Positions 1-64,000 of a DNA stretch of 64,000 bases are shown here, piece after piece. The DNA is taken from assembly GCF_002443295.1 (NCBI RefSeq), contig NZ_BAOS01000045.1, positions 1-64,000 of the forward strand, in the 5' to 3' direction. Source of the stretch: Candidatus Scalindua japonica (GTDB taxonomy: Bacteria > Planctomycetota > Brocadiia > Brocadiales > Scalinduaceae). Made by a program: the position numbers and the translations under genes. The notes under the pieces were generated by a model. That model had not been told where the DNA came from and ran no database searches. It saw only the letters and a list, made by a program, of their open reading frames with translations. Every line of letters begins with the position of its first letter. Position 1 is the first letter of the stretch.

Positions 1-172
1 ATTTTCGGGACATATGGGATGTAAGATCAATAAAGAAGAACCCGAAGTCATCTGCCAATCCCTCAAGGATATTGTTGTAATTGGTAAAAATAGTTTGCAA
101 ATCTTCCTGTGGTGGAAGTAAATTTCCAAACCTTATATGCGCATAATTTCTCAGCACGGTTGTCATTTCCAT
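1..172 (-). CDS. partial protein running off the left edge, possibly SGNH/GDSL hydrolase-like
   Basis: An open frame on the minus strand continues past base 1. Reading from an ATG at 172 it gives about 57 residues with a plausible coding composition. The stretch around YNNILEGLADDFG followed by FFFIDLTSHM resembles the part of SGNH hydrolases where a helix leads into a strand ending in a conserved Asp; this is only a resemblance. The frame is open upstream of the ATG for about ten more codons to a TAA, and a ribosome-binding site fits a different frame (AAGGA before ATGATG), so a frameshift or decay at the 5' end is possible. Identity is uncertain. Confidence 0.35.
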   Translation of the reverse strand, partial: MEMTTVLRNYAHIRFGNLLPPQEDLQTIFTNYNNILEGLADDFGFFFIDLTSHMSRK

Positions 173-282
173 AGCAAAGACTTGATCATCATTTATATTC
201 CTTTATGAAAATCTTAAGTGAATAGTAGATTTAACAAGTATTTGTGTGTAGACGAGAAGAATGTCGAAAGAGCGATGTTCTT

Positions 283-948
283 TTATATCTTTCTTCCACT
301 CCAGATATAAATAACCTTGCCAAGGATGGTAATTTCCGGCTGTCTGTTCGGCTGTATTGTCTCCTTGCCATAAGCAGGGTTGTCGCTGATGAGTTCTATT
401 GTGTCTTCTGAGAGCTTCCTGATTCTTTTAATAAGGATTGTATCTCCTCTGCGTAAAATATATATTCCCTCGGTTATGATCCTGGTGATACTCTTATCTA
501 CAATAAGGAGTGAATCATGTTTGATCGTTGGTTCCATAGAGTCTGATTCAGCACTGAGAATAAATAGATTGTCTGGGGTTGATCTGAGTTCTCTTCGCAA
601 CCAGTCTTTTCGGAACATTAGATCTGCGCCTATTTTATCGTTATTAACAAACTTTTCATGTCCGGCTGATGCTTTGATGTTGAATAGTGGAAGTTTGCAA
701 TAAATAGCGTTGTCCTGGTTTTCTCCGTCTGGATTTATTTCCGGTGGAATTTCGACTCTTTGAGGAAGTTCTTCGATAGGAAAACCATATTCAGATTGGA
801 ATCCTTTTTTAAATTTAATTGAAATATTACGCTTTCCACTGAGAATTTCAGATACATAACTGTTTGAAAGAGAAATTTTTTTCGCAAACTCGCATTTCTT
901 TAAGTGCTGTTTTTTTATGAACTTATCAAGGTTTTTTAAAATATCCAT
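283..948 (-). CDS. XRE-type HTH repressor with LexA/CI-like S24 peptidase domain
   Basis: The 221-residue product has an N-terminal Cro/CI helix-turn-helix (about residues 5-55, with a recognition segment near NSYVSEILSGKRNIS). A linker leads to a C-terminal S24 domain with the Ser in ESDSMEPT and the Lys in DTILIKRI, the Ser-Lys dyad of LexA/CI/UmuD-type self-cleaving proteins. It should bind DNA as a dimer and be inactivated by cleavage after DNA damage or another signal. The usual Ala-Gly cleavage bond may be the AG in KASAGHE at the domain border. No phage structural genes are nearby, so this may be a stand-alone regulator or a prophage relic. Three phased TTCGC repeats lie just upstream and could be its operator. 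Confidence 0.82.
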   Translation of the reverse strand: MDILKNLDKFIKKQHLKKCEFAKKISLSNSYVSEILSGKRNISIKFKKGFQSEYGFPIEELPQRVEIPPEINPDGENQDNAIYCKLPLFNIKASAGHEKFVNNDKIGADLMFRKDWLRRELRSTPDNLFILSAESDSMEPTIKHDSLLIVDKSITRIITEGIYILRRGDTILIKRIRKLSEDTIELISDNPAYGKETIQPNRQPEITILGKVIYIWSGRKI

Positions 949-976
949 GATTTATTACTAAAAAATACTTGATTAT

Positions 977-1001
977 TTCGCTTAAATTCGCTAATATTCG
1001 C
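977..1001. promoter_or_regulatory. three phased TTCGC repeats, candidate operator of the XRE-S24 repressor
   Basis: TTCGC occurs at 977, 987 and 997, exactly 10 bp apart and therefore on one face of the helix, 29 bp upstream of the repressor start. Such spacing fits cooperative binding by an autoregulating repressor. Binding by this particular protein is inferred. Confidence 0.45.
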
Positions 1002-1174
1002 ATGAAATATATATTTTTAATATTCAACTTAGAAAATAAATATTGCCATACGAAAAGTTTAATAAGGATAAAACCCACAGATTTACCTCTTATTTTATTT
1101 TAAAGCAGATTATAAATTTTTTCTCTTCAAATTCAATGTCTAAGTTTAATTATTGTCAGATTTGAGGATGAAGG

Positions 1175-1194
1175 ATTTTTCGAAATTTTTCGAA
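1175..1194. repeat. perfect 10-bp tandem repeat ATTTTTCGAA x2
   Basis: Two adjacent copies of ATTTTTCGAA, each containing the palindrome TTCGAA, sit about 80 bp upstream of the small membrane protein gene at 1275. A third partial match (ATTACAGAAATT) follows. This could be a regulator site. The rest of the 949-1274 gap shows only AT-rich DNA and the TTCGC array. Confidence 0.5.
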
Positions 1195-1274
1195 ATTACA
1201 GAAATTATGATCGATATCCGGTCTAGAGTAATGAGTAAAAGTCCTTACTGATAAATTCAAAGAAAGGGGGGGGG

Positions 1275-1523
1275 ATGAGAAATAATGTAAATATTGGTTC
1301 AGACATGGGTAAGCTCATTTTAGAAGGTATGATGACTGTTTTTATAGTATTGATTTTTCTATTTATTGCTCAGAATTGGGTTTTGACAGATGATAATAAA
1401 ATATCGTTTACACCCACTTGCAGACTGTCTGGCGATAAGCCAGGAATTAGCGAATCTGTACCATATAAACCCAAAAAGATTATAAACAACGATATTTTAT
1501 GTGAAATTAGGTTTGACAACTAG
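1275..1523 (+). CDS. small single-pass membrane protein, unknown function
   Basis: The 82-residue product has a hydrophobic segment at about residues 13-34 (LILEGMMTVFIVLIFLFIAQ) and a polar C-terminal tail with two Cys. The ATG directly abuts a run of nine G residues (1266-1274), so the purine-rich ribosome-binding region has no normal spacer. I recognise no family. Reality of the gene is supported by the SD-like AAAGGGGG and a clear membrane segment, but it is short and could be spurious. Confidence 0.5.
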   Translation: MRNNVNIGSDMGKLILEGMMTVFIVLIFLFIAQNWVLTDDNKISFTPTCRLSGDKPGISESVPYKPKKIINNDILCEIRFDN

Positions 1524-1604
1524 TAATGATTATTGTCTAATAAGTTATGTAGTTTTTAATAAAATAGTTCAATAAAGTAGTTGTTAATTTTATTTGGTAA
1601 TGAA

Positions 1605-2027
1605 ATGGACACATCTGAAAATCTGATAGATAAGTTCAGGAGAAAAAGTTATAAAATAACTCCGCAACGTTTGGGAATATTTAAAATACTTGAGGGTAAT
1701 CTGCATCATCCATCAGCAGAGGATATCTTTGAAAAAATTAAGAAAACATATCCAACCATCTCTTTTACCACCGTTTATAAGACTTTGGATATTCTGGAAA
1801 GAATGGGTGAGATTCTAAAGATTACAATCGATGATGAGAGAAAACATTATGACCCGAACACTGAAACTCACCATCATATTATCTGTTTGGAGTGCAATAA
1901 AATATCTGACGTTGATGCGGATAGTGTAAGCCCACAACTACCAGATGAAATATTGGAAGAGTTTACACCTGTTAGATACCACGTATCTTTCTATGGTACT
2001 TGTAAAAATTGTCTTAGCAGGCAATAG
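1605..2027 (+). CDS. Fur-family metal-dependent repressor, PerR-like
   Basis: This is a 140-residue Fur-superfamily protein: an N-terminal winged helix (residues 1-85, including ITPQRLGIFKIL and TVYKTLDILERMGE), then a dimerisation domain with HHHIICLECNK and a C-terminal CKNC. The two CxxC pairs form the structural zinc site seen in PerR and Fur. The pattern looks closest to the peroxide-responsive PerR branch, though iron or zinc sensing cannot be excluded. I chose the ATG at 1605 because the family begins close to this point; an in-frame TTG at 1581 would add eight atypical residues. It is followed by an exported thioredoxin, which would fit an oxidative or redox stress role. Confidence 0.85.
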   Translation: MDTSENLIDKFRRKSYKITPQRLGIFKILEGNLHHPSAEDIFEKIKKTYPTISFTTVYKTLDILERMGEILKITIDDERKHYDPNTETHHHIICLECNKISDVDADSVSPQLPDEILEEFTPVRYHVSFYGTCKNCLSRQ

Positions 2028-2100
2028 TATAATTATAATCAGCTGCCCATAGTTATATCGTTAAGACGCTTATTGAGTTTAAACAAAATGAGGGGTTTTC

Positions 2101-2625
2101 ATGGATTTGGTTTTTAGGTCGCTTGCAGTTTCGTTACTATGTATATTTGGAATTTTCGTTCTACCGTTCAATGTTTTAGAGGACAAGGCATTTGCAGAGG
2201 TAGAAATCGGTGTAGATGTTGGAAACAAGGCTGCTCCGTTTAAACTGTTGACTGTAGATGGTAAGGAGATTGAGTTAGACTCTTTTGCGAAAGAGAAGGT
2301 TGCATTACTGGTTTTTGGTGCTACATGGTGTCCTGCATGCAGGCATGAAATACCTCTCCTTAATGAATACAACGTTGAGCTTAAAGATGATGGACTCAAT
2401 GTGTTGGGTATTGATATTCAGGAAAGTGCTAAAAAGGTCAAATCTCTGATCAAGAAGAAGAAGATAAATTATCCGATGGTCCTTGATTCTAAAGCTGACG
2501 TGGCCAGGCTCTATAAGGTTGTTGGCATACCGTTGAATGTTGTTCTGAATAAAAGTGGTGTGATAGTGTACAGGGACAATAGTCCGCCGGACAAAAAGCT
2601 CCTTAAGAAATTGCTGAACGAATAG
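2101..2625 (+). CDS. exported TlpA/ResA-type thioredoxin
   Basis: The 174-residue product has an N-terminal signal or anchor (about residues 1-30) and an AhpC/TSA-like thioredoxin fold with the redox motif WCPACRHE and the cis-Pro in VGIPLNVV. TlpA/ResA proteins reduce apocytochrome CXXCH cysteines, or other disulfides, outside the cytoplasmic membrane. In an organism that makes dozens of multiheme cytochromes, a cytochrome c maturation role is the obvious inference. It lies 73 bp downstream of the Fur-family gene in the same orientation and converges with the PEP mutase gene, with 2 bp between the stop codons. Confidence 0.85.
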   Translation: MDLVFRSLAVSLLCIFGIFVLPFNVLEDKAFAEVEIGVDVGNKAAPFKLLTVDGKEIELDSFAKEKVALLVFGATWCPACRHEIPLLNEYNVELKDDGLNVLGIDIQESAKKVKSLIKKKKINYPMVLDSKADVARLYKVVGIPLNVVLNKSGVIVYRDNSPPDKKLLKKLLNE

Positions 2626-2627
2626 TC

Positions 2628-4235
2628 TTAAAACTCACCTGCTGAAGTAAAATCATCAATGTTGTTTACATCAATCCTGTGACCTGAGATCGTCTGGATT
2701 TTCACTTTATGCCCACTTTGAACTAATTGGTTAAGCATGTCCCGAATGTCCATCTTTTTAAACTCCGGTCTTTTCCGAAACTTCTGAATGAAAGCTCTTA
2801 CTATTTCCAGTCCTTTCACTGTCAACTTCATCATTCCTGTCCACTCTCCATAGTATTCTGTTCCGGGCTTATCATAAATAATTTTTTCAAGGTAGTAGTT
2901 ATCCTCGGGAAAGAATGATTTGCTCTCCATAGAACATGTATGAACAAAATCAGATTGATATTGTTTTTCAAGCGAAAATGCGGAATCCACTATGAGGACG
3001 ATGTCTGACGGATCATCCAGCATAATGCTGAGAACGTATTTTTTAAAGAGTACATCTCCAAATAGAATAACCGATTCTCCGTGTGTAGTGTCAATAGCCT
3101 TGGTGAGGGAGGCCATCTCTCCTGTTGTTTCATAGTCGTCATTCGCGATAATATTTAAATTGGGAAGATTTATTGTCTCTCTTTTATATCCGGCTACCAC
3201 CATAATATTCTTGATATGATGCTCGTTAAGATGTTCTACTGCACGTTCAAGGATACTCTTTTTCCCAATCTTGATCATAGTTTTGGGAATGGATTCCGTG
3301 AGCTTTCCCAGTTGATCTCCGCGAGTAGACGCAAGGATAATGGCGCTTCTCTGGTTTCCTGCTTTCGGGCTTAAGTAGTGTTCCTCTGCCATGGCTAATT
3401 CCTTGTCATCCTGAAGTCTAAAAATTTCTTTGACCGGAACAATGGAATCTTCGACACTGAGCAGGTTCTGCTCTTTGTAGATTTGCCTCGCAATCTCCTG
3501 CATTTTCAGAATAGAACCACGAAAAATATGATTTGCCCATATGGCCAGTGAAATATTGTATTTTCTAAATTCATCGGTAGGTGTCGTGTAATATTTGGTT
3601 GGAACAATTGCTATGGGAGCACGGTTTTCCCACTCTTTCATAAAATCAAAAATTTCACATGCATTAGATAATTTGCTATGTACCAGGATTGCATCTGCGC
3701 CTGCCTGGCGATACGCTTCCGCACGTTTCATGGCTTCTTTGAGTCCCCACCCCGCGATAAAAGCTTCCAGACGAGCTACAATTACAAAGTCATCATCCTT
3801 TTGAATATCCTTACCTGCCTTTATTTTTCCACAAAACTCATCAATACCGGCTAAAGCCTGGGCTCCTTCCCTCAGAAAACTATTGGTTTTTGGGAAGATT
3901 TTATCTTCTATACAGACTCCTGCTACATCTCTCTGCTCCAGTTTTCTGACAAGACGACGCATATTGTTAAAGTTGCCATATCCCGTATCACCATCCATGA
4001 GAATGGGAATTGTTGTGGCATCACTCATAAATTCTAAAACGTCTAAAACCTGTGTCCAACTCGCCTCGTTATTATCCCGAACGCCCAGAGAACCGGAGAT
4101 TGAGAGACCGCTGCCCCAAATCCCCTTAAACCCCGCTTCTTCAACTATTTTTGCTGACATACCACTATGAGCTTCCATGAGAAACTCCAGTTCTGTGCTC
4201 AGTATCATCTGTTTCAGTTTAGTTGTTTTCTTCAT
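2628..4235 (-). CDS. phosphoenolpyruvate mutase fused to a nucleotidyltransferase
   Basis: The 535-residue fusion protein carries an isocitrate-lyase-superfamily PEP mutase domain at about residues 8-290. It has the metal site DGDTGYGN and the signature [10 protein letters not shown], which separates true PEP mutases from 2-methylisocitrate lyases. From about residue 297 an NTP-transferase domain follows, starting [10 protein letters not shown] and ending in [18 protein letters not shown] mutase isomerises PEP to phosphonopyruvate, the entry step of phosphonate biosynthesis. Similar fusions (Fom1, PntC-type) cytidylylate a phosphonate for transfer to lipid or glycan. No phosphonopyruvate decarboxylase or aminotransferase is next to it. 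Start: ATG at 4235, with an in-frame TTG at 4247 as alternative. Confidence 0.88.
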
Positions 4236-4262
4236 ATTACTATTCAATCATCTGTACTGTAA

Positions 4263-4345
4263 ACCACCAGCTATCTGGCGGTATCACGATTAATTTTTAT
4301 ATTTCTGTCTATCTTCAGGTAAAACGGTTTTATTTCTTTAGAGCC
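4263..4345 (+). repeat. solitary IS-end-like repeat
   Basis: The block begins ACCACCAGCTATC and continues through a ggcggtatcac motif into an AT-rich arm. The same motifs occur at 5986-6060 (direct) and 6612-6642 (inverted), where they bound a transposase remnant. This copy stands alone near the PEP mutase start and is probably one terminus of a lost insertion sequence. The rest of 4346-4915 is AT-rich and holds nothing I can support. Confidence 0.45.
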
Positions 4346-4926
4346 TACGCATAAACTCAACTCGAATAAAACATGCATACTATTTATAGTATATTAATAA
4401 TTTAACAGTGCTATATGCTGCACTGTATGTATCTTCATCCTTCTCTAGAATGGAGTTTATGCATAATTCTTGATATATTAAAGCAGATTGATAGCACTGC
4501 CTTCTCCGCATTTACGCCAGGTTTGCTTCTGAAAAAAATAGTCCTGCATTTTTGGCAGTGGTTAGAGTTCAAAGACTTTAACAAATATAAGAAGACTTAT
4601 TTATTACAAATAATCTGAGTTGAGTAGTTCACACAACATCAACAAAGCAGTAATATAATGAGTCGATTTCTTAGATTATCGCATGCGTTATTGCATTGTC
4701 AATATCATATTCTTTAGACACCGAAATTTCATTTAAGGATTCTGACAAGTCTAAATTGCAAATGAAGTTTGGGGTAAGGAATGCAAAGAGTTTTCGGATG
4801 CTGGTTGTTCTCAAGTAGATAATTAAAAGAGATAGTAAGGATGTAAACTTTAATTCTGAGACCGCCTGTTTACAGGTGGATTTGTTATTCCGTTCTCAAG
4901 TTTCAATTACTTTGATAATTTTTCTC

Positions 4927-4955
4927 TTGATGTTTTTTTGTATATCGTATATAAA
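4927..4955 (+). promoter_or_regulatory. sigma-70-like promoter, upstream copy of a duplicated pair
   Basis: TTGATG, 17 bp, TATAAA. It is embedded in a roughly 100-bp block that recurs, diverged, about 108 bp downstream around the second promoter. Both point to the PEP-CTERM gene. Confidence 0.5.
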
Positions 4956-5034
4956 TATAAACACTAATAGGTGTTCTAAGTAAAATAATATTGTGTTTCG
5001 GTATATTTGAAATAATGAAATAATAATTTTTTTC

Positions 5035-5062
5035 TTGACGCTTTCAATATATTGTATATAAT
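5035..5062 (+). promoter_or_regulatory. sigma-70-like promoter, downstream copy
   Basis: TTGACG, 16 bp, TATAAT. This is the better of the two matches, about 125 bp upstream of the PEP-CTERM start. The flanking sequence after the -10 (aataagtcttcta) parallels the first copy (aataggtgttcta), showing a duplicated promoter region. Confidence 0.6.
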
Positions 5063-5190
5063 GCTAAACGTTAATAAGTCTTCTAAACAAAACAATAATT
5101 ATTAATCATAACATTGGTATAATTGAAATATGTGCGTTAGAATGATTAAACGAACTCAAAATTTTTTGTAAATATGAGAGAGGAGAATGA

Positions 5191-5862
5191 ATGAATATTA
5201 AAACCAAGATTTTTACTTTATTATTACTCGGTTTGATTTGGACGAATGCATCCTTTGCTGGCTTTATTCAGCCGACGAGTTTGATATCCAATGCGGCGGG
5301 TTTTTATAATACTCCGTCCCTCCTGATAAGTGATGCGAGTGGAAACGGTGGTGTTAATTATTCTGCCCCAGGTCCTTCAAACGGAGGCGGAGGTACGTCA
5401 TGGTGGACCACTGCAGATGGTTCATCCGGAGTGGTTTTGACGTTTGATTTCAGTGGGTCACAAAGCTTGGACAGACTATATTTATGGGATTACTATTTTC
5501 ATACTCCGACTAATTGGAATTTGAGCTTATTTTCAGGTGCAGGCGGTACCGGAACAGAATTAATGGATTTTAACTTCTCCGTTGCTACAGGCGCATTTTT
5601 AACATCGACAAAGCACGAGCTAGATTTCGCTGATGTAAACGGGGCTTTATCAGGAACGCTGACGACACTAAATAATAGCGTACAAGGAGTTGGTCTTTCT
5701 GAACTAGGTTTTACCACCACCACAGCCTTACAGGATCTAGATATCACAGTCGTACCGGAACCTTCCACTTTTGTTCTCCTTGGGTTAGGTTTTGTTGGAA
5801 TTATTGGCTTTGGATACCGACGTTATATGAAGACGCTTACTGCTGCGAGTTTTAAGTCTTAA
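5191..5862 (+). CDS. PEP-CTERM sorting-domain surface protein
   Basis: The 223-residue secreted protein has a signal peptide (about residues 1-23, ending SFAG) and a Gly/Ser/Thr-rich beta-type body that resembles a lectin or discoidin-like fold in places (FDFSGSQSLDRLYLWDYY). The C-terminal sorting tripartite runs VPEPSTFVLL, a hydrophobic helix, then GYRRYMK. PEP-CTERM proteins are processed by an exosortase (EpsH/XrtA) and usually belong to exopolysaccharide or biofilm matrix systems. A dozen residues follow the basic cluster, slightly more than usual. No exosortase is in this window. Two tandem promoters precede it, and a good RBS (GAGAGGAGAA) supports the ATG. Confidence 0.85.
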   Translation: MNIKTKIFTLLLLGLIWTNASFAGFIQPTSLISNAAGFYNTPSLLISDASGNGGVNYSAPGPSNGGGGTSWWTTADGSSGVVLTFDFSGSQSLDRLYLWDYYFHTPTNWNLSLFSGAGGTGTELMDFNFSVATGAFLTSTKHELDFADVNGALSGTLTTLNNSVQGVGLSELGFTTTTALQDLDITVVPEPSTFVLLGLGFVGIIGFGYRRYMKTLTAASFKS

Positions 5863-5985
5863 ATCTCCATGGGATCAACCTTGTAAGTCTGAGCTTAGTG
5901 CAGAAAAAGTTGGTTCAAAATATTTTGATTCAGATGAGATAATCCTGAACTGGTATAAAGAAGATTGTATAAATATTGTCAAAAC

Positions 5986-6642
5986 CTACGACATTTCAGG
6001 CGGTGTCACAATTTAATCTGTTTTTCTGTCTATATTTAAGTAAAATTGCTTCTTCTTTAGCTTTGGATTATTGCTGTGCTATAATTCAATTAATATTTTT
6101 TTACTTTCACTCAGAAGCGTCCGGTTAGGTTTTTGCGCATTACAAATTAATGCTACAAAACTGTTATTCCCGGATGCTTCTGAATTGCGCTATTTAATTC
6201 CATAATCTCTGTATTAGTGCTTGCTTTACCACCAAGGTTGTCATTCATGATATGTTAGAGCTGGTTGGAAATGCTACTATCTCTAAATTTGTGTTAAGTT
6301 TGCCTCTGCACACTATTTCTTCAACTCTTCCATCAATACCCTTTATACTTTCTACTATTTGTCTTCCGTCTACATTTTATTGATATTCGTATATTTTCTT
6401 CATTAAATCCAAATTTATAAATACGTAACACATTGTCTACATACTTCTATTAATGCATTTTTGTTAGATTACGTCTAAAATTTGGTATCGTTTTATGATC
6501 AGGCTTCATGATTCCATTAACGTGTATTCATATTTATATTTGTGCCGTTCTCATAATTCATTTAAATGCATTATACTAATCTAATCTAGAGAACAGTTAG
6601 ATAAGACAAACATAATTTTGATCCAGCCCGATAGCTGGTGGT
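5986..6642 (-). mobile_element. decayed insertion sequence with inverted ends and IS1182-like transposase remnant
   Basis: A left end at about 5986-6060 and an inverted right end at about 6612-6642 carry the same motifs as the repeat at 4263. Between them the minus strand still reads, with stops and frameshifts, MKPDHKTIPNFRRNL, which matches the N-terminal region of IS1182-type transposases (RPDHKTI.nFRk). Further pieces, such as MNDNLGGKASTNTEI, are unassigned. At about 650 bp the element is far shorter than a complete IS, so it is an internal-deletion relic. Confidence 0.5.
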
Positions 6643-6851
6643 CGTTGATTTTCTTATTGTTATTACTTTATTTCACAGGTAGAATGAATCGTCATAGTAC
6701 AGGAATTTCATAATATATAATACAATGGAAGAAAATGGGTTTTCGCTTATTGAACTGAATGATTAAGGTTGTCCTTAACTCTAGCCACACAGCATTTTCG
6801 AAGTTGTTTCTTTAAGAGAACCTTCCGATTTGGTTGTTCAAATAGTTGAGA

Positions 6852-7040
6852 ATGGAGCAAAAGTATGCATATCCACAGTCAATTAATAACATTGGCTTTT
6901 TTGAGGATTTCTTCGATGGAGAAGAAAAGGCGGTTGTGATTTTTTGGCAAGTAGAAAATCATAAATTGAAGTTTATTGACCTCATTTCTCCGGACAAAAG
7001 ATGGAGAGAATTTGCAGAGATATTGGACGAGTTTGTGTAG
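6852..7040 (+). CDS. short hypothetical protein, possible gene fragment
   Basis: The 62-residue frame reads convincingly like coding sequence (FFDGEEKAVVIFWQVENHK, DKRWREFAEILDEF). It has no ribosome-binding site, no recognised family, and lies next to the decayed IS. It may be the C-terminal remnant of a larger gene. A further in-frame TTG lies at 6846. The remaining DNA from 6643 to 7089 shows nothing else. Confidence 0.3.
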   Translation: MEQKYAYPQSINNIGFFEDFFDGEEKAVVIFWQVENHKLKFIDLISPDKRWREFAEILDEFV

Positions 7041-7089
7041 CAACCACATGTTACGATATAGAGGGAATTAATGTCGAAAGGACTAATTA

Positions 7090-7908
7090 GTGATAGATTA
7101 TCACATACATACAAGTCGATGCGGCCATGCGGATGGAAAAATGATCGATTATGTCAAGAAGGCAATAGAATGCGGTATAGATGAAATAGGTTTTAACGAC
7201 CATTTGCCTCTTAACGGTGATAGCGGTAAGGTATTGGGACTGGCAATGGGGCTTGAAGAACTTCCTGGTTATGTAAAAGAGGTCAAGCAATTGCGTAAGT
7301 TATTCCCTCAGATCAGAATTAAGCTGGGAGTGGAAGCTGACTATACTCCGGAGTCTGTATCTTATACCAGAGAGCTTTTAAATAAGTATAATTTTGATTA
7401 TGTAGTGGGTTCAGTGCACTATATTGGAGAGTGGGCTTTCGATCATCCGGGAGAACGTGAGAAATGGGATAGTAAGGATGTCGACCTGGTTTATAAGGAT
7501 TATTTTGAATTATTACGTAAATCCGCCAGGACTTCACTGTTTGATATTATCGGACATTGTGACCTCGTAAAGAAATTTGGAGATCGTCCAAATAACGAAA
7601 TTTCACAGGATTTAGAAGATACAGCGAAGGTTTTTAAAGAGTGTGGAGTTGCTATAGAAATTAATACTTCCGGTCTGAGAAAACCTGTGAGTGAAATATA
7701 TCCATCTTGCGACATACTTAATGTCTATCAAAAATATGATATTCCAATTGTTTTCGGTTCTGATGCTCATACTCCTGATGATGTTGGTAGAGATTTTGAT
7801 AAGGCAATGTTACTTGCGGAACAGGCCGGTTATAAGGAATTTGTTACGTTTGATAATAGAAAAAAACAGTGTCACAGGTTGGATTTTAGTAAACCAATCT
7901 GTTGTTAA
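7090..7908 (+). CDS. PHP-domain histidinol-phosphatase (HisK/HisJ type)
   Basis: This 272-residue polymerase-and-histidinol-phosphatase (PHP) protein starts directly with the metal-binding MIDYHIHTSRCGHADG. Other PHP metal-ligand motifs follow: DHLPL, GVEADYTPE, VGSVHYIGEW, DIIGHCDLVKKFG, EINTSGLR and FGSDAHTPDDVG. It should dephosphorylate L-histidinol phosphate in histidine biosynthesis. The start is GTG at 7090, preceded by GAAAGGA with normal spacing; no ATG is available upstream because a TAG closes the frame. The length is typical of the HisK family. No other his genes are adjacent. Confidence 0.85.
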   Translation: MIDYHIHTSRCGHADGKMIDYVKKAIECGIDEIGFNDHLPLNGDSGKVLGLAMGLEELPGYVKEVKQLRKLFPQIRIKLGVEADYTPESVSYTRELLNKYNFDYVVGSVHYIGEWAFDHPGEREKWDSKDVDLVYKDYFELLRKSARTSLFDIIGHCDLVKKFGDRPNNEISQDLEDTAKVFKECGVAIEINTSGLRKPVSEIYPSCDILNVYQKYDIPIVFGSDAHTPDDVGRDFDKAMLLAEQAGYKEFVTFDNRKKQCHRLDFSKPICC

Positions 7909-7928
7909 CAACGCCTTGAAAGTTTTGA

Positions 7929-8663
7929 ATGGTTAGACCGCGTGAATTCAGGCTGAATAGCTTATCTACGAGTGGGAAATTATTATGTACCTTTTTTCTG
8001 GTTTGTGTGGGAATAGGTTTTGTCTTTTCTCAGTTAAATCTTTTTCTTACTTACAATAAGGTTGATGGAAAAAGTGGATTTTCGCTTCAGGATTTAGTTC
8101 TCACTTATTACGGTCAACCTGACGTATTACTTGTCGAGTCGAAACTCAATGGTACAATGAGGGAACATCTTGAGAATAATTACGAAAGGAATAGCCTGAT
8201 TAACTGGGCAAAGGGGGGCGCTGGAAAAGAGAAATTGAATGAAGTTAAGAGTATCGTAATAAAAAAATGTTTGCGGTGTCATACTGCTGGTGGGGATGCA
8301 GCGTTTGCGCCGTTTGATAATTTGTCAACCGTCAGTGATATTTTTACAAGAATTAACAGAGGAATCTCAATATCCAGGCTTATAACGCTAAGTCATATCC
8401 ATATAATCAGCATAGGTGTTATTTTCGCGTTGAGTGGAGTGATTTTTTTGTTTACTCCGATTAACGAGAAACTTAAAATGGTATTGTTAATCTTTCCTTT
8501 TGGTTCCTTGTTGATGGATATGTTCTCCTGGTGGTTAACAAAATTAATGCCGGTTTTTGCAATTACCGTATTTATTGGAGGTGTTTTTACGGTAATTGGT
8601 TTTTTTATACAGTTTGTGATTTCTTTACTAACGATGTGGAAGTCTTCTGAAGAGCTTGGTTGA
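7929..8663 (+). CDS. membrane protein with a single c-type heme site
   Basis: The 244-residue product has one N-terminal membrane helix (about residues 17-38), a soluble segment carrying one CLRCH heme c motif (Cys114 to His118), and then three further hydrophobic helices (about 153-175, 180-202, 210-235). The topology puts the heme domain on the outer (p) side. The short distance from heme to helices, with HIHIIS in the second helix, suggests an electron-transfer or sensory membrane anchor. I do not recognise a named family. It follows the histidinol phosphatase by 20 bp and precedes nifU by about 80 bp. Confidence 0.65.
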   Translation: MVRPREFRLNSLSTSGKLLCTFFLVCVGIGFVFSQLNLFLTYNKVDGKSGFSLQDLVLTYYGQPDVLLVESKLNGTMREHLENNYERNSLINWAKGGAGKEKLNEVKSIVIKKCLRCHTAGGDAAFAPFDNLSTVSDIFTRINRGISISRLITLSHIHIISIGVIFALSGVIFLFTPINEKLKMVLLIFPFGSLLMDMFSWWLTKLMPVFAITVFIGGVFTVIGFFIQFVISLLTMWKSSEELG

Positions 8664-8742
8664 ATGATTGATTCAGCAGGTTGTGGTGGACTGCTAATAA
8701 TAGTTAAACCCTCCATTTTTTTTGTTGAAAGGAGTTTGATTT

Positions 8743-9129
8743 ATGTCTGATGATATGAACGGGCCATATAGTGAAAAAGTGATGGACCATTTTATGGAAC
8801 CCAGGAATATGGGAGATATAAAGGATGCGGATGCAGTTGGTACCGTGGGTAATCCTGCTTGTGGTGATGTGATGAGGTTGTATATAAAAGTTGAGGACGA
8901 TAAAATAAAAGAAGCTAAGTTTAAAACGTTTGGTTGTGGTGCTGCGATTGCAACAAGCAGTATGGCTACCGAGATGATTAAAGATAAATCATTAACAGAA
9001 GCCTCAAACGTCACAAACGAAGCTGTAGCTGAGGCACTGGATGGCCTGCCACCAAATAAGATGCACTGTTCTGTCCTTGCCCAGGAAGCAATTGAGGCTG
9101 CGATTAAGAACTACAAGGAAAAAAAGTAG
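8743..9129 (+). CDS. nifU: NifU/IscU-type iron-sulfur cluster scaffold
   Basis: The 128-residue U-type scaffold has the three conserved cysteines in GNPACGDVM, TFGCGAAIA and MHCSVLA, and the Asp after the first Cys. It assembles [2Fe-2S]/[4Fe-4S] clusters with a cysteine desulfurase. Unlike many bacterial isc operons, no iscS, iscR or hscBA genes flank it here. The ATG is supported by a strong RBS (GAAAGGAG). The C-terminal NifU Nfu domain is absent, so it is an IscU-length protein of the archaeal/planctomycete/epsilon NifU N-terminal subtype. Confidence 0.9.
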   Translation: MSDDMNGPYSEKVMDHFMEPRNMGDIKDADAVGTVGNPACGDVMRLYIKVEDDKIKEAKFKTFGCGAAIATSSMATEMIKDKSLTEASNVTNEAVAEALDGLPPNKMHCSVLAQEAIEAAIKNYKEKK

Positions 9130-9143
9130 TAAACATGGTAAAT

Positions 9144-9177
9144 AAACGTCTGTCTGTCGGAGAACAGGCAGGCGTTT
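9144..9177 (+). terminator. hairpin after nifU
   Basis: Arms AAACGTCTGTCTGT and ACAGGCAGGCGTTT pair over 14 bp with two G-U pairs around a 6-nt loop, 14 bp after the nifU stop. The following bases are only moderately T-rich. Confidence 0.6.
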
Positions 9178-9270
9178 GTACATTTATATGGCGGATGTTG
9201 AAGCCTGGCCTTGTCAGTGCTAATCTCTATATTGCTTTTCTTATTTTGCTGATAAGGTTATGAGAAAAAG

Positions 9271-10056
9271 ATGATATTTCTTCTTAAAAAAATACTTTCA
9301 CCTTTTTTACTTCCCATACCTTTCTGTCTTACTTTAGCCTTTGTCGGTCTGTTTTTTGTTTTGTTTACGAAACGGCAAAGATCCGGTAAGTTTATGGTTG
9401 CTTTTGGATTATGTACTCTTGCTATTCTCAGTTATAATCCGATACCAAATTTTTTTGTTTCGTTTCTGGAAAATCGACACCATACTTATTCACCCGATTC
9501 TATTTTAGAGAATGCGACACCGAAGCGCCATCCTGTTAAATATGTTGTTGTGCTTGCAGGCGGTATTGAAACGGATGTTACACTTCCGATAACCAGTCTA
9601 TTATCTGATTCGACGTTGATACGGGTAGTGGAGGGTGTTCTGATCTATCGGGCCAATCCGCAAAGCAAACTTGTCCTCTCCGGCGGTAGTGGTAGTGAGT
9701 CTTGCCCTGAAGCGTTAGGCATGGCCAATCTTGCAAAATCTCTTGGGGTCAATCAAAATGACATTGTGATTGAATCTGATTCCAGAGATACAAAAGATCA
9801 AGCTCGTTTAATAAAAAAAATTGTTGGTCATAAACCGTTTATCTTAGTAACTTCTGCGCATCATATGCCTCGGTCTATGGCACTGTTTAGGAAGCAGAAA
9901 ATGGACCCTATCGCCGCCCCAGCCAATTATGTAGTTACAAAAGGAAAGATAGGGATTAATTCATTTCTACCGGGTTCCGGAGCATTACGTAAATCAGAGA
10001 TAGCTATCCATGAATATTTAGGGCTTGTGTGGGCAAAGTTGAGGGGGCAGATTTGA
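9271..10056 (+). CDS. ElyC/YdcF-like DUF218 envelope protein
   Basis: The 261-residue product has two N-terminal membrane helices (about residues 10-32 and 38-58) and a C-terminal DUF218 domain. The family motifs are VVLAGGIE, KLVLSGGSGSESCPEA, IESDSRDTKDQA and LVTSAHHMPRSM. ElyC in E. coli affects lipid-carrier metabolism and peptidoglycan assembly; SanA/YdcF relatives are also envelope-linked. The biochemical activity is not firmly known for the family. The gene stands alone, convergent with the TPR/ppdK operon. Confidence 0.8.
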   Translation: MIFLLKKILSPFLLPIPFCLTLAFVGLFFVLFTKRQRSGKFMVAFGLCTLAILSYNPIPNFFVSFLENRHHTYSPDSILENATPKRHPVKYVVVLAGGIETDVTLPITSLLSDSTLIRVVEGVLIYRANPQSKLVLSGGSGSESCPEALGMANLAKSLGVNQNDIVIESDSRDTKDQARLIKKIVGHKPFILVTSAHHMPRSMALFRKQKMDPIAAPANYVVTKGKIGINSFLPGSGALRKSEIAIHEYLGLVWAKLRGQI

Positions 10057-10190
10057 GATTATACCTTAGTTGTTTCGAAAAAAAGTTACCAGGCTCTTTT
10101 TGGCTTACATTTTCTGAAGTGATGATGTAAGGTGTAGAGAATACAAGTCTTACTTCATTCCATAATTTTTGGAAACAAACTTCGGGTTGT

Positions 10191-12530
10191 TTAATTACGA
10201 CTATTCAACTTTTTGTACAAAGAGACCTCTCTCTTTGCCTGAAGGAGCATTCCTTTTTCTCTGTATACTACCCCTAGATTGTAATGAACATCCGGCAGGC
10301 TCGGATTCGACTCAATTACTTTTTTATATTCAAGAATAGCATCATCGTACATTCGCCTTTTACTGTAAACTATACCAAGGTTGTAATGTGCAGCTTCATC
10401 ATCCGGATTTAATTCTATTGTTTTCTTGAACGATTCAATTGCGTTGTCATACATTTTTTTCTTATTATAAGCAATGCCAATATTAAAGTATGCTTCCGAG
10501 TATTCAGGATTAATCTTGAAAGCTTTTTTGTATTGTGCAATTGCCTGAGTGAGCATTACTTTTTTCACATAAGTAGTACCGAGATTATTATACGCCTCAG
10601 CATATTCTGGGTTATTTTCAATCGCCATTTTATACTGTTCTATGGCTTCGTTGAACATGTTTTTACTGTGATACGCTACTCCTCTATTATTATATGCCTC
10701 TGCGTAATCCGGATTTAGGTCCAGGGCTGCTTTATAAAATGCTATTGCCTTGTCTGGGTTGTCTTGCTTAAAAAACACTATCCCGAGGTTATTGTATGCT
10801 TCGTCATAATCCGGTTTGAATTTAATGGCTTTATTGTAGTAGTTAACAGCATCTTCCAATTCTCCATTGTCATCACATAAAACGCCTAAATTGTTATATG
10901 CCTCTGCATAGGAAGGGTTTGTTTCTAAAGCTTTTTTATGCGCATGAACAGCTTCAGAGTGGTTCCCTCTTATTCTGCAAATAATACCAAGTGCATTCCA
11001 TGCTTCAGGAAAGTCAGGATTGATTTCAAGGGCTTTTTTATAAGCGGTGTATGCTTCATTAGGGTTATTATCTGCCTTGTAAGCATTACCAAGGTTATAG
11101 TGACAAATTACATTATCAGGGTTCAGTGTTAAAACCTTATTAAACAGTGAAATGGCTTTTCCATGTTTTCCAATACGGTTGTAAGAACTGCCCAATTCGT
11201 GTAAGGCTTCTACATGCTTATTCCTGATTTTCAGAGCACTCTTGAATGTCGTAATCGCATCTTCAAAAAGCTCCTTTTTAGAATAAGCAAGCCCCAGGTT
11301 GTAATAAATATCCGCATTGTCTTTCTTTGTCTCTAATGCTTCTGTATACTCTGTAATCGAATCATCGTATCTCTCTTCCTTAAAGTACAGAAGACCCATA
11401 TTGTAATGTGCTTTATAGTTATCAGGGTCAATTTCGATGATGGCCTTGAAGTTGGAGGCCGCTTCTTTATTATCTCCGTCCTTTGTGTAAATGAGACCGA
11501 GATTATAAAGTGAAGGGACATGTTGTTGATCGGCTTTAAGGGCTTTAACATATATCCTCTTAGCTTCTGCAATATTTCCTTCTTCTTCGTAACAACATCC
11601 TAGATTGTAGTATGCATTTACATCAGAGGTATCAGCGCTGATGACCTTTTTGAACTCGAAAATTGCTTTATCAATTAATCCTTTTTTTCTATAAAGGACA
11701 CCAAGATGGAATGTTGCATCAAAATGTCTGGCATTAAGTTCAATTACTTTGTTGTAAGTAGTAATTGCTTCGTCTGTTTCTTCAATATGATCATATGATA
11801 AACCAAGATTATAGTAAATTGCTTCATCATTAGGATTAAATGTTAAGGCTTTTTTAAATTCAGGAATAGCTGATGCAAAATCCTGTTTTTTATTATGCGC
11901 TAGTCCAATACAAAAGTATGGAGTGTGGTCCTTTGGCTTATTATTGACTACTGTACGTAATACTGAAATAGCTTTGTTATACATTCCAGTCCTGTAATAA
12001 GCGATACCAAGATTATGTTTGGTATTTGAATTGTTTTTGTCCAGCTCTATTACTGTTTCCCATTGTTTAATTGCATCATCAATCCTGCCATTGTAAAAGT
12101 CGATAAGTCCAATTTCATAATATCCTTCCAGTGCGGTAGGGATACCTGCTTTTGTCAGTCTCTCAATCTTTGCCTTAAGTTTATTAATCTTTATTTTAGA
12201 CCGTTGAGATATTTTTGGTTGTTTTCTGTCTAGTTGTAACAGAGATGGGATGTTAGCGCCTTTTCGTTCCATTTTCAGCATCTCTTCAAGGTCCCTTTTC
12301 TGTTCCTTCAAAAGGTTTCTTCCTTCTTCGTACATGTGGTTTACAATGTTTAATTGTGCCTTCAGGTCATCTATTTGTGTACTTTTTTCTTTTAATTTTA
12401 CCTCTAGAGTTTCTCTTTGATAAAAATACCATGAGAATATTTCTTTAATAAAATTAATAGATTTAAAGAAGAAATTATCTCTGATCAGTTGAGAGGAATT
12501 CTTGTCTTTTTTTGTGAGAAAATCATCCAT
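10191..12530 (-). CDS. large TPR-repeat protein with N-terminal coiled coil
   Basis: The 779-residue product opens with about 130 residues rich in charged heptads (YQRETLEVKLKEKSTQ and onward), predicted to be a coiled coil. About 18-19 near-canonical tetratricopeptide repeats of 34 residues then run to the C-terminus (for example NPDYAEAYNNLG, NPDDEAAHYNLG). No signal peptide is evident. TPR arrays are protein-protein scaffolds. The start codon lies 1 bp after the ppdK stop, so the two are almost certainly cotranscribed and may be translationally coupled. The partner and function are unknown. Confidence 0.85.
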   Translation of the reverse strand: MDDFLTKKDKNSSQLIRDNFFFKSINFIKEIFSWYFYQRETLEVKLKEKSTQIDDLKAQLNIVNHMYEEGRNLLKEQKRDLEEMLKMERKGANIPSLLQLDRKQPKISQRSKIKINKLKAKIERLTKAGIPTALEGYYEIGLIDFYNGRIDDAIKQWETVIELDKNNSNTKHNLGIAYYRTGMYNKAISVLRTVVNNKPKDHTPYFCIGLAHNKKQDFASAIPEFKKALTFNPNDEAIYYNLGLSYDHIEETDEAITTYNKVIELNARHFDATFHLGVLYRKKGLIDKAIFEFKKVISADTSDVNAYYNLGCCYEEEGNIAEAKRIYVKALKADQQHVPSLYNLGLIYTKDGDNKEAASNFKAIIEIDPDNYKAHYNMGLLYFKEERYDDSITEYTEALETKKDNADIYYNLGLAYSKKELFEDAITTFKSALKIRNKHVEALHELGSSYNRIGKHGKAISLFNKVLTLNPDNVICHYNLGNAYKADNNPNEAYTAYKKALEINPDFPEAWNALGIICRIRGNHSEAVHAHKKALETNPSYAEAYNNLGVLCDDNGELEDAVNYYNKAIKFKPDYDEAYNNLGIVFFKQDNPDKAIAFYKAALDLNPDYAEAYNNRGVAYHSKNMFNEAIEQYKMAIENNPEYAEAYNNLGTTYVKKVMLTQAIAQYKKAFKINPEYSEAYFNIGIAYNKKKMYDNAIESFKKTIELNPDDEAAHYNLGIVYSKRRMYDDAILEYKKVIESNPSLPDVHYNLGVVYREKGMLLQAKREVSLYKKLNSRN

Positions 12531-12531
12531 A

Positions 12532-15285
12532 CTATTGTTTTTCCTTTATTGCTGATTGAGCAGATGATAAACGTGCGATTGGTACCCTGAAAGGTGAGCA
12601 ACTGACATAGTCCATACCGTTTCTATTACAAAACTGTATTGATGAGGGTTCTCCTCCATGTTCTCCGCAAATTCCTATCTTAAGGTCCGGTTTGGTTTGT
12701 CGTCCTTTCTTGATGCCGGTTGTAACTAACTGTCCTACTCCATCCTGGTCTAGGACCTGAAAAGGATCTTTCTCCAATAGCCCGCGTTCGGTGTACTGTG
12801 GTACAAAAGAGCCAACATCGTCACGGCTATATCCAAATGTCATTTGTGTTAGATCGTTAGTACCAAATGAGAAAAATTCCGCGTATTTAGCTATGCGATC
12901 TGCGGTTAAAGCGGCCCTTGGTATCTCAATCATCGTGCCGATCTTGTAGTTTATCTTTGCGCCTTTTTCTGTCAACACTTTCTCCGCTATGATTTTAATA
13001 TCGTTTTTAAGCACTTTCATTTCTTCATCCGTGCCAACAAGAGGGACCATGATCTCTGGAAATACTTTAATATTTTGCTTTTTTACAGCACATGCTGCCT
13101 GGATTATTGCCTTTACCTGCATTTCATAAATGTCCGGGTAGGTAATCCCGAGACGGCAACCTCTCAATCCCAGCATGGGGTTCGTTTCATGAAGACTGTC
13201 AACCCTGTCTTTTACTTCTTTAGGATTCATTCCCATTTTTTTTGCAAGTTCGATTTGTAAATGTTTTTCGTTTGGCAGAAATTCGTGTAGTGGCGGATCG
13301 AGAAGCCGAATAGTTACAGGAAAGCCGTTCATGACCTTGAAAATTTTTGTAAAATCGCTTCTCTGCATGGGTAATAACTTATTCAACGCACCTTTATATA
13401 GTCTTTGTGACTCTTTAAGCTTGGATTGAATATTATTTTTTTTGTTGTTCAGTGAAGAGAGTTTTTTCTTTGGTGCTTTATTAAGCTCTGCTTTTGCCTC
13501 ATTAACTGAAATTTTCAGTTTGGTAACGTTTCCAGCTGTTAGTATCATCTGTCTGACATAATCAATCCGGTCTTCGCCAAAAAACATGTGTTCCGTGCGG
13601 CATAGACCTATTCCCTCTGCACCAAAATCCCTGGCCCTTTGAGCGTCTTCTGGCGTATCGGCATTTGTCCTTACCTTTAGCCTGCGGAATTCATCTGTCC
13701 ATTTCATCAGTTTTCCAAAGTCCCCACAGAGTGTCGGTTCTACTGTGGGTACTTGTCCCAGAATGACTTCGCCACGTGTACCGTCCAGAGAGATGTAGTC
13801 GCCTTTTTTAATGGTTTTTTCGCCTACGGTAAATTCCTCTTTTTCATAATCTACTTGAATGCCGCCACATCCTGCAACACAGCATGTTCCCATCCCTCTG
13901 GCAACTACTGCGGCGTGTGAGGTCATGCCTCCTTTGGTTGTAAGTATTCCCTGTGCTACATGCATTCCTCCAATGTCTTCCGGTGATGTCTCTATTCGCA
14001 CTAGGATGATCTTTTCATTCTTTGCCGCCAGCTTTTCGGCTTCATCCGCGTGGAATGTTACTTTGCCTGAAGCCGCTCCGGGCGATGCCGGCAGACCTGA
14101 TGCGATAACATTTCTTTTTGCTTTTGGATTAAACGTTGGGTGAAGTAGCTGGTCCAGTTGGTTTGGTTCTATCCTGTTGATGGCAGTTTTTTTGTCGATA
14201 AGTTTTTCTTTTACCATATCAACTGCGATTTTTACCGCTGCCTGAGTGGTTCTCTTACCATTTCGAGTCTGGAGCATAAACAACTTTCCTTCTTGTATCG
14301 TAAACTCTATATCCTGTAAGTCTTTGTAGTGCTTTTCCAATTTGTTTTTTATATTTACCAATTTCTTGTATGCTATAGGTAATTCTTTTGCCAGATCGCT
14401 TATTGGTTCCGGAGTTCGTATACCTGCAACAACGTCTTCACCCTGCGCGTTCAGCAGGAACTCTCCATAAAATTTGTTCTCTCCGTTAGATGGGTTTCTG
14501 GTAAAGCACACGCCTGTCGCAGAATTGTTACCGGTGTTGCCGAAAACCATAGCCTGTATATTTACGGCTGTTCCTAATAAACCGCTGATATCATATATTT
14601 TTCTGTATTTTACAGCTCTTGGATTATTCCAGGAATCAAAGACCGCAATAATAGCTTTACGTAGTTGTTCTTTAGGATCTAAGGGAAAATCAGAGCCGGT
14701 CCTTTTTTTGTATATCGCTATGAAATCTTTACAGATATTCTTTAATTGTTCTGCGTTCAAATCCGTATCATTTTCCACTTTTGCCTTTTTTTTGTGTCGG
14801 GCAATTATTTCCTCAAAATCATGGTGTTTCATACCCATGACAACATTGCCAAACATATTTATAAACCTTCTGTACGCGTCCCTTGGAAATCTTTCGTTAT
14901 TGGTTTTATTGATAAGTCCCTGTATGGAATCAGGGTTCAAACCCAGGTTTAGAACTGTGTCCATCATTCCTGGCATTGAAGCCGCGGCACCGCTTCTTAC
15001 CGATACTAATAAAGGGTTATTTGGATCTCCTAATTTAGCGCCCATTTCACGTTCAAGGCGGGTCAGGTTTTTATCAATTTCAGATTGAAGTCCTGTAGGG
15101 AATTTTTTGTTTTGTCTATTGTACTCATCACACGCTTCAGTTGTAATTGTAAATCCAGGAGGAACAGGGAAACCTAGATTTGCCATCTCAGCAAGGTTTG
15201 CGCCCTTACCACCTAAAAGGTCCTTCATTCTGGCATTACCATCAGCTTTGTTGTTACCAAAAAAATAAATATATTTCTTTTTCAT
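12532..15285 (-). CDS. ppdK: pyruvate, phosphate dikinase
   Basis: The 917-residue PPDK interconverts pyruvate, ATP and Pi with PEP, AMP and PPi. Domains in order: ATP-grasp ([13 protein letters not shown] to about residue 340), phosphohistidine domain with [15 protein letters not shown] carrying the catalytic His, and a PEP/pyruvate TIM barrel with [14 protein letters not shown] and the catalytic Cys in [12 protein letters not shown]. It is somewhat longer than the typical 870-890 residues because a Lys-rich insert (about residues 590-635, containing [15 protein letters not shown]) precedes LLPMQRSDF. In anammox bacteria PPDK can feed PEP into gluconeogenesis from acetyl-CoA-derived pyruvate. 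PEP is also the substrate of the PEP mutase upstream. Confidence 0.97.
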
Positions 15286-15697
15286 AGTTTTTACCTTTTT
15301 TTAGTTAATTACAATACCGATTCTTACCCGGAATTGTGAACACAATCCTGCTTTGGCAGAATTACTATTCTAGAATCAATAGTATTTCAATACAATATAG
15401 CTTAACATCGTTTCAGCCATAAAACATTATTTAGTATTTTATACGGTGAGATGGGGGATTTGATACTATCAAACATGTTTATCTCTAGCAAGTAAAATTA
15501 TTACGCTTATTGTTTTGACATAATAAGGCTGTTCTGGTAGCATTTTTTCTTTGTTTTTTTAAATATACTCAAGTATTACACATTAAAGTTAAAATAGCAA
15601 ATATTCAATAAGTTATATATACTTTTAGATACTATATTTATTTTATGTATAAACGCCTGAAATAAGATAAAAAGATCAACAATTGAAGGGAGTGTAA
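15286..15697. other. divergent intergenic region between ppdK and purH
   Basis: This 412-bp AT-rich gap must hold promoters in both directions. Towards purH the best match is TTGACA at 15515-15520 with TAGCAT 17 bp later, which is weak in the -10. No clear site towards ppdK, no RNA gene and no coding frame was seen. Confidence 0.4.
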
Positions 15698-17269
15698 ATG
15701 GCAAAGATAAGAACTGCTTTGATAAGTGTTTCTGACAAGACTGGAATCATAGATCTGGCTAAGGGTCTGGCAGACCTTGGTGTTAAGATTATGTCGACAG
15801 GTGGAACCGCAAAATCTATCAGGGAAAGCGGTGTTTCGGTTACGGATGTATCTGAATATACGGGTTTTCCAGAGATCATGAATGGCAGGGTAAAGACGCT
15901 GCATCCAAAGATCCATGGCGGCTTGCTTGCTGTCAGGGACAACGAAAGTCACATGAAACAGATAGAGGATTTAGGGATTGGCACAATAGATCTTGTAGTT
16001 GTTAATCTATATCCGTTTGAGAAGACTATCAGCAAAGAAAATGTGTCTCAGGAAGAAGCTGTTGAAAATATCGATATTGGCGGTCCATCTATGATAAGGT
16101 CTGCAGCGAAGAATTTCAAACACGTTGCAATTGTAGTAAACCCTGATCGTTATGACGCTTTATTAGATGAACTCAGAGAAGAAGAGTGTGATCTCACATA
16201 TAAGACCCGTTATGAACTGGTTACCGAGGCATTCAAACATACCAGCCAGTATGACAAGGTAATATTTGATTATTTCAACAGGGATAATAAAGAAGCTTAT
16301 CCGGAAACACTAAGTAGAGTATTGGATAAAAAGCAGGATTTAAGATATGGCGAAAATCCACACCAGACAGCAGCATTTTATGTTGATAAAAACGTTGATG
16401 TGCCTTGTATCTCAAATGCTCAACAGTTACATGGTAAGGCTTTGTCTTTTAATAACATATTGGATACCGATGTTGCCATTGAAATCGTTAAGGAATTTGA
16501 AAAACCATCCGCTGTATTAATAAAACACGCTAATCCTTGTGGTGTAGCATGCGCAGAAGACCTGAAAGACGCTTTTGCAAATGCTTACCGTTCAGATCCA
16601 GTTTCGGCTTTTGGATGCATATTGAGTTTAAACAGGACGGTTGACGAAAAGACGGCTGAGGCCATTACAGAGCCAGGTCATTTTGTTGAGGTGATTGCGG
16701 CGCCGGGTTTCGAAGATAAGGCGATTGAGATTTTGACTACAAAGCGTGGTTGGGGAAAGGACCTTCGATTATTGAAATTGGACTCGCTTGGCGATTTATC
16801 CGTAAAGAAGGGAATAACTGATTTCAGGGGTGTTGTGGGCGGTTTATTGGTTCAGGATAAAGATATGAACTCCGGAGATAAAGATCAGTTGAAGGTGGTT
16901 ACAAAAAAAGCTCCATCAGAAGATGATATAGATGAGTTGCTGTTTGCGTGGAAGGTTTGCAAGCATGTTAAATCCAATGCAATCGTTTTTACAAAAGACA
17001 AGATGGTTGTTGGTGTGGGTGCGGGCCAGATGAGCCGCGTTGACTCTACAAATATCGCGATAAGTAAATCTGGTGGCAGGACTGCCGGGACAGCCATGGC
17101 TTCTGACGCCTTTTTCCCTTTCAGGGATTGTATCGACATTGCGGCTAAGGCTGGAATTACTGCTATAATACAACCTGGTGGATCAAAAAAGGATCAGGAA
17201 TCGATAGACGCGGCAAATGAACATGGAATTGCAATGGTATTTACCGGTGAGAGGCACTTTAAACACTAA
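15698..17269 (+). CDS. purH: bifunctional AICAR transformylase/IMP cyclohydrolase
   Basis: This 523-residue PurH catalyses the last two steps of de novo IMP synthesis. An N-terminal MGS-like cyclohydrolase domain carries SVSDKTGI, STGGTAKSI, GFPEIMNGRVKTLHPKIHGG. The C-terminal formyltransferase domain has RYGENPHQ, IKHANPCGVA and the Lys/His region, ending in TAIIQPGGSKKDQESID. The length is standard. RBS GAAGGGAG supports the ATG. It is monocistronic here. Confidence 0.97.
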   Translation: MAKIRTALISVSDKTGIIDLAKGLADLGVKIMSTGGTAKSIRESGVSVTDVSEYTGFPEIMNGRVKTLHPKIHGGLLAVRDNESHMKQIEDLGIGTIDLVVVNLYPFEKTISKENVSQEEAVENIDIGGPSMIRSAAKNFKHVAIVVNPDRYDALLDELREEECDLTYKTRYELVTEAFKHTSQYDKVIFDYFNRDNKEAYPETLSRVLDKKQDLRYGENPHQTAAFYVDKNVDVPCISNAQQLHGKALSFNNILDTDVAIEIVKEFEKPSAVLIKHANPCGVACAEDLKDAFANAYRSDPVSAFGCILSLNRTVDEKTAEAITEPGHFVEVIAAPGFEDKAIEILTTKRGWGKDLRLLKLDSLGDLSVKKGITDFRGVVGGLLVQDKDMNSGDKDQLKVVTKKAPSEDDIDELLFAWKVCKHVKSNAIVFTKDKMVVGVGAGQMSRVDSTNIAISKSGGRTAGTAMASDAFFPFRDCIDIAAKAGITAIIQPGGSKKDQESIDAANEHGIAMVFTGERHFKH

Positions 17270-17444
17270 ATACAAGAATCTACACTAAACATAATAGATA
17301 ACTTTTTTTACAAATTGACGACTAATATCCGACAGTAGAACAGTCAGACATACGAAATTATGGCAGTTCTAATGCTACTGTTACCGCTTCATTTTTTATC
17401 AAGCACTTAACATCATTATTATTCCAGAAAGGAGTATTATATTC

Positions 17445-18266
17445 ATGATACAAAAAAATAACACTTTTAATTGTTTACTTGGAGTTGCCCTCCTGGTAGT
17501 GTTTTTCCTGACAGGGTGTGCGACAACTACGGTGCAGGAAACATCTCTTTCTTCAACAGAAGCGTTGAAAACAGCATCATCTCCTTCTAAAAGAATATCC
17601 GGTACGGGTCTGACAGAAATTACCGATACAAACAAAATTCCTGATTTTAAAGATGATTATGGCAAAATAGAATTACTTTACGCAGTAGACAATAGCAGGT
17701 TATATTTTGAAAAAGTCAAGTCATATCCTGGCACCTTTAAATCTATAGGTTTTACCCCTGAAAAACAGGTAGAGACCTTAAAGCTTTTCAGGGATGGATA
17801 TGTTAGTAGCAAGAGCCCGCAGGAGTTGACAGAATTTATTGCAAAAAATTTCAGGATCTTTCAGGCAACAGGAAAGGAACATGGAGGTGAAGTCCATTTT
17901 AAAGGTTATGGATTTCCAATTTCAGACAAAAATGTTACAAATCGTACAAGTCTTGCATATGATTGGAATACTGCAGTCTATTTTGGTTCATTAGGCTTAC
18001 ATGTCACTCCAATGCGTAGTATTGCAACCGATGATAAGGTTTTGCCTCCTGGCGGACTCGCCTTTGTGGTAATAGAAGGGTCGACAAACCTCAATCAGGA
18101 TAAAAGGCAATCGGGAAAATCATTTTTTGTCTTGGCAAATGATTCAAGGAGTACTGCCAAAACGGCTGACAGGGCAGATATTTTCTTTGGGATAGGCAAA
18201 AATGCTATCCAAAAGGCGGAGAATTTTAATACCACCGGAAAGCTCTATTACCTTCTAAAACGGTAA
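17445..18266 (+). CDS. lipoprotein with MltA-type 3D (barwin-like) domain
   Basis: The 273-residue lipoprotein has a signal peptide with lipobox FLTGC (Cys about residue 25) and a variable region. The C-terminal part resembles the 3D domain of membrane-bound lytic transglycosylase A: the TPMRSIATDDKVLPPGGL segment and FFVLANDS through TADRADIFFGIG contain the Asp residues that give the domain its name. It ends in TGKLYYLL, as MltA does. The large MltA domain 1 is shortened or diverged. A peptidoglycan-cleaving role in the periplasm is inferred, which is notable since anammox planctomycetes have an atypical envelope with peptidoglycan. Confidence 0.7.
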   Translation: MIQKNNTFNCLLGVALLVVFFLTGCATTTVQETSLSSTEALKTASSPSKRISGTGLTEITDTNKIPDFKDDYGKIELLYAVDNSRLYFEKVKSYPGTFKSIGFTPEKQVETLKLFRDGYVSSKSPQELTEFIAKNFRIFQATGKEHGGEVHFKGYGFPISDKNVTNRTSLAYDWNTAVYFGSLGLHVTPMRSIATDDKVLPPGGLAFVVIEGSTNLNQDKRQSGKSFFVLANDSRSTAKTADRADIFFGIGKNAIQKAENFNTTGKLYYLLKR

Positions 18267-18284
18267 GTTAATGAATTTGCCCGT

Positions 18285-18316
18285 ACCCGTTCCCACACTT
18301 TAATGTGGGGACGGGT
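18285..18316 (+). terminator. hairpin after the 3D-domain lipoprotein gene
   Basis: Arms ACCCGTTCCCACA and TGTGGGGACGGGT pair over 13 bp (one G-U) around CTTTAA, starting 18 bp after the stop. No U-tract follows. The rest of the 18317-18722 gap is AT-rich, with no gene or clear promoter that I can support. Confidence 0.6.
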
Positions 18317-18722
18317 ATTGAGGTGTTTTGTTGCATGTTGCATTTTGACTGATTGATAATAGCACTTACTATTTATTTAATGTCTATCATATGAGAGAAA
18401 TTATAAAAATTTTTCAGGTACTCGGACTATATGACACTTGAACTTACATATTGTATGTGATAACATTAAGCTCTTTATTTCTCATATTTAAATCGAATGC
18501 TTATGTTTTAAACATTAGAAAATAATGATAAACAACTGTGAGACGGTTTGTGTATAAACACTTTACTAATTGTCACCGTCTTTCATTTTTTTATTTATTT
18601 AGTGTGTGGTTTGATATAATAAAAAAATATAAGAGAAGCCCTTAAAACGATCTAAGGATAGTGTAGACAACGGCTTCCTGAAAATCAACAAGTAAATCAG
18701 AAGGATTCTTAGATATAAGATT

Positions 18723-21044
18723 ATGAAGAGTACTAATTGGTGGAAATATCTACTTGCAGTTCTCGTTGTGGGTGCGTCAGGTGTTATATTTATGGGGTTC
18801 AGTACATATAAAGACGCTCCTCCAAAACCTGATTATATTTCACCTGAAGGTGTGGAAATTGTTCAAAAGTCTGCTGTCGAACGTGGACAACTGGTCTTCC
18901 AGAAATACGCATTGATGGAGTACGGAAGCATGTTTGGAGATGGTGCTGCCCGTGGACCGGACTTTACTGCCGAAGCGCTCCACCGTATAGCGGTTGATAT
19001 GAATAATTATTACGGCAGGCAGGTTACAGATGGAAATCTGAGCGAGTTGTCTCAAATAGAAAAAGATGGTATTTCTGTTCAAGTCAGGCGAGAGCTCAAA
19101 GAAAACCGCTACGACATGGAGAGAAATATTGTAGTCCTTACTGAGGGATATGCGTACGCGGCAGAACAGCTGGTCGATTACTATAGACTCAAATTTAAGG
19201 GAAATCACAAGGAGGCTTTTAAGCCGGCAGGTTATATTACAGACGATTCAGAACTAAATGATCTTTCTGCGTTCTTCTTCTGGGGCGCCTGGGTTTGCGC
19301 GGCAGAGAGACCAGGTGGCGAGTCCAGCTATACACATAACTGGCCTTTTGATGAATATGCCGGGAATGTTCCAACACCGTCAGTAATATTGTGGAGTGTT
19401 ATTGGGATGCTGTTTCTGATTTTCGGTCTGGGTGCCGTCCTCTGTACTTACAGCTATTATTCCAAAGCTTCGCAGTTACAGGTGAAAGAAAATCCTGTTA
19501 ACAACAAAAGCGTTGAAGCTTCTATTCCAACGGCCACTCAACGTGCAGCTTACAAGTTTTTTGTAGTTGCGGTTGCACTGCTTTTCATCCAGATCGTGGC
19601 TGGTGTCCTGACGATTCACGATTTCGTTGGATTTACAACTTTTTTTGGCTACAATATTTCTGAATTTCTACAGATAACTATTACCAGAAGCTGGCATGTA
19701 CAGTTATCTATTCTGTGGATAGCAACCTGCTGGATAGCCGGTTCCATATTCCTTCTTCCCGGAATACACCGCCAGGAGCCAAACCGTCAGGTTCTCCTTA
19801 TCAATGTACTCTTCGGCTTACTTGTATCAGTGGTTGTAGGTATGTTAGTAGGCTGTTTTCTGGGGCCGAAGAACCTTCTTGGTGACAATTGGAGACTGTT
19901 TGGCAATCAGGGCTGGGAATTTGTTGAACTTGGGAAGGTATGGCAGATTGTTCTCTTTGCAGCGCTCATTATGTGGGCAGTCATTATTTACCGAGGGGTA
20001 AAACCGGCTTTGAAGGGACAATCCGCATTCTCTCTGCCGTATTGGATTCTCTACTCTGTTGTAGCTATTACTATTCTATTCCTGTCAAGCTTTGTGGGCG
20101 GGAAGAATACAAATTTCGTTATTGCAGATTTCTGGCGCTGGTGCGTCATTCACATGTGGGCAGAGTGCTTTTTTGAGGTTTTTACTACAATAGTTATTGC
20201 CTGCTACATGGTATTCATGGGTCTGGTTTCCCGACAGGGTGCTACCAGGGTAATTTACCTGGCAACGCTACTGTTTCTGGGTTCCGGTCTTCTTGGTATA
20301 TCCCATAACTTTTATTGGAATGCGAAACCAGCAGCTCTCATGGCAATTGGCAGTGTCTTCTCAACCCTCCAGGTCATCCCTCTTGTACTATTGACGCTTG
20401 AAGTATGGAAATTTGTTCGGATTCCGGGATATTCTATTAGACGATCAGAAGATTCAGCCGTTACAGGCTCCTCCTTTGGATTCTCAGAGGCATTTCTTTT
20501 CCTCATTGCCGTAAATTTCTGGAACTTTTTCGGTGCCGGTGTGTTTGGTTTGATTATAAACCTTCCGATAATAAATTACTACGAGCATGGTACCTATCTA
20601 ACAGTCAATCATGGCCACGCTGCTTTGATGGGTGTTTACGGTAATCTTTCGATAGCTGCTGTACTGTTTTGCAGTAGACATGTCATTACTTCCAGGCGCT
20701 GGAATGTAAGGCTGCTGCGTTCGACCTTCTGGGCAATAAATGTGGGACTTTTACTGATGGTGCTGATGGATACCTTTCCCGCCGGAGTGTTGCAATTCAG
20801 GTCGGTTGTAGAAAATGGCTACTGGGTAGCTCGCTCACAGGAATTTATTCTTGGCGGTGCCTTTCAGGTGTTGACCTGGATGCGTGCGGTAGGCGGTGTG
20901 CTCTTTTTTGCCGGAGTGATACCGTTACTCTATTTCATGGTATCACGACTGAACTCGCTCAAAGCTGCTGCAACAACACAGAAATCAGAAGAGCCGGTCC
21001 TTATTACAGAAGAGCTACCGGAGCGTGATGTGCAGGTAGCTTAA
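18723..21044 (+). CDS. norZ: qNOR-family heme-copper protein, candidate nitric oxide dismutase
   Basis: The 773-residue single-chain quinol NO reductase homologue begins with a helix and a large periplasmic domain (residues 30-215), followed by about 12-13 membrane helices. Heme ligand and active-site motifs: TRSWHVQ (His325), VIHMWAE (His477, Glu481; FeB His and Glu of NOR), and TVNHGHAALMGVYG (His630, His632). At the position where NO reductases have two consecutive FeB histidines (HH), this protein has SHNFYW, His528-Asn529. Loss of the third FeB His to Asn is the hallmark of putative NO dismutases (Nod, Methylomirabilis), which form N2 and O2 from NO. Function as Nod rather than qNOR is inferred. 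Monocistronic. Confidence 0.85.
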   Translation: MKSTNWWKYLLAVLVVGASGVIFMGFSTYKDAPPKPDYISPEGVEIVQKSAVERGQLVFQKYALMEYGSMFGDGAARGPDFTAEALHRIAVDMNNYYGRQVTDGNLSELSQIEKDGISVQVRRELKENRYDMERNIVVLTEGYAYAAEQLVDYYRLKFKGNHKEAFKPAGYITDDSELNDLSAFFFWGAWVCAAERPGGESSYTHNWPFDEYAGNVPTPSVILWSVIGMLFLIFGLGAVLCTYSYYSKASQLQVKENPVNNKSVEASIPTATQRAAYKFFVVAVALLFIQIVAGVLTIHDFVGFTTFFGYNISEFLQITITRSWHVQLSILWIATCWIAGSIFLLPGIHRQEPNRQVLLINVLFGLLVSVVVGMLVGCFLGPKNLLGDNWRLFGNQGWEFVELGKVWQIVLFAALIMWAVIIYRGVKPALKGQSAFSLPYWILYSVVAITILFLSSFVGGKNTNFVIADFWRWCVIHMWAECFFEVFTTIVIACYMVFMGLVSRQGATRVIYLATLLFLGSGLLGISHNFYWNAKPAALMAIGSVFSTLQVIPLVLLTLEVWKFVRIPGYSIRRSEDSAVTGSSFGFSEAFLFLIAVNFWNFFGAGVFGLIINLPIINYYEHGTYLTVNHGHAALMGVYGNLSIAAVLFCSRHVITSRRWNVRLLRSTFWAINVGLLLMVLMDTFPAGVLQFRSVVENGYWVARSQEFILGGAFQVLTWMRAVGGVLFFAGVIPLLYFMVSRLNSLKAAATTQKSEEPVLITEELPERDVQVA

Positions 21045-21280
21045 TTGGCCAAAGCCACGACCAGGTTAGATTCTTCATTCATCTTCCCCGCCAGGGCTGC
21101 ATTCAGAATTACAAGTCAGTATGTAATTCTGAGGAAGGAACAATGTAAGCTCAGCTTTGCCGAACAATCTCAACGTCTCCAACGCTAGTTAAAAGTGACT
21201 AAATCTGACCGGATACTGCTGAGTTCACTTCTGACGTAAGGCGTTTTTAACCGGGGACTTTTTGATTTAATACTAATTTA

Positions 21281-21469
21281 GTGAAGAGGAAAAAATTTAT
21301 CAGTTGGTTGCATAAACATGGTGTCTGCGTTGTTATAGAAGGAAGAAGGCATACAATTTTTGGTAAAGGAAAGTTAAAAACAGAAATTCCAAGGCATAAT
21401 GAAATTGTAGATTTACTTGCTTCAAAGATATGCAAAGATCTTGAAATTCAGGATTGGAGGAATAAATGA
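21281..21469 (+). CDS. hicA: HicA-type mRNA interferase toxin
   Basis: The 62-residue protein shows the HicA/YcfA double-stranded-RNA-binding-like fold: KKFISWLHKHGVCVVIEGRRH with the catalytic His after the G-R-R, then TEIPRHNEIVDLLASKI. HicA cleaves mRNA independently of translation. It starts at GTG (21281), and its TGA overlaps the ATG of the antitoxin frame (ATGA at 21466), the typical operon arrangement. Confidence 0.8.
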   Translation: MKRKKFISWLHKHGVCVVIEGRRHTIFGKGKLKTEIPRHNEIVDLLASKICKDLEIQDWRNK

Positions 21470-21657
21470 AGTATAGAGCCATTATACAGGAAAAAAACAA
21501 TTGGTGGGTTGGTTGGTAGGTAGATATTCCCGGTGTAAATGCACAGGAAAAGATACGTGTGAAACTGTTAGAGTCACTTCGTATCGGAATCGAAGATATG
21601 CTTCAGACTGAGTGTGTGGTTCCGGAAGGAGCCCATCTGGAAACGATAGAAGTCTAA
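21466..21657 (+). pseudogene. hicB: HicB-type antitoxin interrupted by an in-frame TAG
   Basis: From the ATG overlapping hicA the frame reads MKYRAIIQEKNNWWVGW, then TAG at 21517-21519. It continues in the same frame as VDIPGVNAQEKIRVKLLES through GIEDMLQTECVVPEG to a TAA at 21655. The pieces together form a 63-residue HicB-like antitoxin with one nonsense codon at codon 18. Either the antitoxin is dead while the toxin frame is intact, the stop is read through, or the sequence has an error. Confidence 0.75.
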
Positions 21658-21735
21658 TCATAAAATAACGATTTGATCGACCCTTTTGAACCTCTGCCTG
21701 CCGTTTACCAGGCAGGCTGAAAGGAGTTAATTTAG

Positions 21736-21996
21736 ATGGAGTGGAAAATTATAGGTATAATTGCGGCAGTATGTACAACCTCTGGCTTTATACCTCAGAT
21801 AATTAGAGGAATGCGTACAAAGAGATTGGATGATATCTCGCCTGTAATGTACATGCTCCTGATTCTCGGACTTTCATTGTGGTTGTCCTATGGCATACAC
21901 ATTGATGACATGATAATTATTACGGCTAATGCGGCAGGGTTAGCATTCAGTCTTTTTATTGTGTTTTTACGTTTTAAATATATCAGGCGAAGATAA
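21736..21996 (+). CDS. SemiSWEET-type PQ-loop transporter
   Basis: The 86-residue protein has three membrane helices and the PQ-loop signature TSGFIPQIIRGMRTK in helix 1, followed by SPVMYMLLILGLSLWLSYG. It is a bacterial SemiSWEET, which dimerises to form a facilitated sugar channel. RBS AAGGAG supports the ATG. Substrate is unknown. No sugar genes are adjacent. Confidence 0.85.
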   Translation: MEWKIIGIIAAVCTTSGFIPQIIRGMRTKRLDDISPVMYMLLILGLSLWLSYGIHIDDMIIITANAAGLAFSLFIVFLRFKYIRRR

Positions 21997-22302
21997 CTCT
22001 GCTTTTTCAGATACCAACAGGGACTTAAAGTTGATTTTCTCATTCCAACAAGCAATAAGAAATCGAATCTGCTTGAATTTAAGGCTTCTCGTACTAAATG
22101 GCTTATCCAATAAAGCGATTAAAAAAATATATTTCCAACTATTCAGTAAAGAGTTTTTTAGTTCATTTACCATAAAAAGAGTAGGAGAATACTACATCCC
22201 TTGTTAAAGGTGTCAAAGCAATACCGAGTAATCTCCCGGGTCAGAATTATAAAATATCTTTGATTATATAATTTGATCTGTGGTGTTTCAATGTTGATAA
22301 CA

Positions 22303-22346
22303 CTTCGATTCCGCTCAGTGCGACGTGATCCTGAGCAGAGTCGAAG
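22303..22346. repeat. REP-like palindrome
   Basis: Arms CTTCGATTCCGCTCAG and CTGAGCAGAGTCGAAG pair over 16 bp (14 Watson-Crick, 2 G-U) around a 12-nt spacer. Similar CTTCGACTCCGCTCAG palindromes are scattered in many bacterial genomes as intergenic repeats. Nothing else is seen in the 21997-22412 gap. Confidence 0.6.
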
Positions 22347-22412
22347 GATGATTTTTCAACAATGGCGAACTGATTTGTTAATAAGTTGAAAACGCAATAT
22401 TATTGATAATAT

Positions 22413-23273
22413 CTATAAATACTTTCCGAATATAAGACTCAACCTCTCCTTTACTTCGTCCGGAATATTTTCCTTACGCGTTACAATGGCATTGCTTGAC
22501 GCATTTACACATCCGCAATTCCTTTCACCTTCAATTGTTGGAATAGCATGTTTTATTATGGCCTTTGCCGTATCAACATTTTTCATGATATTCTGAAGGA
22601 CGATTTCTGCCGTGACATCTTCCTCACCTTCATGCCAGCAATCATAATCAGTGGAAAGTGCGAGTGTGCTATAGCAGATTTCAGCTTCACGGGCCAGTCT
22701 GGCTTCCTGAAGGTTTGTCATTCCGATAACACTTACGTCCCATTGGCGGTAGGTAAGTGATTCTGCTCTCGTAGAGAATTGGGGACCTTCTATACATATG
22801 TAAGTTCCTCCTTTGTGTACGGTCGCTCCTGCGCTGTTTGCTGCTTTGTGGAGTGTATTTGCCAGGACTGAACAGATAGGGTCCGCAAGACTTACATGGC
22901 CAACGATCCCTTCACCGAAAAAGGAGCCGATCCTGCCTTGTGTACGATCAATGAACTGGTCAGGAATCACTATGTCCAAAGGTTTTATCTCTTCTTTCAT
23001 ACTTCCTACCGCACTGACGGCAATTATCCTTTCGACTCCAAGCTTCTTCATGCCATAGATATTAGCACGAAAATTCAACTCAGATGGTAATATACTATGG
23101 GTTTTTCCATGTCGCGGGAGGAAGACAACGCTTTTGCCCTCCAGTTTTCCTGTAATAAATTGATCAGATGGGTCTCCAAAAGGTGTTTCTACTTTTACGT
23201 TTTCAACATCAGATATTCCTTCGATATTATACAAGCCACTTCCACCAATTATTCCTATTCTTCCGTTAGTCAT
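22413..23273 (-). CDS. mtnP: S-methyl-5'-thioadenosine phosphorylase
   Basis: This 286-residue PNP/MTAP family-2 enzyme has phosphate-site motifs IGIIGGSGLYN, PFGDPSDQ and PRHGKTHSI, the Met/Thr substrate region (GTYICIEGPQFSTRAES), and GMTNLQEARLAREAEICY. It phosphorolyses methylthioadenosine to adenine and methylthioribose-1-phosphate in methionine and polyamine salvage. I chose the ATG at 23273 because it has AAGGAT at correct spacing; a GTG seven codons upstream gives an atypical extension. Confidence 0.93.
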   Translation of the reverse strand: MTNGRIGIIGGSGLYNIEGISDVENVKVETPFGDPSDQFITGKLEGKSVVFLPRHGKTHSILPSELNFRANIYGMKKLGVERIIAVSAVGSMKEEIKPLDIVIPDQFIDRTQGRIGSFFGEGIVGHVSLADPICSVLANTLHKAANSAGATVHKGGTYICIEGPQFSTRAESLTYRQWDVSVIGMTNLQEARLAREAEICYSTLALSTDYDCWHEGEEDVTAEIVLQNIMKNVDTAKAIIKHAIPTIEGERNCGCVNASSNAIVTRKENIPDEVKERLSLIFGKYL

Positions 23274-24002
23274 ATTTATATCCTTAATATACACTTTACT
23301 ATTAAAAACGTGTTATTCTAACGATGCATCCTGTACCGTCAAGAACTATTTTAAACGTATAGAAATTTAAAAAAACACGAAAGAACACAAAAAATGCTTT
23401 TTGCTTGGCTTTGTAATCAGAGTTTATTTATACACAGCCTGTTTCTGAGAAATACTGTATGGACATATTGCGATCAGAACGGCAACCGATTCAAAAAAGC
23501 AGTAAAGATTACTATGAAAATTAAAAAATGTAATTTGAAGGAAGAAAGTATTATCGCACTGTATATTGTGCTCACACAATCACAAATAAGATGTTTATTA
23601 ACAATATGTTCTGGTTTTAAGCATTTCAACGTAATCAATGTTCGGAAATTTACAGATTTTCTCCCGCATGCTTCCGGGTTTTATCCTGGTATTCTGGTGG
23701 CATGGTCAACTCGTTTGTCTGAGTAATGAACGTAGCATATTGATATTACGGATAAATAACATTTGGCCATGCAACTCAGGTGTGATTTTTTATTAAAGAT
23801 TTTTTTGACCTGACCTACCGCGTATTAGTCCTCCATTCTCGATCCACAAGGACCAATGTTATTATTCTTTTATCTGCTAATCATTATTGACAGTAAAACA
23901 CATTATATTATATAATTACTGCCAGCGTTTTTATACTTATACAGAATTACCCGAATCAAAAATTAGAAAGTTTCTGGGATATTCAACACGGGAGAAATAA
24001 GG
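23274..24002. other. gene-poor intergenic region
   Basis: Over 700 bp between divergent mtnP and moxR. A plus-strand frame of 110 codons (23394-23726) lacks a ribosome-binding site and protein-like composition. No RNA gene, repeat or strong promoter was recognised. Confidence 0.4.
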
Positions 24003-25019
24003 GTGGCTAAAAGTAAGAAGTCTGAGGGTTTTGAGGATGTCCAATATATAAAAGAGAAATTTGAGAATATAAAGAAGGAGATTGGAAAAGTTATTGTAGG
24101 TCAGGATGATATGATCGAGGCAATTATTATTGCACTCTTTTCTGATGGTCATATTCTACTGGAAGGTTATCCGGGCCTTGGGAAAACGATGACTATTAAG
24201 ACACTGTCAAGGACGATTGATGCAAAATTCCAGAGGGTACAATTTACACCGGATTTGATACCAAGTGATATTACAGGGTTTGAGCTATGCGATCCTGAAA
24301 CAAGGAAAAGTGCGGTCCAGAAAGGGCCGGTATTTACTAATTTATTATTAGCAGATGAAATCAACAGAGCACCCGCGAAAGTCCAGAGTGCTTTACTGGA
24401 AAGTATGCAGGAAAAACAGGTAACTATAGGTAGAGAGACGTTTGAGTTGGAAAAGTTATTTGTTGTGCTTGCAACTCAAAATCCGTTGGAGATATCCGGT
24501 ACGTATCTCCTGCCGGAAGCTGAGGTTGACAGGTTTATGTTTAAGATAAGGGTGTCGTACCCTTCTTATGATGAAGAGAGAGAAATTACGGAGAGACAGA
24601 TTGGCGGCGAAGAACCTGAGTTGAACACGGTTTTGCGCCCTGATGAAATTATAACGTTGAGACATTTCATGGCTGAAATGATCCCATTGTATAAAGAATC
24701 GGAAATCGTGAAATATTCGACACGCATTGTAAGAGAGACAAGGCCGAACTCTGATGCAGACGAATTCATAAGCAATATGGTCATGTATGGTGCTTCGCCT
24801 CGCGCTTCTATTTACCTGGCAAAAGCGGCACGTGTGTGTGCCTTCCTTTCAGGGAGCAATATGGTCCTTCCGGAACATATCCATAAGATGGCATATCCTG
24901 TTTTAAGGCACAGGATCATATTAACACATGAGGCAGAGGCTCAAGGAAGTGATCCGGACGATATAATAAACAATATATTGAAAAAAGTGCCCATTCTGGA
25001 AACAGATACTTCTCATTAG
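24003..25019 (+). CDS. moxR: MoxR-family AAA+ ATPase
   Basis: The 338-residue MoxR protein has Walker A LLEGYPGLGKT, Walker B in LLADEINRAP, sensor ATQNP and the C-terminal lid with HRIILTHEAEAQG. MoxR ATPases act as chaperones that mature or insert metal centres together with VWA-domain partners. It starts at GTG and opens a six-gene cluster with DUF58, BatD-like, two VWA proteins and a TPR protein, the classic MoxR-Bat layout. Confidence 0.93.
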   Translation: MAKSKKSEGFEDVQYIKEKFENIKKEIGKVIVGQDDMIEAIIIALFSDGHILLEGYPGLGKTMTIKTLSRTIDAKFQRVQFTPDLIPSDITGFELCDPETRKSAVQKGPVFTNLLLADEINRAPAKVQSALLESMQEKQVTIGRETFELEKLFVVLATQNPLEISGTYLLPEAEVDRFMFKIRVSYPSYDEEREITERQIGGEEPELNTVLRPDEIITLRHFMAEMIPLYKESEIVKYSTRIVRETRPNSDADEFISNMVMYGASPRASIYLAKAARVCAFLSGSNMVLPEHIHKMAYPVLRHRIILTHEAEAQGSDPDDIINNILKKVPILETDTSH

Positions 25020-25189
25020 TCTCTGTTGCGTAAAGCAATTTTTATAGGGTTCGTTTTCCAAACAAACTTTATGATTTGCTTATTGGGAAACACCCATACA
25101 TTTTTAAAGATATATTTTCCGTAACTGATACGCACTAACAACTCTCTATTTTACAACTCTATCTATTTGATTCGGAAGAGGCTGGCTTT

Positions 25190-26044
25190 TTGAGAAGCAA
25201 GATAAGGTTACATATTCAGAGAATGGTAGCGAACCTTTTTGAAGGTTCTTTCTCCAGTTACTTGAACTCAACAAGAGGTATTGAACTTGATGAGCTGAGA
25301 CAATACCAGCCTGGTGACGAATTCAGGTCTATCGATTGGAAGGCTACTACCAGGACCGGGAACTTGCATGTCAGGCTTAAACTGGTCGATAAAAGGACTA
25401 ATATATTCTTCTTGATCGATAGAAGTGGTTCAAAGAAGTTTGGTTCAGCACATTTTACAAAAGAAGAAATTCAATCCTCCATAGTTTCTATACTTGTCAA
25501 ATCAGCAACAGAAACAGGTAATCTCGTAAGCTTTATAACGTTTACTGATAAGATTGAGAACTATATCCCGCCTCAAGCCGGCCAGAGAGAAGGTATAAAA
25601 TTAGCGAGGAATATGATCATTGATAAGACGGAAAGCATACAGACAAATATCAACTGCGCATTCAGATTTTTGAACAGTTTGCAATTCGCTCCTTCACTTG
25701 TTTTTGTATTATCTGATTTCTTTGCACCGTTTGATTATGAGAGTTCATTGAAATCCCTTATAAAAAAACACGATGTTATTCCAATAGTATTGTCTGACAT
25801 AAGGGAAGAAGTATTGCCTAAGGCAAGAGGTTTTGTGGCAGTAAAGGATTTGGAAACTCAAAAAGTAAAGTATCTGGATCTGTCTCAGGATCTCTTTACG
25901 AAACCACAACATAAAAATTTGTTTAATAAGCTTAATCTTGATTACCTTACGTTGAAGACCGATCAGAACGAAGAACAATGGACAGGCGCTCTGTCAGATT
26001 TTTTTGATAAGAGAATCAGGCGCAGAAGCCGGATAAAAAGATGA
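25190..26044 (+). CDS. DUF58 protein of the MoxR-Bat operon
   Basis: The 284-residue cytosolic DUF58 protein has the signature ELRQYQPGDEFRSIDWKATTR and a VWA-like fold with a degenerate MIDAS (FFLIDRSGSKKFG). It starts at TTG (25190) with GGAAGAGG at correct spacing. The stop overlaps the next gene (ATGA). DUF58 proteins nearly always pair with MoxR. Confidence 0.9.
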   Translation: MRSKIRLHIQRMVANLFEGSFSSYLNSTRGIELDELRQYQPGDEFRSIDWKATTRTGNLHVRLKLVDKRTNIFFLIDRSGSKKFGSAHFTKEEIQSSIVSILVKSATETGNLVSFITFTDKIENYIPPQAGQREGIKLARNMIIDKTESIQTNINCAFRFLNSLQFAPSLVFVLSDFFAPFDYESSLKSLIKKHDVIPIVLSDIREEVLPKARGFVAVKDLETQKVKYLDLSQDLFTKPQHKNLFNKLNLDYLTLKTDQNEEQWTGALSDFFDKRIRRRSRIKR

Positions 26045-27450
26045 AGAGAATTTTATTATTAATATTTTTGGGTACATTTGTGTTTATTATGTCTATTAAC
26101 ACTTGCAAGGCACGGCAATCAGATTATGGACGTGAACATGAGTATGGAGATTCCGTCCAGCCGCGTGATATAGATACACTGATACCTGAAATGGATGAGG
26201 CCGTTGAGTTGTGGCTGTTTGTAAGTGACTATCGGTTTGTTACCGGTAAAATGATTCATTTGACCCTGCAGATGGTGTGGAAACTGGGTGTCAGTGTAGA
26301 TACGGAGGAATTTAATTCGATTGATCTTTCGCCTTTCAGCATAGAAAAGGTGACAGTTGGGGAGAGGCAGATATTTAATAATGATAGTGACTTTTGTGTC
26401 ATAACATACATCCTCTCTCTGCCTGATGATGCGGAAGTGGGAATATACACGGTACCCGCATTCTACATTTCGTACAATGACGAGGCAAATAAGAGTTCCG
26501 GGCAGGTACAATCCTCTTCCATGGCTTTAAAGAAGGTTCCCATTCTGGTAGAGACAGAGTTGGATAGAGATATAATTAACATTGGAGATACACTTAAATA
26601 TACACTTACGGTCTGGCATGAAAAGTATATACAGATACTTAAAGAGAATATGAGGGAACTTAATCTCAGTCCGTTTAAATTAATAGATTTCAGGATCAAT
26701 GAGGAAGCGGAAGGAAAGCTGAGAAAGACCACTATAGAATATGAGCTCTCGATTTACGATTTACCGGATAAAGAAGAGAATTTTGAAATTCCTTCAATAC
26801 CCGTATTGTATTTTAACAAGGGTGAAGTAGATGTTTTTGAGGAAGAGGATGCAAAGATTCCTGTAACTCAAAGAGTAGGCGCTCCGGCAATACCTGTTTT
26901 AATTAATAGCTTATTAAAAAGAATTGATGTGCCACTTGAAGGGTCAAAGGGGCCACTAGTTTATTCACGGAAGGATAAATTCTTAAGAAGCCACCTGCCG
27001 GTAATTATCGGGGTTGTTATCATAATTGCACTTGGGGCAAATGAAATCAAGAAGCTTGCATACAGGATGTCCGCGATTCTTAGAGAAAGGATTGCTATGT
27101 CTCCTCTTGCGTATGCAGAGAGGATTGAAACACTGATTAACAGTTTTGACATTGGTGCGGAAGATGATGATTTGAGGCGGTCTGTTGTAATGGTTGATTG
27201 TACATTGAGGGGGTTTATGGGCGCGTTAAAAGAGATGCCCGGAAATGTAGTGCGCTCTGTAACTACAGATGAACTAATTGCTATAATCAGGGATAAAAAG
27301 TTGGCGGATGAAATAGTTGATACCGCGGACAATGTACTTAAATCATTTGACTCCGTTATATTTGGTGAGGTCAATAGAGATGTAATTAAGCAGGCTATGG
27401 ATGAAGTGCCGGAGATTCTGAAAGAGTCGAGAAGGCGGGGGTATTATTAG
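26041..27450 (+). CDS. BatD-like membrane protein of the MoxR-Bat operon
   Basis: The 469-residue product has a signal peptide (about residues 1-25), two beta-sandwich-like periplasmic regions (for example LDRDIINIGDTLKYTLTV), one membrane helix near residue 330 (LPVIIGVVIIIALGA) and a cytosolic helical tail. The plan matches BatD/oxygen-tolerance proteins, although primary motifs are weak. Its start overlaps the DUF58 stop, indicating coupling. The proposed role is as a partner for the VWA proteins in envelope stress or in the assembly of exported metalloproteins. Confidence 0.65.
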   Translation: MKRILLLIFLGTFVFIMSINTCKARQSDYGREHEYGDSVQPRDIDTLIPEMDEAVELWLFVSDYRFVTGKMIHLTLQMVWKLGVSVDTEEFNSIDLSPFSIEKVTVGERQIFNNDSDFCVITYILSLPDDAEVGIYTVPAFYISYNDEANKSSGQVQSSSMALKKVPILVETELDRDIINIGDTLKYTLTVWHEKYIQILKENMRELNLSPFKLIDFRINEEAEGKLRKTTIEYELSIYDLPDKEENFEIPSIPVLYFNKGEVDVFEEEDAKIPVTQRVGAPAIPVLINSLLKRIDVPLEGSKGPLVYSRKDKFLRSHLPVIIGVVIIIALGANEIKKLAYRMSAILRERIAMSPLAYAERIETLINSFDIGAEDDDLRRSVVMVDCTLRGFMGALKEMPGNVVRSVTTDELIAIIRDKKLADEIVDTADNVLKSFDSVIFGEVNRDVIKQAMDEVPEILKESRRRGYY

Positions 27451-27540
27451 ATAATTCATTTTGTGGCATCTATTATTAATTTGTGTATTTGCCTTTAGTA
27501 AATTTTACAATTTGAATATTTGTTATAGACAACGTTTGAA

Positions 27541-27599
27541 AGATTCTTTGGTCGTCCCTCACTCAGATTGAAATGTGATGGAGGAAGACCAAAAAATCT
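27541..27599. repeat. imperfect palindrome between BatD-like and BatA-like genes
   Basis: Outer arms AGATTCTTTGGTC and GACCAAAAAATCT pair, and the inner part is partly complementary (GTCCCTCAC with GTGATGGAGG). A 59-bp hairpin of this kind between cotranscribed genes could be a processing or attenuation site, or a small repeat element. Confidence 0.5.
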
Positions 27600-27629
27600 A
27601 ATGTTATCATATTACAGAACATATAAAAC

Positions 27630-28652
27630 ATGAATCTGGGAAATCCTATTTTTCTACTGGTATTGATTCCTTTTATTGTCTTGATTTTTTTAAGAAGAGA
27701 AGGAAAATATTTAGGCTATTCAAGCACAAGGCATATAGAAGAGACTAAAAGCGTTAAGACTTATGTGAGACGATTGCCAAAAATACTCTGCTTCATTACC
27801 GTATTATTTGCAGCACTTGCATTTGCGAGGCCCCAATCCAGCTATCATGAAGCAGAAGTCACATACCAGGGACGTGAAATAATACTGTCTATAGATACTT
27901 CGTTCAGTATGACCGGTGAGGCTATGGAAAAAGTCAGAGACATTTCAAAAGATTTTATAAGGAAAAGAAGCCATGATATGATAGGGATTACCATGTACGG
28001 AACTGACGCGGTAGTTGTAGTGCTTCCTACCTGGGAAACAGAGTTGCTGGAGAAGTCGTTAGACAGGATCAAACCTCATCATGTTGGTGTGAGGACAGCT
28101 ATCGGAGAGGGACTTTTTACTTCAATTCTTGCACTTATTGAAAGGGACATGGGGCAGGTTTTTGAAATCAAAAAATTGAGAAAAAGTATTAACAGGGATG
28201 AAGGGCTTGGTAAGTATGCTCTGGATTTTGTGAAAATGGTACAGGGAAGAGGCTCGATGAAAAACAAGGTTATAATCCTGTTTACAGACGGCATATATAA
28301 TGTGGGTATAAACCCGACAAGGCCTCTTCGTTTTATTAAGAGGCTCGGGGTAAAAGTACACGTAGTCTCCGTGCCTGCCTCTGCTGAGACAGGTGTAGAG
28401 CATGAACAAGCTGCTGAAAGAACGGCATCGTTAAGGAAGGGTGTTGAATCAACAGGTGGGAAATTGTTTGAAGCGGAGAACTATGAGGAGGTTGAAAGGT
28501 TTTATTCAGAGATTGACAAAATAGAAAAGGAAAAGATAATAATGCAAACTGTTGTAAAGAAGAAAGATCTCTTCCTTGTTCCAACGGCGATAAGTATATG
28601 CTTCCTGTTAGGGATGATAGTAATAGAAAGTATATGGTTGAAGATTCCGTAA
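27630..28652 (+). CDS. BatA-like VWA-domain membrane protein
   Basis: The 340-residue product has an N-terminal helix pair (about residues 5-20 and 58-75), a VWA domain with a complete MIDAS start (ILSIDTSFSMTG) and LFTDGIYNVG, and a C-terminal helix (about 312-332). The VWA domain is therefore held between two membrane anchors, as in BatA/BatB. It probably binds partners through the metal site in cooperation with MoxR. No clear RBS precedes the ATG. Confidence 0.87.
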   Translation: MNLGNPIFLLVLIPFIVLIFLRREGKYLGYSSTRHIEETKSVKTYVRRLPKILCFITVLFAALAFARPQSSYHEAEVTYQGREIILSIDTSFSMTGEAMEKVRDISKDFIRKRSHDMIGITMYGTDAVVVVLPTWETELLEKSLDRIKPHHVGVRTAIGEGLFTSILALIERDMGQVFEIKKLRKSINRDEGLGKYALDFVKMVQGRGSMKNKVIILFTDGIYNVGINPTRPLRFIKRLGVKVHVVSVPASAETGVEHEQAAERTASLRKGVESTGGKLFEAENYEEVERFYSEIDKIEKEKIIMQTVVKKKDLFLVPTAISICFLLGMIVIESIWLKIP

Positions 28653-28884
28653 TAAGACTGACGGTAAGTATGTATAGTCTGTCTCCCAAACGGACTTATA
28701 TATGAGGCCTGTTTGGAAAACGGGGACTACGTATTTTGTTTAGAATGTCATTGATAAATGGTTTGTGCGCAGGTGCGAATTGGTACAACTGGCGAAAAAA
28801 GAAATGGGTCGTAATATTAAAGTTACGATATTCAGCAAGAGAGGCAAATTAAAGGATGTTTGGTGAAATCAGGAAAATATATCA

Positions 28885-29469
28885 ATGAACAGAATCAACA
28901 TTATTAAAATATCACTTCTAGTCATGGCAATAGTATTGATTACCTGTGGGCGGGGCTACTTGAGTCAGTGCAGACTTGCTGAGGATGTGAAAAAAGACGT
29001 AGAAATGGGAAGATATAATAAAGCGCTTGATACTCTGGAAGAGGTAAGAGGGTCGGTATTATACAGACTTTCTAAATATCTTGATAGAGAAGATTCATAT
29101 GTTGCGTACAATACCGGTGTAGTTTTGATGCTGATGGGTGACACTAAAAGTGCGGGGGTAGAGTTCAAGCAGGCTGCCAGAACAGATAACGAAGCAATTA
29201 AAGAAAATGCCATATATAACAGGGCGAATATAATAGCAACAAATATGGATTTTATTACGGCGGCGGAAGAGTATTCAAAGGTGCTCGGGATAGATCCTGA
29301 CGATTTTGAGGCGAAAAAGAACCTTGAAAGAATGCGGCTGGGGCAAAAACAACTCTCAACACTGTTTTCTCAGGTCAAACAGGAGAGAGAGGAGAGGATC
29401 CAGTCTTTGAAGCTCATTCCGTGGGGTAATAAATACAGACATAGTGGAGAACAGAAGATCAGGTGGTGA
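28885..29469 (+). CDS. TPR membrane or lipoprotein of the Bat operon (BatC/E-like)
   Basis: The 194-residue product has an N-terminal hydrophobic segment ending VLITCGRG, which may be a lipobox, followed by about three TPR units (VAYNTGVVLMLMGD, AIYNRANIIATNM, EEYSKVLGIDPDD). It lies between the two VWA genes, matching the BatC or BatE position. A charged C-terminal tail follows. Confidence 0.75.
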   Translation: MNRINIIKISLLVMAIVLITCGRGYLSQCRLAEDVKKDVEMGRYNKALDTLEEVRGSVLYRLSKYLDREDSYVAYNTGVVLMLMGDTKSAGVEFKQAARTDNEAIKENAIYNRANIIATNMDFITAAEEYSKVLGIDPDDFEAKKNLERMRLGQKQLSTLFSQVKQEREERIQSLKLIPWGNKYRHSGEQKIRW

Positions 29470-29580
29470 GGACAGACCTCGCTTTCGAGAGGACTAAATT
29501 TCTGGAATTCTCTAGAACGAGATACATTCTATCATTATTCGACAATAGCACTAATTCACCATAAAATATTACTCTTAAAA

Positions 29581-30591
29581 ATGCTATTCTTTTCACAACA
29601 ACAATATTTAGTTTACATACTCCCTGGCGTGGTGCTTATCTTTCTTGCCTATCTCTATTCCATGGGGAGGAAGAGGAGTTGGTTGAAGAGTTTTGGCGGG
29701 CTAGATATTTTACAGAGATTCAGCAGGATACCGAATACAACCTGCAATATCACCAAAGGTTTAATGATCAGCGCCTCATTTTGCGGTCTGTGTATGGTCC
29801 TGGTTGGGCCGAAGTGGCAGACTACTGAAGAGTATTTTGAGAAGGAGGGTATGGAGATTGTCTTTGTTCTGGATGTGTCACTGAGTATGCTGGCGGAGGA
29901 TGTAAAACCTAACAGACTGCAAAGGGCAAAAATTGAGATGGAAAACTTGATTAAGGGCCTTGAGAATGATTATTTGGGTCTGGTAGTATTTGCAGGACGG
30001 GCATTTTCCATGCTTCCTTATCTGACAACAGATTATGATAGCATTTATTTGAGAATTTTGCGTATGATTAATGAGAACTACGCGCGTTTTGTCCCGTACG
30101 GTACAAATGTTGGAAATGCTCTACTTGTTGCAATTGAGTCGTTCAGCAAGGAGGAGAGAGAGAAGGTAATTATCTTTCTTACTGACGGAGAGGAGCAGTT
30201 GGCAGTTAGAAGCCAGGTGGCGGAAGCGGTAAAGATGCTTATGGAGAGGAAGGATATCTCGGTTTATTTGATAGGAATTGGAGACCTGCAGGAGTATTCT
30301 CCAATCCCTAAAAAGGACAAAAATGGACATACAATTGGTTACGAGCTTGATATAGAGGATAATACGATTATGACAAGGCCTGATCCTGAATTATTACAGG
30401 AAATTGCGGATGTAACCGGTGGTAGATATATCCATGATGCGACTGGAGATGAGCTTAAGGGTATTTTTGAGGGAGTTATAGCGGAACATAGAAAAGTTTT
30501 AGGGGTAAAGACCAGAAATACCGTTAAAGATATTTCGCAATACTTTCTAGGTGGTGTGTTGATTTTTCTCGTATTTTTTTTGTTGTTGTAA
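29581..30591 (+). CDS. BatB-like VWA-domain membrane protein
   Basis: The 336-residue product has N-terminal helices (about residues 7-25 and 57-75), a VWA domain with MIDAS VFVLDVSLSML, the conserved VKPNRLQRAKIEM, IIFLTDGEEQ and GRYIHDATGD, and a C-terminal helix (about 313-335). It is the second VWA protein of the cluster and closes the operon. BatA/BatB pairs commonly form heteromers. Confidence 0.88.
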   Translation: MLFFSQQQYLVYILPGVVLIFLAYLYSMGRKRSWLKSFGGLDILQRFSRIPNTTCNITKGLMISASFCGLCMVLVGPKWQTTEEYFEKEGMEIVFVLDVSLSMLAEDVKPNRLQRAKIEMENLIKGLENDYLGLVVFAGRAFSMLPYLTTDYDSIYLRILRMINENYARFVPYGTNVGNALLVAIESFSKEEREKVIIFLTDGEEQLAVRSQVAEAVKMLMERKDISVYLIGIGDLQEYSPIPKKDKNGHTIGYELDIEDNTIMTRPDPELLQEIADVTGGRYIHDATGDELKGIFEGVIAEHRKVLGVKTRNTVKDISQYFLGGVLIFLVFFLLL

Positions 30592-30940
30592 GGCGAGGTG
30601 TTCTTTACGATAATCGTTTGCCTGTTATAACGCTTTGATGTTTTCTCTTTTATACTCATAATTCTTTACTTTTCTCAGGCCGACTCCTCAGTAGATAAGT
30701 TCAACGAGTTTCTCCTTCCGTGTTTACTGATAATGTTATTAAAATAATCTGGAAATTTTTCATATTCTATGACATATTTGACTATATACAATGGCGCTGG
30801 TATAGTGCGATAAGAGGTTTCCGCTTTTATTTTGAAAATGACAAGTTGGATAGATCAAAATCTGACTGTCAAATAATCCGTCAGGTAAGAATGTTTCCGC
30901 TAAAGTATAGTGTGACTAATTAATTGAGAGGGTGAATAAT
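30592..30940. other. intergenic region
   Basis: About 350 bp with no supported gene. A 67-codon frame at 30720-30923 has no RBS and a skewed aromatic composition. A GAGAGGGTG ribosome-binding site at 30925-30933 belongs to the next gene. Confidence 0.35.
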
Positions 30941-32404
30941 ATGGTTTCAAAAGAGGATATACAAATAAAACCTGGAAAATTGTTTATTAATGGCAAATGG
31001 GTAGATTCTGTTTCAGGTAAAACTTTTGATGTCTTAAATCCCGCAACGGAAGAGGTATTAACATCTGTTGCCGAGGGAGATAAGGCAGATATTGATCTAG
31101 CTGTTTCCGCTGCTCGTAAGGCCTTTGAAAAAGGGCCATGGAAAAAAATGGATGCACGTGAAAGAGGTAAGATTTTGTTAAAAATCATGGAATTGATAGA
31201 AAAGAATAAGGATGAATTGGCCCTGCTTGAAACTATGGACAATGGTAAGCCAATCAGTGAAACAACGAATGCTGATCTCCCACTTGTGATTGACTGTTTG
31301 TTGTATTATGCGGGATGGGCTGACAAAATCCATGGTGAGACAATTCCGGTGAGAGGAGAGTACTTTAATTATACCACGAGAGAACCTGTTGGTGTTGTGG
31401 GACAGATAGTACCATGGAACTTCCCCCTTCTAATGGCTGCCTGGAAGATAGCGCCCGCTCTGGCCTGTGGCAACACAGTGGTTTTTAAGCCTGCTGAACA
31501 GACGCCATTAACTGTATTGAGGCTAGGTGAGATTTGCCAGGAGGCAGGATTGCCGGATGGAGTTCTGAATATTGTGCCAGGTTATGGTCCTACGGCAGGA
31601 GCGGCCCTTGCTGAGCATATGGATGTTGATAAGATTGCTTTTACTGGTGAAAATGCTACTGGACAAATCATAATGCGGGCTGCATCAAAGAATTTGAAAC
31701 GAATTTCACTGGAGTTAGGTGGAAAGTCTCCAAATATTGTATTTGCAGATTCCGATATTGATAGTGCCGTTGCCGGCGCTATGACCGGTATATTCTTTAA
31801 TCAGGGTGAAGTTTGTTGTGCCGGTTCCCGATTGTTTATCGAAAAGAGTATTCATGATGAATTTGTAGAAAAGTTATCAGATAAAACTGCTGGTATGCGT
31901 GTTGGTGACCCGGTAGATGCCGACACTCAGATGGGCGCGCAGGTTTCTAAAGAACAGTTTGATAAGATATTAGGTTATATCGATGCTGGAAAACAGGAGG
32001 GAGCAAAACTGGTAACAGGCGGTGAACGATGTGGTGAAAGAGGGTATTTTATTAAGCCTACTATCTTTGACGCGGTTGATAACAATATGAAGATAGCGAG
32101 AGAAGAAATTTTCGGACCAGTTGTTTCGACAATCAGTTTTGATGATATTGATGAAATGGTAAGGCAGAGTAATCTATCGATATTCGGCCTGGCTGCTGCT
32201 GTCTGGACAAAGGATATAAAAAAGGCACACAGGCTCGCCAGAGATTTGAAGGCTGGTACAATATGGATCAATACTTATAATGCTTTTGATGCTGCATCGC
32301 CTTTTGGTGGCTTTAAACAGAGTGGTTTTGGTAGAGAGCTGGGTGTTCATGCTTTAGAGTTGTATACACAGGTAAAAAGTGTGTGGATAAACCTTGGCAG
32401 CTAA
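30941..32404 (+). CDS. NAD(P)-dependent aldehyde dehydrogenase
   Basis: The 487-residue ALDH-superfamily enzyme has the coenzyme loop [17 protein letters not shown], the general-base Glu in [11 protein letters not shown], the catalytic Cys in [11 protein letters not shown] (second Cys), and the C-terminal [18 protein letters not shown]. Sequence features resemble betaine/phenylacetaldehyde-type class 1/2 ALDHs. The substrate is unknown. I use the ATG at 30941 with GAGAGGGTG upstream rather than the in-frame GTG at 30932. The gene is monocistronic. Confidence 0.92.
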
Positions 32405-32857
32405 ACGTTTGTTAAATAACTTAGTAACATGAAGTTTGATTATAGGTATTGGTTTAGAATGAGATATGCTTTTTGGTTATATTCAGAACCCTAGCTGCGC
32501 TGCATGGGTATTTTCAAGGTTAGCCGAGGGCTTTAAACCAACTTTTTAATCAATATGGTTTTGTTTGATAGAGATGGAAAAGCTTTAATTTGTGGTACTT
32601 ACAATACTGGTAACAGCAATTTCTGTAAAAATTTATATTGAGTTTTTTTTCTAATTTGATATAAGAGTTGTTTCACAGGTCTTTTATAATATGCAGATTT
32701 TTTATTTAGAGACCGGACAAATACATCCCACACTGAAAAACTACAACGTATTGGTTTATAGCTATACGTAGGCCATGATTTGTAGTAAGTCATTTCTTTT
32801 TCTAGTATTAGACTAAGACAATCAGGATAAAAAGCACAAATTAAGATAGTGGTAACA
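32405..32857. other. intergenic region
   Basis: About 450 bp without a supported gene. A minus-strand 91-codon frame (32599-32874) overlaps the next gene's start and lacks protein-like features. Confidence 0.35.
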
Positions 32858-34390
32858 ATGAAAACAAAACGCATAGTTCAGATATTGGTTATTTTTTTAT
32901 TTTTTGTTCTTCCAAAAAACATTCTTTTTAGTGCTGATGGCCATAGTTATTATTATAATCTTGGCATTTCTCATTACGAGAAAGGTAATATAGATGATGC
33001 TATTTTAGCATGGGAAAAAGCTGTCTTAGTTAATCCGGCATTTGTAGAAGCATACTATAACCTTGGGAATGTCTACGAGGAAAAAGGGTTGTTGATGAAA
33101 GCTATCTCTTCCTGGGAAAAGGTTTTAGAACTTACTCCTTCTGATATTGATGTCTATTTTAATATTGGGGTAGCATATACTAGACAGGGTATGTACACTG
33201 AGGCGAAAGATGTATTCAAATATGGAGTAAAAGTTGACCCTGATGATCCGGAAATTCACTATTTACTTGGTATTGTATTTATGAATATCGGTGAATTGGA
33301 TAATGCAATCAAAGAATTAAAAAATACTTTGATATTACGTCGTGACCATGCAGGGGCCTGCTATATTCTGGGAAATGCTTATTATGACAAGAATATGTTG
33401 GATGCCGCACTTGCATCGTATAGAGATGCGATTAAGATAAACAATAAATATTCTGATGCTTACAATAATATAGGTTCAATTTTATTTGATAAGGGTCTGT
33501 TTGATGATGCTATAACTGCATGGAAAAATGCAATTGAGATTGATCCTGACTTTATAGATGCTTATTTTAACCTTGGGAACGCTTATGATAAAAAGGGGAT
33601 GTTTTACGAGTCGGTTTCTGTCTGGAGAAAGGCTCTTGAAATAAATCCGGACATGTTGGACACTCGCTATAATCTCGGTATTGTTTACTCTGAAAATAAG
33701 ATGTATAGAGAAGCAATCAGCGAATTCAAGCAAATTTTAACATCAAACCCTGATGATATAGATACCCTTGTTAGTTTAGGTCTTGCTTACAAAAACTGGG
33801 GGCTGATTAATAAGGCAATTTATAAGTATAAAAAAGTTCTTGGCATTCAACCTGATAACGTTTCTGCTCTAAATAATCTTGGGCTTATTCACATTCAGAA
33901 GGGGCAATATGATAAGGCTATTTCACTATTTTGGAAGTTAAGACGGATTAATCCGGATTATCTGGAAGGGCTATATAACCTTGGATTGGCATTTTACTTT
34001 AAGGATGATCTTGATAAGGCGATTTATACATGGGAGGAGTTGGCAAGTATTGATCCTGCTTATGGGAATATACATAATGATTTGTCTGTATCTTATAAAA
34101 AGAAAGGTTCGTTCCGTGACTCAATAGCTGAACATGAAAAAGCGCTTGAAGAGCTAGGTAAACGTGATAAGGGTTTTTCAATTGTGCTTCCTGCTTGTGC
34201 AAAGGAGAAAAATATGCTAGTAGTGAATAGGAGAAAGTTGTTGCCAGCGGTAACAATTGGCTTGACTCAGGAAGAAGCGGTAAGGCTTGCAAAGGTACTT
34301 GGAGAGAGTAATGTGGAAATTGGTTTTTGTCTGGAACTTCTTGCTGATATCGATTTTGTGATGCTGGAAGATAAAATTGCAAATAAATAA
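32858..34390 (+). CDS. exported TPR-repeat protein
   Basis: The 510-residue product has a signal peptide (about residues 1-24, LVIFLFFVLPKNILFSADG) and about 12 TPRs (for example NPAFVEAYYNLGNVYEEKG). The C-terminal segment (about 425-510) is not TPR and contains an SLTQEEAVRLAK-like helix (GLTQEEAVRLAKVLGES). Its stop overlaps the start of the LOG-like gene by one base, so it heads an operon with the LOG-like gene and accB. The start is ATG 32858; a GTG lies three codons upstream. A periplasmic or intracytoplasmic-compartment scaffold role is inferred. Confidence 0.8.
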   Translation: MKTKRIVQILVIFLFFVLPKNILFSADGHSYYYNLGISHYEKGNIDDAILAWEKAVLVNPAFVEAYYNLGNVYEEKGLLMKAISSWEKVLELTPSDIDVYFNIGVAYTRQGMYTEAKDVFKYGVKVDPDDPEIHYLLGIVFMNIGELDNAIKELKNTLILRRDHAGACYILGNAYYDKNMLDAALASYRDAIKINNKYSDAYNNIGSILFDKGLFDDAITAWKNAIEIDPDFIDAYFNLGNAYDKKGMFYESVSVWRKALEINPDMLDTRYNLGIVYSENKMYREAISEFKQILTSNPDDIDTLVSLGLAYKNWGLINKAIYKYKKVLGIQPDNVSALNNLGLIHIQKGQYDKAISLFWKLRRINPDYLEGLYNLGLAFYFKDDLDKAIYTWEELASIDPAYGNIHNDLSVSYKKKGSFRDSIAEHEKALEELGKRDKGFSIVLPACAKEKNMLVVNRRKLLPAVTIGLTQEEAVRLAKVLGESNVEIGFCLELLADIDFVMLEDKIANK

Positions 34391-34917
34391 TGTCAAAAAA
34401 AATTTGTATATCCGTGATAGGAAGTGGTAGTGGTGATGATTTGTTAAGTCCTCAAATTTCTAAAATTGCGAACGAAGTGGGACGGGAGATAGCAAGTCGA
34501 GGTGCGGTTCTGATATGTGGCGGTCTGGGTGGAGTGATGGCTGAAGCGGCTAAAGGTGCTAAAGAAATAGGTGGCCTTACGATTGGGATTTTGCCGGATG
34601 AAGATCCTGGCAGTGCAAATCCTTTTATCGATATTGCGTTACCGACAGGTTTGGGTTTTGCGAGGAATGTTCTGGTTGCATATTCCGGGGATGCTATAAT
34701 TGCGGTAAGTGGCAGATTAGGCACTCTTACCGAGATCAGTTATGCTCTTATAAAAAAGAAACCTGTAATTGGGATTCAGACTTGGAATTTAGAACAGTTA
34801 TCTGGTAGAATGTCTGCCTTCGAAGAACTGGTTTATAGGGACAGTGTTATAAGGTGTGAAAATGCGAAGGAAGCAGTGGATAGGGCCTTTGCTATCATAG
34901 AAAATAAAGAGAATTGA
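34390..34917 (+). CDS. LOG-like/TIGR00725 SLOG-domain protein
   Basis: The 175-residue Rossmann-like protein has GSGSGDD near the N-terminus, then ILCGG-type LICGGLGGVMAEAAKGAKE and the conserved SGRLGTLTEISYAL. These are the nucleotide-binding motifs of the lysine-decarboxylase-like (LOG/SLOG) superfamily, TIGR00725 branch. Relatives include cytokinin-activating phosphoribohydrolases and molybdenum-cofactor-carrier-like proteins. The specific reaction is unknown. It is coupled to the TPR gene upstream and is 3 bp from accB. Confidence 0.8.
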   Translation: MSKKICISVIGSGSGDDLLSPQISKIANEVGREIASRGAVLICGGLGGVMAEAAKGAKEIGGLTIGILPDEDPGSANPFIDIALPTGLGFARNVLVAYSGDAIIAVSGRLGTLTEISYALIKKKPVIGIQTWNLEQLSGRMSAFEELVYRDSVIRCENAKEAVDRAFAIIENKEN

Positions 34918-34920
34918 TAA

Positions 34921-35376
34921 ATGGAACTAATTGAAAAAGTAAAAAAATTAATTTCGTTGATGAATGAAAATGGTCTTGCTGAAATGGAGGTTGAGGAAGA
35001 GGCAACCAAGATACGTTTAAAAAGGAACAGCATGGATTCTATACAAACGAGTATTCAATTGCCTGATGTTAAATCTTCATTGCAGGAAGGTGCAACTAAA
35101 TATCTAACATCACAGGATGAATCAAATACTTCTGAGGTCGTAGCTCCAATGGTTGGAACATTTTACACTAGTGCTCCTGGTGCCGGACCTTATGTAGATA
35201 TTGGAGATGAAGTTGGAGAAGAGACCGTTGTTTGTATCGTTGAGGCGATGAAGATCATGAACGAAGTTAAAGCAGAGACAAAAGGAAAAATTGTTGAGAT
35301 CCTGGTGGAAAATGGCACTGCTGTTGAATATGGACAGCCTCTTTTTAGTGTTGAGCCATCTGGAGAAGAAAACTAG
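34921..35376 (+). CDS. accB: biotin carboxyl carrier protein of acetyl-CoA carboxylase
   Basis: The 151-residue BCCP has an N-terminal helical domain, an acidic linker and a C-terminal biotinyl domain (about residues 75-150). The domain has APMVGTFYTSAPGAGPYV and the biotinylation site VEAMKIMNEV. It carries carboxybiotin between AccC and AccDA in the first step of fatty acid synthesis; anammox ladderane lipids start from this pathway. It is 3 bp after the LOG-like gene and about 330 bp before accC. Confidence 0.96.
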   Translation: MELIEKVKKLISLMNENGLAEMEVEEEATKIRLKRNSMDSIQTSIQLPDVKSSLQEGATKYLTSQDESNTSEVVAPMVGTFYTSAPGAGPYVDIGDEVGEETVVCIVEAMKIMNEVKAETKGKIVEILVENGTAVEYGQPLFSVEPSGEEN

Positions 35377-35702
35377 TTGTACTTAGGGCAATCTTTTTTA
35401 ACTGTATAAAATGACAAGAGATTGACTTGGCGGGTGAAGGATTGTGTTGTATGACTCCGGCTTACTTTACCGTTTGTGTTGTCTTGCGATTTCTTGAGTG
35501 CGGTCAAACCTCTGAGTTTGCCTTGCATCGTAATGTGCGATAGTAACAATAATAATATTTTTATGGGTCGCGCTGGTATAATCAAGTGCGAGTTTTTCTC
35601 ATAATTTGGCTTTGCGTTGATAAAAAAATTAACCAAAATAAAATTATAGATTTTATATTCTACTATGAAGAAGGTGGAAATCAGGAGGGTTTTGCATAGC
35701 TT
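35377..35702. other. unusual gap between accB and accC
   Basis: The 326 bp separates two genes that are normally adjacent. I see no coding frame, terminator with U-tract, or RNA fold that I can name. RBS CAGGAGG at about 35682 serves accC. Confidence 0.35.
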
Positions 35703-37049
35703 ATGTTTTCCAGGATATTGGTCGCAAATAGGGGTGAAATAGCTTTACGGATAATAAGAACCTGTAAAGAACTTGGTATTGAAACGGTTGCCGTTTACTC
35801 AAAGGCTGATAAAGATGCCTTGTATCTGCAATCTGCGGATGCGCATGTTTGTATCGGTCCTGGGGAATCTGCAGAAAGTTATTTAAATATTCCAAGTATT
35901 ATAAGTGCTGCAGAGATCACGGATATAGAGGCTATACATCCGGGATACGGCTTTTTGGCTGAAAATAGTCACTTTGCTGAAGTTTGTGAATCGTCTAATA
36001 TTGTATTTATTGGACCGAATTCAGGGGTAATGAATAAAATGGGTGATAAAACCCTTGCAAGGAATATAGCAATTGAGAATAAGATACCTGTAATTCCAGG
36101 TAGTGACTCTACTATAAACGACCAGCAGCAGGCTCTGGAGGTAGCACACAAAATTGGCTATCCTGTTTTGATAAAAGCTTCATTCGGTGGCGGTGGCCGA
36201 GGTATGAGGGTTGCTCATAATGATATCAGTCTGGTCAATGCTCTTGCGGTTGCACAGCGTGAAGCTAAAGTGGCTTTTAACGACTCTTCTATTTATATTG
36301 AGAAATACATAGAGCCTTCGCGGCATATTGAAGTCCAGATAGTTGCTGATAAATATGGTAATGTAGTGCATCTGGGAGAGAGGGATTGCTCAATTCAAAG
36401 AAGGCATCAGAAGTTAGTGGAGCAGGCTCCATCGCCAAATTTAGCAGATCAATTGCGTGAAGATATATGTAAATCTGCCATAAAGCTTGCAAAAGCAGTT
36501 AGTTATACAAATGTTGGGACAGTGGAATTCCTGGTTGACTCGGAGGGAAAATTTTATTTCATTGAAATGAACACCAGGCTTCAAGTTGAACATCCAGTGA
36601 CGGAAATGATTACTGGGATCGATTTGGTTAAAGAGCAAATCAGGATTGCCTATGGCGAGAGATTAAACTTGCGGCAGAAGAAGATAAAAAGCGAAGGGGT
36701 TGCAATAGAGTGCAGGATAAATGCGGAAGACCCTGATAATGGGTTTAGGCCATATGCCGGTAAAATTACAATGTGCAGTGTCCCTGGGGGTAAGGGTGTC
36801 AGGGTTGACTCACACGTTTATGCCGGATACGAGGTGCCACCGTATTATGATTCATTATTAGGCAAATTGATAGTTCATCAAAAAGAAAGGGAAGAGGCTA
36901 TTGCCTGTATGAAGAGGGCGTTAAGTGAATACAGGATTGAAGGAATTAAGACGACGATACCTCTTCACTTAAAGGTTATTTCAGATTCAAGGTTTGCAAC
37001 TGGCGATGTTGATACACATTTTGTTGAAAATCTCATAGATGAGAAATAG
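35703..37049 (+). CDS. accC: biotin carboxylase subunit of acetyl-CoA carboxylase
   Basis: The 448-residue ATP-grasp biotin carboxylase has an N-terminal [16 protein letters not shown], the Gly-rich ATP loop [13 protein letters not shown], the catalytic [14 protein letters not shown] and the C-terminal domain with [11 protein letters not shown]. It carboxylates the biotin of AccB using bicarbonate and ATP. Its length matches standalone bacterial AccC. accD and accA are not in this window. Confidence 0.97.
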
Positions 37050-37069
37050 GAATTTGGAAAATACTTGCT

Positions 37070-37102
37070 AAACCTGTTCAAAGAAGATTAATGAATAGGT
37101 TT
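37070..37102 (+). terminator. hairpin after accC
   Basis: Arms AAACCTGTTC and GAATAGGTTT pair over 10 bp (one G-U) around a 13-nt loop, 20 bp after the accC stop. There is no U-run, so termination is only suggested. Confidence 0.4.
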
Positions 37103-37278
37103 GGTGTCTAATTAATACATGGATTTAGCAATGATTTATTAGTGTTTTAAACACTGTAGGACTAAAAAAAGATTGTTATTTATAGCGTCTTGAGTGTGTC
37201 ATTATCTATCGATAAAAAGTATTTATAAAATTTGCTTTTTGACTGGGTTCTTTATAAAATGTATCTAATAGTTTTTTC

Positions 37279-37307
37279 TTGACACACTAAAATGGTCTTG
37301 ATAAAAT
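37279..37307 (+). promoter_or_regulatory. sigma-70-like promoter of the tetraheme cytochrome gene
   Basis: TTGACA, 17 bp, TAAAAT, giving a leader of roughly 100 nt before the cytochrome start at 37415 (RBS AAGGGGG). Confidence 0.65.
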
Positions 37308-37414
37308 TCCACACTTCTTGCCTTTATGTGTTATGTGGTTTTAAGTGTTAATTGTCATGGCAAGAGTATTAATTATTACAGCATAATTTAAGATATTGAG
37401 AAGGGGGTTACAAT

Positions 37415-38161
37415 ATGTTTGGCCGAAATTTAAGTAGATTTTTTCTGATGTCCGCAGCTATTACATTGTCACTTGTGATCGTTTGTAGTGGCCAGGGCTT
37501 TGCAGGAAAAAAACAGAAGTGGAAGTTCATGAGTAACTCAGGTTGCAAGTGCCATATGTCTAAAGGTTGCTTTGAAGGTGAAGAGTATAAGAAGATGAAA
37601 AATCAGCATTACAACACCTTCCAAAGGTTGGAAACTGACGAAGATAAGAGTAATCCTGAGTGTCTGAAATGTCACGCTACCGGGTTGGGAATGAAGATTA
37701 AGAAAGGCAAGTCAAAGCAGGGTAGTAAGGATTTTATTGAAAATGTTGGTTGCGAAGCGTGTCACGGCCCTGGTGAAGGTTACATTAAAGTAAAGAAAAA
37801 TTACATGAACAAGGGTAAGGATGCCTTCAAGGATCTGTTGAAAAATGATCCTATGGCTGCCAGGAAGGCTCAATATGATGCAGGGATGATTGTTGCGGGA
37901 ATCAACACTAAAACAATACAAGAACAATGCCTGCAGTGCCACTGGGATACTCCTGATGCTAAAAATAAATGTCCTAAGTGCGAAGGTAAGAAAAATAGTG
38001 AAGGTCAGGATAGGTTGTTCACTAAAAATTACATTAAACGGGATGATCACAGAGACCATGACGCTATAGATGACGTTGCGCCTAAAGCGGATAAAAAGAA
38101 GTGGAAGGGTTATTTGGAACAGGATCCATGGTTTAAGACAAAGCCACCTAATGCTAAATAA
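37415..38161 (+). CDS. tetraheme cytochrome c554-like electron carrier with contracted CKCH motif
   Basis: The 248-residue exported protein has a signal peptide (about residues 1-30, ending GQGFAG). Three canonical heme c motifs are CLKCH, CEACH and CLQCH. The first site, where c554-like cytochromes have CXXCH, is a contracted CKCH (Cys44, Cys46, His47). A late CPKCE is not a heme motif. This matches the Kuenenia hydrazine synthase cluster tetraheme protein (kuste2854/KsTH), for which a functional CKCH heme site and electron exchange with hydrazine synthase were reported. The rest is Lys-rich and very basic. It is the first gene of the anammox locus, with its own promoter. Confidence 0.88.
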   Translation: MFGRNLSRFFLMSAAITLSLVIVCSGQGFAGKKQKWKFMSNSGCKCHMSKGCFEGEEYKKMKNQHYNTFQRLETDEDKSNPECLKCHATGLGMKIKKGKSKQGSKDFIENVGCEACHGPGEGYIKVKKNYMNKGKDAFKDLLKNDPMAARKAQYDAGMIVAGINTKTIQEQCLQCHWDTPDAKNKCPKCEGKKNSEGQDRLFTKNYIKRDDHRDHDAIDDVAPKADKKKWKGYLEQDPWFKTKPPNAK

Positions 38162-38258
38162 TTATTGTCTCGTGTTTTGCTTTTGTAAATGGTTTGTAAA
38201 TTAAAGCTTCACATTCGTAGCTTTTTTATAAATAGCGACATTAACAAGTGTTTTTCTG

Positions 38259-38289
38259 CTCCCCTCTCTCTCTTTCTGGGAGAGGGGAG
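38259..38289 (+). terminator. hairpin between the tetraheme and heptaheme cytochrome genes
   Basis: Arms CTCCCCTCTCTC and GGGAGAGGGGAG pair (11 of 12) around a 7-nt loop, with no U-tract. The element resembles a dispersed CTCTCCC/GGGAGAG repeat and may act in mRNA processing or partial termination. Confidence 0.5.
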
Positions 38290-38390
38290 ATTGAATGTGG
38301 GGCCTGCTGTTAGGATATGCTGCTGAAGTTAGAGTTCGCCCACAATATAAGTACTATCTTTCTTTAAACATAAGAGGAGGAAATCATAAA

Positions 38391-39401
38391 GTGGTATCAT
38401 TGTCAAAGTCAACGTTAAGGGTATCTAAAGATAGTAAAATTCGTAAGCTTGTTGTATTAATATGTTTCGTTTCATGTCTTGTTTTCATATCTTCAATTTC
38501 ATCAATAAATAACGCTTTTGCTCAAGAAAATAGTGACTGTATGGAGTGCCATACAGATCCATCGGCGGTAGATTCTAAGGTAAGGGTGGATCACGTAACC
38601 GGTGAAGTAGAATTTGTATCAATGGTTGTTGATGAAAAAGAATACCATGCATCAGCTCACGGTGGTGAGGATTTCTACTGTATCGACTGTCATGCAGATT
38701 TAGAGGATACAGAAGGGGAACATTATCCTAATTTGAAACCGGTGGATTGTGTGACGTTCTGTCATGATGACCCTGCTGCAACATTTCTTGAGGGTAGTCA
38801 TGCGAGTTTAATGCAGGAAAAAGGAGTTCAGCTGCCTACCTGTAAGTATTGTCATACAGGTCAAAAGTCTAAGATGAATACTCCTCGGGCTGATAATCTG
38901 GAGCATAGGGGAGACACTATAGAAAAATGCGGAGGATGCCACGAGAGTTATTATAGATCATATCGCAATAACCTCCACGGTCAAGTTACTGCAATGGGGC
39001 ATTTGGGCACAGATATAGCAACATGTGTCGATTGTCACGGGCAGCATACCATACTTAATTCGTCAGACCCGGAGTCTACATTAGGACCGGAGAATGCAAA
39101 GGAGACGTGTGGTAAGTGTCATCCTGGGGCTGGGGACAGTTTTGTTAAGCATGTCGCGCATCCTGGATACAAAGATATTGGATATTATAAGTCTGCATTG
39201 GTAGCTCTTAAGAACATCAGGAAGGACCCCGGGGAAATCAAAGCAATCGTGAAGAGCCCGCAGACATTACTAACCGTGCTATTTCTGGCTTATGTGGGTC
39301 TTTTAGTGGTAACGTTTATACAGTTTGGTACTCATATGCTTTTCTCGTGGCTGGCATCAATACTAGACGATCGAAAGGAGGGGGGTGCTGATCATGGCTA
39401 A
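38391..39401 (+). CDS. membrane-anchored heptaheme cytochrome c
   Basis: The 336-residue protein has an N-terminal signal (ending NNAFAQ), heme motifs CMECH (50), CIDCH (97), an expanded CVTFCH with three intervening residues (120-125), CKYCH (151), CGGCH (180), CVDCH (212) and CGKCH (240), then a C-terminal membrane helix (about 290-318). GTG at 38391 is chosen because GAGGAGG lies just upstream; a longer frame from 38295 has no RBS. It overlaps the next gene by 8 bp. With the following cytochrome b it forms a probable quinol-oxidising pair, parallel to kuste2855-2856 of Kuenenia, which could pass electrons to the tetraheme protein and hydrazine synthase. Confidence 0.88.
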   Translation: MVSLSKSTLRVSKDSKIRKLVVLICFVSCLVFISSISSINNAFAQENSDCMECHTDPSAVDSKVRVDHVTGEVEFVSMVVDEKEYHASAHGGEDFYCIDCHADLEDTEGEHYPNLKPVDCVTFCHDDPAATFLEGSHASLMQEKGVQLPTCKYCHTGQKSKMNTPRADNLEHRGDTIEKCGGCHESYYRSYRNNLHGQVTAMGHLGTDIATCVDCHGQHTILNSSDPESTLGPENAKETCGKCHPGAGDSFVKHVAHPGYKDIGYYKSALVALKNIRKDPGEIKAIVKSPQTLLTVLFLAYVGLLVVTFIQFGTHMLFSWLASILDDRKEGGADHG

Positions 39402-40302
39402 TAGCACTACAACGTTAATGCGATTTGGTAAATTTCATAGATTTGGCCATACGCTAACAATAATAAGCTTTTTTGGGTTAGTGCTGACAGGTATGCCGTT
39501 GGTGTTTAAGGATTACGCATGGGCTCAATGGTTGTACGGCCTGATGGGAGGTTATCCTACGGCTGGTAATATTCATAGGATATGTGCGCTTATTACTTTT
39601 TTTGCGGCATTTCTTCATTTTGCATATCTTGCCTTTGAGACATTAATAAGGAAGGATAAGGGTATCTTCTGGGGGCCGGACTCTCTTTTGATACAACCAA
39701 AGGATGTGTTGCATATATTGGGAGATATCTTGTGGTTTTTCAGGCTGGCGAAAAGGCCGAAGTTTGAAAGATATATTTATTGGGAAAAATTTGAATATCT
39801 TTCGCTAATGTGGGGTACGTTGGTTATGGCGGTTACGGGTTTTGCTCTCTGGTTTCCTGTGCAAACAGCGAATCTGGTGCCTGCCAGCATTGCGACATAT
39901 GTTGATATCCCAAGTATAGCACTGGTTGCTCATAGATACGAAGCGTTGCTGGCGGCAGGTTTTATCTTTTCAATTCATTTCCTGCATACACACATGCTTC
40001 CTGAAAATATTCCAACAGATGAGGCAATGTTTACCGGTAAAATTGATGAGGCGCATGTTAAGCATGAAAGAGGTGCTTATTATGAAAGAATGAAGGAAGA
40101 GGGTCAGTTAGAGAGTCTGAGGGTTCCGGCATCTTCTGCCGGTGCAAAATTTGTTTCCAGGTTAATGGGAGTTCCGCTTCTTGCTGTTGGGTTGCTGATG
40201 GTAGGGTTTATGCTGTCATCCGTAGTATGTTCTCTGGCATATCTTTTTGTGGAATTAACTAAAAACCTCCATTTTGATATATTTAGTATATTTGCTTTTT
40301 GA
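39394..40302 (+). CDS. membrane cytochrome b subunit (cytochrome b561/formate dehydrogenase gamma-like)
   Basis: The 302-residue protein has about five membrane helices and conserved His in RFGKFHRFGHTLT, GNIHRICALITFFAAFLHFA, VAHRYEALLAAGFIFSIHFLHTH. These histidines would bind two b hemes on opposite membrane sides. It should oxidise or reduce quinone and connect to the heptaheme protein encoded immediately upstream. The ATG at 39394 has GAAAGGAGG upstream and overlaps the previous stop. Confidence 0.87.
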   Translation: MANSTTTLMRFGKFHRFGHTLTIISFFGLVLTGMPLVFKDYAWAQWLYGLMGGYPTAGNIHRICALITFFAAFLHFAYLAFETLIRKDKGIFWGPDSLLIQPKDVLHILGDILWFFRLAKRPKFERYIYWEKFEYLSLMWGTLVMAVTGFALWFPVQTANLVPASIATYVDIPSIALVAHRYEALLAAGFIFSIHFLHTHMLPENIPTDEAMFTGKIDEAHVKHERGAYYERMKEEGQLESLRVPASSAGAKFVSRLMGVPLLAVGLLMVGFMLSSVVCSLAYLFVELTKNLHFDIFSIFAF

Positions 40303-40348
40303 TAATATAGAATGCTGTTTTCCTTCTTTTTTTTGAGGATGATTCTGG

Positions 40349-41737
40349 GTGATTAGTAGGGTGTTAATAACAGATGACGAAGAGCGTACGATTCGCAATA
40401 TAAAGGTTATATTTGATGAGCTCGAAAATATCGAGATTGTTAAAGCGCAAGACCTGACTTCTATTGTGGATTTTGTTGAGCGTGAAAAACTTCATTTAAT
40501 TATTACAGACCTGAGAGTGCCAAAGATGGGCAGGCTGGAATTTCTTAAACAGATTAAGTCTATGGATACTGAGCTGCCTGTGATTGTTGTTACTGGAGAT
40601 GATTCCATTGAGACAGCTGTAGAATCGATGAAAGAGGGTGCGTTTGATTATATTGTAAGGCCGTTTGAAGGTGAATCTCTGTCTGTTGCTGTTGATAAAG
40701 CGCTTAAAATGAGATCTCTTGCTATGGAAAACAGATATCTTCGTAAAGAGTTGGAATCTCATTACAATTTCGGCAATATTATAGGTAATTCGCCAAAAAT
40801 ACTGGAGGTTCTTTTGCTTGCAGGAGACGTTTCCCGGACTGATTCAACTGTGTTTATTTGCGGAGAAAGTGGCACCGGGAAAGAGCTGGTAGCCCGGGCA
40901 ATTCACTTTAATAGTTTGAGGAAAGGTGGCCCGTTGATATCGATTAACTGTGCCGCGTTACCTGAAACATTGCTGGAAAGCGAGTTATTCGGTTTTGAAA
41001 AGGGCGCATTTACTGGTGCAGAGCAATGCAAAAAGGGACGATTTGAACTGGCTAATAGTGGGACGTTGTTTCTTGATGAAATCTCGGAGATGAACCCTAT
41101 TGTGCAGGCCAAGGTACTGAGATTGATAGAAGAGCGTGAATTAGAAAGGCTGGGCGGATCAGAAACTATAAAAGTAGATGTAAGGATAATTTGTGCCAGC
41201 AATAAAAATCTTGAAGAATATGTTAAAAATGGTCAATTCAGGGAAGACTTATACTATAGATTAAATGTGTTTCCCATAGAGATGCCACCCCTCAGGGAAA
41301 GACCTGAGGATGTTTTACAGTTGGCGCGGAGCTTTGTCTCTCAGTTTTCTGAGAAGATGGGCAAGTTGTCTCTTCGGATGTCTAAGAATGTTGAAAACCT
41401 ATTGATTTCTAGCAAATGGGACGGTAATGTAAGGGAGCTGAGGAATTGTATTGAAAGGGCTGTTATATTGTGTAAGGGGGATATTATTACAGAGGATCAT
41501 CTTCCTGTTTCGTTAGTTAAGGAGTCTATTTCAAGTTGTGGGCATAGTAAGGATAAGTCATGTCAGATGATGAATATTGATTTGCCGCCAGAGGGTATTT
41601 CAATAGACGAGTTGGAAAAACATCTGGTTTTGCAGGCATTGAAAAAAAGCAAGAATAATAAAACTAAGGCGGCTAAATTGTTGGGGCTTAGCAGAGGAAC
41701 ATTTAGATATCGGCTTGAAAAATATGCTAATAACTGA
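40349..41737 (+). CDS. NtrC-family sigma-54-dependent response regulator
   Basis: The 462-residue product has an N-terminal receiver domain (Asp9/Asp10 acidic pair, phosphoacceptor Asp54 in IITDLRVPKM), an AAA+ central domain (Walker A GESGTGKE at 172-179; sigma-54 contact loop GAFTGA at 219-224) and a C-terminal Fis-type HTH (KAAKLLGLSRGTFRYRLEKY). It starts at GTG. No histidine kinase gene is adjacent. It sits directly upstream of a sigma-54 promoter for the hydrazine synthase genes, so it is the prime candidate activator of that operon. Confidence 0.93.
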   Translation: MISRVLITDDEERTIRNIKVIFDELENIEIVKAQDLTSIVDFVEREKLHLIITDLRVPKMGRLEFLKQIKSMDTELPVIVVTGDDSIETAVESMKEGAFDYIVRPFEGESLSVAVDKALKMRSLAMENRYLRKELESHYNFGNIIGNSPKILEVLLLAGDVSRTDSTVFICGESGTGKELVARAIHFNSLRKGGPLISINCAALPETLLESELFGFEKGAFTGAEQCKKGRFELANSGTLFLDEISEMNPIVQAKVLRLIEERELERLGGSETIKVDVRIICASNKNLEEYVKNGQFREDLYYRLNVFPIEMPPLRERPEDVLQLARSFVSQFSEKMGKLSLRMSKNVENLLISSKWDGNVRELRNCIERAVILCKGDIITEDHLPVSLVKESISSCGHSKDKSCQMMNIDLPPEGISIDELEKHLVLQALKKSKNNKTKAAKLLGLSRGTFRYRLEKYANN

Positions 41738-41821
41738 TAATAAATAATTTGACATTCAATCTTTTCTTTGGTAGTTTGCTGACAGATTGAAGTAATGATT
41801 TGGTAGAATTCAGCCACTTTT

Positions 41822-41833
41822 TAATACGTATTA
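41822..41833. promoter_or_regulatory. 12-bp perfect palindrome, candidate enhancer site
   Basis: TAATACGTATTA lies 80 bp upstream of the -24/-12 element, in the range used by NtrC-type activators. Only one clear copy is seen, so the assignment is tentative. Confidence 0.35.
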
Positions 41834-41913
41834 TTGGTATAGTCACAAATGATTTTGTAACAAGCTTCTGCGGTTTATTGGCTTATGTAGTTTGTTTTAG
41901 TGGGATGGTATTA

Positions 41914-41929
41914 TGGCACGCTATGTGCA
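41914..41929 (+). promoter_or_regulatory. sigma-54 promoter of the hydrazine synthase operon
   Basis: TGGCACGCTATGTGCA matches the -24 (TGGCAC) and -12 (GC within GTGCA) elements, with exactly 10 bp between the GG and GC. Transcription would start near 41940, about 60 bp upstream of the Cys-rich gene. A sigma-54 activator gene ends 176 bp upstream. Confidence 0.75.
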
Positions 41930-41999
41930 TGTTTTCACATTGATTCAATAGTGTTGTTCAATATATTATGGAAAACGAAATTTGAAAGGGGGTGAAGAT

Positions 42000-42578
42000 T
42001 TGAGTACATTAAAAGGAAGTTTTGGAAAGATTTTGTGTCTGGCTATACTTGTGTCAATGTTTGCGCTGATAGGTGGGCAGTTTACAGTTGCTTCTGCTGA
42101 AAAGGGCGGGCCTTGTCCGAAGAAAGTTAACGAGCTTTTGTATTGGTGTACAGAATGTAAGGAGATATTTACCTGGAGTGAATGTGGTAACCTGAAATAC
42201 ATCTGGAATAGCAAAGAACATAAGGCTGGTGAAGAAGTTGCTAAACATAAGATGGTGAAATCCTGGTCATGTATCAGGACAAGATATAATTGCGTTAATG
42301 ACAAATGCGAGAATTCTAAGGCTTGCTACGCATTTAATATCGGATTTTGTGAAGTTTGCAATGATGATTTGACAGGTACTGCAATCAGGGCAAAATTAAA
42401 TTTTGGTTGTAAGAAGTGTGGCAAAGAGTATGGCGAGCCAGGTGCAGGCCATGAGATCGATCATAAAAAAGAGTATGCTGAGCATTTGCTTACATTTGGT
42501 AAGTGTGAAGATTGTGGTGAAGAACTTGAAACTGTTTGTAAAATGTCTGGTACATGTCCGCATGAACCAGATTTTTAA
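42000..42578 (+). CDS. exported Cys-rich zinc-ribbon-like protein, first gene of the hzs operon
   Basis: The 192-residue product starts at TTG (42000), five bases after AAAGGGGGTGA. A signal peptide (about residues 1-33, ending ASA) leads to a body with Cys pairs WCTECKE, CVNDKCENSKAC, CEVCNDD, CKKCGKEYG and CEDCGEE. The last two read like rubredoxin or zinc-ribbon knuckles. There is no CXXCH heme motif. I do not recognise a named family. Its place, 39 bp ahead of hzsBC behind the sigma-54 promoter, suggests a role in hydrazine synthase assembly, for example zinc delivery, since the alpha subunit is known to bind zinc, or redox help for heme attachment. That role is inferred. Confidence 0.75.
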   Translation: MSTLKGSFGKILCLAILVSMFALIGGQFTVASAEKGGPCPKKVNELLYWCTECKEIFTWSECGNLKYIWNSKEHKAGEEVAKHKMVKSWSCIRTRYNCVNDKCENSKACYAFNIGFCEVCNDDLTGTAIRAKLNFGCKKCGKEYGEPGAGHEIDHKKEYAEHLLTFGKCEDCGEELETVCKMSGTCPHEPDF

Positions 42579-42617
42579 TGTAGTAATTTTATAATTTTAT
42601 GTTTTTGGAGGTGAAGA

Positions 42618-44690
42618 ATGAAGAAAAAGGCTTGGATATTGGGATTCCTGAGTGCGGGAATACTAAGCTTGGCGCTGGTTCAAAGTGCTGGTGCTGGCTT
42701 TATACAGGGCACAAGGGTAAGGACAGAGCATCCATCCCCATTCCACGTAGCAGTTTCGCCTGATGGAGGTCAGTTGGCCCTCTGTAATCAGTCGGGACAT
42801 AGCGTGACGTTTGTTGATGCGAGGTCAAGAAAGGTGACCGGAGAGGTGCCTGTACAGGTACAGCCGGAAGCTAGTGTTTATACACAGGACGGTCGCACTT
42901 TATATGTCTGTAATGCTGAAAGTGACACTGTTTCCGTTATAGATGTAAGTAATAAGGCTGTTGTTAAAACAATTAAAGTTGGTGACTGGCCTTGTAGTGT
43001 AAAGTTGTCAAAAGACGGATCAAAGGCTTATGTATGTTGTTCAGGTAGTATGTGGAATACGGTAGATATTATCGACACCGCTATGAACAACAAAGTAGGT
43101 GAAATCAGAACTACTGATTACGGTCCAAGAGATATCGCTATCTCACCTGATGGAAAAACTGGTGCTGTAATCCTGGATACAACAGGTAAGATCAACAGGG
43201 GTGTTGATTTCGTTGATCTTGCAACAGGAAGGGTTATTGAGCACAGAAATATCTATCAGAGTTGTAACCTGAGGGGTGTAGAGTACACACCTGATGGAAA
43301 GTACGTTCTTGTCACAATGGAACAGCCAAAGAACTGGTTGCCTGTTTGTGAAGCAGAAAATGCTCAGATTTTCTCTAACAACCTTGCAGTTGTAGAGACA
43401 AAAAAAGGTGGTAAGGTAGCAAGTATGCCGCTTGATGAGCACAACAACTATGACGGAAATCCATATGGTGTAACAGTATCACCAGACGGAAAGTATGCTT
43501 TTATAGGTGTTAGAAGTATGCACAGGATAACAATTCTTGATCTGGAAAAGCTGTTGGACATCGTTGTTTCAAGCACACAAGAAGAGCTTGACGATATGAA
43601 GAATGACTTGACTCTTATGATTGACTATCTGGTAGACAGAGTAAATGTTGGTCTGGGTCCAAGTTCAGTTGTTCTTTCACCGGATGGTAAAACATTGTAC
43701 ACTGCTAACTATTTCACAAACAGTGTATCAGTTATTCAGGTAGGTGAAGAGCCTGTAGTAATAGCTACAATAAAAACAGGTCCTGATTGGGAGCCACTCG
43801 AAAGAGGTGAGCCTTTAACAGTTCCAGAAGTACATTACAGAGTGAAGCACTCTCCATATAAGAGTGAATTAGTACGATATGGACAGTTTTTGTTTAATGA
43901 AGCATCATGGACGCTGCAGGGTGAGTATTCATGTGCAAGCTGCCACTATGAAAGAGGTCAGACAACAGGCACGATCTGGGACCTTGGTGATGAAGGTTGG
44001 GGTAGCTGGAAGAACACGAAGTACATCAGGGGTGGAAGATATCTTCCTCCGTTCAGACACGAAGGTTTCACAGGACATCCTGATGAAATCGTTGGTGCAA
44101 CATCATCAATTGACAGGGTATGTGGTCGTGACCCTGGATTTGTGTTCAGAAGTGAGAATTTCTCTCCTGAAAGACTTGAGGCTTTGATTGCTTACATCAG
44201 GTCTTTAGAGTTCACAGGAAGTCCGTTCAGAAATGATGATGGTTCGTTGACTGAAGCTCAGAAAAGAGGATGGAAAGTATTTAGTGATCCAAAGGTTGGT
44301 TGCATAGAGTGTCATCCTGGAGATCCTAAGAATCCAAGGGCTCTGTTTAGTGATGCTCAGACTCATGATGTCGGAACCGGAAGAGTCGGTAGAGATGGTT
44401 TCAGGACAACACCTGGAGCTGTTTTTAATACTACTGTTCTTGAATCAGGTGTAGAGCCTTATAGTGAAGAGTACGATGTGCCAATTATCGGACTTGATCT
44501 TGTAAAAGAGTTTGATACTCCAACATTGAGAGATATCTACGCTTCAGGTACATATTTCCATGATGGTAGTGCGCAGACTTTGATGAATACTATTGACAAC
44601 ACTTGCACAACAAAAGACATGCATGGTATTACATCACATCTGTCTAACCAGGAGTTGCAGGATCTTGTGGAGTTTATGAAGGCTTTATAA
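42618..44690 (+). CDS. hzsBC: hydrazine synthase, fused beta-gamma subunits
   Basis: The 690-residue exported fusion has a signal peptide (about residues 1-26). A seven-bladed YVTN/NHL-type beta-propeller (about 30-385; blades such as VAVSPDGGQLALCNQ, YTQDGRTLYVCNAESD) is the beta subunit. From about 415 a diheme cytochrome c peroxidase-like gamma domain follows, with CASCH (439-443) and CIECH (562-566). In Kuenenia these are separate genes (kuste2859 and kuste2860); the fusion is known from Scalindua. The gamma subunit houses the heme that makes hydroxylamine from NO; the alpha subunit condenses it with ammonia to hydrazine. RBS GGAGGTGA supports the ATG. Confidence 0.95.
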   Translation: MKKKAWILGFLSAGILSLALVQSAGAGFIQGTRVRTEHPSPFHVAVSPDGGQLALCNQSGHSVTFVDARSRKVTGEVPVQVQPEASVYTQDGRTLYVCNAESDTVSVIDVSNKAVVKTIKVGDWPCSVKLSKDGSKAYVCCSGSMWNTVDIIDTAMNNKVGEIRTTDYGPRDIAISPDGKTGAVILDTTGKINRGVDFVDLATGRVIEHRNIYQSCNLRGVEYTPDGKYVLVTMEQPKNWLPVCEAENAQIFSNNLAVVETKKGGKVASMPLDEHNNYDGNPYGVTVSPDGKYAFIGVRSMHRITILDLEKLLDIVVSSTQEELDDMKNDLTLMIDYLVDRVNVGLGPSSVVLSPDGKTLYTANYFTNSVSVIQVGEEPVVIATIKTGPDWEPLERGEPLTVPEVHYRVKHSPYKSELVRYGQFLFNEASWTLQGEYSCASCHYERGQTTGTIWDLGDEGWGSWKNTKYIRGGRYLPPFRHEGFTGHPDEIVGATSSIDRVCGRDPGFVFRSENFSPERLEALIAYIRSLEFTGSPFRNDDGSLTEAQKRGWKVFSDPKVGCIECHPGDPKNPRALFSDAQTHDVGTGRVGRDGFRTTPGAVFNTTVLESGVEPYSEEYDVPIIGLDLVKEFDTPTLRDIYASGTYFHDGSAQTLMNTIDNTCTTKDMHGITSHLSNQELQDLVEFMKAL

Positions 44691-44706
44691 AATTCATTAA
44701 TATGGT

Positions 44707-44734
44707 GATAGTCTCAGCTGTTAAGGAGACTATC
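44707..44734 (+). terminator. intercistronic hairpin between hzsBC and hzsA
   Basis: Arms GATAGTCTC and GAGACTATC pair perfectly over 9 bp around a 10-nt loop. There is no U-tract, so it is more likely an mRNA-stability or processing element that sets subunit ratio than a full terminator. Confidence 0.55.
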
Positions 44735-44810
44735 ATCAGTTGTGGATTCAACGTAAAAAGACTTATTAGTGTTTCATTTTAATATTAAAAGGAAAGGAGT
44801 AAACCAACTT

Positions 44811-47234
44811 ATGAAGAAGGGATTTTTGAAGTCTATGGCCCTGGTTGGTGTTGTTGCTATATGGGGGCTGTTCAGCAGTGCCGACTCCCAGGCTCAAATC
44901 ATGACAGGTGGAGCTAAACCTGGCAAGGCGATCTGGGGAGACTACTGGGGTATGGCTAGAGAAATTCAGGGTGAGGTTGATACTGTAGTTTTCACTCAGT
45001 CTAAGCCGACAAGCGCTGGAGACCCATATCACCAATACCCTAATTATGTTTCTAATGATAGCAGGATTGTATCATACAACACGAAGACAAGAAGCTTGAA
45101 AGTTCTTACAAAGGACTTCAAGAGCGCTTTCGATCCATGTCTTTATTGGGATTGTAAGAAGTTAGCATTTGCAGGAGTTCACAAAAACGGTGGCGGTTGT
45201 CAGATTTGGGAGATAAACATTGACGGTTCAGGTCTCAGGCAGTTAACTGATGCCCCTGGTACATCAAGAAGTCCTCTCTATTATGCAGCCGGAGCTATTG
45301 AAGAAGGTAAAGGTAGAGTTATATCTAGAGACAGATACTTCGAAGGTGACTGGAACCATCGTGGTGATGTTGATAAGTTAGGTTTCCTGATGCTTGCTTA
45401 CTCACCTGACGGTGCAAAGGATGAGTTTGGTAGAGATCATAACTTTGACATCTACAGACTTGATCCTCAGGGTGGAAAGTCTATGGATAGAATCTGTGGT
45501 CATTTACTGGTTGGACTTACTATGCCAAACGTTGATACTGTTATGGACAAAATTACTTACAATGCTAGTTCGAATTTTGATCCTACATTAACACGTGACG
45601 GTAATATTATGTTCAGCAGCACACAGGGTAATGGTACTCATAACAACTCCAAGGGCAGTACATGCCTTCTCGTAGATAACTGGGATGGTTCATATCCAAG
45701 ACATATCTATGGTAACGAGGTTGATGAGCAGCCAAATGATCCTAAGGTTTCGGCTAGAGAGGCTTCAGATGGATATGTTTATTACATCGAGGCATTAGAC
45801 TGCAATTCTGGTATAGGTAATCTTGCAAGAGTTAGCTGGACTACTCCGCATTCTAAGACTCAGTCAAGGTTGAACCATGATGGAAGACTTTACAGAAGTC
45901 CACATCCAATGCCAGACGGACGTTTGATGGTGTCTTCTGCTGAAAGGCAGGATTTTGGTATTTACTACTTCTGTGCTGACAAAGGTACTGTATCTGAGTT
46001 AGTATATGATGATCCTGAGTGGAACGATCATCAGCCACAGCCAGTTTATCCACGTTACAAACCAAGATGGATAAACTCCTTTACAGCTGGAGCTGAATTT
46101 GGTGTTACAACAGTGACCTATCAGCCGTTTGACCAGGTTAGGGTTGAAGGATATCCTCACTCATGGAGTACAACAATATGTTTTGATACAACTTTGACAA
46201 ATCTACCAATTGGTCCTTATCCTCATCAGAGGGCAAAGGAAGTTGCACATGGTGACATCAAAGCTGTCAGGGCATTAAATGTAATCCTCCCGGATGAGCC
46301 TGATCCTAAGAGATATCTTCAGGGTGCTGGTGCACACCTTCTTGGTGGCGCTAAGTCAAGTACTAACTCTGGATCGTCTTTTTCTCAGAGGCGTATGTTC
46401 GGGTATCAGTATGTAGAAGATGATGGTTCAGTTGTGAGTTCACATCCTGGTGATGAAGCTTATTGCTGGCAGATTCTGGATGATAATGGTATGTCAGTTC
46501 AGACTCAGTTGTCATGGGCATATGTAAGACCATATGGTGGCAGAATATGTACTGGATGTCATTGGGGTTCTTATGATAAGAAGGGTTATTTGAACCTTCA
46601 CACAAAAGCACTTTATAACTGGTGGTTCAGTGACCTGAGCCATTATGATTCACCATTTATGTGGGCTAACTTGAGAGTTGACAAAAATGGTAAATATGCT
46701 GGTGTGAAACATGGTGAAGACGTAGTTGTTCCTGCCGATGTATATTACGGTGGTGCTTCAGGTACTACTTCAGCAGCAGTTGAAGGATTGAACATTGATA
46801 AGTTGAGAACTGTTGACTTCAGAAGAGACATTCAGCCGATCATTGACGCTAAATGTGCTTCTTGTCACAATTCTTCTCAGTCTCCTAATCTGAGTGGAAG
46901 TACTGATCTGGTATCTGTTGATGGCATAGCCGCTTTCAGCAAATCATATAACAGTCTTCTGGCTCCTCAGAGAGGTAGAGACACTAACATCGGTGGTAAG
47001 TATGTTAACCCAAGTGCTGCTATAAACAGTCTTCTAGTCTGGAGACTTTATGAAGAAGAACTGTCACAGTTCGCACCAAGGGCTAATCCTATGCCTGTTG
47101 CAGGAAGGGTTATGCATAACAAAATCTTAACACCAGAAGAGAGATACTTATTTGTTGAATGGGTAGACATGGGTGCACAGTGGGACAATATTCAAGGTCC
47201 TGACCCATACCCAGGATATCGTGGTAACAAATAA
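44811..47234 (+). CDS. hzsA: hydrazine synthase alpha subunit
   Basis: The 807-residue exported protein is almost the same length as the Kuenenia alpha subunit (kuste2861). A signal peptide (about residues 1-29) is followed by a six- or seven-bladed propeller region, then a middle domain with CTGCH (580-584), just after SWAYVRPYGGRI, and a C-terminal domain with CASCH (682-686). The alpha subunit holds the heme/zinc site where hydroxylamine and ammonium combine to hydrazine. ATG at 44811 is preceded by GGAAAGGAG; a GTG at 44769 is in frame but has no RBS. It closes the hzs operon before a strong terminator. Confidence 0.96.
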   Translation: MKKGFLKSMALVGVVAIWGLFSSADSQAQIMTGGAKPGKAIWGDYWGMAREIQGEVDTVVFTQSKPTSAGDPYHQYPNYVSNDSRIVSYNTKTRSLKVLTKDFKSAFDPCLYWDCKKLAFAGVHKNGGGCQIWEINIDGSGLRQLTDAPGTSRSPLYYAAGAIEEGKGRVISRDRYFEGDWNHRGDVDKLGFLMLAYSPDGAKDEFGRDHNFDIYRLDPQGGKSMDRICGHLLVGLTMPNVDTVMDKITYNASSNFDPTLTRDGNIMFSSTQGNGTHNNSKGSTCLLVDNWDGSYPRHIYGNEVDEQPNDPKVSAREASDGYVYYIEALDCNSGIGNLARVSWTTPHSKTQSRLNHDGRLYRSPHPMPDGRLMVSSAERQDFGIYYFCADKGTVSELVYDDPEWNDHQPQPVYPRYKPRWINSFTAGAEFGVTTVTYQPFDQVRVEGYPHSWSTTICFDTTLTNLPIGPYPHQRAKEVAHGDIKAVRALNVILPDEPDPKRYLQGAGAHLLGGAKSSTNSGSSFSQRRMFGYQYVEDDGSVVSSHPGDEAYCWQILDDNGMSVQTQLSWAYVRPYGGRICTGCHWGSYDKKGYLNLHTKALYNWWFSDLSHYDSPFMWANLRVDKNGKYAGVKHGEDVVVPADVYYGGASGTTSAAVEGLNIDKLRTVDFRRDIQPIIDAKCASCHNSSQSPNLSGSTDLVSVDGIAAFSKSYNSLLAPQRGRDTNIGGKYVNPSAAINSLLVWRLYEEELSQFAPRANPMPVAGRVMHNKILTPEERYLFVEWVDMGAQWDNIQGPDPYPGYRGNK

Positions 47235-47287
47235 GAATCGATTTTAGATTCAGGAAAAGTGCTTTTTTTTGAGCATTTAGTTAGTTT

Positions 47288-47332
47288 AAAGCTGGCATAG
47301 TAGGAGTTTGAAAACTATGCCAGCTTTTTTTT
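47288..47332 (+). terminator. rho-independent terminator after hzsA
   Basis: Arms AAAGCTGGCATAG and CTATGCCAGCTTT form a perfect 13-bp stem around a 13-nt loop, followed by a T-run. It ends the hydrazine synthase transcript. Confidence 0.9.
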
Positions 47333-47353
47333 ATTTATATTTACTAAAATCAC

Positions 47354-47381
47354 TTGACAAGTATTTCGTTATTAGTATAAT
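47354..47381 (+). promoter_or_regulatory. consensus sigma-70 promoter of hao
   Basis: TTGACA, 16 bp, TATAAT: both hexamers perfect. It lies just after the hzsA terminator and gives a leader of about 215 nt before hao. Confidence 0.8.
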
Positions 47382-47603
47382 TCATATTCTTTTTAAGAAA
47401 GAAGATGTTTCTGGTTTAGTGTTTTATATCTTAAGGTAGTAAGTACTTACAGAATAAGTGAGCTTGGTACTAGCTTATTAATATAGCAATTTTTTTTAGT
47501 GCTGAAAGGTTATAGAGTATAAAAGCTTACTTAGTGTGTGACAGTGTTTCAAGATGTTGTTATTGTATCTTTTTATACTAAGAAGAAAGGAGAAGGAAGA
47601 AGA

Positions 47604-49175
47604 ATGATACGATCAGTAAGAGGTTTGTTATTTATGCTGGCAATTATTGCCGGTTGCACTTTGTTGCCGATGAATTTCTGCAAAAGTGCAAATGCTGATG
47701 ATGCGGCACCAACGTTTCAGGATGTAGCGTCATCAATTTATGGGCAGGCTGTTGGAGATGATGATGATGGAACAATGTATGTCTTTGGATTGACAGCCAG
47801 ATACACAGGTCCAGATAGAGTATTACCGGGTGAAGGTAAGTTTAAAAATATATTTAATTACTTACCTGTAACAGCTTTGTACTATAACCCTGATGATTAC
47901 TATGTATCAACACAAAAGGTTGAGGGAGAGTTTAAGTCTGATGAGTGTGTTCTATGTCATTCAATCCAGACGCCTCGAATAGTAGTTGACTGGAAAGCAA
48001 GCAAACACTCAAAAGGTGGAAAGACAGCTGCGATGAAAGCGGAGCAGGTAGTAGGATGTGATGCATGTCATGGTAATAACCATCAGGAATTGACAATGCC
48101 CAGCGTTACCACTTGTGGTAAATGCCATGCAAAGGAAAAACGTGAACATCTTTCCGGTGGACAGGGTTCACATGGCTCTCATACTATTTGGGATATATCT
48201 GTAACCGAATTTGCCTGGCAAATTGGAAAACCTGCTGAAGAAGTAGCCGGATGTGCTCAGTGTCATGGTATCGCAGGGAACAGATGTGACGGATGTCATA
48301 CAAGGCATCAGTTCAAACCATCAGAAGCAAGAAAACCAGATACATGTGGTGTTTGTCACATGGGTGTAGACCATGCTGAATACGAGTTCTGGTACAACTC
48401 TTTTCATGGTAAGATTTATATGATGGAAGGTGACACCTGGGATTGGGATAAGAAGATGACTCCTAAGAATTACCGTACACCAACATGTGCTTACTGCCAT
48501 ATAGGTGAAGATGGTAATCACAATGTACAACATATGTCAACAGATTATGCACATATGGGTATGTTTCAGCTAGACAGAGGTGCACCACAGCATAAAGCAA
48601 AGAGGGATGGATGGATAAAAAGATGTCAGGGTTGTCATTCACCAAGATTTGCGGCTGAACAATTGTATGCTATGGATGAACAGATTCATATCAGTTTCAC
48701 TAAATGGCGTGAAGCAGTTGGCGTGATTGTTGGGTTATATCTTGAAGGCTTGTTTGATCCAATGCCGGCTGACCTGGCACCTGACTACACTGGTGGTCAC
48801 ACAATGAATCTACTACCAGGTGGTGCTCCAAGGTTCTACAATGTTTCAAACATTGAAAGACTTGCCGTTGAGATGATTGTTTACCAGGTAACTGGTGTAT
48901 ACAAAGCAGCAGCTCATTTCTCAACAGATGATGTTACTTACAATGCAGGTGCGTTTGTTATGGACAGACAGCTTGTTAAGATCAAAGATGAGGCTTCTAA
49001 GCTGAGAAGAATTTCTACTCTTGAAAAAGAGGTTGGTATAGAGCATCAGGCTTTTGATTTCTGGAAGCATGGAGAATATACAGATTTGCTTACCGGTTAT
49101 AAGAGGCAAGAGGGCGATATAGTCGAAGATGCATGTGATCACGGCGATCATCCTTGTTTCGGTGAAGAGCATTAA
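47604..49175 (+). CDS. hao: octaheme hydroxylamine oxidase (NO-forming, kustc1061 type)
   Basis: The 523-residue exported protein has eight CXXCH motifs at residues 115, 152, 171, 217, 228, 248, 295 and 341. A Tyr at 446 (DDVTYNAG) aligns with the C-terminal Tyr region of HAO-type enzymes that crosslinks to the active-site heme of a neighbouring subunit. N-terminal APTFQDVAS and PAEEVAGCAQCHGIA/HTRHQFKPSEARKP closely follow the Kuenenia enzyme kustc1061, which oxidises hydroxylamine to NO, so it should recycle hydroxylamine leaking from hydrazine synthase. I chose the ATG at 47604, with AAAGGAGAAGG upstream and a signal peptide; 22 extra codons upstream are not credible. Confidence 0.93.
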   Translation: MIRSVRGLLFMLAIIAGCTLLPMNFCKSANADDAAPTFQDVASSIYGQAVGDDDDGTMYVFGLTARYTGPDRVLPGEGKFKNIFNYLPVTALYYNPDDYYVSTQKVEGEFKSDECVLCHSIQTPRIVVDWKASKHSKGGKTAAMKAEQVVGCDACHGNNHQELTMPSVTTCGKCHAKEKREHLSGGQGSHGSHTIWDISVTEFAWQIGKPAEEVAGCAQCHGIAGNRCDGCHTRHQFKPSEARKPDTCGVCHMGVDHAEYEFWYNSFHGKIYMMEGDTWDWDKKMTPKNYRTPTCAYCHIGEDGNHNVQHMSTDYAHMGMFQLDRGAPQHKAKRDGWIKRCQGCHSPRFAAEQLYAMDEQIHISFTKWREAVGVIVGLYLEGLFDPMPADLAPDYTGGHTMNLLPGGAPRFYNVSNIERLAVEMIVYQVTGVYKAAAHFSTDDVTYNAGAFVMDRQLVKIKDEASKLRRISTLEKEVGIEHQAFDFWKHGEYTDLLTGYKRQEGDIVEDACDHGDHPCFGEEH

Positions 49176-49205
49176 TCTTCATTAGGTAATTTTTGTAGTT
49201 TTTAG

Positions 49206-49247
49206 AAGGGTAGCACGGAGATTTCTAAACTGTGCTACCCTTTTTTT
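49206..49247 (+). terminator. rho-independent terminator after hao
   Basis: Arms AAGGGTAGCAC and GTGCTACCCTT form an 11-bp perfect stem followed by a seven-T run. It lies immediately in front of the trpB ribosome-binding site. Confidence 0.9.
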
Positions 49248-49266
49248 GTACCGAGGAGAATTAATT

Positions 49267-50508
49267 ATGAATACCATGACTGAAGAAAATATAAATTTGA
49301 GTGAAGCGCTTTATAGCCAAAACATTCCTGATAAAAGTGGGCACTTTGGAGAATATGGTGGGAGTTTTGTTCCGGAAACGTTAATTCCTGCACTGGAGCA
49401 GTTAGAGAAGGAATATATTAAGGCAAAAGAAGAACCGAAGTTTAATGAAGACTTAAAATACTATTTAAATGAATATGTGGGTAGACCGTCTCCGCTATAT
49501 TTTGCTAATAGATTAACGGATAAATTAAAAGGTCCAAAAATATACCTTAAGAGAGAGGATTTAAATCATACTGGTGCTCATAAGATAAACAATACGATAG
49601 GACAGGTTTTGCTGGCTATTAGAATGGGGAAAAAACGGATTATTGCTGAAACTGGAGCAGGCCAGCATGGTGTTGCTACTGCAACAGCAGCAGCAATGTT
49701 TGGCTTGGAATGTGACGTTTATATGGGTGAGGAAGATATAAGACGTCAGTCCTTAAATGTCTTTAAAATGAAATTACTGGGAGCAAATGTGATACCTGTG
49801 AAAACAGGATCAAAAACGTTGAAAGATGCAACTAATGAAGCGCTTAGAGATTGGATGTCTTCTGTGTTGAATACACATTATATTATTGGTTCTGTAGTTG
49901 GTCCGCATCCTTATCCAATGATGGTTAGAGATTTTCAAATAATAATTGGACAGGAAGTGAGGAAGCAGATAGAGAAGGCAGAGGGTAGACTACCAGATTA
50001 TATCATAGCCTGTGTTGGCGGTGGAAGTAACGCAATTGGGGTTTTTTACCCGTTTATTGAAGATACGGATGTGAAGTTGATTGGTGTAGAGGCAGGCGGT
50101 CAGAGTTTTAGAATTGGAGAACACGCTGCTTCGCTTTCGAAGGGTGAAAGGGGTGTTCTTCATGGCAGCTTAAGTTATGTCTTACAGGATGACGAGGGCC
50201 AGACGTCTAAAGTTCATTCAATTTCAGCTGGACTGGATTATCCCGGAGTTGGGCCGGAACACAGCTACTTAAAAGATTTACACAGAGCTGAATATGTATC
50301 CGTCACTGATGATGAAGCAGTAGAAGCATTTGGTTTGTGTACACGCCTGGAAGGCATAATACCTGCACTTGAAGCATCCCATGCGATAGCATATACTGTT
50401 AAAATTGCCCCAACGATCGATAAAGATAAAATTATCGTATTAAATCTTTCAGGTAGTGGAGATAAGGATTCTTTTGAGGTTGCCGCCAAGATGGGAATAA
50501 ATTTATGA
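49267..50508 (+). CDS. trpB: tryptophan synthase beta chain
   Basis: The 413-residue PLP enzyme condenses indole with serine to tryptophan. It has [16 protein letters not shown] at the N-terminus, the PLP Lys in [13 protein letters not shown], the phosphate loop [10 protein letters not shown] and the C-terminal [11 protein letters not shown] at 49267 follows GAGGAGAA with correct spacing. It lies directly after the hao terminator and 25 bp before trpA. It has no promoter that I could place other than readthrough or the terminator flank. Confidence 0.97.
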
Positions 50509-50533
50509 CTAGTAATAACAGGAGTCTGATTAA

Positions 50534-51343
50534 GTGAATAGAATTGATGCTAAATTTAAAGAATTGAAAGAGAAAAACATGCCTGCGTTTATTCCATTTT
50601 TAACTGCGGGAGACCCGAATCTGGATGCTACAAAAGAGTTGATATTAGAATTTGACAGAAAGGGTGCTGATATGATAGAACTGGGTGTTCCGTTTTCTGA
50701 TCCTATTGCAGATGGCCCTGTAATACAGGCATCCTATTATAGGGCACTTTCATCAGGAATTAAGCTTTCAGATATATTACAGCTCGTAAAGGATATTAGA
50801 AAAAAATCTGAGATACCGATTATCGCTATGATATCACAGAGCATTCTTTTCAAGTATGGATGTAAAGAATTTGTAAAGAATGCAGTCAGTGCGGGTCTAG
50901 ACGGGGCGACGATACCGGATCTTCCGATAGAGGAAGCAGGAGAGATAATTGAAGCTGAAAAAGAAGAAGATTTCAAGGTAGTATGTTTCATTGCGCCAAC
51001 CACAACTGATAACCGCGTAGACTTAATATTAAAAAAATCTCAAGGCTTTTTATATTATATTTCAGTAGTGGGGATTACAGGTTCTAAAAACGAACTGTCT
51101 GATGAGATAAAAAATAATATTCAAAAAATAAAAAAGCTAACAAATTTGCCGGTTGCCTTGGGATTTGGAATTTCAACTCCTGAGCAGGCGAGAATAGCCG
51201 GGAAAATTGCAGACGGTGTTATTGTAGGAAGTGCCATAGTAAAAGAGATAGAAAGATTTAGCAATCAAGGTAACAGTGTATTGGTTAATGAAGTAGGAGG
51301 GTTTGTGGGAGAATTAGTGAACAGTACGAAATGTCAACATTAG
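50534..51343 (+). CDS. trpA: tryptophan synthase alpha chain
   Basis: The 269-residue TIM barrel cleaves indole-3-glycerol phosphate to indole. Motifs are FIPFLTAGDPN, the catalytic Glu in MIELGVPFSDPIADGP, the catalytic Asp region in GLDGATIPDLP, and GFGISTPEQA/GVIVGSAIV. It starts at GTG. It completes a trpBA pair; the other trp genes are not in the window. Confidence 0.97.
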   Translation: MNRIDAKFKELKEKNMPAFIPFLTAGDPNLDATKELILEFDRKGADMIELGVPFSDPIADGPVIQASYYRALSSGIKLSDILQLVKDIRKKSEIPIIAMISQSILFKYGCKEFVKNAVSAGLDGATIPDLPIEEAGEIIEAEKEEDFKVVCFIAPTTTDNRVDLILKKSQGFLYYISVVGITGSKNELSDEIKNNIQKIKKLTNLPVALGFGISTPEQARIAGKIADGVIVGSAIVKEIERFSNQGNSVLVNEVGGFVGELVNSTKCQH

Positions 51344-51624
51344 TTATTTTATCACTGTTCCTGTTGTTCAGGGGGGTGTATAAAAAACTAATGTACTGCT
51401 GGTAAAGTATTTTGGAAATCAATTTATCAAGTCCTTCCGATTCTTTTTAAAAAAAACCACGTAGTATTTTGTTTTACTAGTTTCCCTTCATTGCGATAAA
51501 CACATGAATTTTATTTATGAAAATAGGTATCGTTAAGTACCGAGTAGAACATTGAGATAATACAGTTTTGATTAAATAGAGCTGTCTTGATCAACTTTCA
51601 GTATGACAGGTTAGGAGTTTTAAT

Positions 51625-52179
51625 ATGAATAATCAGGTTTGTAAAGAGGAGACAGTACTACATACAAATCAGGGAAGGCGAAACTTTCTAAAGATTTGTT
51701 CAGTGGTACTGTCTTCATTAATAGGTATAGCTTATGCTGTTCCATTGATACGCGCATTTATTAGCCCGGCTTTGCAGGAAACTGTTTCCGGTTCAACCGG
51801 TTTGATAGAAGTAGGAAGTGTAGGTGATTGCGTAGTAAATGTGCCAAGGAAGGTGAAAATTGTGGATACTAAGGTAGATGCTTGGACTAAGTTTCCTCCT
51901 ACAGAAATTGGTGCCGTCTGGGTCATACTGGGTAAGGACAAGAAATTTACCGTCTTTACTTCAATTTGTCCTCATCTGGGCTGTGGGGTTGATTGGGACA
52001 ATAATTCAGGGAAATTCATCTGTCCGTGCCATGATAGTTATTTCGATATCGAGGGAAGAGTCCTTTCCGGGCCATCTCCACGTGGGATGGATACCCTTGA
52101 AGCAGAGATTAAAGATGGAAAGATATTTGTAGAGTACCGTAAAATGAAATTAGGTGTTTCTGAGAAAATGCCCGCATAG
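51625..52179 (+). CDS. Rieske iron-sulfur protein of a bc1/b6f-like complex
   Basis: The 184-residue product has a Tat-like N-terminus (QGRRNFLK followed by a hydrophobic anchor, about residues 20-45) and a Rieske domain. The [2Fe-2S] ligands lie in CPHLGC (Cys115, His117) and CPCHDS (Cys133, His136), with Cys120 and Cys135 as the disulfide. It transfers electrons from quinol in cytochrome b to the c-type hemes. It lies 46 bp before the cytochrome b-c fusion. In anammox this complex is thought to sit in the anammoxosome membrane and generate the proton gradient. Confidence 0.94.
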   Translation: MNNQVCKEETVLHTNQGRRNFLKICSVVLSSLIGIAYAVPLIRAFISPALQETVSGSTGLIEVGSVGDCVVNVPRKVKIVDTKVDAWTKFPPTEIGAVWVILGKDKKFTVFTSICPHLGCGVDWDNNSGKFICPCHDSYFDIEGRVLSGPSPRGMDTLEAEIKDGKIFVEYRKMKLGVSEKMPA

Positions 52180-52225
52180 ATCTTAGTATATATTTAATAA
52201 TCCTTATCAAAATTAGAGGTTGAAA

Positions 52226-53914
52226 ATGAAATGGTTGGAAGATAGGACCGGTATCAGTGCTCTTTTCGACAAGATGATGGATGAACCGGTGAAAGGGGGG
52301 GCTAAGTGGTCATATGTTTTTGGTAGCGCCCTTGTTTTTGTCTTTATTATGCAGGTAGTTTCCGGTGTGATTCTTGCTACAGGTTACTCGGCGTCTGCAA
52401 CGGATGCATGGGGAAGTGTATATTATATTCAGCATAAAACGTTCTCCGGTTGGTTTGTCAGGGGTATGCACAACATAGGCTCAAGTGCAATGATTGTACT
52501 TGCTGTTCTACATATGGGCCAGACACTGATTTATGGTGCTTATAGAAGGCCTCGTGAATTAAACTGGATTACCGGTGTTATTATGCTCTTCTTTGTTCTT
52601 GGGTTTGGCCTGACCGGTTATCTGCTTCCATGGGACCAGAAGGGTTACTGGGCAACTCAAGTTGCTACAAGTATTATGGGGTTGTCTCCGGGTATTGGAG
52701 GGTTTCTTAAGGGTTTAGTTCAGGGTGGAAATGATTATGGTAACTTGACACTGACTCGGTTTTACAGCTTTCATGTTTTTTTTCTGCCAGCCGGCCTTAT
52801 AGCATTTATGGCGGCACATATTTATCTGTTTAGAAGACATGGTGTCACTCCGCACTGGAAGCCCGGTGAACAGGAACTCAAGAAAAAGACACAGCCATTC
52901 TGGCCGGATCAGCTCTTTAAAGATGTTGTTGTTGCTATAGCTGTTTTTGTTTCCATGATAATAGTTGTCTGGTATCGTGGTGGTGCTGAATTACAATCCC
53001 CTGCAGATCCTAGTTCTAATTTTCTTGCTCGACCGGAATGGTACTTTCTCTTTCTGTTTCAGCTTTTAAAGTATTTTGAAGGTGAGATGGAAGTTGTTGG
53101 AGCCATTTTTCTCCCATCTATTTTTGCGGCCTTAATAATTGCTCTTCCATTTATTGACAAGGCGAAAAGTCGATATCCTTTAAAAAGACTGCCAGTGATG
53201 GGGTGCTTTGGTGCTGGTCTCGCAGGTGTTATTTTTCTGACAGTGATGTCTGCGATAAGTGATTCCGGAGATGAAAGGATTTTAAAGCAGAGAGAAGAGT
53301 CAGAAAAAATGGCCCTTATTGCTGTAGAACTGGCAGAGCATGGCATACCGCCTCAGGGAGGAACATCAGTATTTCAGAATGATCCTCTGTATTCAGGAGA
53401 ACAGTTGCTTCGTCAACACTGTCTTGGGTGTCATAATTTTGAAGGTTCTGGAGGTAATACCGCCCCTGATTTAACAGCGTATAATACAAAGCCCTGGCTT
53501 GTTGGATTCTTCTCTGATCCAAATGCTCCTAAATATTATGGAAATACCAAGATTGACGTAATGCCAGAGTACGACCTTGAGGAAGAAGAATTGTCTGATC
53601 TGGTAGACTTTCTGCTAGCGCAGGCTGATAAGAGTAAAGAGATTGATCCTGAATTGAAAGAATCAGGAGAGATGTTATTAGAGGAGAATGGGTGTTATAA
53701 TTGTCACACATATGATGGAATGGGAGGCGAAACCGCTCCTGTGTTGGATAATTTTGCATCTGACGAGTGGCTACGAGGTATTATTGAAGACCCTGGTCAA
53801 AAAAAATATTTTGGTCAATTAAACGCTATGCCTGCATTTAAAGATAAGCTTTCAAAGCAGGAGATAGATAATATAGTATTCTTTCTCCAAAATAAGAGAA
53901 AAAAAACTAACTGA
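52226..53914 (+). CDS. cytochrome b fused to a diheme cytochrome c
   Basis: The 562-residue product has a cytochrome b part (about residues 1-365) with heme His in GMHNIGSSAM/AVLHMGQ and FYSFHVFFLP/AAHIYLF, and the Qo motif RPEWYFLFLFQ. The C-terminal extension carries two cytochrome c modules with CLGCH (399-403) and CYNCH (490-494), each followed by a similar fold (GGNTAPDL, GGETAPVL), so it arose by duplication. The fused c-domains replace a separate cytochrome c1/f. ATG at 52226 follows TTAGAGGTTG; a TTG at 52220 is in frame. Confidence 0.94.
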   Translation: MKWLEDRTGISALFDKMMDEPVKGGAKWSYVFGSALVFVFIMQVVSGVILATGYSASATDAWGSVYYIQHKTFSGWFVRGMHNIGSSAMIVLAVLHMGQTLIYGAYRRPRELNWITGVIMLFFVLGFGLTGYLLPWDQKGYWATQVATSIMGLSPGIGGFLKGLVQGGNDYGNLTLTRFYSFHVFFLPAGLIAFMAAHIYLFRRHGVTPHWKPGEQELKKKTQPFWPDQLFKDVVVAIAVFVSMIIVVWYRGGAELQSPADPSSNFLARPEWYFLFLFQLLKYFEGEMEVVGAIFLPSIFAALIIALPFIDKAKSRYPLKRLPVMGCFGAGLAGVIFLTVMSAISDSGDERILKQREESEKMALIAVELAEHGIPPQGGTSVFQNDPLYSGEQLLRQHCLGCHNFEGSGGNTAPDLTAYNTKPWLVGFFSDPNAPKYYGNTKIDVMPEYDLEEEELSDLVDFLLAQADKSKEIDPELKESGEMLLEENGCYNCHTYDGMGGETAPVLDNFASDEWLRGIIEDPGQKKYFGQLNAMPAFKDKLSKQEIDNIVFFLQNKRKKTN

Positions 53915-54114
53915 TATTGGTGCTGTTTTTTTGGATTTTTACATACTATTGTATTAAATTCCAAATTCTCTTAATCCGGTATATTTATTCTTGAGGTTTA
54001 GGATAAATGAAACTTTGGCCATTTTAATTAAGAACTTACGGATATTAATTGATTGATGTATCGTTGTTTAACGAAAATCTTACTTTTTGAATATCTGATA
54101 TTGCCAAGTTTTTG

Positions 54115-54142
54115 TTGACATTTTTGTAAAAAATTATATAAT
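54115..54142 (+). promoter_or_regulatory. consensus sigma-70 promoter of hdh
   Basis: TTGACA, 16 bp, TATAAT, with a leader of about 145 nt. Both hexamers and the spacing are identical in design to the hao promoter. The rest of the 53915-54293 gap is AT-rich without other signals. Confidence 0.8.
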
Positions 54143-54293
54143 TTCGCTTTACTTTAGAGGTATATAGAGTAATGAAGGAGATGGGGTGTTTTTTTTACAA
54201 AGAATTGTTTAACAAAAACATCACAAACGTTTGTATTACAGTAGGTTATTTATTTTTATATTTTTAGAAGTGGAAAGGAGAAGGTAAGAATAA

Positions 54294-56039
54294 ATGTTAA
54301 GGAAATTTAATACATTATTTATTGCATTACTGGTTTTCGTAGCAGCATTCTGTTTTTACGCGAATTTTTCCAGTAAAGACGCTGATGCGGTAGAAATTAT
54401 CACGCATTGGGTGCCGCACGAAGTCTATGGTATGCCTGGAGACCCTGACAACTCTGGAAAGGTTTTCTTTTCAGGTTTGTACGCGAAGTACATGGGATAT
54501 CCAAAGGGCGCGCCTCCATATCCTGGAAAATATTCCAGATTCTGGAGAACACTCCCTGCATATCGTTACTACATCCCGGATTATATGTACAACAGGGATG
54601 AAGTAAGGCCTTCAAACCCAATCAAGGGTCAGTTCAGACTGAAGGAGTGTCTGGGTTGTCATTCAGTAGTCACACCTGGTATCGTAAGAGATTACGAAAA
54701 GAGTGCGCATGCGAAAGCAGAACCTAGTCCAACAGGTTGTGATACCTGTCATGGTAACAATCATCAGAAGTTGCTTATGCCAAGTTCAAAGGCTTGTGGC
54801 GTTAGTGATTGTCATGAAGAACAGTACATCCAGAATTCACAGGGTGGTATAGGTTCACACGCTTCATGTTCCAGCTTTGCACAGATTGAGTGTGCATGGT
54901 CAATCGAAAGACCTCCTGGAGACACTGCGGGATGTACTTTCTGTCACACAAGTTCAGAAGAGCGTTGTAGCACATGTCATCAGAGGCATCAGTTTAATCC
55001 GGTAGTTGCCAGAAAGTCAGAACAGTGTAAGACTTGTCACTGGGGAAAAGACCACAGGGACTGGGAAGCATATGACATCTCAATACACGGTGTTGTATGG
55101 CAGACCAACAAATGGGATCCTACTCAGTTTGATTTAACCAAGAAGTTGTCTGATGCTGATTACGTTGGGCCGACTTGTCAGTACTGTCATTTAAGAGGCG
55201 GTCATCACAACGTACAGAGGCTTTCAACTGTATACACAAGTATGGGTATGTCAAATGCAGACAGGGGTGCGCCTCTCTGGAAAGAAAAGAGAGACACCTG
55301 GGTATCAGTATGTGACGACTGTCATTCACCAAGGTTTGCAAGGGAGAACTTGCAGGCAATGGACGAAGCTTGTAAGGATGCAGGTCTGAAGTATACAGAA
55401 ACATTTAAAGTAGCAGAGAATTTGATGCTGGATGGAATGGGCGAACCAATGCCTAAGGATCTGGCACCAGACTGGAGTGGTCAGCACATCTGGAGTTTGA
55501 AGATTGGTGCTTATCATGATGGTCCGAAGTATGGTGGTAAGAAGGGTGAGTCAGGTGAGTTCAGAATGTCTAACTGTTCAGACATAGAAAGAGTATGTTT
55601 TGAGAGTGTTGGATACTGGATGACTTACATATTCAAAGGAATGGCGCATGGTTCATGGAATGATGCGACATATTGTGATGGATCCTTTGGTATGGACAGA
55701 TGGTTGGTGAAGGCAAAGGCAGCTTCAGAGCAGGCGAGAAGATTTACTGCATTGGAGAAGAAGGCTGGAATCAACTGGGTACCTGCTGAGTTCTGGAGAA
55801 AGGGAGATTACTTAGATCAGTTGTCTGGTATGAAGATTGTTAAGGAGTTCCCAGGCAAGACTATATTTGATCTATGTCCTGAGCCGGGCTGGTTGGATAC
55901 AAATCATGCACCAGCGGCAGAAGTTGAGTACATCAACAGAATGTTGGATTCATTGGGCATGAAGGCTGGGCATCATTCTGCACATGAGCAGCACAGTCAT
56001 GATCATGATCCAGGCGCAAGATCTATGAAAAAACATTAA
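54294..56039 (+). CDS. hdh: octaheme hydrazine dehydrogenase (hydrazine oxidoreductase)
   Basis: The 581-residue exported protein closely matches Kuenenia HDH (kustc0694). Heme motifs start at residues 119, 149, 168, 214, 225, 245, 295 and 340; the third is the expanded CGVSDCH with four intervening residues, also present in HDH. Tyr460 (NDATYCDG) is the candidate heme-crosslinking Tyr. The C-terminus ends in a His-rich tail (HHSAHEQHSHDHD). HDH oxidises hydrazine to N2, releasing four low-potential electrons. The gene has its own strong promoter, RBS GGAAAGGAGAAGG and two stacked terminators, as expected for one of the most abundant proteins of the cell. Confidence 0.97.
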   Translation: MLRKFNTLFIALLVFVAAFCFYANFSSKDADAVEIITHWVPHEVYGMPGDPDNSGKVFFSGLYAKYMGYPKGAPPYPGKYSRFWRTLPAYRYYIPDYMYNRDEVRPSNPIKGQFRLKECLGCHSVVTPGIVRDYEKSAHAKAEPSPTGCDTCHGNNHQKLLMPSSKACGVSDCHEEQYIQNSQGGIGSHASCSSFAQIECAWSIERPPGDTAGCTFCHTSSEERCSTCHQRHQFNPVVARKSEQCKTCHWGKDHRDWEAYDISIHGVVWQTNKWDPTQFDLTKKLSDADYVGPTCQYCHLRGGHHNVQRLSTVYTSMGMSNADRGAPLWKEKRDTWVSVCDDCHSPRFARENLQAMDEACKDAGLKYTETFKVAENLMLDGMGEPMPKDLAPDWSGQHIWSLKIGAYHDGPKYGGKKGESGEFRMSNCSDIERVCFESVGYWMTYIFKGMAHGSWNDATYCDGSFGMDRWLVKAKAASEQARRFTALEKKAGINWVPAEFWRKGDYLDQLSGMKIVKEFPGKTIFDLCPEPGWLDTNHAPAAEVEYINRMLDSLGMKAGHHSAHEQHSHDHDPGARSMKKH

Positions 56040-56083
56040 TTTAATGTTTTAAATAGATAGATTTAGATAAGTATTAGAAGTAC

Positions 56084-56123
56084 AAAAGGGAGCCGGGCTT
56101 TTTGCCTGGCTCCCCTTTTTTTT
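56084..56123 (+). terminator. first terminator after hdh
   Basis: Arms AAAAGGGAGCCGGGC and GCCTGGCTCCCCTTTT pair around a TTTTT loop, followed by a T-run. This is a very strong rho-independent terminator. Confidence 0.92.
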
Positions 56124-56132
56124 GTGGAGTTC

Positions 56133-56170
56133 TTATAAAAAAACCCACCTTAATGGTGGGTTTTTTATAA
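56133..56170. terminator. second, bidirectional terminator after hdh
   Basis: Near-perfect inverted repeat: TTATAAAAAAACCCACC and GGTGGGTTTTTTATAA around TTAAT. It has A- and T-runs on both sides, so it can work in either direction. Confidence 0.88.
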
Positions 56171-56268
56171 GAATATTTAGTGTTAACTATTTATGTTTTT
56201 TTTGTGTATATTAGTATATTATTATATAAGTAATAAACATTTTTTATATTTTTTCAGGTAGGGAATGC

Positions 56269-57489
56269 ATGTTGACAAAAATTAAGAAGAGAATTAAAAA
56301 TCCATTGATTTTAATACTATTAGTAGTTTTAGTGGCGTTTGCCGGCTGTGGGAAGCAGACAAATCATCTGGAAGTAGGAGAAGCATTACTGGAACAGGGG
56401 AAAGTTGAAGAGGCGTCAGTTGAATTTAAGAAAGCTATTGAAAAAAACCCAAATCTTGCGAGGGCACACTTCGGATTGGGTAATGTATATACAGAGAAAC
56501 AGATGCTTGAAGATGCGGCAGAGCATTATAGAAAGGCAATTGACCTGGATTCTAAATTTGTAGATGCATATAAAAAACTGTCAGAAACGTTTATAGCAAT
56601 AGGTAATCCTGATGACGCATTTCAGAGAAAGTATAAACCTGTTGAGCAAGATCCTGATAATCCTATGGCTCGTATCGATCTTGCTGTTTTTTATCATAAA
56701 TGGGACCAGACCAGAAAGGCAATTGAAGAGTATGAAGAAGCCCTTCAGTTAGATCCTGATAATCCATTTATTTATTATAATCTTGGGGTAGCATATCAAG
56801 ATATGGGGCTTTATGAAGACAAGTCAATCCCTCTTTATTTAAAATCGATTGAAATGAATCCTGAATACGATGATGCACATTATAACCTTGCTGTCTCATA
56901 TCTCAAGACAAATAAACTTGAGAACGCAATGAGTGAATATAAGAAAACATTGGAACTAAATCCTAAATATGCTAAGGTTTATGTTGATTATGGTATGATA
57001 AAACTTCAGGATAAGAAATTTGATGAAGCAATAGCGTTTTATGATAAGGCGATTGAAATTGACCCGGAAATTGTAGAGGCTTATTATCAAAAGGGAATTG
57101 TATACGCATTCCAGGAGAATTATGAGAAAGCTTTAGAAATGAATAAAAAAGCATTGGATATTGATCCCAAGCATATTAATTCTCAATTTAACATAGCGGT
57201 AGTTTTCCATAAACAGGGGAAATTAGACAGGGCTATAGCAGAGTATGATTTAACTCTAGAGATAGATAAGAATTATGAGGATGCGTATTACAACAGAGGT
57301 CAGATATATGCCTCTAAGGGTAATACACCTCAAGCGTATAGTGACTATATATCCTATAGTAAAATTGTAAAGGCAAAGACTGGTTCTGAGGCAGCGGCGA
57401 CTGCATTGCGAGGTATAGAGGACAAAGAGAAAGTTCAAAGATATATGATTCCAAGTTTCAAGGATTGGTTGTTAGAATATGATGATTAG
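56269..57489 (+). CDS. TPR lipoprotein, first of a tandem pair
   Basis: The 406-residue product has a signal peptide with lipobox VAFAGC (Cys about residue 26) and then about ten TPR units through residue 370 (NPNLARAHFGLGNVY, DPDNPFIYYNLGVAYQ). It would be anchored in a membrane outside the cytoplasm, as a protein scaffold. It is similar in plan and repeat order to the next gene and probably arose with it by duplication. It lies just downstream of hdh but behind two terminators. Confidence 0.85.
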   Translation: MLTKIKKRIKNPLILILLVVLVAFAGCGKQTNHLEVGEALLEQGKVEEASVEFKKAIEKNPNLARAHFGLGNVYTEKQMLEDAAEHYRKAIDLDSKFVDAYKKLSETFIAIGNPDDAFQRKYKPVEQDPDNPMARIDLAVFYHKWDQTRKAIEEYEEALQLDPDNPFIYYNLGVAYQDMGLYEDKSIPLYLKSIEMNPEYDDAHYNLAVSYLKTNKLENAMSEYKKTLELNPKYAKVYVDYGMIKLQDKKFDEAIAFYDKAIEIDPEIVEAYYQKGIVYAFQENYEKALEMNKKALDIDPKHINSQFNIAVVFHKQGKLDRAIAEYDLTLEIDKNYEDAYYNRGQIYASKGNTPQAYSDYISYSKIVKAKTGSEAAATALRGIEDKEKVQRYMIPSFKDWLLEYDD

Positions 57490-57533
57490 GCTTCTTAATA
57501 AAAATTTGTGTATATATTTGCATAAACATAACT

Positions 57534-57557
57534 GGCCTCTCTTTCGAGAGCCTTTTT
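57534..57557 (+). terminator. terminator between the TPR lipoprotein genes
   Basis: GGCCTCTC and GAGAGCC pair around TTTC with one bulged base, then five T residues, immediately in front of the RBS (GGGAGGAG) of the second gene. Could attenuate readthrough. Confidence 0.6.
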
Positions 57558-57574
57558 GGGAGGAGTTAACATAG

Positions 57575-58825
57575 ATGTTTTTTGAATTTCTAGTAAGATA
57601 CAATTATTTGTTTGTGATATTTGTGGTTTGTATCGCCATAAGCTGTGACAATGCGCAAAATCATATTGACCTTGGGGACAAATTTGTGCTTGAGGGCAAA
57701 CATGAAAAAGCCATTGAAGAGTATAGAAAGGCTGTTGAATTGGATATAAGTGCGGCTGAAGTTTATTATAAGCTCGGTGATATTTATTCCAAAAAAGAGA
57801 TGTTGGAAAAGGCCGTAAAAGAGTATAGAAAGGCGATAGAATTGCGTCCGGACTTTCTAGATGCTCATAAAAAGCTGTCTGAGACATATGCAAAAATTGG
57901 TGTACCTGATGATAAGCTTGCGATATACACAGATGCGATCGAGAAAGAGCCTAAGAATTCAGAAGCTAGAATAAGACTGGGTATTTACTATCAGAGGTTG
58001 AAGAGAATGGACCTTGCCTTTGAGCAGTATAATAAAGTACTGGAATATGATCCTTATAATCCAAGTGTTCATTATAATCTTGGTGTCGCGTATCAGGATC
58101 TTAACTTACTTGAGAAGGCCATATCATCTTATGAGAAATCTATAGAACTTAAGCCAGGATATGAAAAGGCGCATTTTAATCTGGGTATTGCCTATATTGC
58201 TACAGATCAATTTGATAAGGCGTTGAAAGAGCTGAAAAAAGCGGACGATTTAAAACCGGGTAATGATGATACATTTTGTAATCTTGGTTTAGTTTATTAT
58301 CTTAAGGGTATGATGGACAAGGCGATAGATAATCTGAGAAAAGCTATTGAAATAGACCCTGCAAAGGCAGATGCCCACTATTATCTGGGAGTGATTTACG
58401 CCAGTAAGAATGACTATGAAAAGGCAATAGAAGAGAACCTGAAGGTAATAGCTGTAGATCCGAAATATGCCAACGCACACTTTAATCTAGGTACTATCTA
58501 CCATAAGCAGGAGTTGTTTGATAAGGCTATGGAAGAATATGACAAAACAATTCTTATAGATCGTGGATTTGCTGATGCTTATTATAATAAGGCCGCAGCT
58601 TTGGAAAAACTGGGCAGAGATGCTGAAGCACGTGATGAATTTGAAAAATATAGAATGATAAGGAAAACGGCCGGTGGCTCACCTAGCCTGTTAGAATTTG
58701 ACGCAAAACTTACAGGTGCGGCTGAAAGGGATGATGAATTCCAGAAACAAAAAATAGAAGCAGAGGCATTGAAAGAAGCGGAAGCATTAAGAGAAAAAGA
58801 GAAGGCAGAAAAGCTAAAAAATTGA
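57575..58825 (+). CDS. TPR lipoprotein, second of a tandem pair
   Basis: The 416-residue product has a signal peptide with lipobox IAISC (Cys about residue 24), about ten TPRs (VHYNLGVAYQDLNLLEKAI, AHYYLGVIYASKNDYEKAI) and a charged Ala/Glu/Lys helical tail (about 375-416). It is paralogous to the preceding gene: both share NHIDLG/NHLEVG starts and the KKLSETYAKIG-type second repeat. Partner proteins unknown. Confidence 0.85.
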   Translation: MFFEFLVRYNYLFVIFVVCIAISCDNAQNHIDLGDKFVLEGKHEKAIEEYRKAVELDISAAEVYYKLGDIYSKKEMLEKAVKEYRKAIELRPDFLDAHKKLSETYAKIGVPDDKLAIYTDAIEKEPKNSEARIRLGIYYQRLKRMDLAFEQYNKVLEYDPYNPSVHYNLGVAYQDLNLLEKAISSYEKSIELKPGYEKAHFNLGIAYIATDQFDKALKELKKADDLKPGNDDTFCNLGLVYYLKGMMDKAIDNLRKAIEIDPAKADAHYYLGVIYASKNDYEKAIEENLKVIAVDPKYANAHFNLGTIYHKQELFDKAMEEYDKTILIDRGFADAYYNKAAALEKLGRDAEARDEFEKYRMIRKTAGGSPSLLEFDAKLTGAAERDDEFQKQKIEAEALKEAEALREKEKAEKLKN

Positions 58826-58878
58826 TAAATCTACCAAGATAACACATAGGGTTACTATTTTTATTCATGATGTATAGT

Positions 58879-59306
58879 CTTAACCGAAGTTCGACAAACA
58901 AAAGTTGTATCTCTAATAATTGCAGGCAATTAAGTTTTCCGCGTCTCAATTTTCGGCACTACATCTTTGAGTCTTAACCAAGCATCTTCTTTTACTGCAA
59001 CGTCTTTACGATCTACTACATCTTCTTAAGCATTGGCCAATCGCTCCTGTCTTATCTGATTAGCATAATGTCTCGCTTTCGCTTCCACCTCAGAGTCTTG
59101 AGGCAATAAACGTCTTTGATTGGTTAACAATTCTTCAATACAATTGGCAAGTTCTTTCCATTTGTCTTCAGGTAGGTGAAGCTGTCCAGGATTTAAAACT
59201 ATTCGCTGTCTCGGGCCTGCTGTGGTGCGTACTGATTCTATAAGCTGATGTTGTATATATCTCTTTTTGCCCTTTTTTTAGAATAATTTGTCGAACTTCG
59301 GTTAAG
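58879..59306 (-). mobile_element. IS1634-like remnant, 428 bp with intact 20-bp inverted ends
   Basis: Perfect 20-bp terminal repeats (CTTAACCGAAGTTCGACAAA at 58879-58898 and its complement at 59287-59306) bound minus-strand sequence. That sequence reads IQHQLIESVRTTAGPRQ, then VLNPGQLHLPEDKWKELAN and later HYANQIRQERLANA to a stop. This is the N-terminal part of IS1634-type transposases. The catalytic DDE part is missing, so the copy is a non-autonomous deletion derivative. Confidence 0.75.
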
Positions 59307-59542
59307 GAGCTGTTGGGGGCATAAATCGCTCACTATGACTAATGAGGTATTCGCATCTATCACCGGGGCACAAAAGAAAGGAGGTTCATGTTTTGGACAG
59401 ACTGAGGGAGGAGAATGAGAACAATGTATCAAAAAAATGGTACAATTCTGACACAGTTCCAGAGGGTGAGACACGTCAAAATTATCGTAAGTCGTTGGGG
59501 TATATGGTGCGGCCTGAAGGAATCGAACCTTCGATCCACTGA
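59307..59542 (+). pseudogene. tyrosine recombinase C-terminal remnant, cut by the IS1634-like element
   Basis: Allowing two one-base insertions, the sequence right after the IS end reads LLGHKSLTMT, then MRYSHLSPGHKRKEVHVLD, the catalytic-Tyr segment of phage-type integrases. It ends in [10 protein letters not shown], which is the tRNA 3' half read as protein. The upstream part of the gene is gone, replaced by the IS end. Confidence 0.75.
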
Positions 59543-59549
59543 TTAAGAG
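59480..59549. repeat. left copy of a 70-bp direct repeat, att site with tRNA-Lys 3' half
   Basis: Aligns without gaps to 63302-63371 (62 of 70 identical). The last 37 bp, which equal the 3' half of tRNA-Lys up to the anticodon loop, differ at one base. This is the expected footprint of site-specific integration into the tRNA gene. From 59550 to 60040 there is no gene; a faint third integrase tail (VDYVLTTIG in frame near 59690) may be present. Confidence 0.8.
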
Positions 59550-60045
59550 ATGCTAAAAGACCATTTTTAACAATTTACATAACTGCCTGATTCTGTGTCT
59601 GTTATGTCGCTATCACATTAACTTACAATGGCTTATATATTTGTACTTTTCCTGTTGATTCCTGTATAGTCCTACTGGTTACGATGGAGTTGACTACGTT
59701 TTGACTACAATCGGCCCTACCATAAAACTTACTCTTTACAATAATACGTAATAAGTTGATTTGTGCTTGTTGGATGCGATCCTAGACGTATTTACTGGCT
59801 ATTTAAGATGTAGTTTAATCGCTTGTTCTGAAGTCCAAGTTTGTTGCTGATTTAGGTAATTTATTAAAGGAGCATTATATGGGTAGGGATTCTTGTTAGT
59901 TTAGACTAACAGTTGGGGAATATAAATCAATATTACAACAAAAGTTTTGACTAAATATTTTAAAGAATTAAACACAGACAGGCAATAGGTAGAAAGTTAA
60001 GATTTAAGTCGCTTACTACGATATAAAGGATACTAAAGAAGAAGT

Positions 60046-60085
60046 AAAAAAAGGGGTTGTCTCTTGATTTTAAGACAACCTCTTT
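60046..60085 (-). terminator. terminator of nrdJ
   Basis: On the minus strand GGTTGTCTT and GACAACC pair (plus-strand arms at 60055-60062 and 60073-60080), followed by a seven-T run (A-run at 60046-60052 on plus). It sits just downstream of the nrdJ stop. Confidence 0.8.
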
Positions 60086-60106
60086 CTTACAAATTCAGAT
60101 ATGTTC

Positions 60107-62725
60107 TTAACCGCACTTTGAAGAGCCACAGTCTGTGCAGAGCAGGCAACCCTCCTGGTAAATCATATTGGAAGAGCTGCATTCACTACATTTCTGGCCC
60201 GTCTTGGCCTTTGTGCCATTTACGATATATTTCTTTAACGCCCGTGCAACACCTGCTGTCCAGTTATTAATGAAAGCATTATCCAGATGCAGTGAAGAGA
60301 CCAGATGGACCGCATCAACTACTGTCATCCCGTGCCTTAGCACTCCGGAAATCAGTTTTGCGTAATTCCAGAATTCACTGTTAAACTGATGAGACAGCCC
60401 TCCCATTGTTACTTTATAACCATATTTATCAATGTACTGGAAATCGTATATTTTTTCTCCGGATTCCAGTTTATGCTTGATGATTTTTCCTTTTGAAACA
60501 TTTTTAGGTATGGGGAAAGTATCATCCTCTTTGAGACCTGTAAATATTTCGTATGGTTTTCCCTCAATCAAACCGACAAAAGCGATCCAATGCTCATCAT
60601 TATTTTTAAATCTCAATATGTCCGCATTGAGTTCTTTCGGCCTTTTTGTGGGAAATTTTATCTTTTCGTCTACCTTATTACCCTTAGCAAGTAATACTCC
60701 CGTTCGAGATCCTTCTCGATAGACGGTAACGCCCTTGCAACCACTTTCCCATGCCTTTATATACAGATCTCCAACAAGCTCTTCCTTTGCTTCTGTCGGC
60801 AAATTTATTGTTACGCTGATAGAGTGATCTACCCATTTCTGTATTTCTCCCTGCATTTTGACTTTCTGCATCCAGTCTATATCTTTCGAGGTGGCCTTGT
60901 AATAAGGAGAGCGTTTGACTAGTTCTTTGAGCTCTTTATCATCAAAGTTTTTAATCTCCTCCGGATCCATGTCATTTACCTTTAACCAGGTAATGAAATT
61001 ATGGTGAAATACATTATACTCCTCCCAACTGTCACCAATCTCATCAACAAAAGTGACTTTTACCTCTTTATCATTTGGGTTTACCTTCCTGCGACGCTTA
61101 TAGACAGGCAGGAAGACTGGTTCAATACCTGATGTGGTTTGAGTCATCAGACTGGTAGTGCCTGTAGGGGCAATAGTAAGCAGAGATATGTTTCTTCTTC
61201 CGTTCTTCTTCATATCTTCAATTAATTTCGGATCCTCTTTTGCCAATCTATTGATAAAAGGGTGGTCCTTCTCTTTCTTGATATCAAATACAGGAAAAGG
61301 GTCCCTCTCTTTCGCCAGTTCCACAGATGATCGATACGCTTCGAGGGCAATTGTTTTATGCACTTCCACTGAAAAATCAATGGCATTTTCGCTTCCATAT
61401 CTTAATCCAAGCGCTGCCAACATATCTCCTTCAGCAGTAATTCCCAAACCTGTTCTTCTTCCTTCAACAGCTTTACGTTTAATATTCTCCCACAAACTTA
61501 TTTCAACCTGCTTGATCTCTCTGTCTTCAGGGTCTGAAACAATTTTGTCAAGAATAGCATCAACCTTTTCCAGTTCCAGATCAATGATATCATCCATAAT
61601 CCGTTGGGCTAATCCAATATGCATCCTGAATTTTTCCCAATTAAATTTAGCCATGTCTGTAAACGGATCTTCAACGTAACTGTAAAGGTTAATGGCAAGC
61701 AACCTACAACTATCATAGGGACACAGCGGAATCTCACCACATGGATTTGTACATACGGTATTAAACCCAACATCTGCATAACTGTCCGCTACTGATTCTT
61801 TAATAATGGTATCCCAGAATAGCATTCCCGGTTCAGCCGATTTCCAGGCATTATGTACAATTTTTGCCCATAGCTGTCTGGCGTCTATTTCATGTGAGTA
61901 AGATGGATCTTCAGCCTTCACAGGGTATTGCTGTTTGTACATTGTACCATCCACAACTGCATTCATGAATTCATCATCAATCCTTACTGAGATATTTGCT
62001 CCGGCTACCTTTCCCGTTTCCAGTTTTGCATCAATGAATCGTTCTGCGTCAGGATGCTTTATGGAGATGCTGAGCATGAGCGCACCCCTGCGGCCATCCT
62101 GGGCTACCTCGCGTGTTGAATTTGAATAACGCTCCATGAAAGGAACGACTCCTGTTGAGGTAAGTGCGCTGTTTAACACCTGGCTTCCGGCAGGACGGAT
62201 ATGAGACAAGTCGTGTCCGACCCCTCCGCGACGCTTCATTAACTGGACCTGCTCCTGGTCAATCTTCATAATACCACCATAAGAGTCAGAAAAGCCTTTG
62301 TGTCCGATCACAAAGCAATTGGAAAGGCTCGCGATCTGGAAGTTATTACCAATACCGGTCATTGGTGAGCCTTGAGGAACGATGTATTTGAAGTCTTTTA
62401 TTAACTCATAAAAATCATCAAAGGCGAGTGGATTGGAATACTGCTTTTCAACTCTGCTTAACTCACTAGCCAGACGCTTATGCATGTCATCCGGAGTTGA
62501 CTCGTAGATATTTCCAAATGAGTCCTTTAATGCATATTTATTAACCCAAACTCTGGCAGCTAATGCATCACCTTTAAAATATTCCAACGAAGCCTCTAAC
62601 GCCTCTTCAAATGAAAATATCTTCTTCTCGCTCTTTGATTCTATTTTTTGGTCTGTTATTACTTCGGTTGATGGGTTTTTGTCTGCAAAAGAGAGATTTA
62701 TTTGTTGTGCTGTTTTTTCTGTCAT
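60107..62725 (-). CDS. nrdJ: adenosylcobalamin-dependent (class II) ribonucleotide reductase
   Basis: The 872-residue class II RNR makes deoxynucleotides without oxygen. The catalytic cysteines sit in IASLSNCFVIG, NPCGEIPLCPY and PYDSCRLLAINLY. The conserved radical-site and substrate loops include TGIGNNFQ, RRGGVGHDLSHIRP and APTGTTSLMTQT. A C-terminal zinc-finger-like tail has CSECSSSN and CTDCGSSKCG, as in NrdJ of Thermotoga type. Upstream lies a NrdR-like palindrome, and the gene is flanked by two att-like repeats of a tRNA-Lys island. Confidence 0.96.
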   Translation of the reverse strand: MTEKTAQQINLSFADKNPSTEVITDQKIESKSEKKIFSFEEALEASLEYFKGDALAARVWVNKYALKDSFGNIYESTPDDMHKRLASELSRVEKQYSNPLAFDDFYELIKDFKYIVPQGSPMTGIGNNFQIASLSNCFVIGHKGFSDSYGGIMKIDQEQVQLMKRRGGVGHDLSHIRPAGSQVLNSALTSTGVVPFMERYSNSTREVAQDGRRGALMLSISIKHPDAERFIDAKLETGKVAGANISVRIDDEFMNAVVDGTMYKQQYPVKAEDPSYSHEIDARQLWAKIVHNAWKSAEPGMLFWDTIIKESVADSYADVGFNTVCTNPCGEIPLCPYDSCRLLAINLYSYVEDPFTDMAKFNWEKFRMHIGLAQRIMDDIIDLELEKVDAILDKIVSDPEDREIKQVEISLWENIKRKAVEGRRTGLGITAEGDMLAALGLRYGSENAIDFSVEVHKTIALEAYRSSVELAKERDPFPVFDIKKEKDHPFINRLAKEDPKLIEDMKKNGRRNISLLTIAPTGTTSLMTQTTSGIEPVFLPVYKRRRKVNPNDKEVKVTFVDEIGDSWEEYNVFHHNFITWLKVNDMDPEEIKNFDDKELKELVKRSPYYKATSKDIDWMQKVKMQGEIQKWVDHSISVTINLPTEAKEELVGDLYIKAWESGCKGVTVYREGSRTGVLLAKGNKVDEKIKFPTKRPKELNADILRFKNNDEHWIAFVGLIEGKPYEIFTGLKEDDTFPIPKNVSKGKIIKHKLESGEKIYDFQYIDKYGYKVTMGGLSHQFNSEFWNYAKLISGVLRHGMTVVDAVHLVSSLHLDNAFINNWTAGVARALKKYIVNGTKAKTGQKCSECSSSNMIYQEGCLLCTDCGSSKCG

Positions 62726-62862
62726 GAAAGTCCTAGCTTAAAAGAGTTCTATCTGATCCAATAATTCGACTACGGAAAATGTAACAACAATTTAGTAATT
62801 GGAGTTACTTGTAACAAAGTGTGCTTTACAACTTTAACAAAACAATATTAATTGTCAAGTCA

Positions 62863-62908
62863 AATATACAATATATTGTATATTCTCAAAAAAATTGACA
62901 ATATGTAC
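62863..62908 (-). promoter_or_regulatory. NrdR-like box pair upstream of nrdJ
   Basis: A perfect 22-bp palindrome at 62863-62884 contains ATACAATATATTGTAT, a close match to the NrdR box (core CWATATATWG). A weaker second box, CAATATGTAC, lies at 62899-62908, 30 bp centre to centre. Paired boxes about three helical turns apart are typical for NrdR. The nrdJ start is about 140 bp away. Confidence 0.6.
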
Positions 62909-62989
62909 TGCTTTTCACAAACTACATATTTAGAAATTACTCTTGGTATCCTGAAGAGTAAGGCCATGGTTATAAGTATCAAGAGCAAT

Positions 62990-63265
62990 ATTGTTTTCCA
63001 CAGTAAGAGTGGAACAAAGATCGACAAGCATAACCTTAGACGGGCATTTGTGATTGCAATGGGTAAGGCAGGGATTGAGGTCTTTACGTATCATTGACTG
63101 CGGCACACCTTTGCTACTCACCTGGCGCAGGGTGGATACGATCTCTATAAGATATCCAAACTGCTCGGACACAAGGATATCAAGACGACTCAACGTTATG
63201 CTCACCATTGCCCTGATAGTTTGAGAGGCGGAGTTGATATATTAGAAGCTGACTACAATCTGACT
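62990..63265 (+). pseudogene. tyrosine recombinase remnant next to tRNA-Lys
   Basis: The reading frame gives VFHSKSGTKIDKHNLRRAF, GKAGIEVFTYH, an in-frame TGA at 63095, then [18 protein letters not shown] and [19 protein letters not shown]. This holds the R-H-R box and catalytic Tyr of a phage-type integrase, with the N-terminal part missing. The 3' end runs towards the tRNA gene, as in islands integrated at tRNA loci. Confidence 0.82.
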
Positions 63266-63301
63266 ACAGTAGGGAGAAAAGCAGCAATTTCAGGTGAAGG
63301 A

Positions 63302-63371
63302 AATTGTCATAAGTCTTTGGGGAATAAAGTGCGCCCTGAAGGAATCGAACCTTCGACCCACTGATTAAGAG
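63302..63371. repeat. right copy of the 70-bp direct repeat (att site)
   Basis: Covers the integrase 3' tail and the 3' half of the intact tRNA-Lys. Partner of 59480-59549. Identity between the copies stops abruptly at the anticodon loop. Confidence 0.8.
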
Positions 63372-63404
63372 TCAGTTGCTCTGCCTGGCTGAGCTAAGGG
63401 CGCA
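63329..63404 (-). tRNA. tRNA-Lys (anticodon CTT)
   Basis: 76-nt cloverleaf: acceptor TGCGCCC with GGGCGCA, D arm GCTCAGCC.., anticodon stem ACTGA/TCAGT with loop CTCTTAA, and T arm GGTTCGATTCC. CCA is not encoded. It is the target site of the neighbouring integration events. Confidence 0.93.
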
Positions 63405-63698
63405 TTTAGTTGTGACAACCACTTACGACATTTTTATTGTTTTATGTCCCATGATTTACTGGAATGTTCTTCTATTGTCTACCTCCTGATATTTTAGATA
63501 TATGAGACGGCCAGGTGGTTTCTTGAATAATTTTACCGTTTTTGCAGGAGTTGTTTGAACATATCCCAATTCTATGGCCTTTGTATACATATATTCCAAA
63601 AGAGCAATTTTACTAATCATCTCTGCTTAATTCAACAAAAATACATAATTTAGAAAATATCTCTCCTTTCTTTATGTGTTCTCTGCTCCAGCAATGAA
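63405..63698. other. intergenic region downstream of the tRNA-Lys gene
   Basis: About 290 bp with no gene or signal I can support on either strand. Confidence 0.3.
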
Positions 63699-63875
63699 TC
63701 TAATGCGGATTGATGATGTTATTAGCTATTGCAATAAAGATGTAGAAATCACCAGGGATATTTTTCTTTACGGCAGGGAAAATTGCCACATCATTATTGA
63801 AAAAAATGGGTGTGGAATGCTAAAATTGCGGGTAACGTGGAATATTGAACGTATAACAAATAATTTAAACACAAA
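63699..63875 (+). pseudogene. C-terminal fragment resembling an RNase H-like exonuclease/helicase-associated domain
   Basis: MRIDDVISYCNKDVEITRD followed by IFLYGRENCHIIIEKNG resembles the end of predicted RNase-H-fold exonucleases (usually I..YC..DV..TRDLf.yG...GY). The N-terminal domain with the earlier acidic residues is absent and there is no RBS, so this is a gene fragment near the integration hotspot. Confidence 0.4.
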
Positions 63876-64000
63876 CCTCCAATAGTTCATTCCAGTTAGT
63901 TGTATATCTTCTGGAAAGCCTTGTCCTCCTCATTTTCCATGAATGTTTAGTACCCTCTGTAGCCAACTTCAGGCTATCACGCCCCCATTTTTTATTAATT
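63865..64000 (-). CDS. partial frame off the right edge, possible transposase C-terminus
   Basis: An open minus-strand frame enters from the window end and reads KWGRDSLKLATEGTKH, then SWKMRRTRLSRRYTTNWNEL to a TAA. The composition is basic and protein-like and recalls C-termini of IS transposases, but I cannot name the family. Confidence 0.3.
   Translation of the reverse strand, partial: INKKWGRDSLKLATEGTKHSWKMRRTRLSRRYTTNWNELLEVCV

What the first reader, a model, noticed from the sequence alone, without database searches (positions are those of the whole stretch)
18723..21044. qNOR homologue with His-Asn at the third FeB ligand: candidate NO dismutase in an anammox genome
The protein has the full qNOR layout, yet the canonical HH pair of FeB ligands is SHNFYW (His528-Asn529), while His477 and Glu481 and the heme ligand pair His630/His632 are kept. 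His-to-Asn at this site marks putative NO dismutases, which turn 2 NO into N2 and O2. An anaerobe with NO as a central intermediate could detoxify NO or make internal oxygen this way. The surrounding residues (FYWNAKP, SVFSTLQVIPL) also differ from the usual NOR sequence.
Basis: partly seen in the sequence, partly recalled or inferred. Interest (0 to 1): 0.85.

Follow-up and report, generated by a model that had tools for sequence, protein, structure and literature searches.

The report
Candidate NO dismutase in marine anammox
A marine anammox bacterium (genus Scalindua) carries a conserved membrane enzyme related to nitric oxide reductases that has the altered active site of the proposed oxygen-making "NO dismutases"; the gene family is already known and had been noted in Scalindua, but what it does in a strict anaerobe is untested and can be tested.

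Summary
ORF 18723-21044(+) encodes a 773-aa qNOR homologue, with His528-Asn529 where qNOR has FeB ligands His559-His560. The alignment is in register and self-checks on the published Geobacillus qNOR residues. Two more Nod marks are present: Glu581 is Gln550, and quinol-site Glu332 and Asp746 are both Gly. Quinol-site His328 is kept. Asn, Gln and loss of Asp746 occur together in all 107 His-Asn homologues compared; none occurs in 10 canonical qNORs. The His-Asn proteins form one branch (100/100), even with these columns masked; it includes Muricauda, one of the founding putative NO dismutases. The genome is anammox (hydrazine synthase lies in the window; genus Scalindua). The gene is in 9 of 13 Scalindua genomes, under purifying selection, without partner genes, behind a conserved promoter with a dyad operator. 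The genome has NirS and a cbb3 oxidase, with no canonical NOR and no NosZ. Best reading: a Nod-like enzyme that removes NO, with dismutation somewhat more likely than N2O formation. No member of this clade has a demonstrated activity in the papers read here, and nod in Scalindua was reported in one line in 2023, so this is a new member of a known kind.

The parts
18723..21044 (+). CDS of the Nod-like qNOR homologue (773 aa, qNOR layout, no haem c motif)
   Evidence: (no CXXCH)
20151..20153 (+). His477 = FeB ligand H508
20163..20165 (+). Glu481 = FeB-site Glu E512 (Glu485 = E516 also kept)
20304..20309 (+). His528-Asn529 = H559 kept, H560 replaced by Asn
20370..20372 (+). Gln550 = E581Q, the second Nod-type active-site change
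   Evidence: criterion from PMC3413370
19617..19631 (+). His299-Gly303 = quinol-site H328 kept, E332 replaced by Gly
20895..20897 (+). Gly725 = quinol-site D746 lost
20610..20618 (+). His630 and His632, haem b3 and haem b ligands (His325 at 19695-19697 is the other haem b ligand)
   Evidence: invariant; roles from knowledge of NOR structures
18438..18466 (+). Conserved promoter-like element TTGAAC-[TTACATATTGTATGTGA]-TAACAT: 17-bp spacer that is itself a dyad, probable operator
   Evidence: kept upstream of the other Scalindua orthologues whose upstream is held (0-4 mismatches in the 17-mer) and the only copy with <=1 mismatch in the genome; function inferred
42618..47234 (+). Hydrazine synthase genes (beta-gamma-type fusion 42618-44690, by position and domains; alpha 44769-47234): shows that the host is anammox; not part of the same operon

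Best explanation
The gene encodes a Nod-like member of the heme-copper superfamily that probably needs no electron donor. It sits in the membrane of a marine anammox bacterium and removes nitric oxide. Most likely two NO bind at the haem b3/non-haem metal site, whose metal has a His-His-Asn-Glu environment, and are converted to N2 and O2. The small amount of O2 formed would be reduced to water by the cbb3 oxidase of the same cell. Shown here: the altered active site, the loss of two acidic quinol-site residues and of any haem c, membership of the His-Asn clade, purifying selection, a single-gene promoter-like element, a genome that makes NO with NirS and has a cbb3 oxidase but no canonical NOR and no NosZ. 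Inferred: NO as substrate, N2+O2 as products, and coupling to cbb3.
For: Residues: H560N, E581Q, E332G, D746G with the rest of the FeB and haem ligands kept. In 107 His-Asn against 10 His-His homologues, Asn560, Gln581 and non-Asp746 go together without exception. The His-Asn clade is 100/100 with the signature columns removed and holds Muricauda, which Ettwig 2012 names as a putative NO dismutase. No CXXCH in the protein and no cytochrome gene beside it in Scalindua, so no obvious electron entry. dN/dS 0.04-0.2. NirS in the own genome (447 bits) and in the nearest outside family; NosZ over its cut-off in only 1 of 34 His-Asn planctomycetes and not in Scalindua, the NirS + Nod, no-NosZ layout described for Methylomirabilis (PMC8906906). 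The own genome's strong heme-copper hits are CcoN and this protein only. In Bacteroidota the family sits near Rrf2-type regulators (40 of 71 loci) and some RIC/YtfE, Crp/Fnr and globin genes, which fits NO as substrate. Independent physiology: in a Scalindua culture cbb3 expression and activity depend on nitrite rather than on O2, cause unresolved (PMC13253579).
Against: No His-Asn protein has a demonstrated activity in the papers read. H328 and F336 are kept, unlike NC10-type Nod (H328T, E332R; PMC10286720). Marine nod-like genes tracked N2O and were argued to be NO reductases (PMC5723336). cbb3 also occurs in anammox genomes without this gene, and two His-Asn anammox genomes (G010, G015) show no strong CcoN hit. 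O2 would harm hydrazine metabolism. NC10 and HdN1 Nod sequences could not be fetched for a direct tree.
Confidence: 0.5

Rival explanations
1. It is an NO reductase variant: the His-Asn clade still makes N2O from NO, using electrons from a donor other than quinol, and serves NO detoxification.
For: Both FeB-site glutamates (E512, E516) and H328 are kept. Nod-like genes in the ETNP were the only candidates for N2O formation and tracked the N2O maximum (PMC5723336). About ten Bacteroidota loci carry a NorC-like cytochrome plus a NorB-like subunit near the gene. NO-stress type neighbours.
Against: E581 (implied in catalysis) is Gln and D746 is lost without exception in the clade. Scalindua has no cytochrome partner gene nearby and the protein has no haem c. 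NosZ is absent in nearly all His-Asn planctomycetes tested, so the argument from complete denitrifiers does not hold there.
Confidence: 0.33
2. It has another role: an NO sensor or scavenger, an NO-oxidising enzyme, or a protein whose metal is not iron, with NO turnover only as a side activity.
For: The Asn ligand and Gln581 would change the metal's redox potential (inference); the metal is unknown.
Against: All haem ligands and the other FeB-site side chains are invariant, which speaks for turnover; strong purifying selection on a 773-aa membrane protein.
Confidence: 0.12
3. It is an ordinary qNOR, the Asn being an alignment or sequencing artefact.
For: 36-38% identity to 3AYF and the same fold.
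Against: Asn in 9 of 9 Scalindua copies and 107 of 107 clade members; no gap near the site; fully supported split from all His-His qNORs.
Confidence: 0.02

Closest known systems
Putative NO dismutases (Nod) of Ca. Methylomirabilis oxyfera (DAMO_2434/2437), strain HdN1 and Muricauda ruestringensis (Ettwig et al. 2012, PMC3413370)
   Same: qNOR layout without haem c; H560N; E581Q; damaged quinol site; same clade as Muricauda species (53-54% identity)
   Different: Scalindua keeps H328 and F336; the host is an anammox autotroph with no demonstrated need for O2; direct comparison with the NC10 and HdN1 proteins was not possible
'qNOR-related' / nod-like qnorB of marine oxygen-deficient zones (Fuchsman et al. 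2017, PMC5723336; also PMC10286720)
   Same: Active-site changes of Nod, more variable quinol site, wide taxonomic spread
   Different: Here tied to a named host lineage, with promoter, selection and genome context
Quinol-dependent NO reductase qNOR (Geobacillus 3AYF, Alcaligenes 8BGW, Neisseria 6L3H)
   Same: Fold (TM 0.86/0.88 to 3AYF), haem ligands, H508, E512, E516, H559
   Different: H560, E581, E332 and D746 all replaced; separate clade
nod reported in two Ca. Scalindua MAGs (PMC10359470), and Scalindua norB/norZ reads, 40% of all norB/norZ reads in the Arabian Sea (PMC4830246)
   Same: Very probably the same gene family in the same genus (not checked sequence by sequence)
   Different: Those reports give one line each, without residues, selection, regulation or distribution over the genus

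Membership tests
Putative NO dismutase (Nod) | Asn in place of FeB ligand His560 | tested here: met
   N529
Putative NO dismutase (Nod) | Gln in place of a Glu close to the catalytic centre (taken here as E581) | tested here: met
   Q550; criterion in PMC3413370, which does not number the residue in its text
Putative NO dismutase (Nod) | No proper quinol site: E332 and D746 replaced | tested here: met
   G303 and G725
Putative NO dismutase (Nod) | His328 and Phe336 also replaced, as in the environmental nod clones of PMC10286720 | tested here: not met
   H299 and F307 kept. H328 is kept in many other members of the His-Asn clade too
Putative NO dismutase (Nod) | Same clade as a founding putative Nod, apart from true qNORs | tested here: met
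   100/100 with signature columns masked; Muricauda inside
Putative NO dismutase (Nod) | Groups with the NC10 and HdN1 Nod proteins themselves | not tested
Putative NO dismutase (Nod) | 2 NO -> N2 + O2 activity | not testable with these tools
   needs biochemistry
qNOR (quinol-dependent NO reductase) | Three His FeB ligands and Glu581 | tested here: not met
qNOR (quinol-dependent NO reductase) | Quinol-binding H328, E332, D746 | tested here: not met
   only H328 kept
qNOR (quinol-dependent NO reductase) | qNOR fold and cytochrome-c-like domain without haem c | tested here: met
cNOR | Separate haem-c subunit (NorC) encoded beside it | tested here: not met
   no such gene next to it in Scalindua

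The most novel reading that the evidence does not exclude
Two anammox lineages acquired Nod-like enzymes independently (Scalindua and a second genus of the same family; one clade rejected, AU p 6e-9). In Scalindua the enzyme makes O2 from NO inside an obligate anaerobe and the cbb3 oxidase respires it. Net, 2 NO + 4 e- + 4 H+ -> N2 + 2 H2O: an energy-conserving NO safety valve without N2O. This would explain why cbb3 in Scalindua responds to nitrite even without O2.
Probability: 0.25. Interest if true: 0.85.

Novelty: new member of a known kind. Interest (0 to 1): 0.5.

Why it matters
[quoted passage not shown] If this enzyme dismutates NO, marine anammox has a route from NO to N2 that bypasses both hydrazine and N2O, and an internal O2 source in an oxygen-sensitive cell. 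If it reduces NO, Scalindua would be a direct N2O source in oxygen-deficient zones. Either answer affects N2O and N2 budgets, and enrichment cultures exist in which 15N/18O tests can be done.

Tried and rejected
(1) 'Artefact or off-register Asn': rejected. (2) 'True qNOR with intact quinol site': rejected. My first reading by eye took the haem-b ligand H325 (motif WHVQ) for the quinol-site His; the numbered alignment places H328 at H299. (3) 'Strict co-occurrence of the Nod-like gene with cbb3 in anammox': not found; CcoN occurs without it and the reverse. (4) 'The operator marks a regulon': no second site with <=1 mismatch in the genome; the sites with 2 mismatches lack the promoter context and mostly lie in ORFs. 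(5) 'HN plus NosZ shows NOR': only 1 of 34 His-Asn planctomycetes has NosZ above cut-off; most other hits are short C-terminal matches, probably the CuA domain of Cox2. (6) Fetching NC10/HdN1 Nod: the one genome-contig scan returned the 80 nearest loci, without NC10; the genome search cannot be centred on a locus. (7) IMG/VR gave one locus only, with the FeB helices missing. (8) Two literature searches for a purified or anammox Nod found nothing further. (9) A plasmid search returned only proteins below 60% identity; the five used are all of His-His type.

Full report
WHAT IS THERE. The window belongs to a 4.81-Mb, 47-contig genome. Hydrazine synthase genes lie in the window itself at 42618-47234, and the nearest named relatives of the gene are Ca. 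Scalindua MAGs at 79-92% identity, so the host is an anammox bacterium of that genus. The ORF at 18723-21044(+) is a 773-aa protein that aligns over its full length with solved qNORs (3ayf, E 3e-167). It has the COX1 and NorB cytochrome-c-like domains and no CXXCH haem-c motif. AlphaFold2 (22-row alignment, pLDDT 77, pTM 0.81) gives a model whose best PDB match is 3ayf, TM 0.86/0.88. Local confidence just after the site (residues 532-539) is low, so I draw no geometric conclusion from the model.

ACTIVE SITE. In a MAFFT alignment numbered by 3AYF the qNOR positions read H328 E332 F336 H508 E512 E516 H559 H560 E581 D746 in 3AYF, as they should. In the window protein they read H G F H E E H N Q G. 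H560N and E581Q are the two active-site changes by which Ettwig et al. (PMC3413370) defined putative NO dismutases, together with loss of the quinol site. E332 and D746 are lost, H328 and F336 kept. Over all homologues collected, 107 with His-Asn and 10 canonical His-His, Asn560, Gln581 and non-Asp746 occur together without a single exception. Other positions fixed differently in the two sets are D73, G188, H205, G228, M478, I526 and A534.

TREE. With the signature columns deleted, a 53-row IQ-TREE tree splits all His-His qNORs from all His-Asn proteins at 100/100. Muricauda, named a putative NO dismutase by Ettwig 2012, is inside the His-Asn side. Scalindua forms one clade (100/100) near planctomycetes outside its class; a Myxococcota sequence nests with those, which suggests transfer. 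A second anammox genus of the same family (G015 and G016, both with hydrazine synthase) carries a His-Asn protein from a different subclade. Holding the two anammox groups together is rejected (AU p 6e-9), so anammox bacteria probably acquired this kind of enzyme at least twice.

DISTRIBUTION AND SELECTION. Present in 9 of 13 genomes of the genus, in both genomes of the second genus, and in none of the 33 genomes of the other anammox family sampled. In a spread of 392 Planctomycetota, 64 have a match at E <= 1e-40; the sequences read from that list are His-Asn at 46% identity and above and His-His at 39% and below. Pairwise dN/dS within Scalindua is 0.04-0.2. The order purH, 3D-domain lipoprotein gene, nod-like gene, nucleoside phosphorylase gene, MoxR ATPase gene is kept, as far as contigs reach, in several Scalindua contigs (domains), with no redox partner gene.

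REGULATION. Upstream sequences are otherwise unalignable, but one element is kept: TTGAAC, a 17-bp dyad TTACATAnTGTATGTGA, then TAACAT/TAAAAT/TAATGT/TAATAT. It is found with 0-4 mismatches in the 17-mer on other Scalindua contigs (L032, L008, L035, L029, L027, L028), and the window's is the only copy with <=1 mismatch in the genome. This looks like a sigma-70-type promoter with an operator in its spacer; the regulator is unknown. In Bacteroidota the homologue lies near an Rrf2-family regulator in 40 of 71 loci, 27 of them within 700 bp, and in some loci near RIC/YtfE, Crp/Fnr and truncated-globin genes. That is a nitrosative-stress context and supports NO as the substrate, without telling NOR from Nod.

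GENOME CONTEXT. The own genome has NirS (447 bits) and CcoN of a cbb3 oxidase (375 bits). The only other strong heme-copper hit is this protein; no NosZ above cut-off. NirS without NosZ is also seen in most of the nearest outside family (f31), of which several genomes have two His-Asn copies. cbb3 is not strictly linked to the gene within anammox.

MECHANISM. The enzyme keeps haem b, haem b3, the other FeB-site side chains and both FeB-site glutamates, but has lost acidic residues of the quinol site and has no haem c. An electron-neutral reaction fits best: 2 NO -> N2 + O2. The O2 could be reduced by cbb3. A Scalindua study found cbb3 expression and activity to depend on nitrite, not on O2, and left the reason open (PMC13253579). 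Internal O2 from NO would explain it, but whether that strain carries this gene was not checked. The main rival is N2O formation with an unknown donor, argued for marine nod-like genes from their depth profiles (PMC5723336). I put dismutation at 0.5 and NO reduction at 0.33.

NOVELTY. PMC10359470 already states that two Ca. Scalindua MAGs have nod, and PMC4830246 assigned 40% of norB/norZ reads in the Arabian Sea to Scalindua. New here, as far as the held library shows: the residue-level analysis, the exceptionless covariation, two acquisitions in anammox, the single-gene promoter element, and the proposed link to the nitrite-dependent cbb3. I file the protein as a Nod-like clade member and Nod candidate, not as an established NO dismutase: one strict criterion (H328 replaced) is not met and activity is untested.

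Noticed in passing
L051, L057, L062, L065, L068, L070, L082, L087, L099, L106 (e.g. L065:4130-5900): A two-gene unit beside or near the Nod-like gene in Bacteroidota: a NorC-like single-haem cytochrome and a NorB-like subunit with HHIY at the FeB pair but without the first FeB His and the NOR glutamates (GSMVGSWN in place of HLWVEGTWE), and AHTMGA in place of AHGHLA at the haem ligands. An unusual heme-copper pair that may be a functional partner.
   Followed up: partly
window 18438-18466: Promoter-like element with a dyad filling the 17-bp spacer, kept across Scalindua and unique in the genome; a gene-specific regulator is implied.
   Followed up: yes
L112:5001-6580: A 231-kb IMG/VR contig carries a nod-like ORF that reads in frame but lacks the helices with the FeB ligands; deletion, misassembly or a truncated passenger gene.
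   Followed up: partly
L016, L017 (G015, G016): A second anammox genus has a His-Asn enzyme from a different subclade, with H328 and D746 replaced by Ile and Val: an independent acquisition.
   Followed up: yes
L039-L043, L047 (upstream of the Nod-like gene): A DUF1800 gene followed by a secreted partner gene (DUF1501-like by eye, not scanned) lies directly upstream of the Nod-like gene in the nearest planctomycete relatives; role unknown.
   Followed up: partly
G190, G219, G288, G323: Planctomycetes with NirS, two distinct His-Asn copies (about 62% and 46% identical to the window protein) and no NosZ above cut-off.
   Followed up: partly
L019 (G014): A relative in the same family lacks the His-Asn gene but has a canonical HHYYW NorB-like protein, so NO handling differs between genera of this anammox family.
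   Followed up: no
G004, G006, G008, G009: Same-genus genomes without a hydrazine synthase alpha hit; probably incomplete MAGs, not examined further.
   Followed up: no
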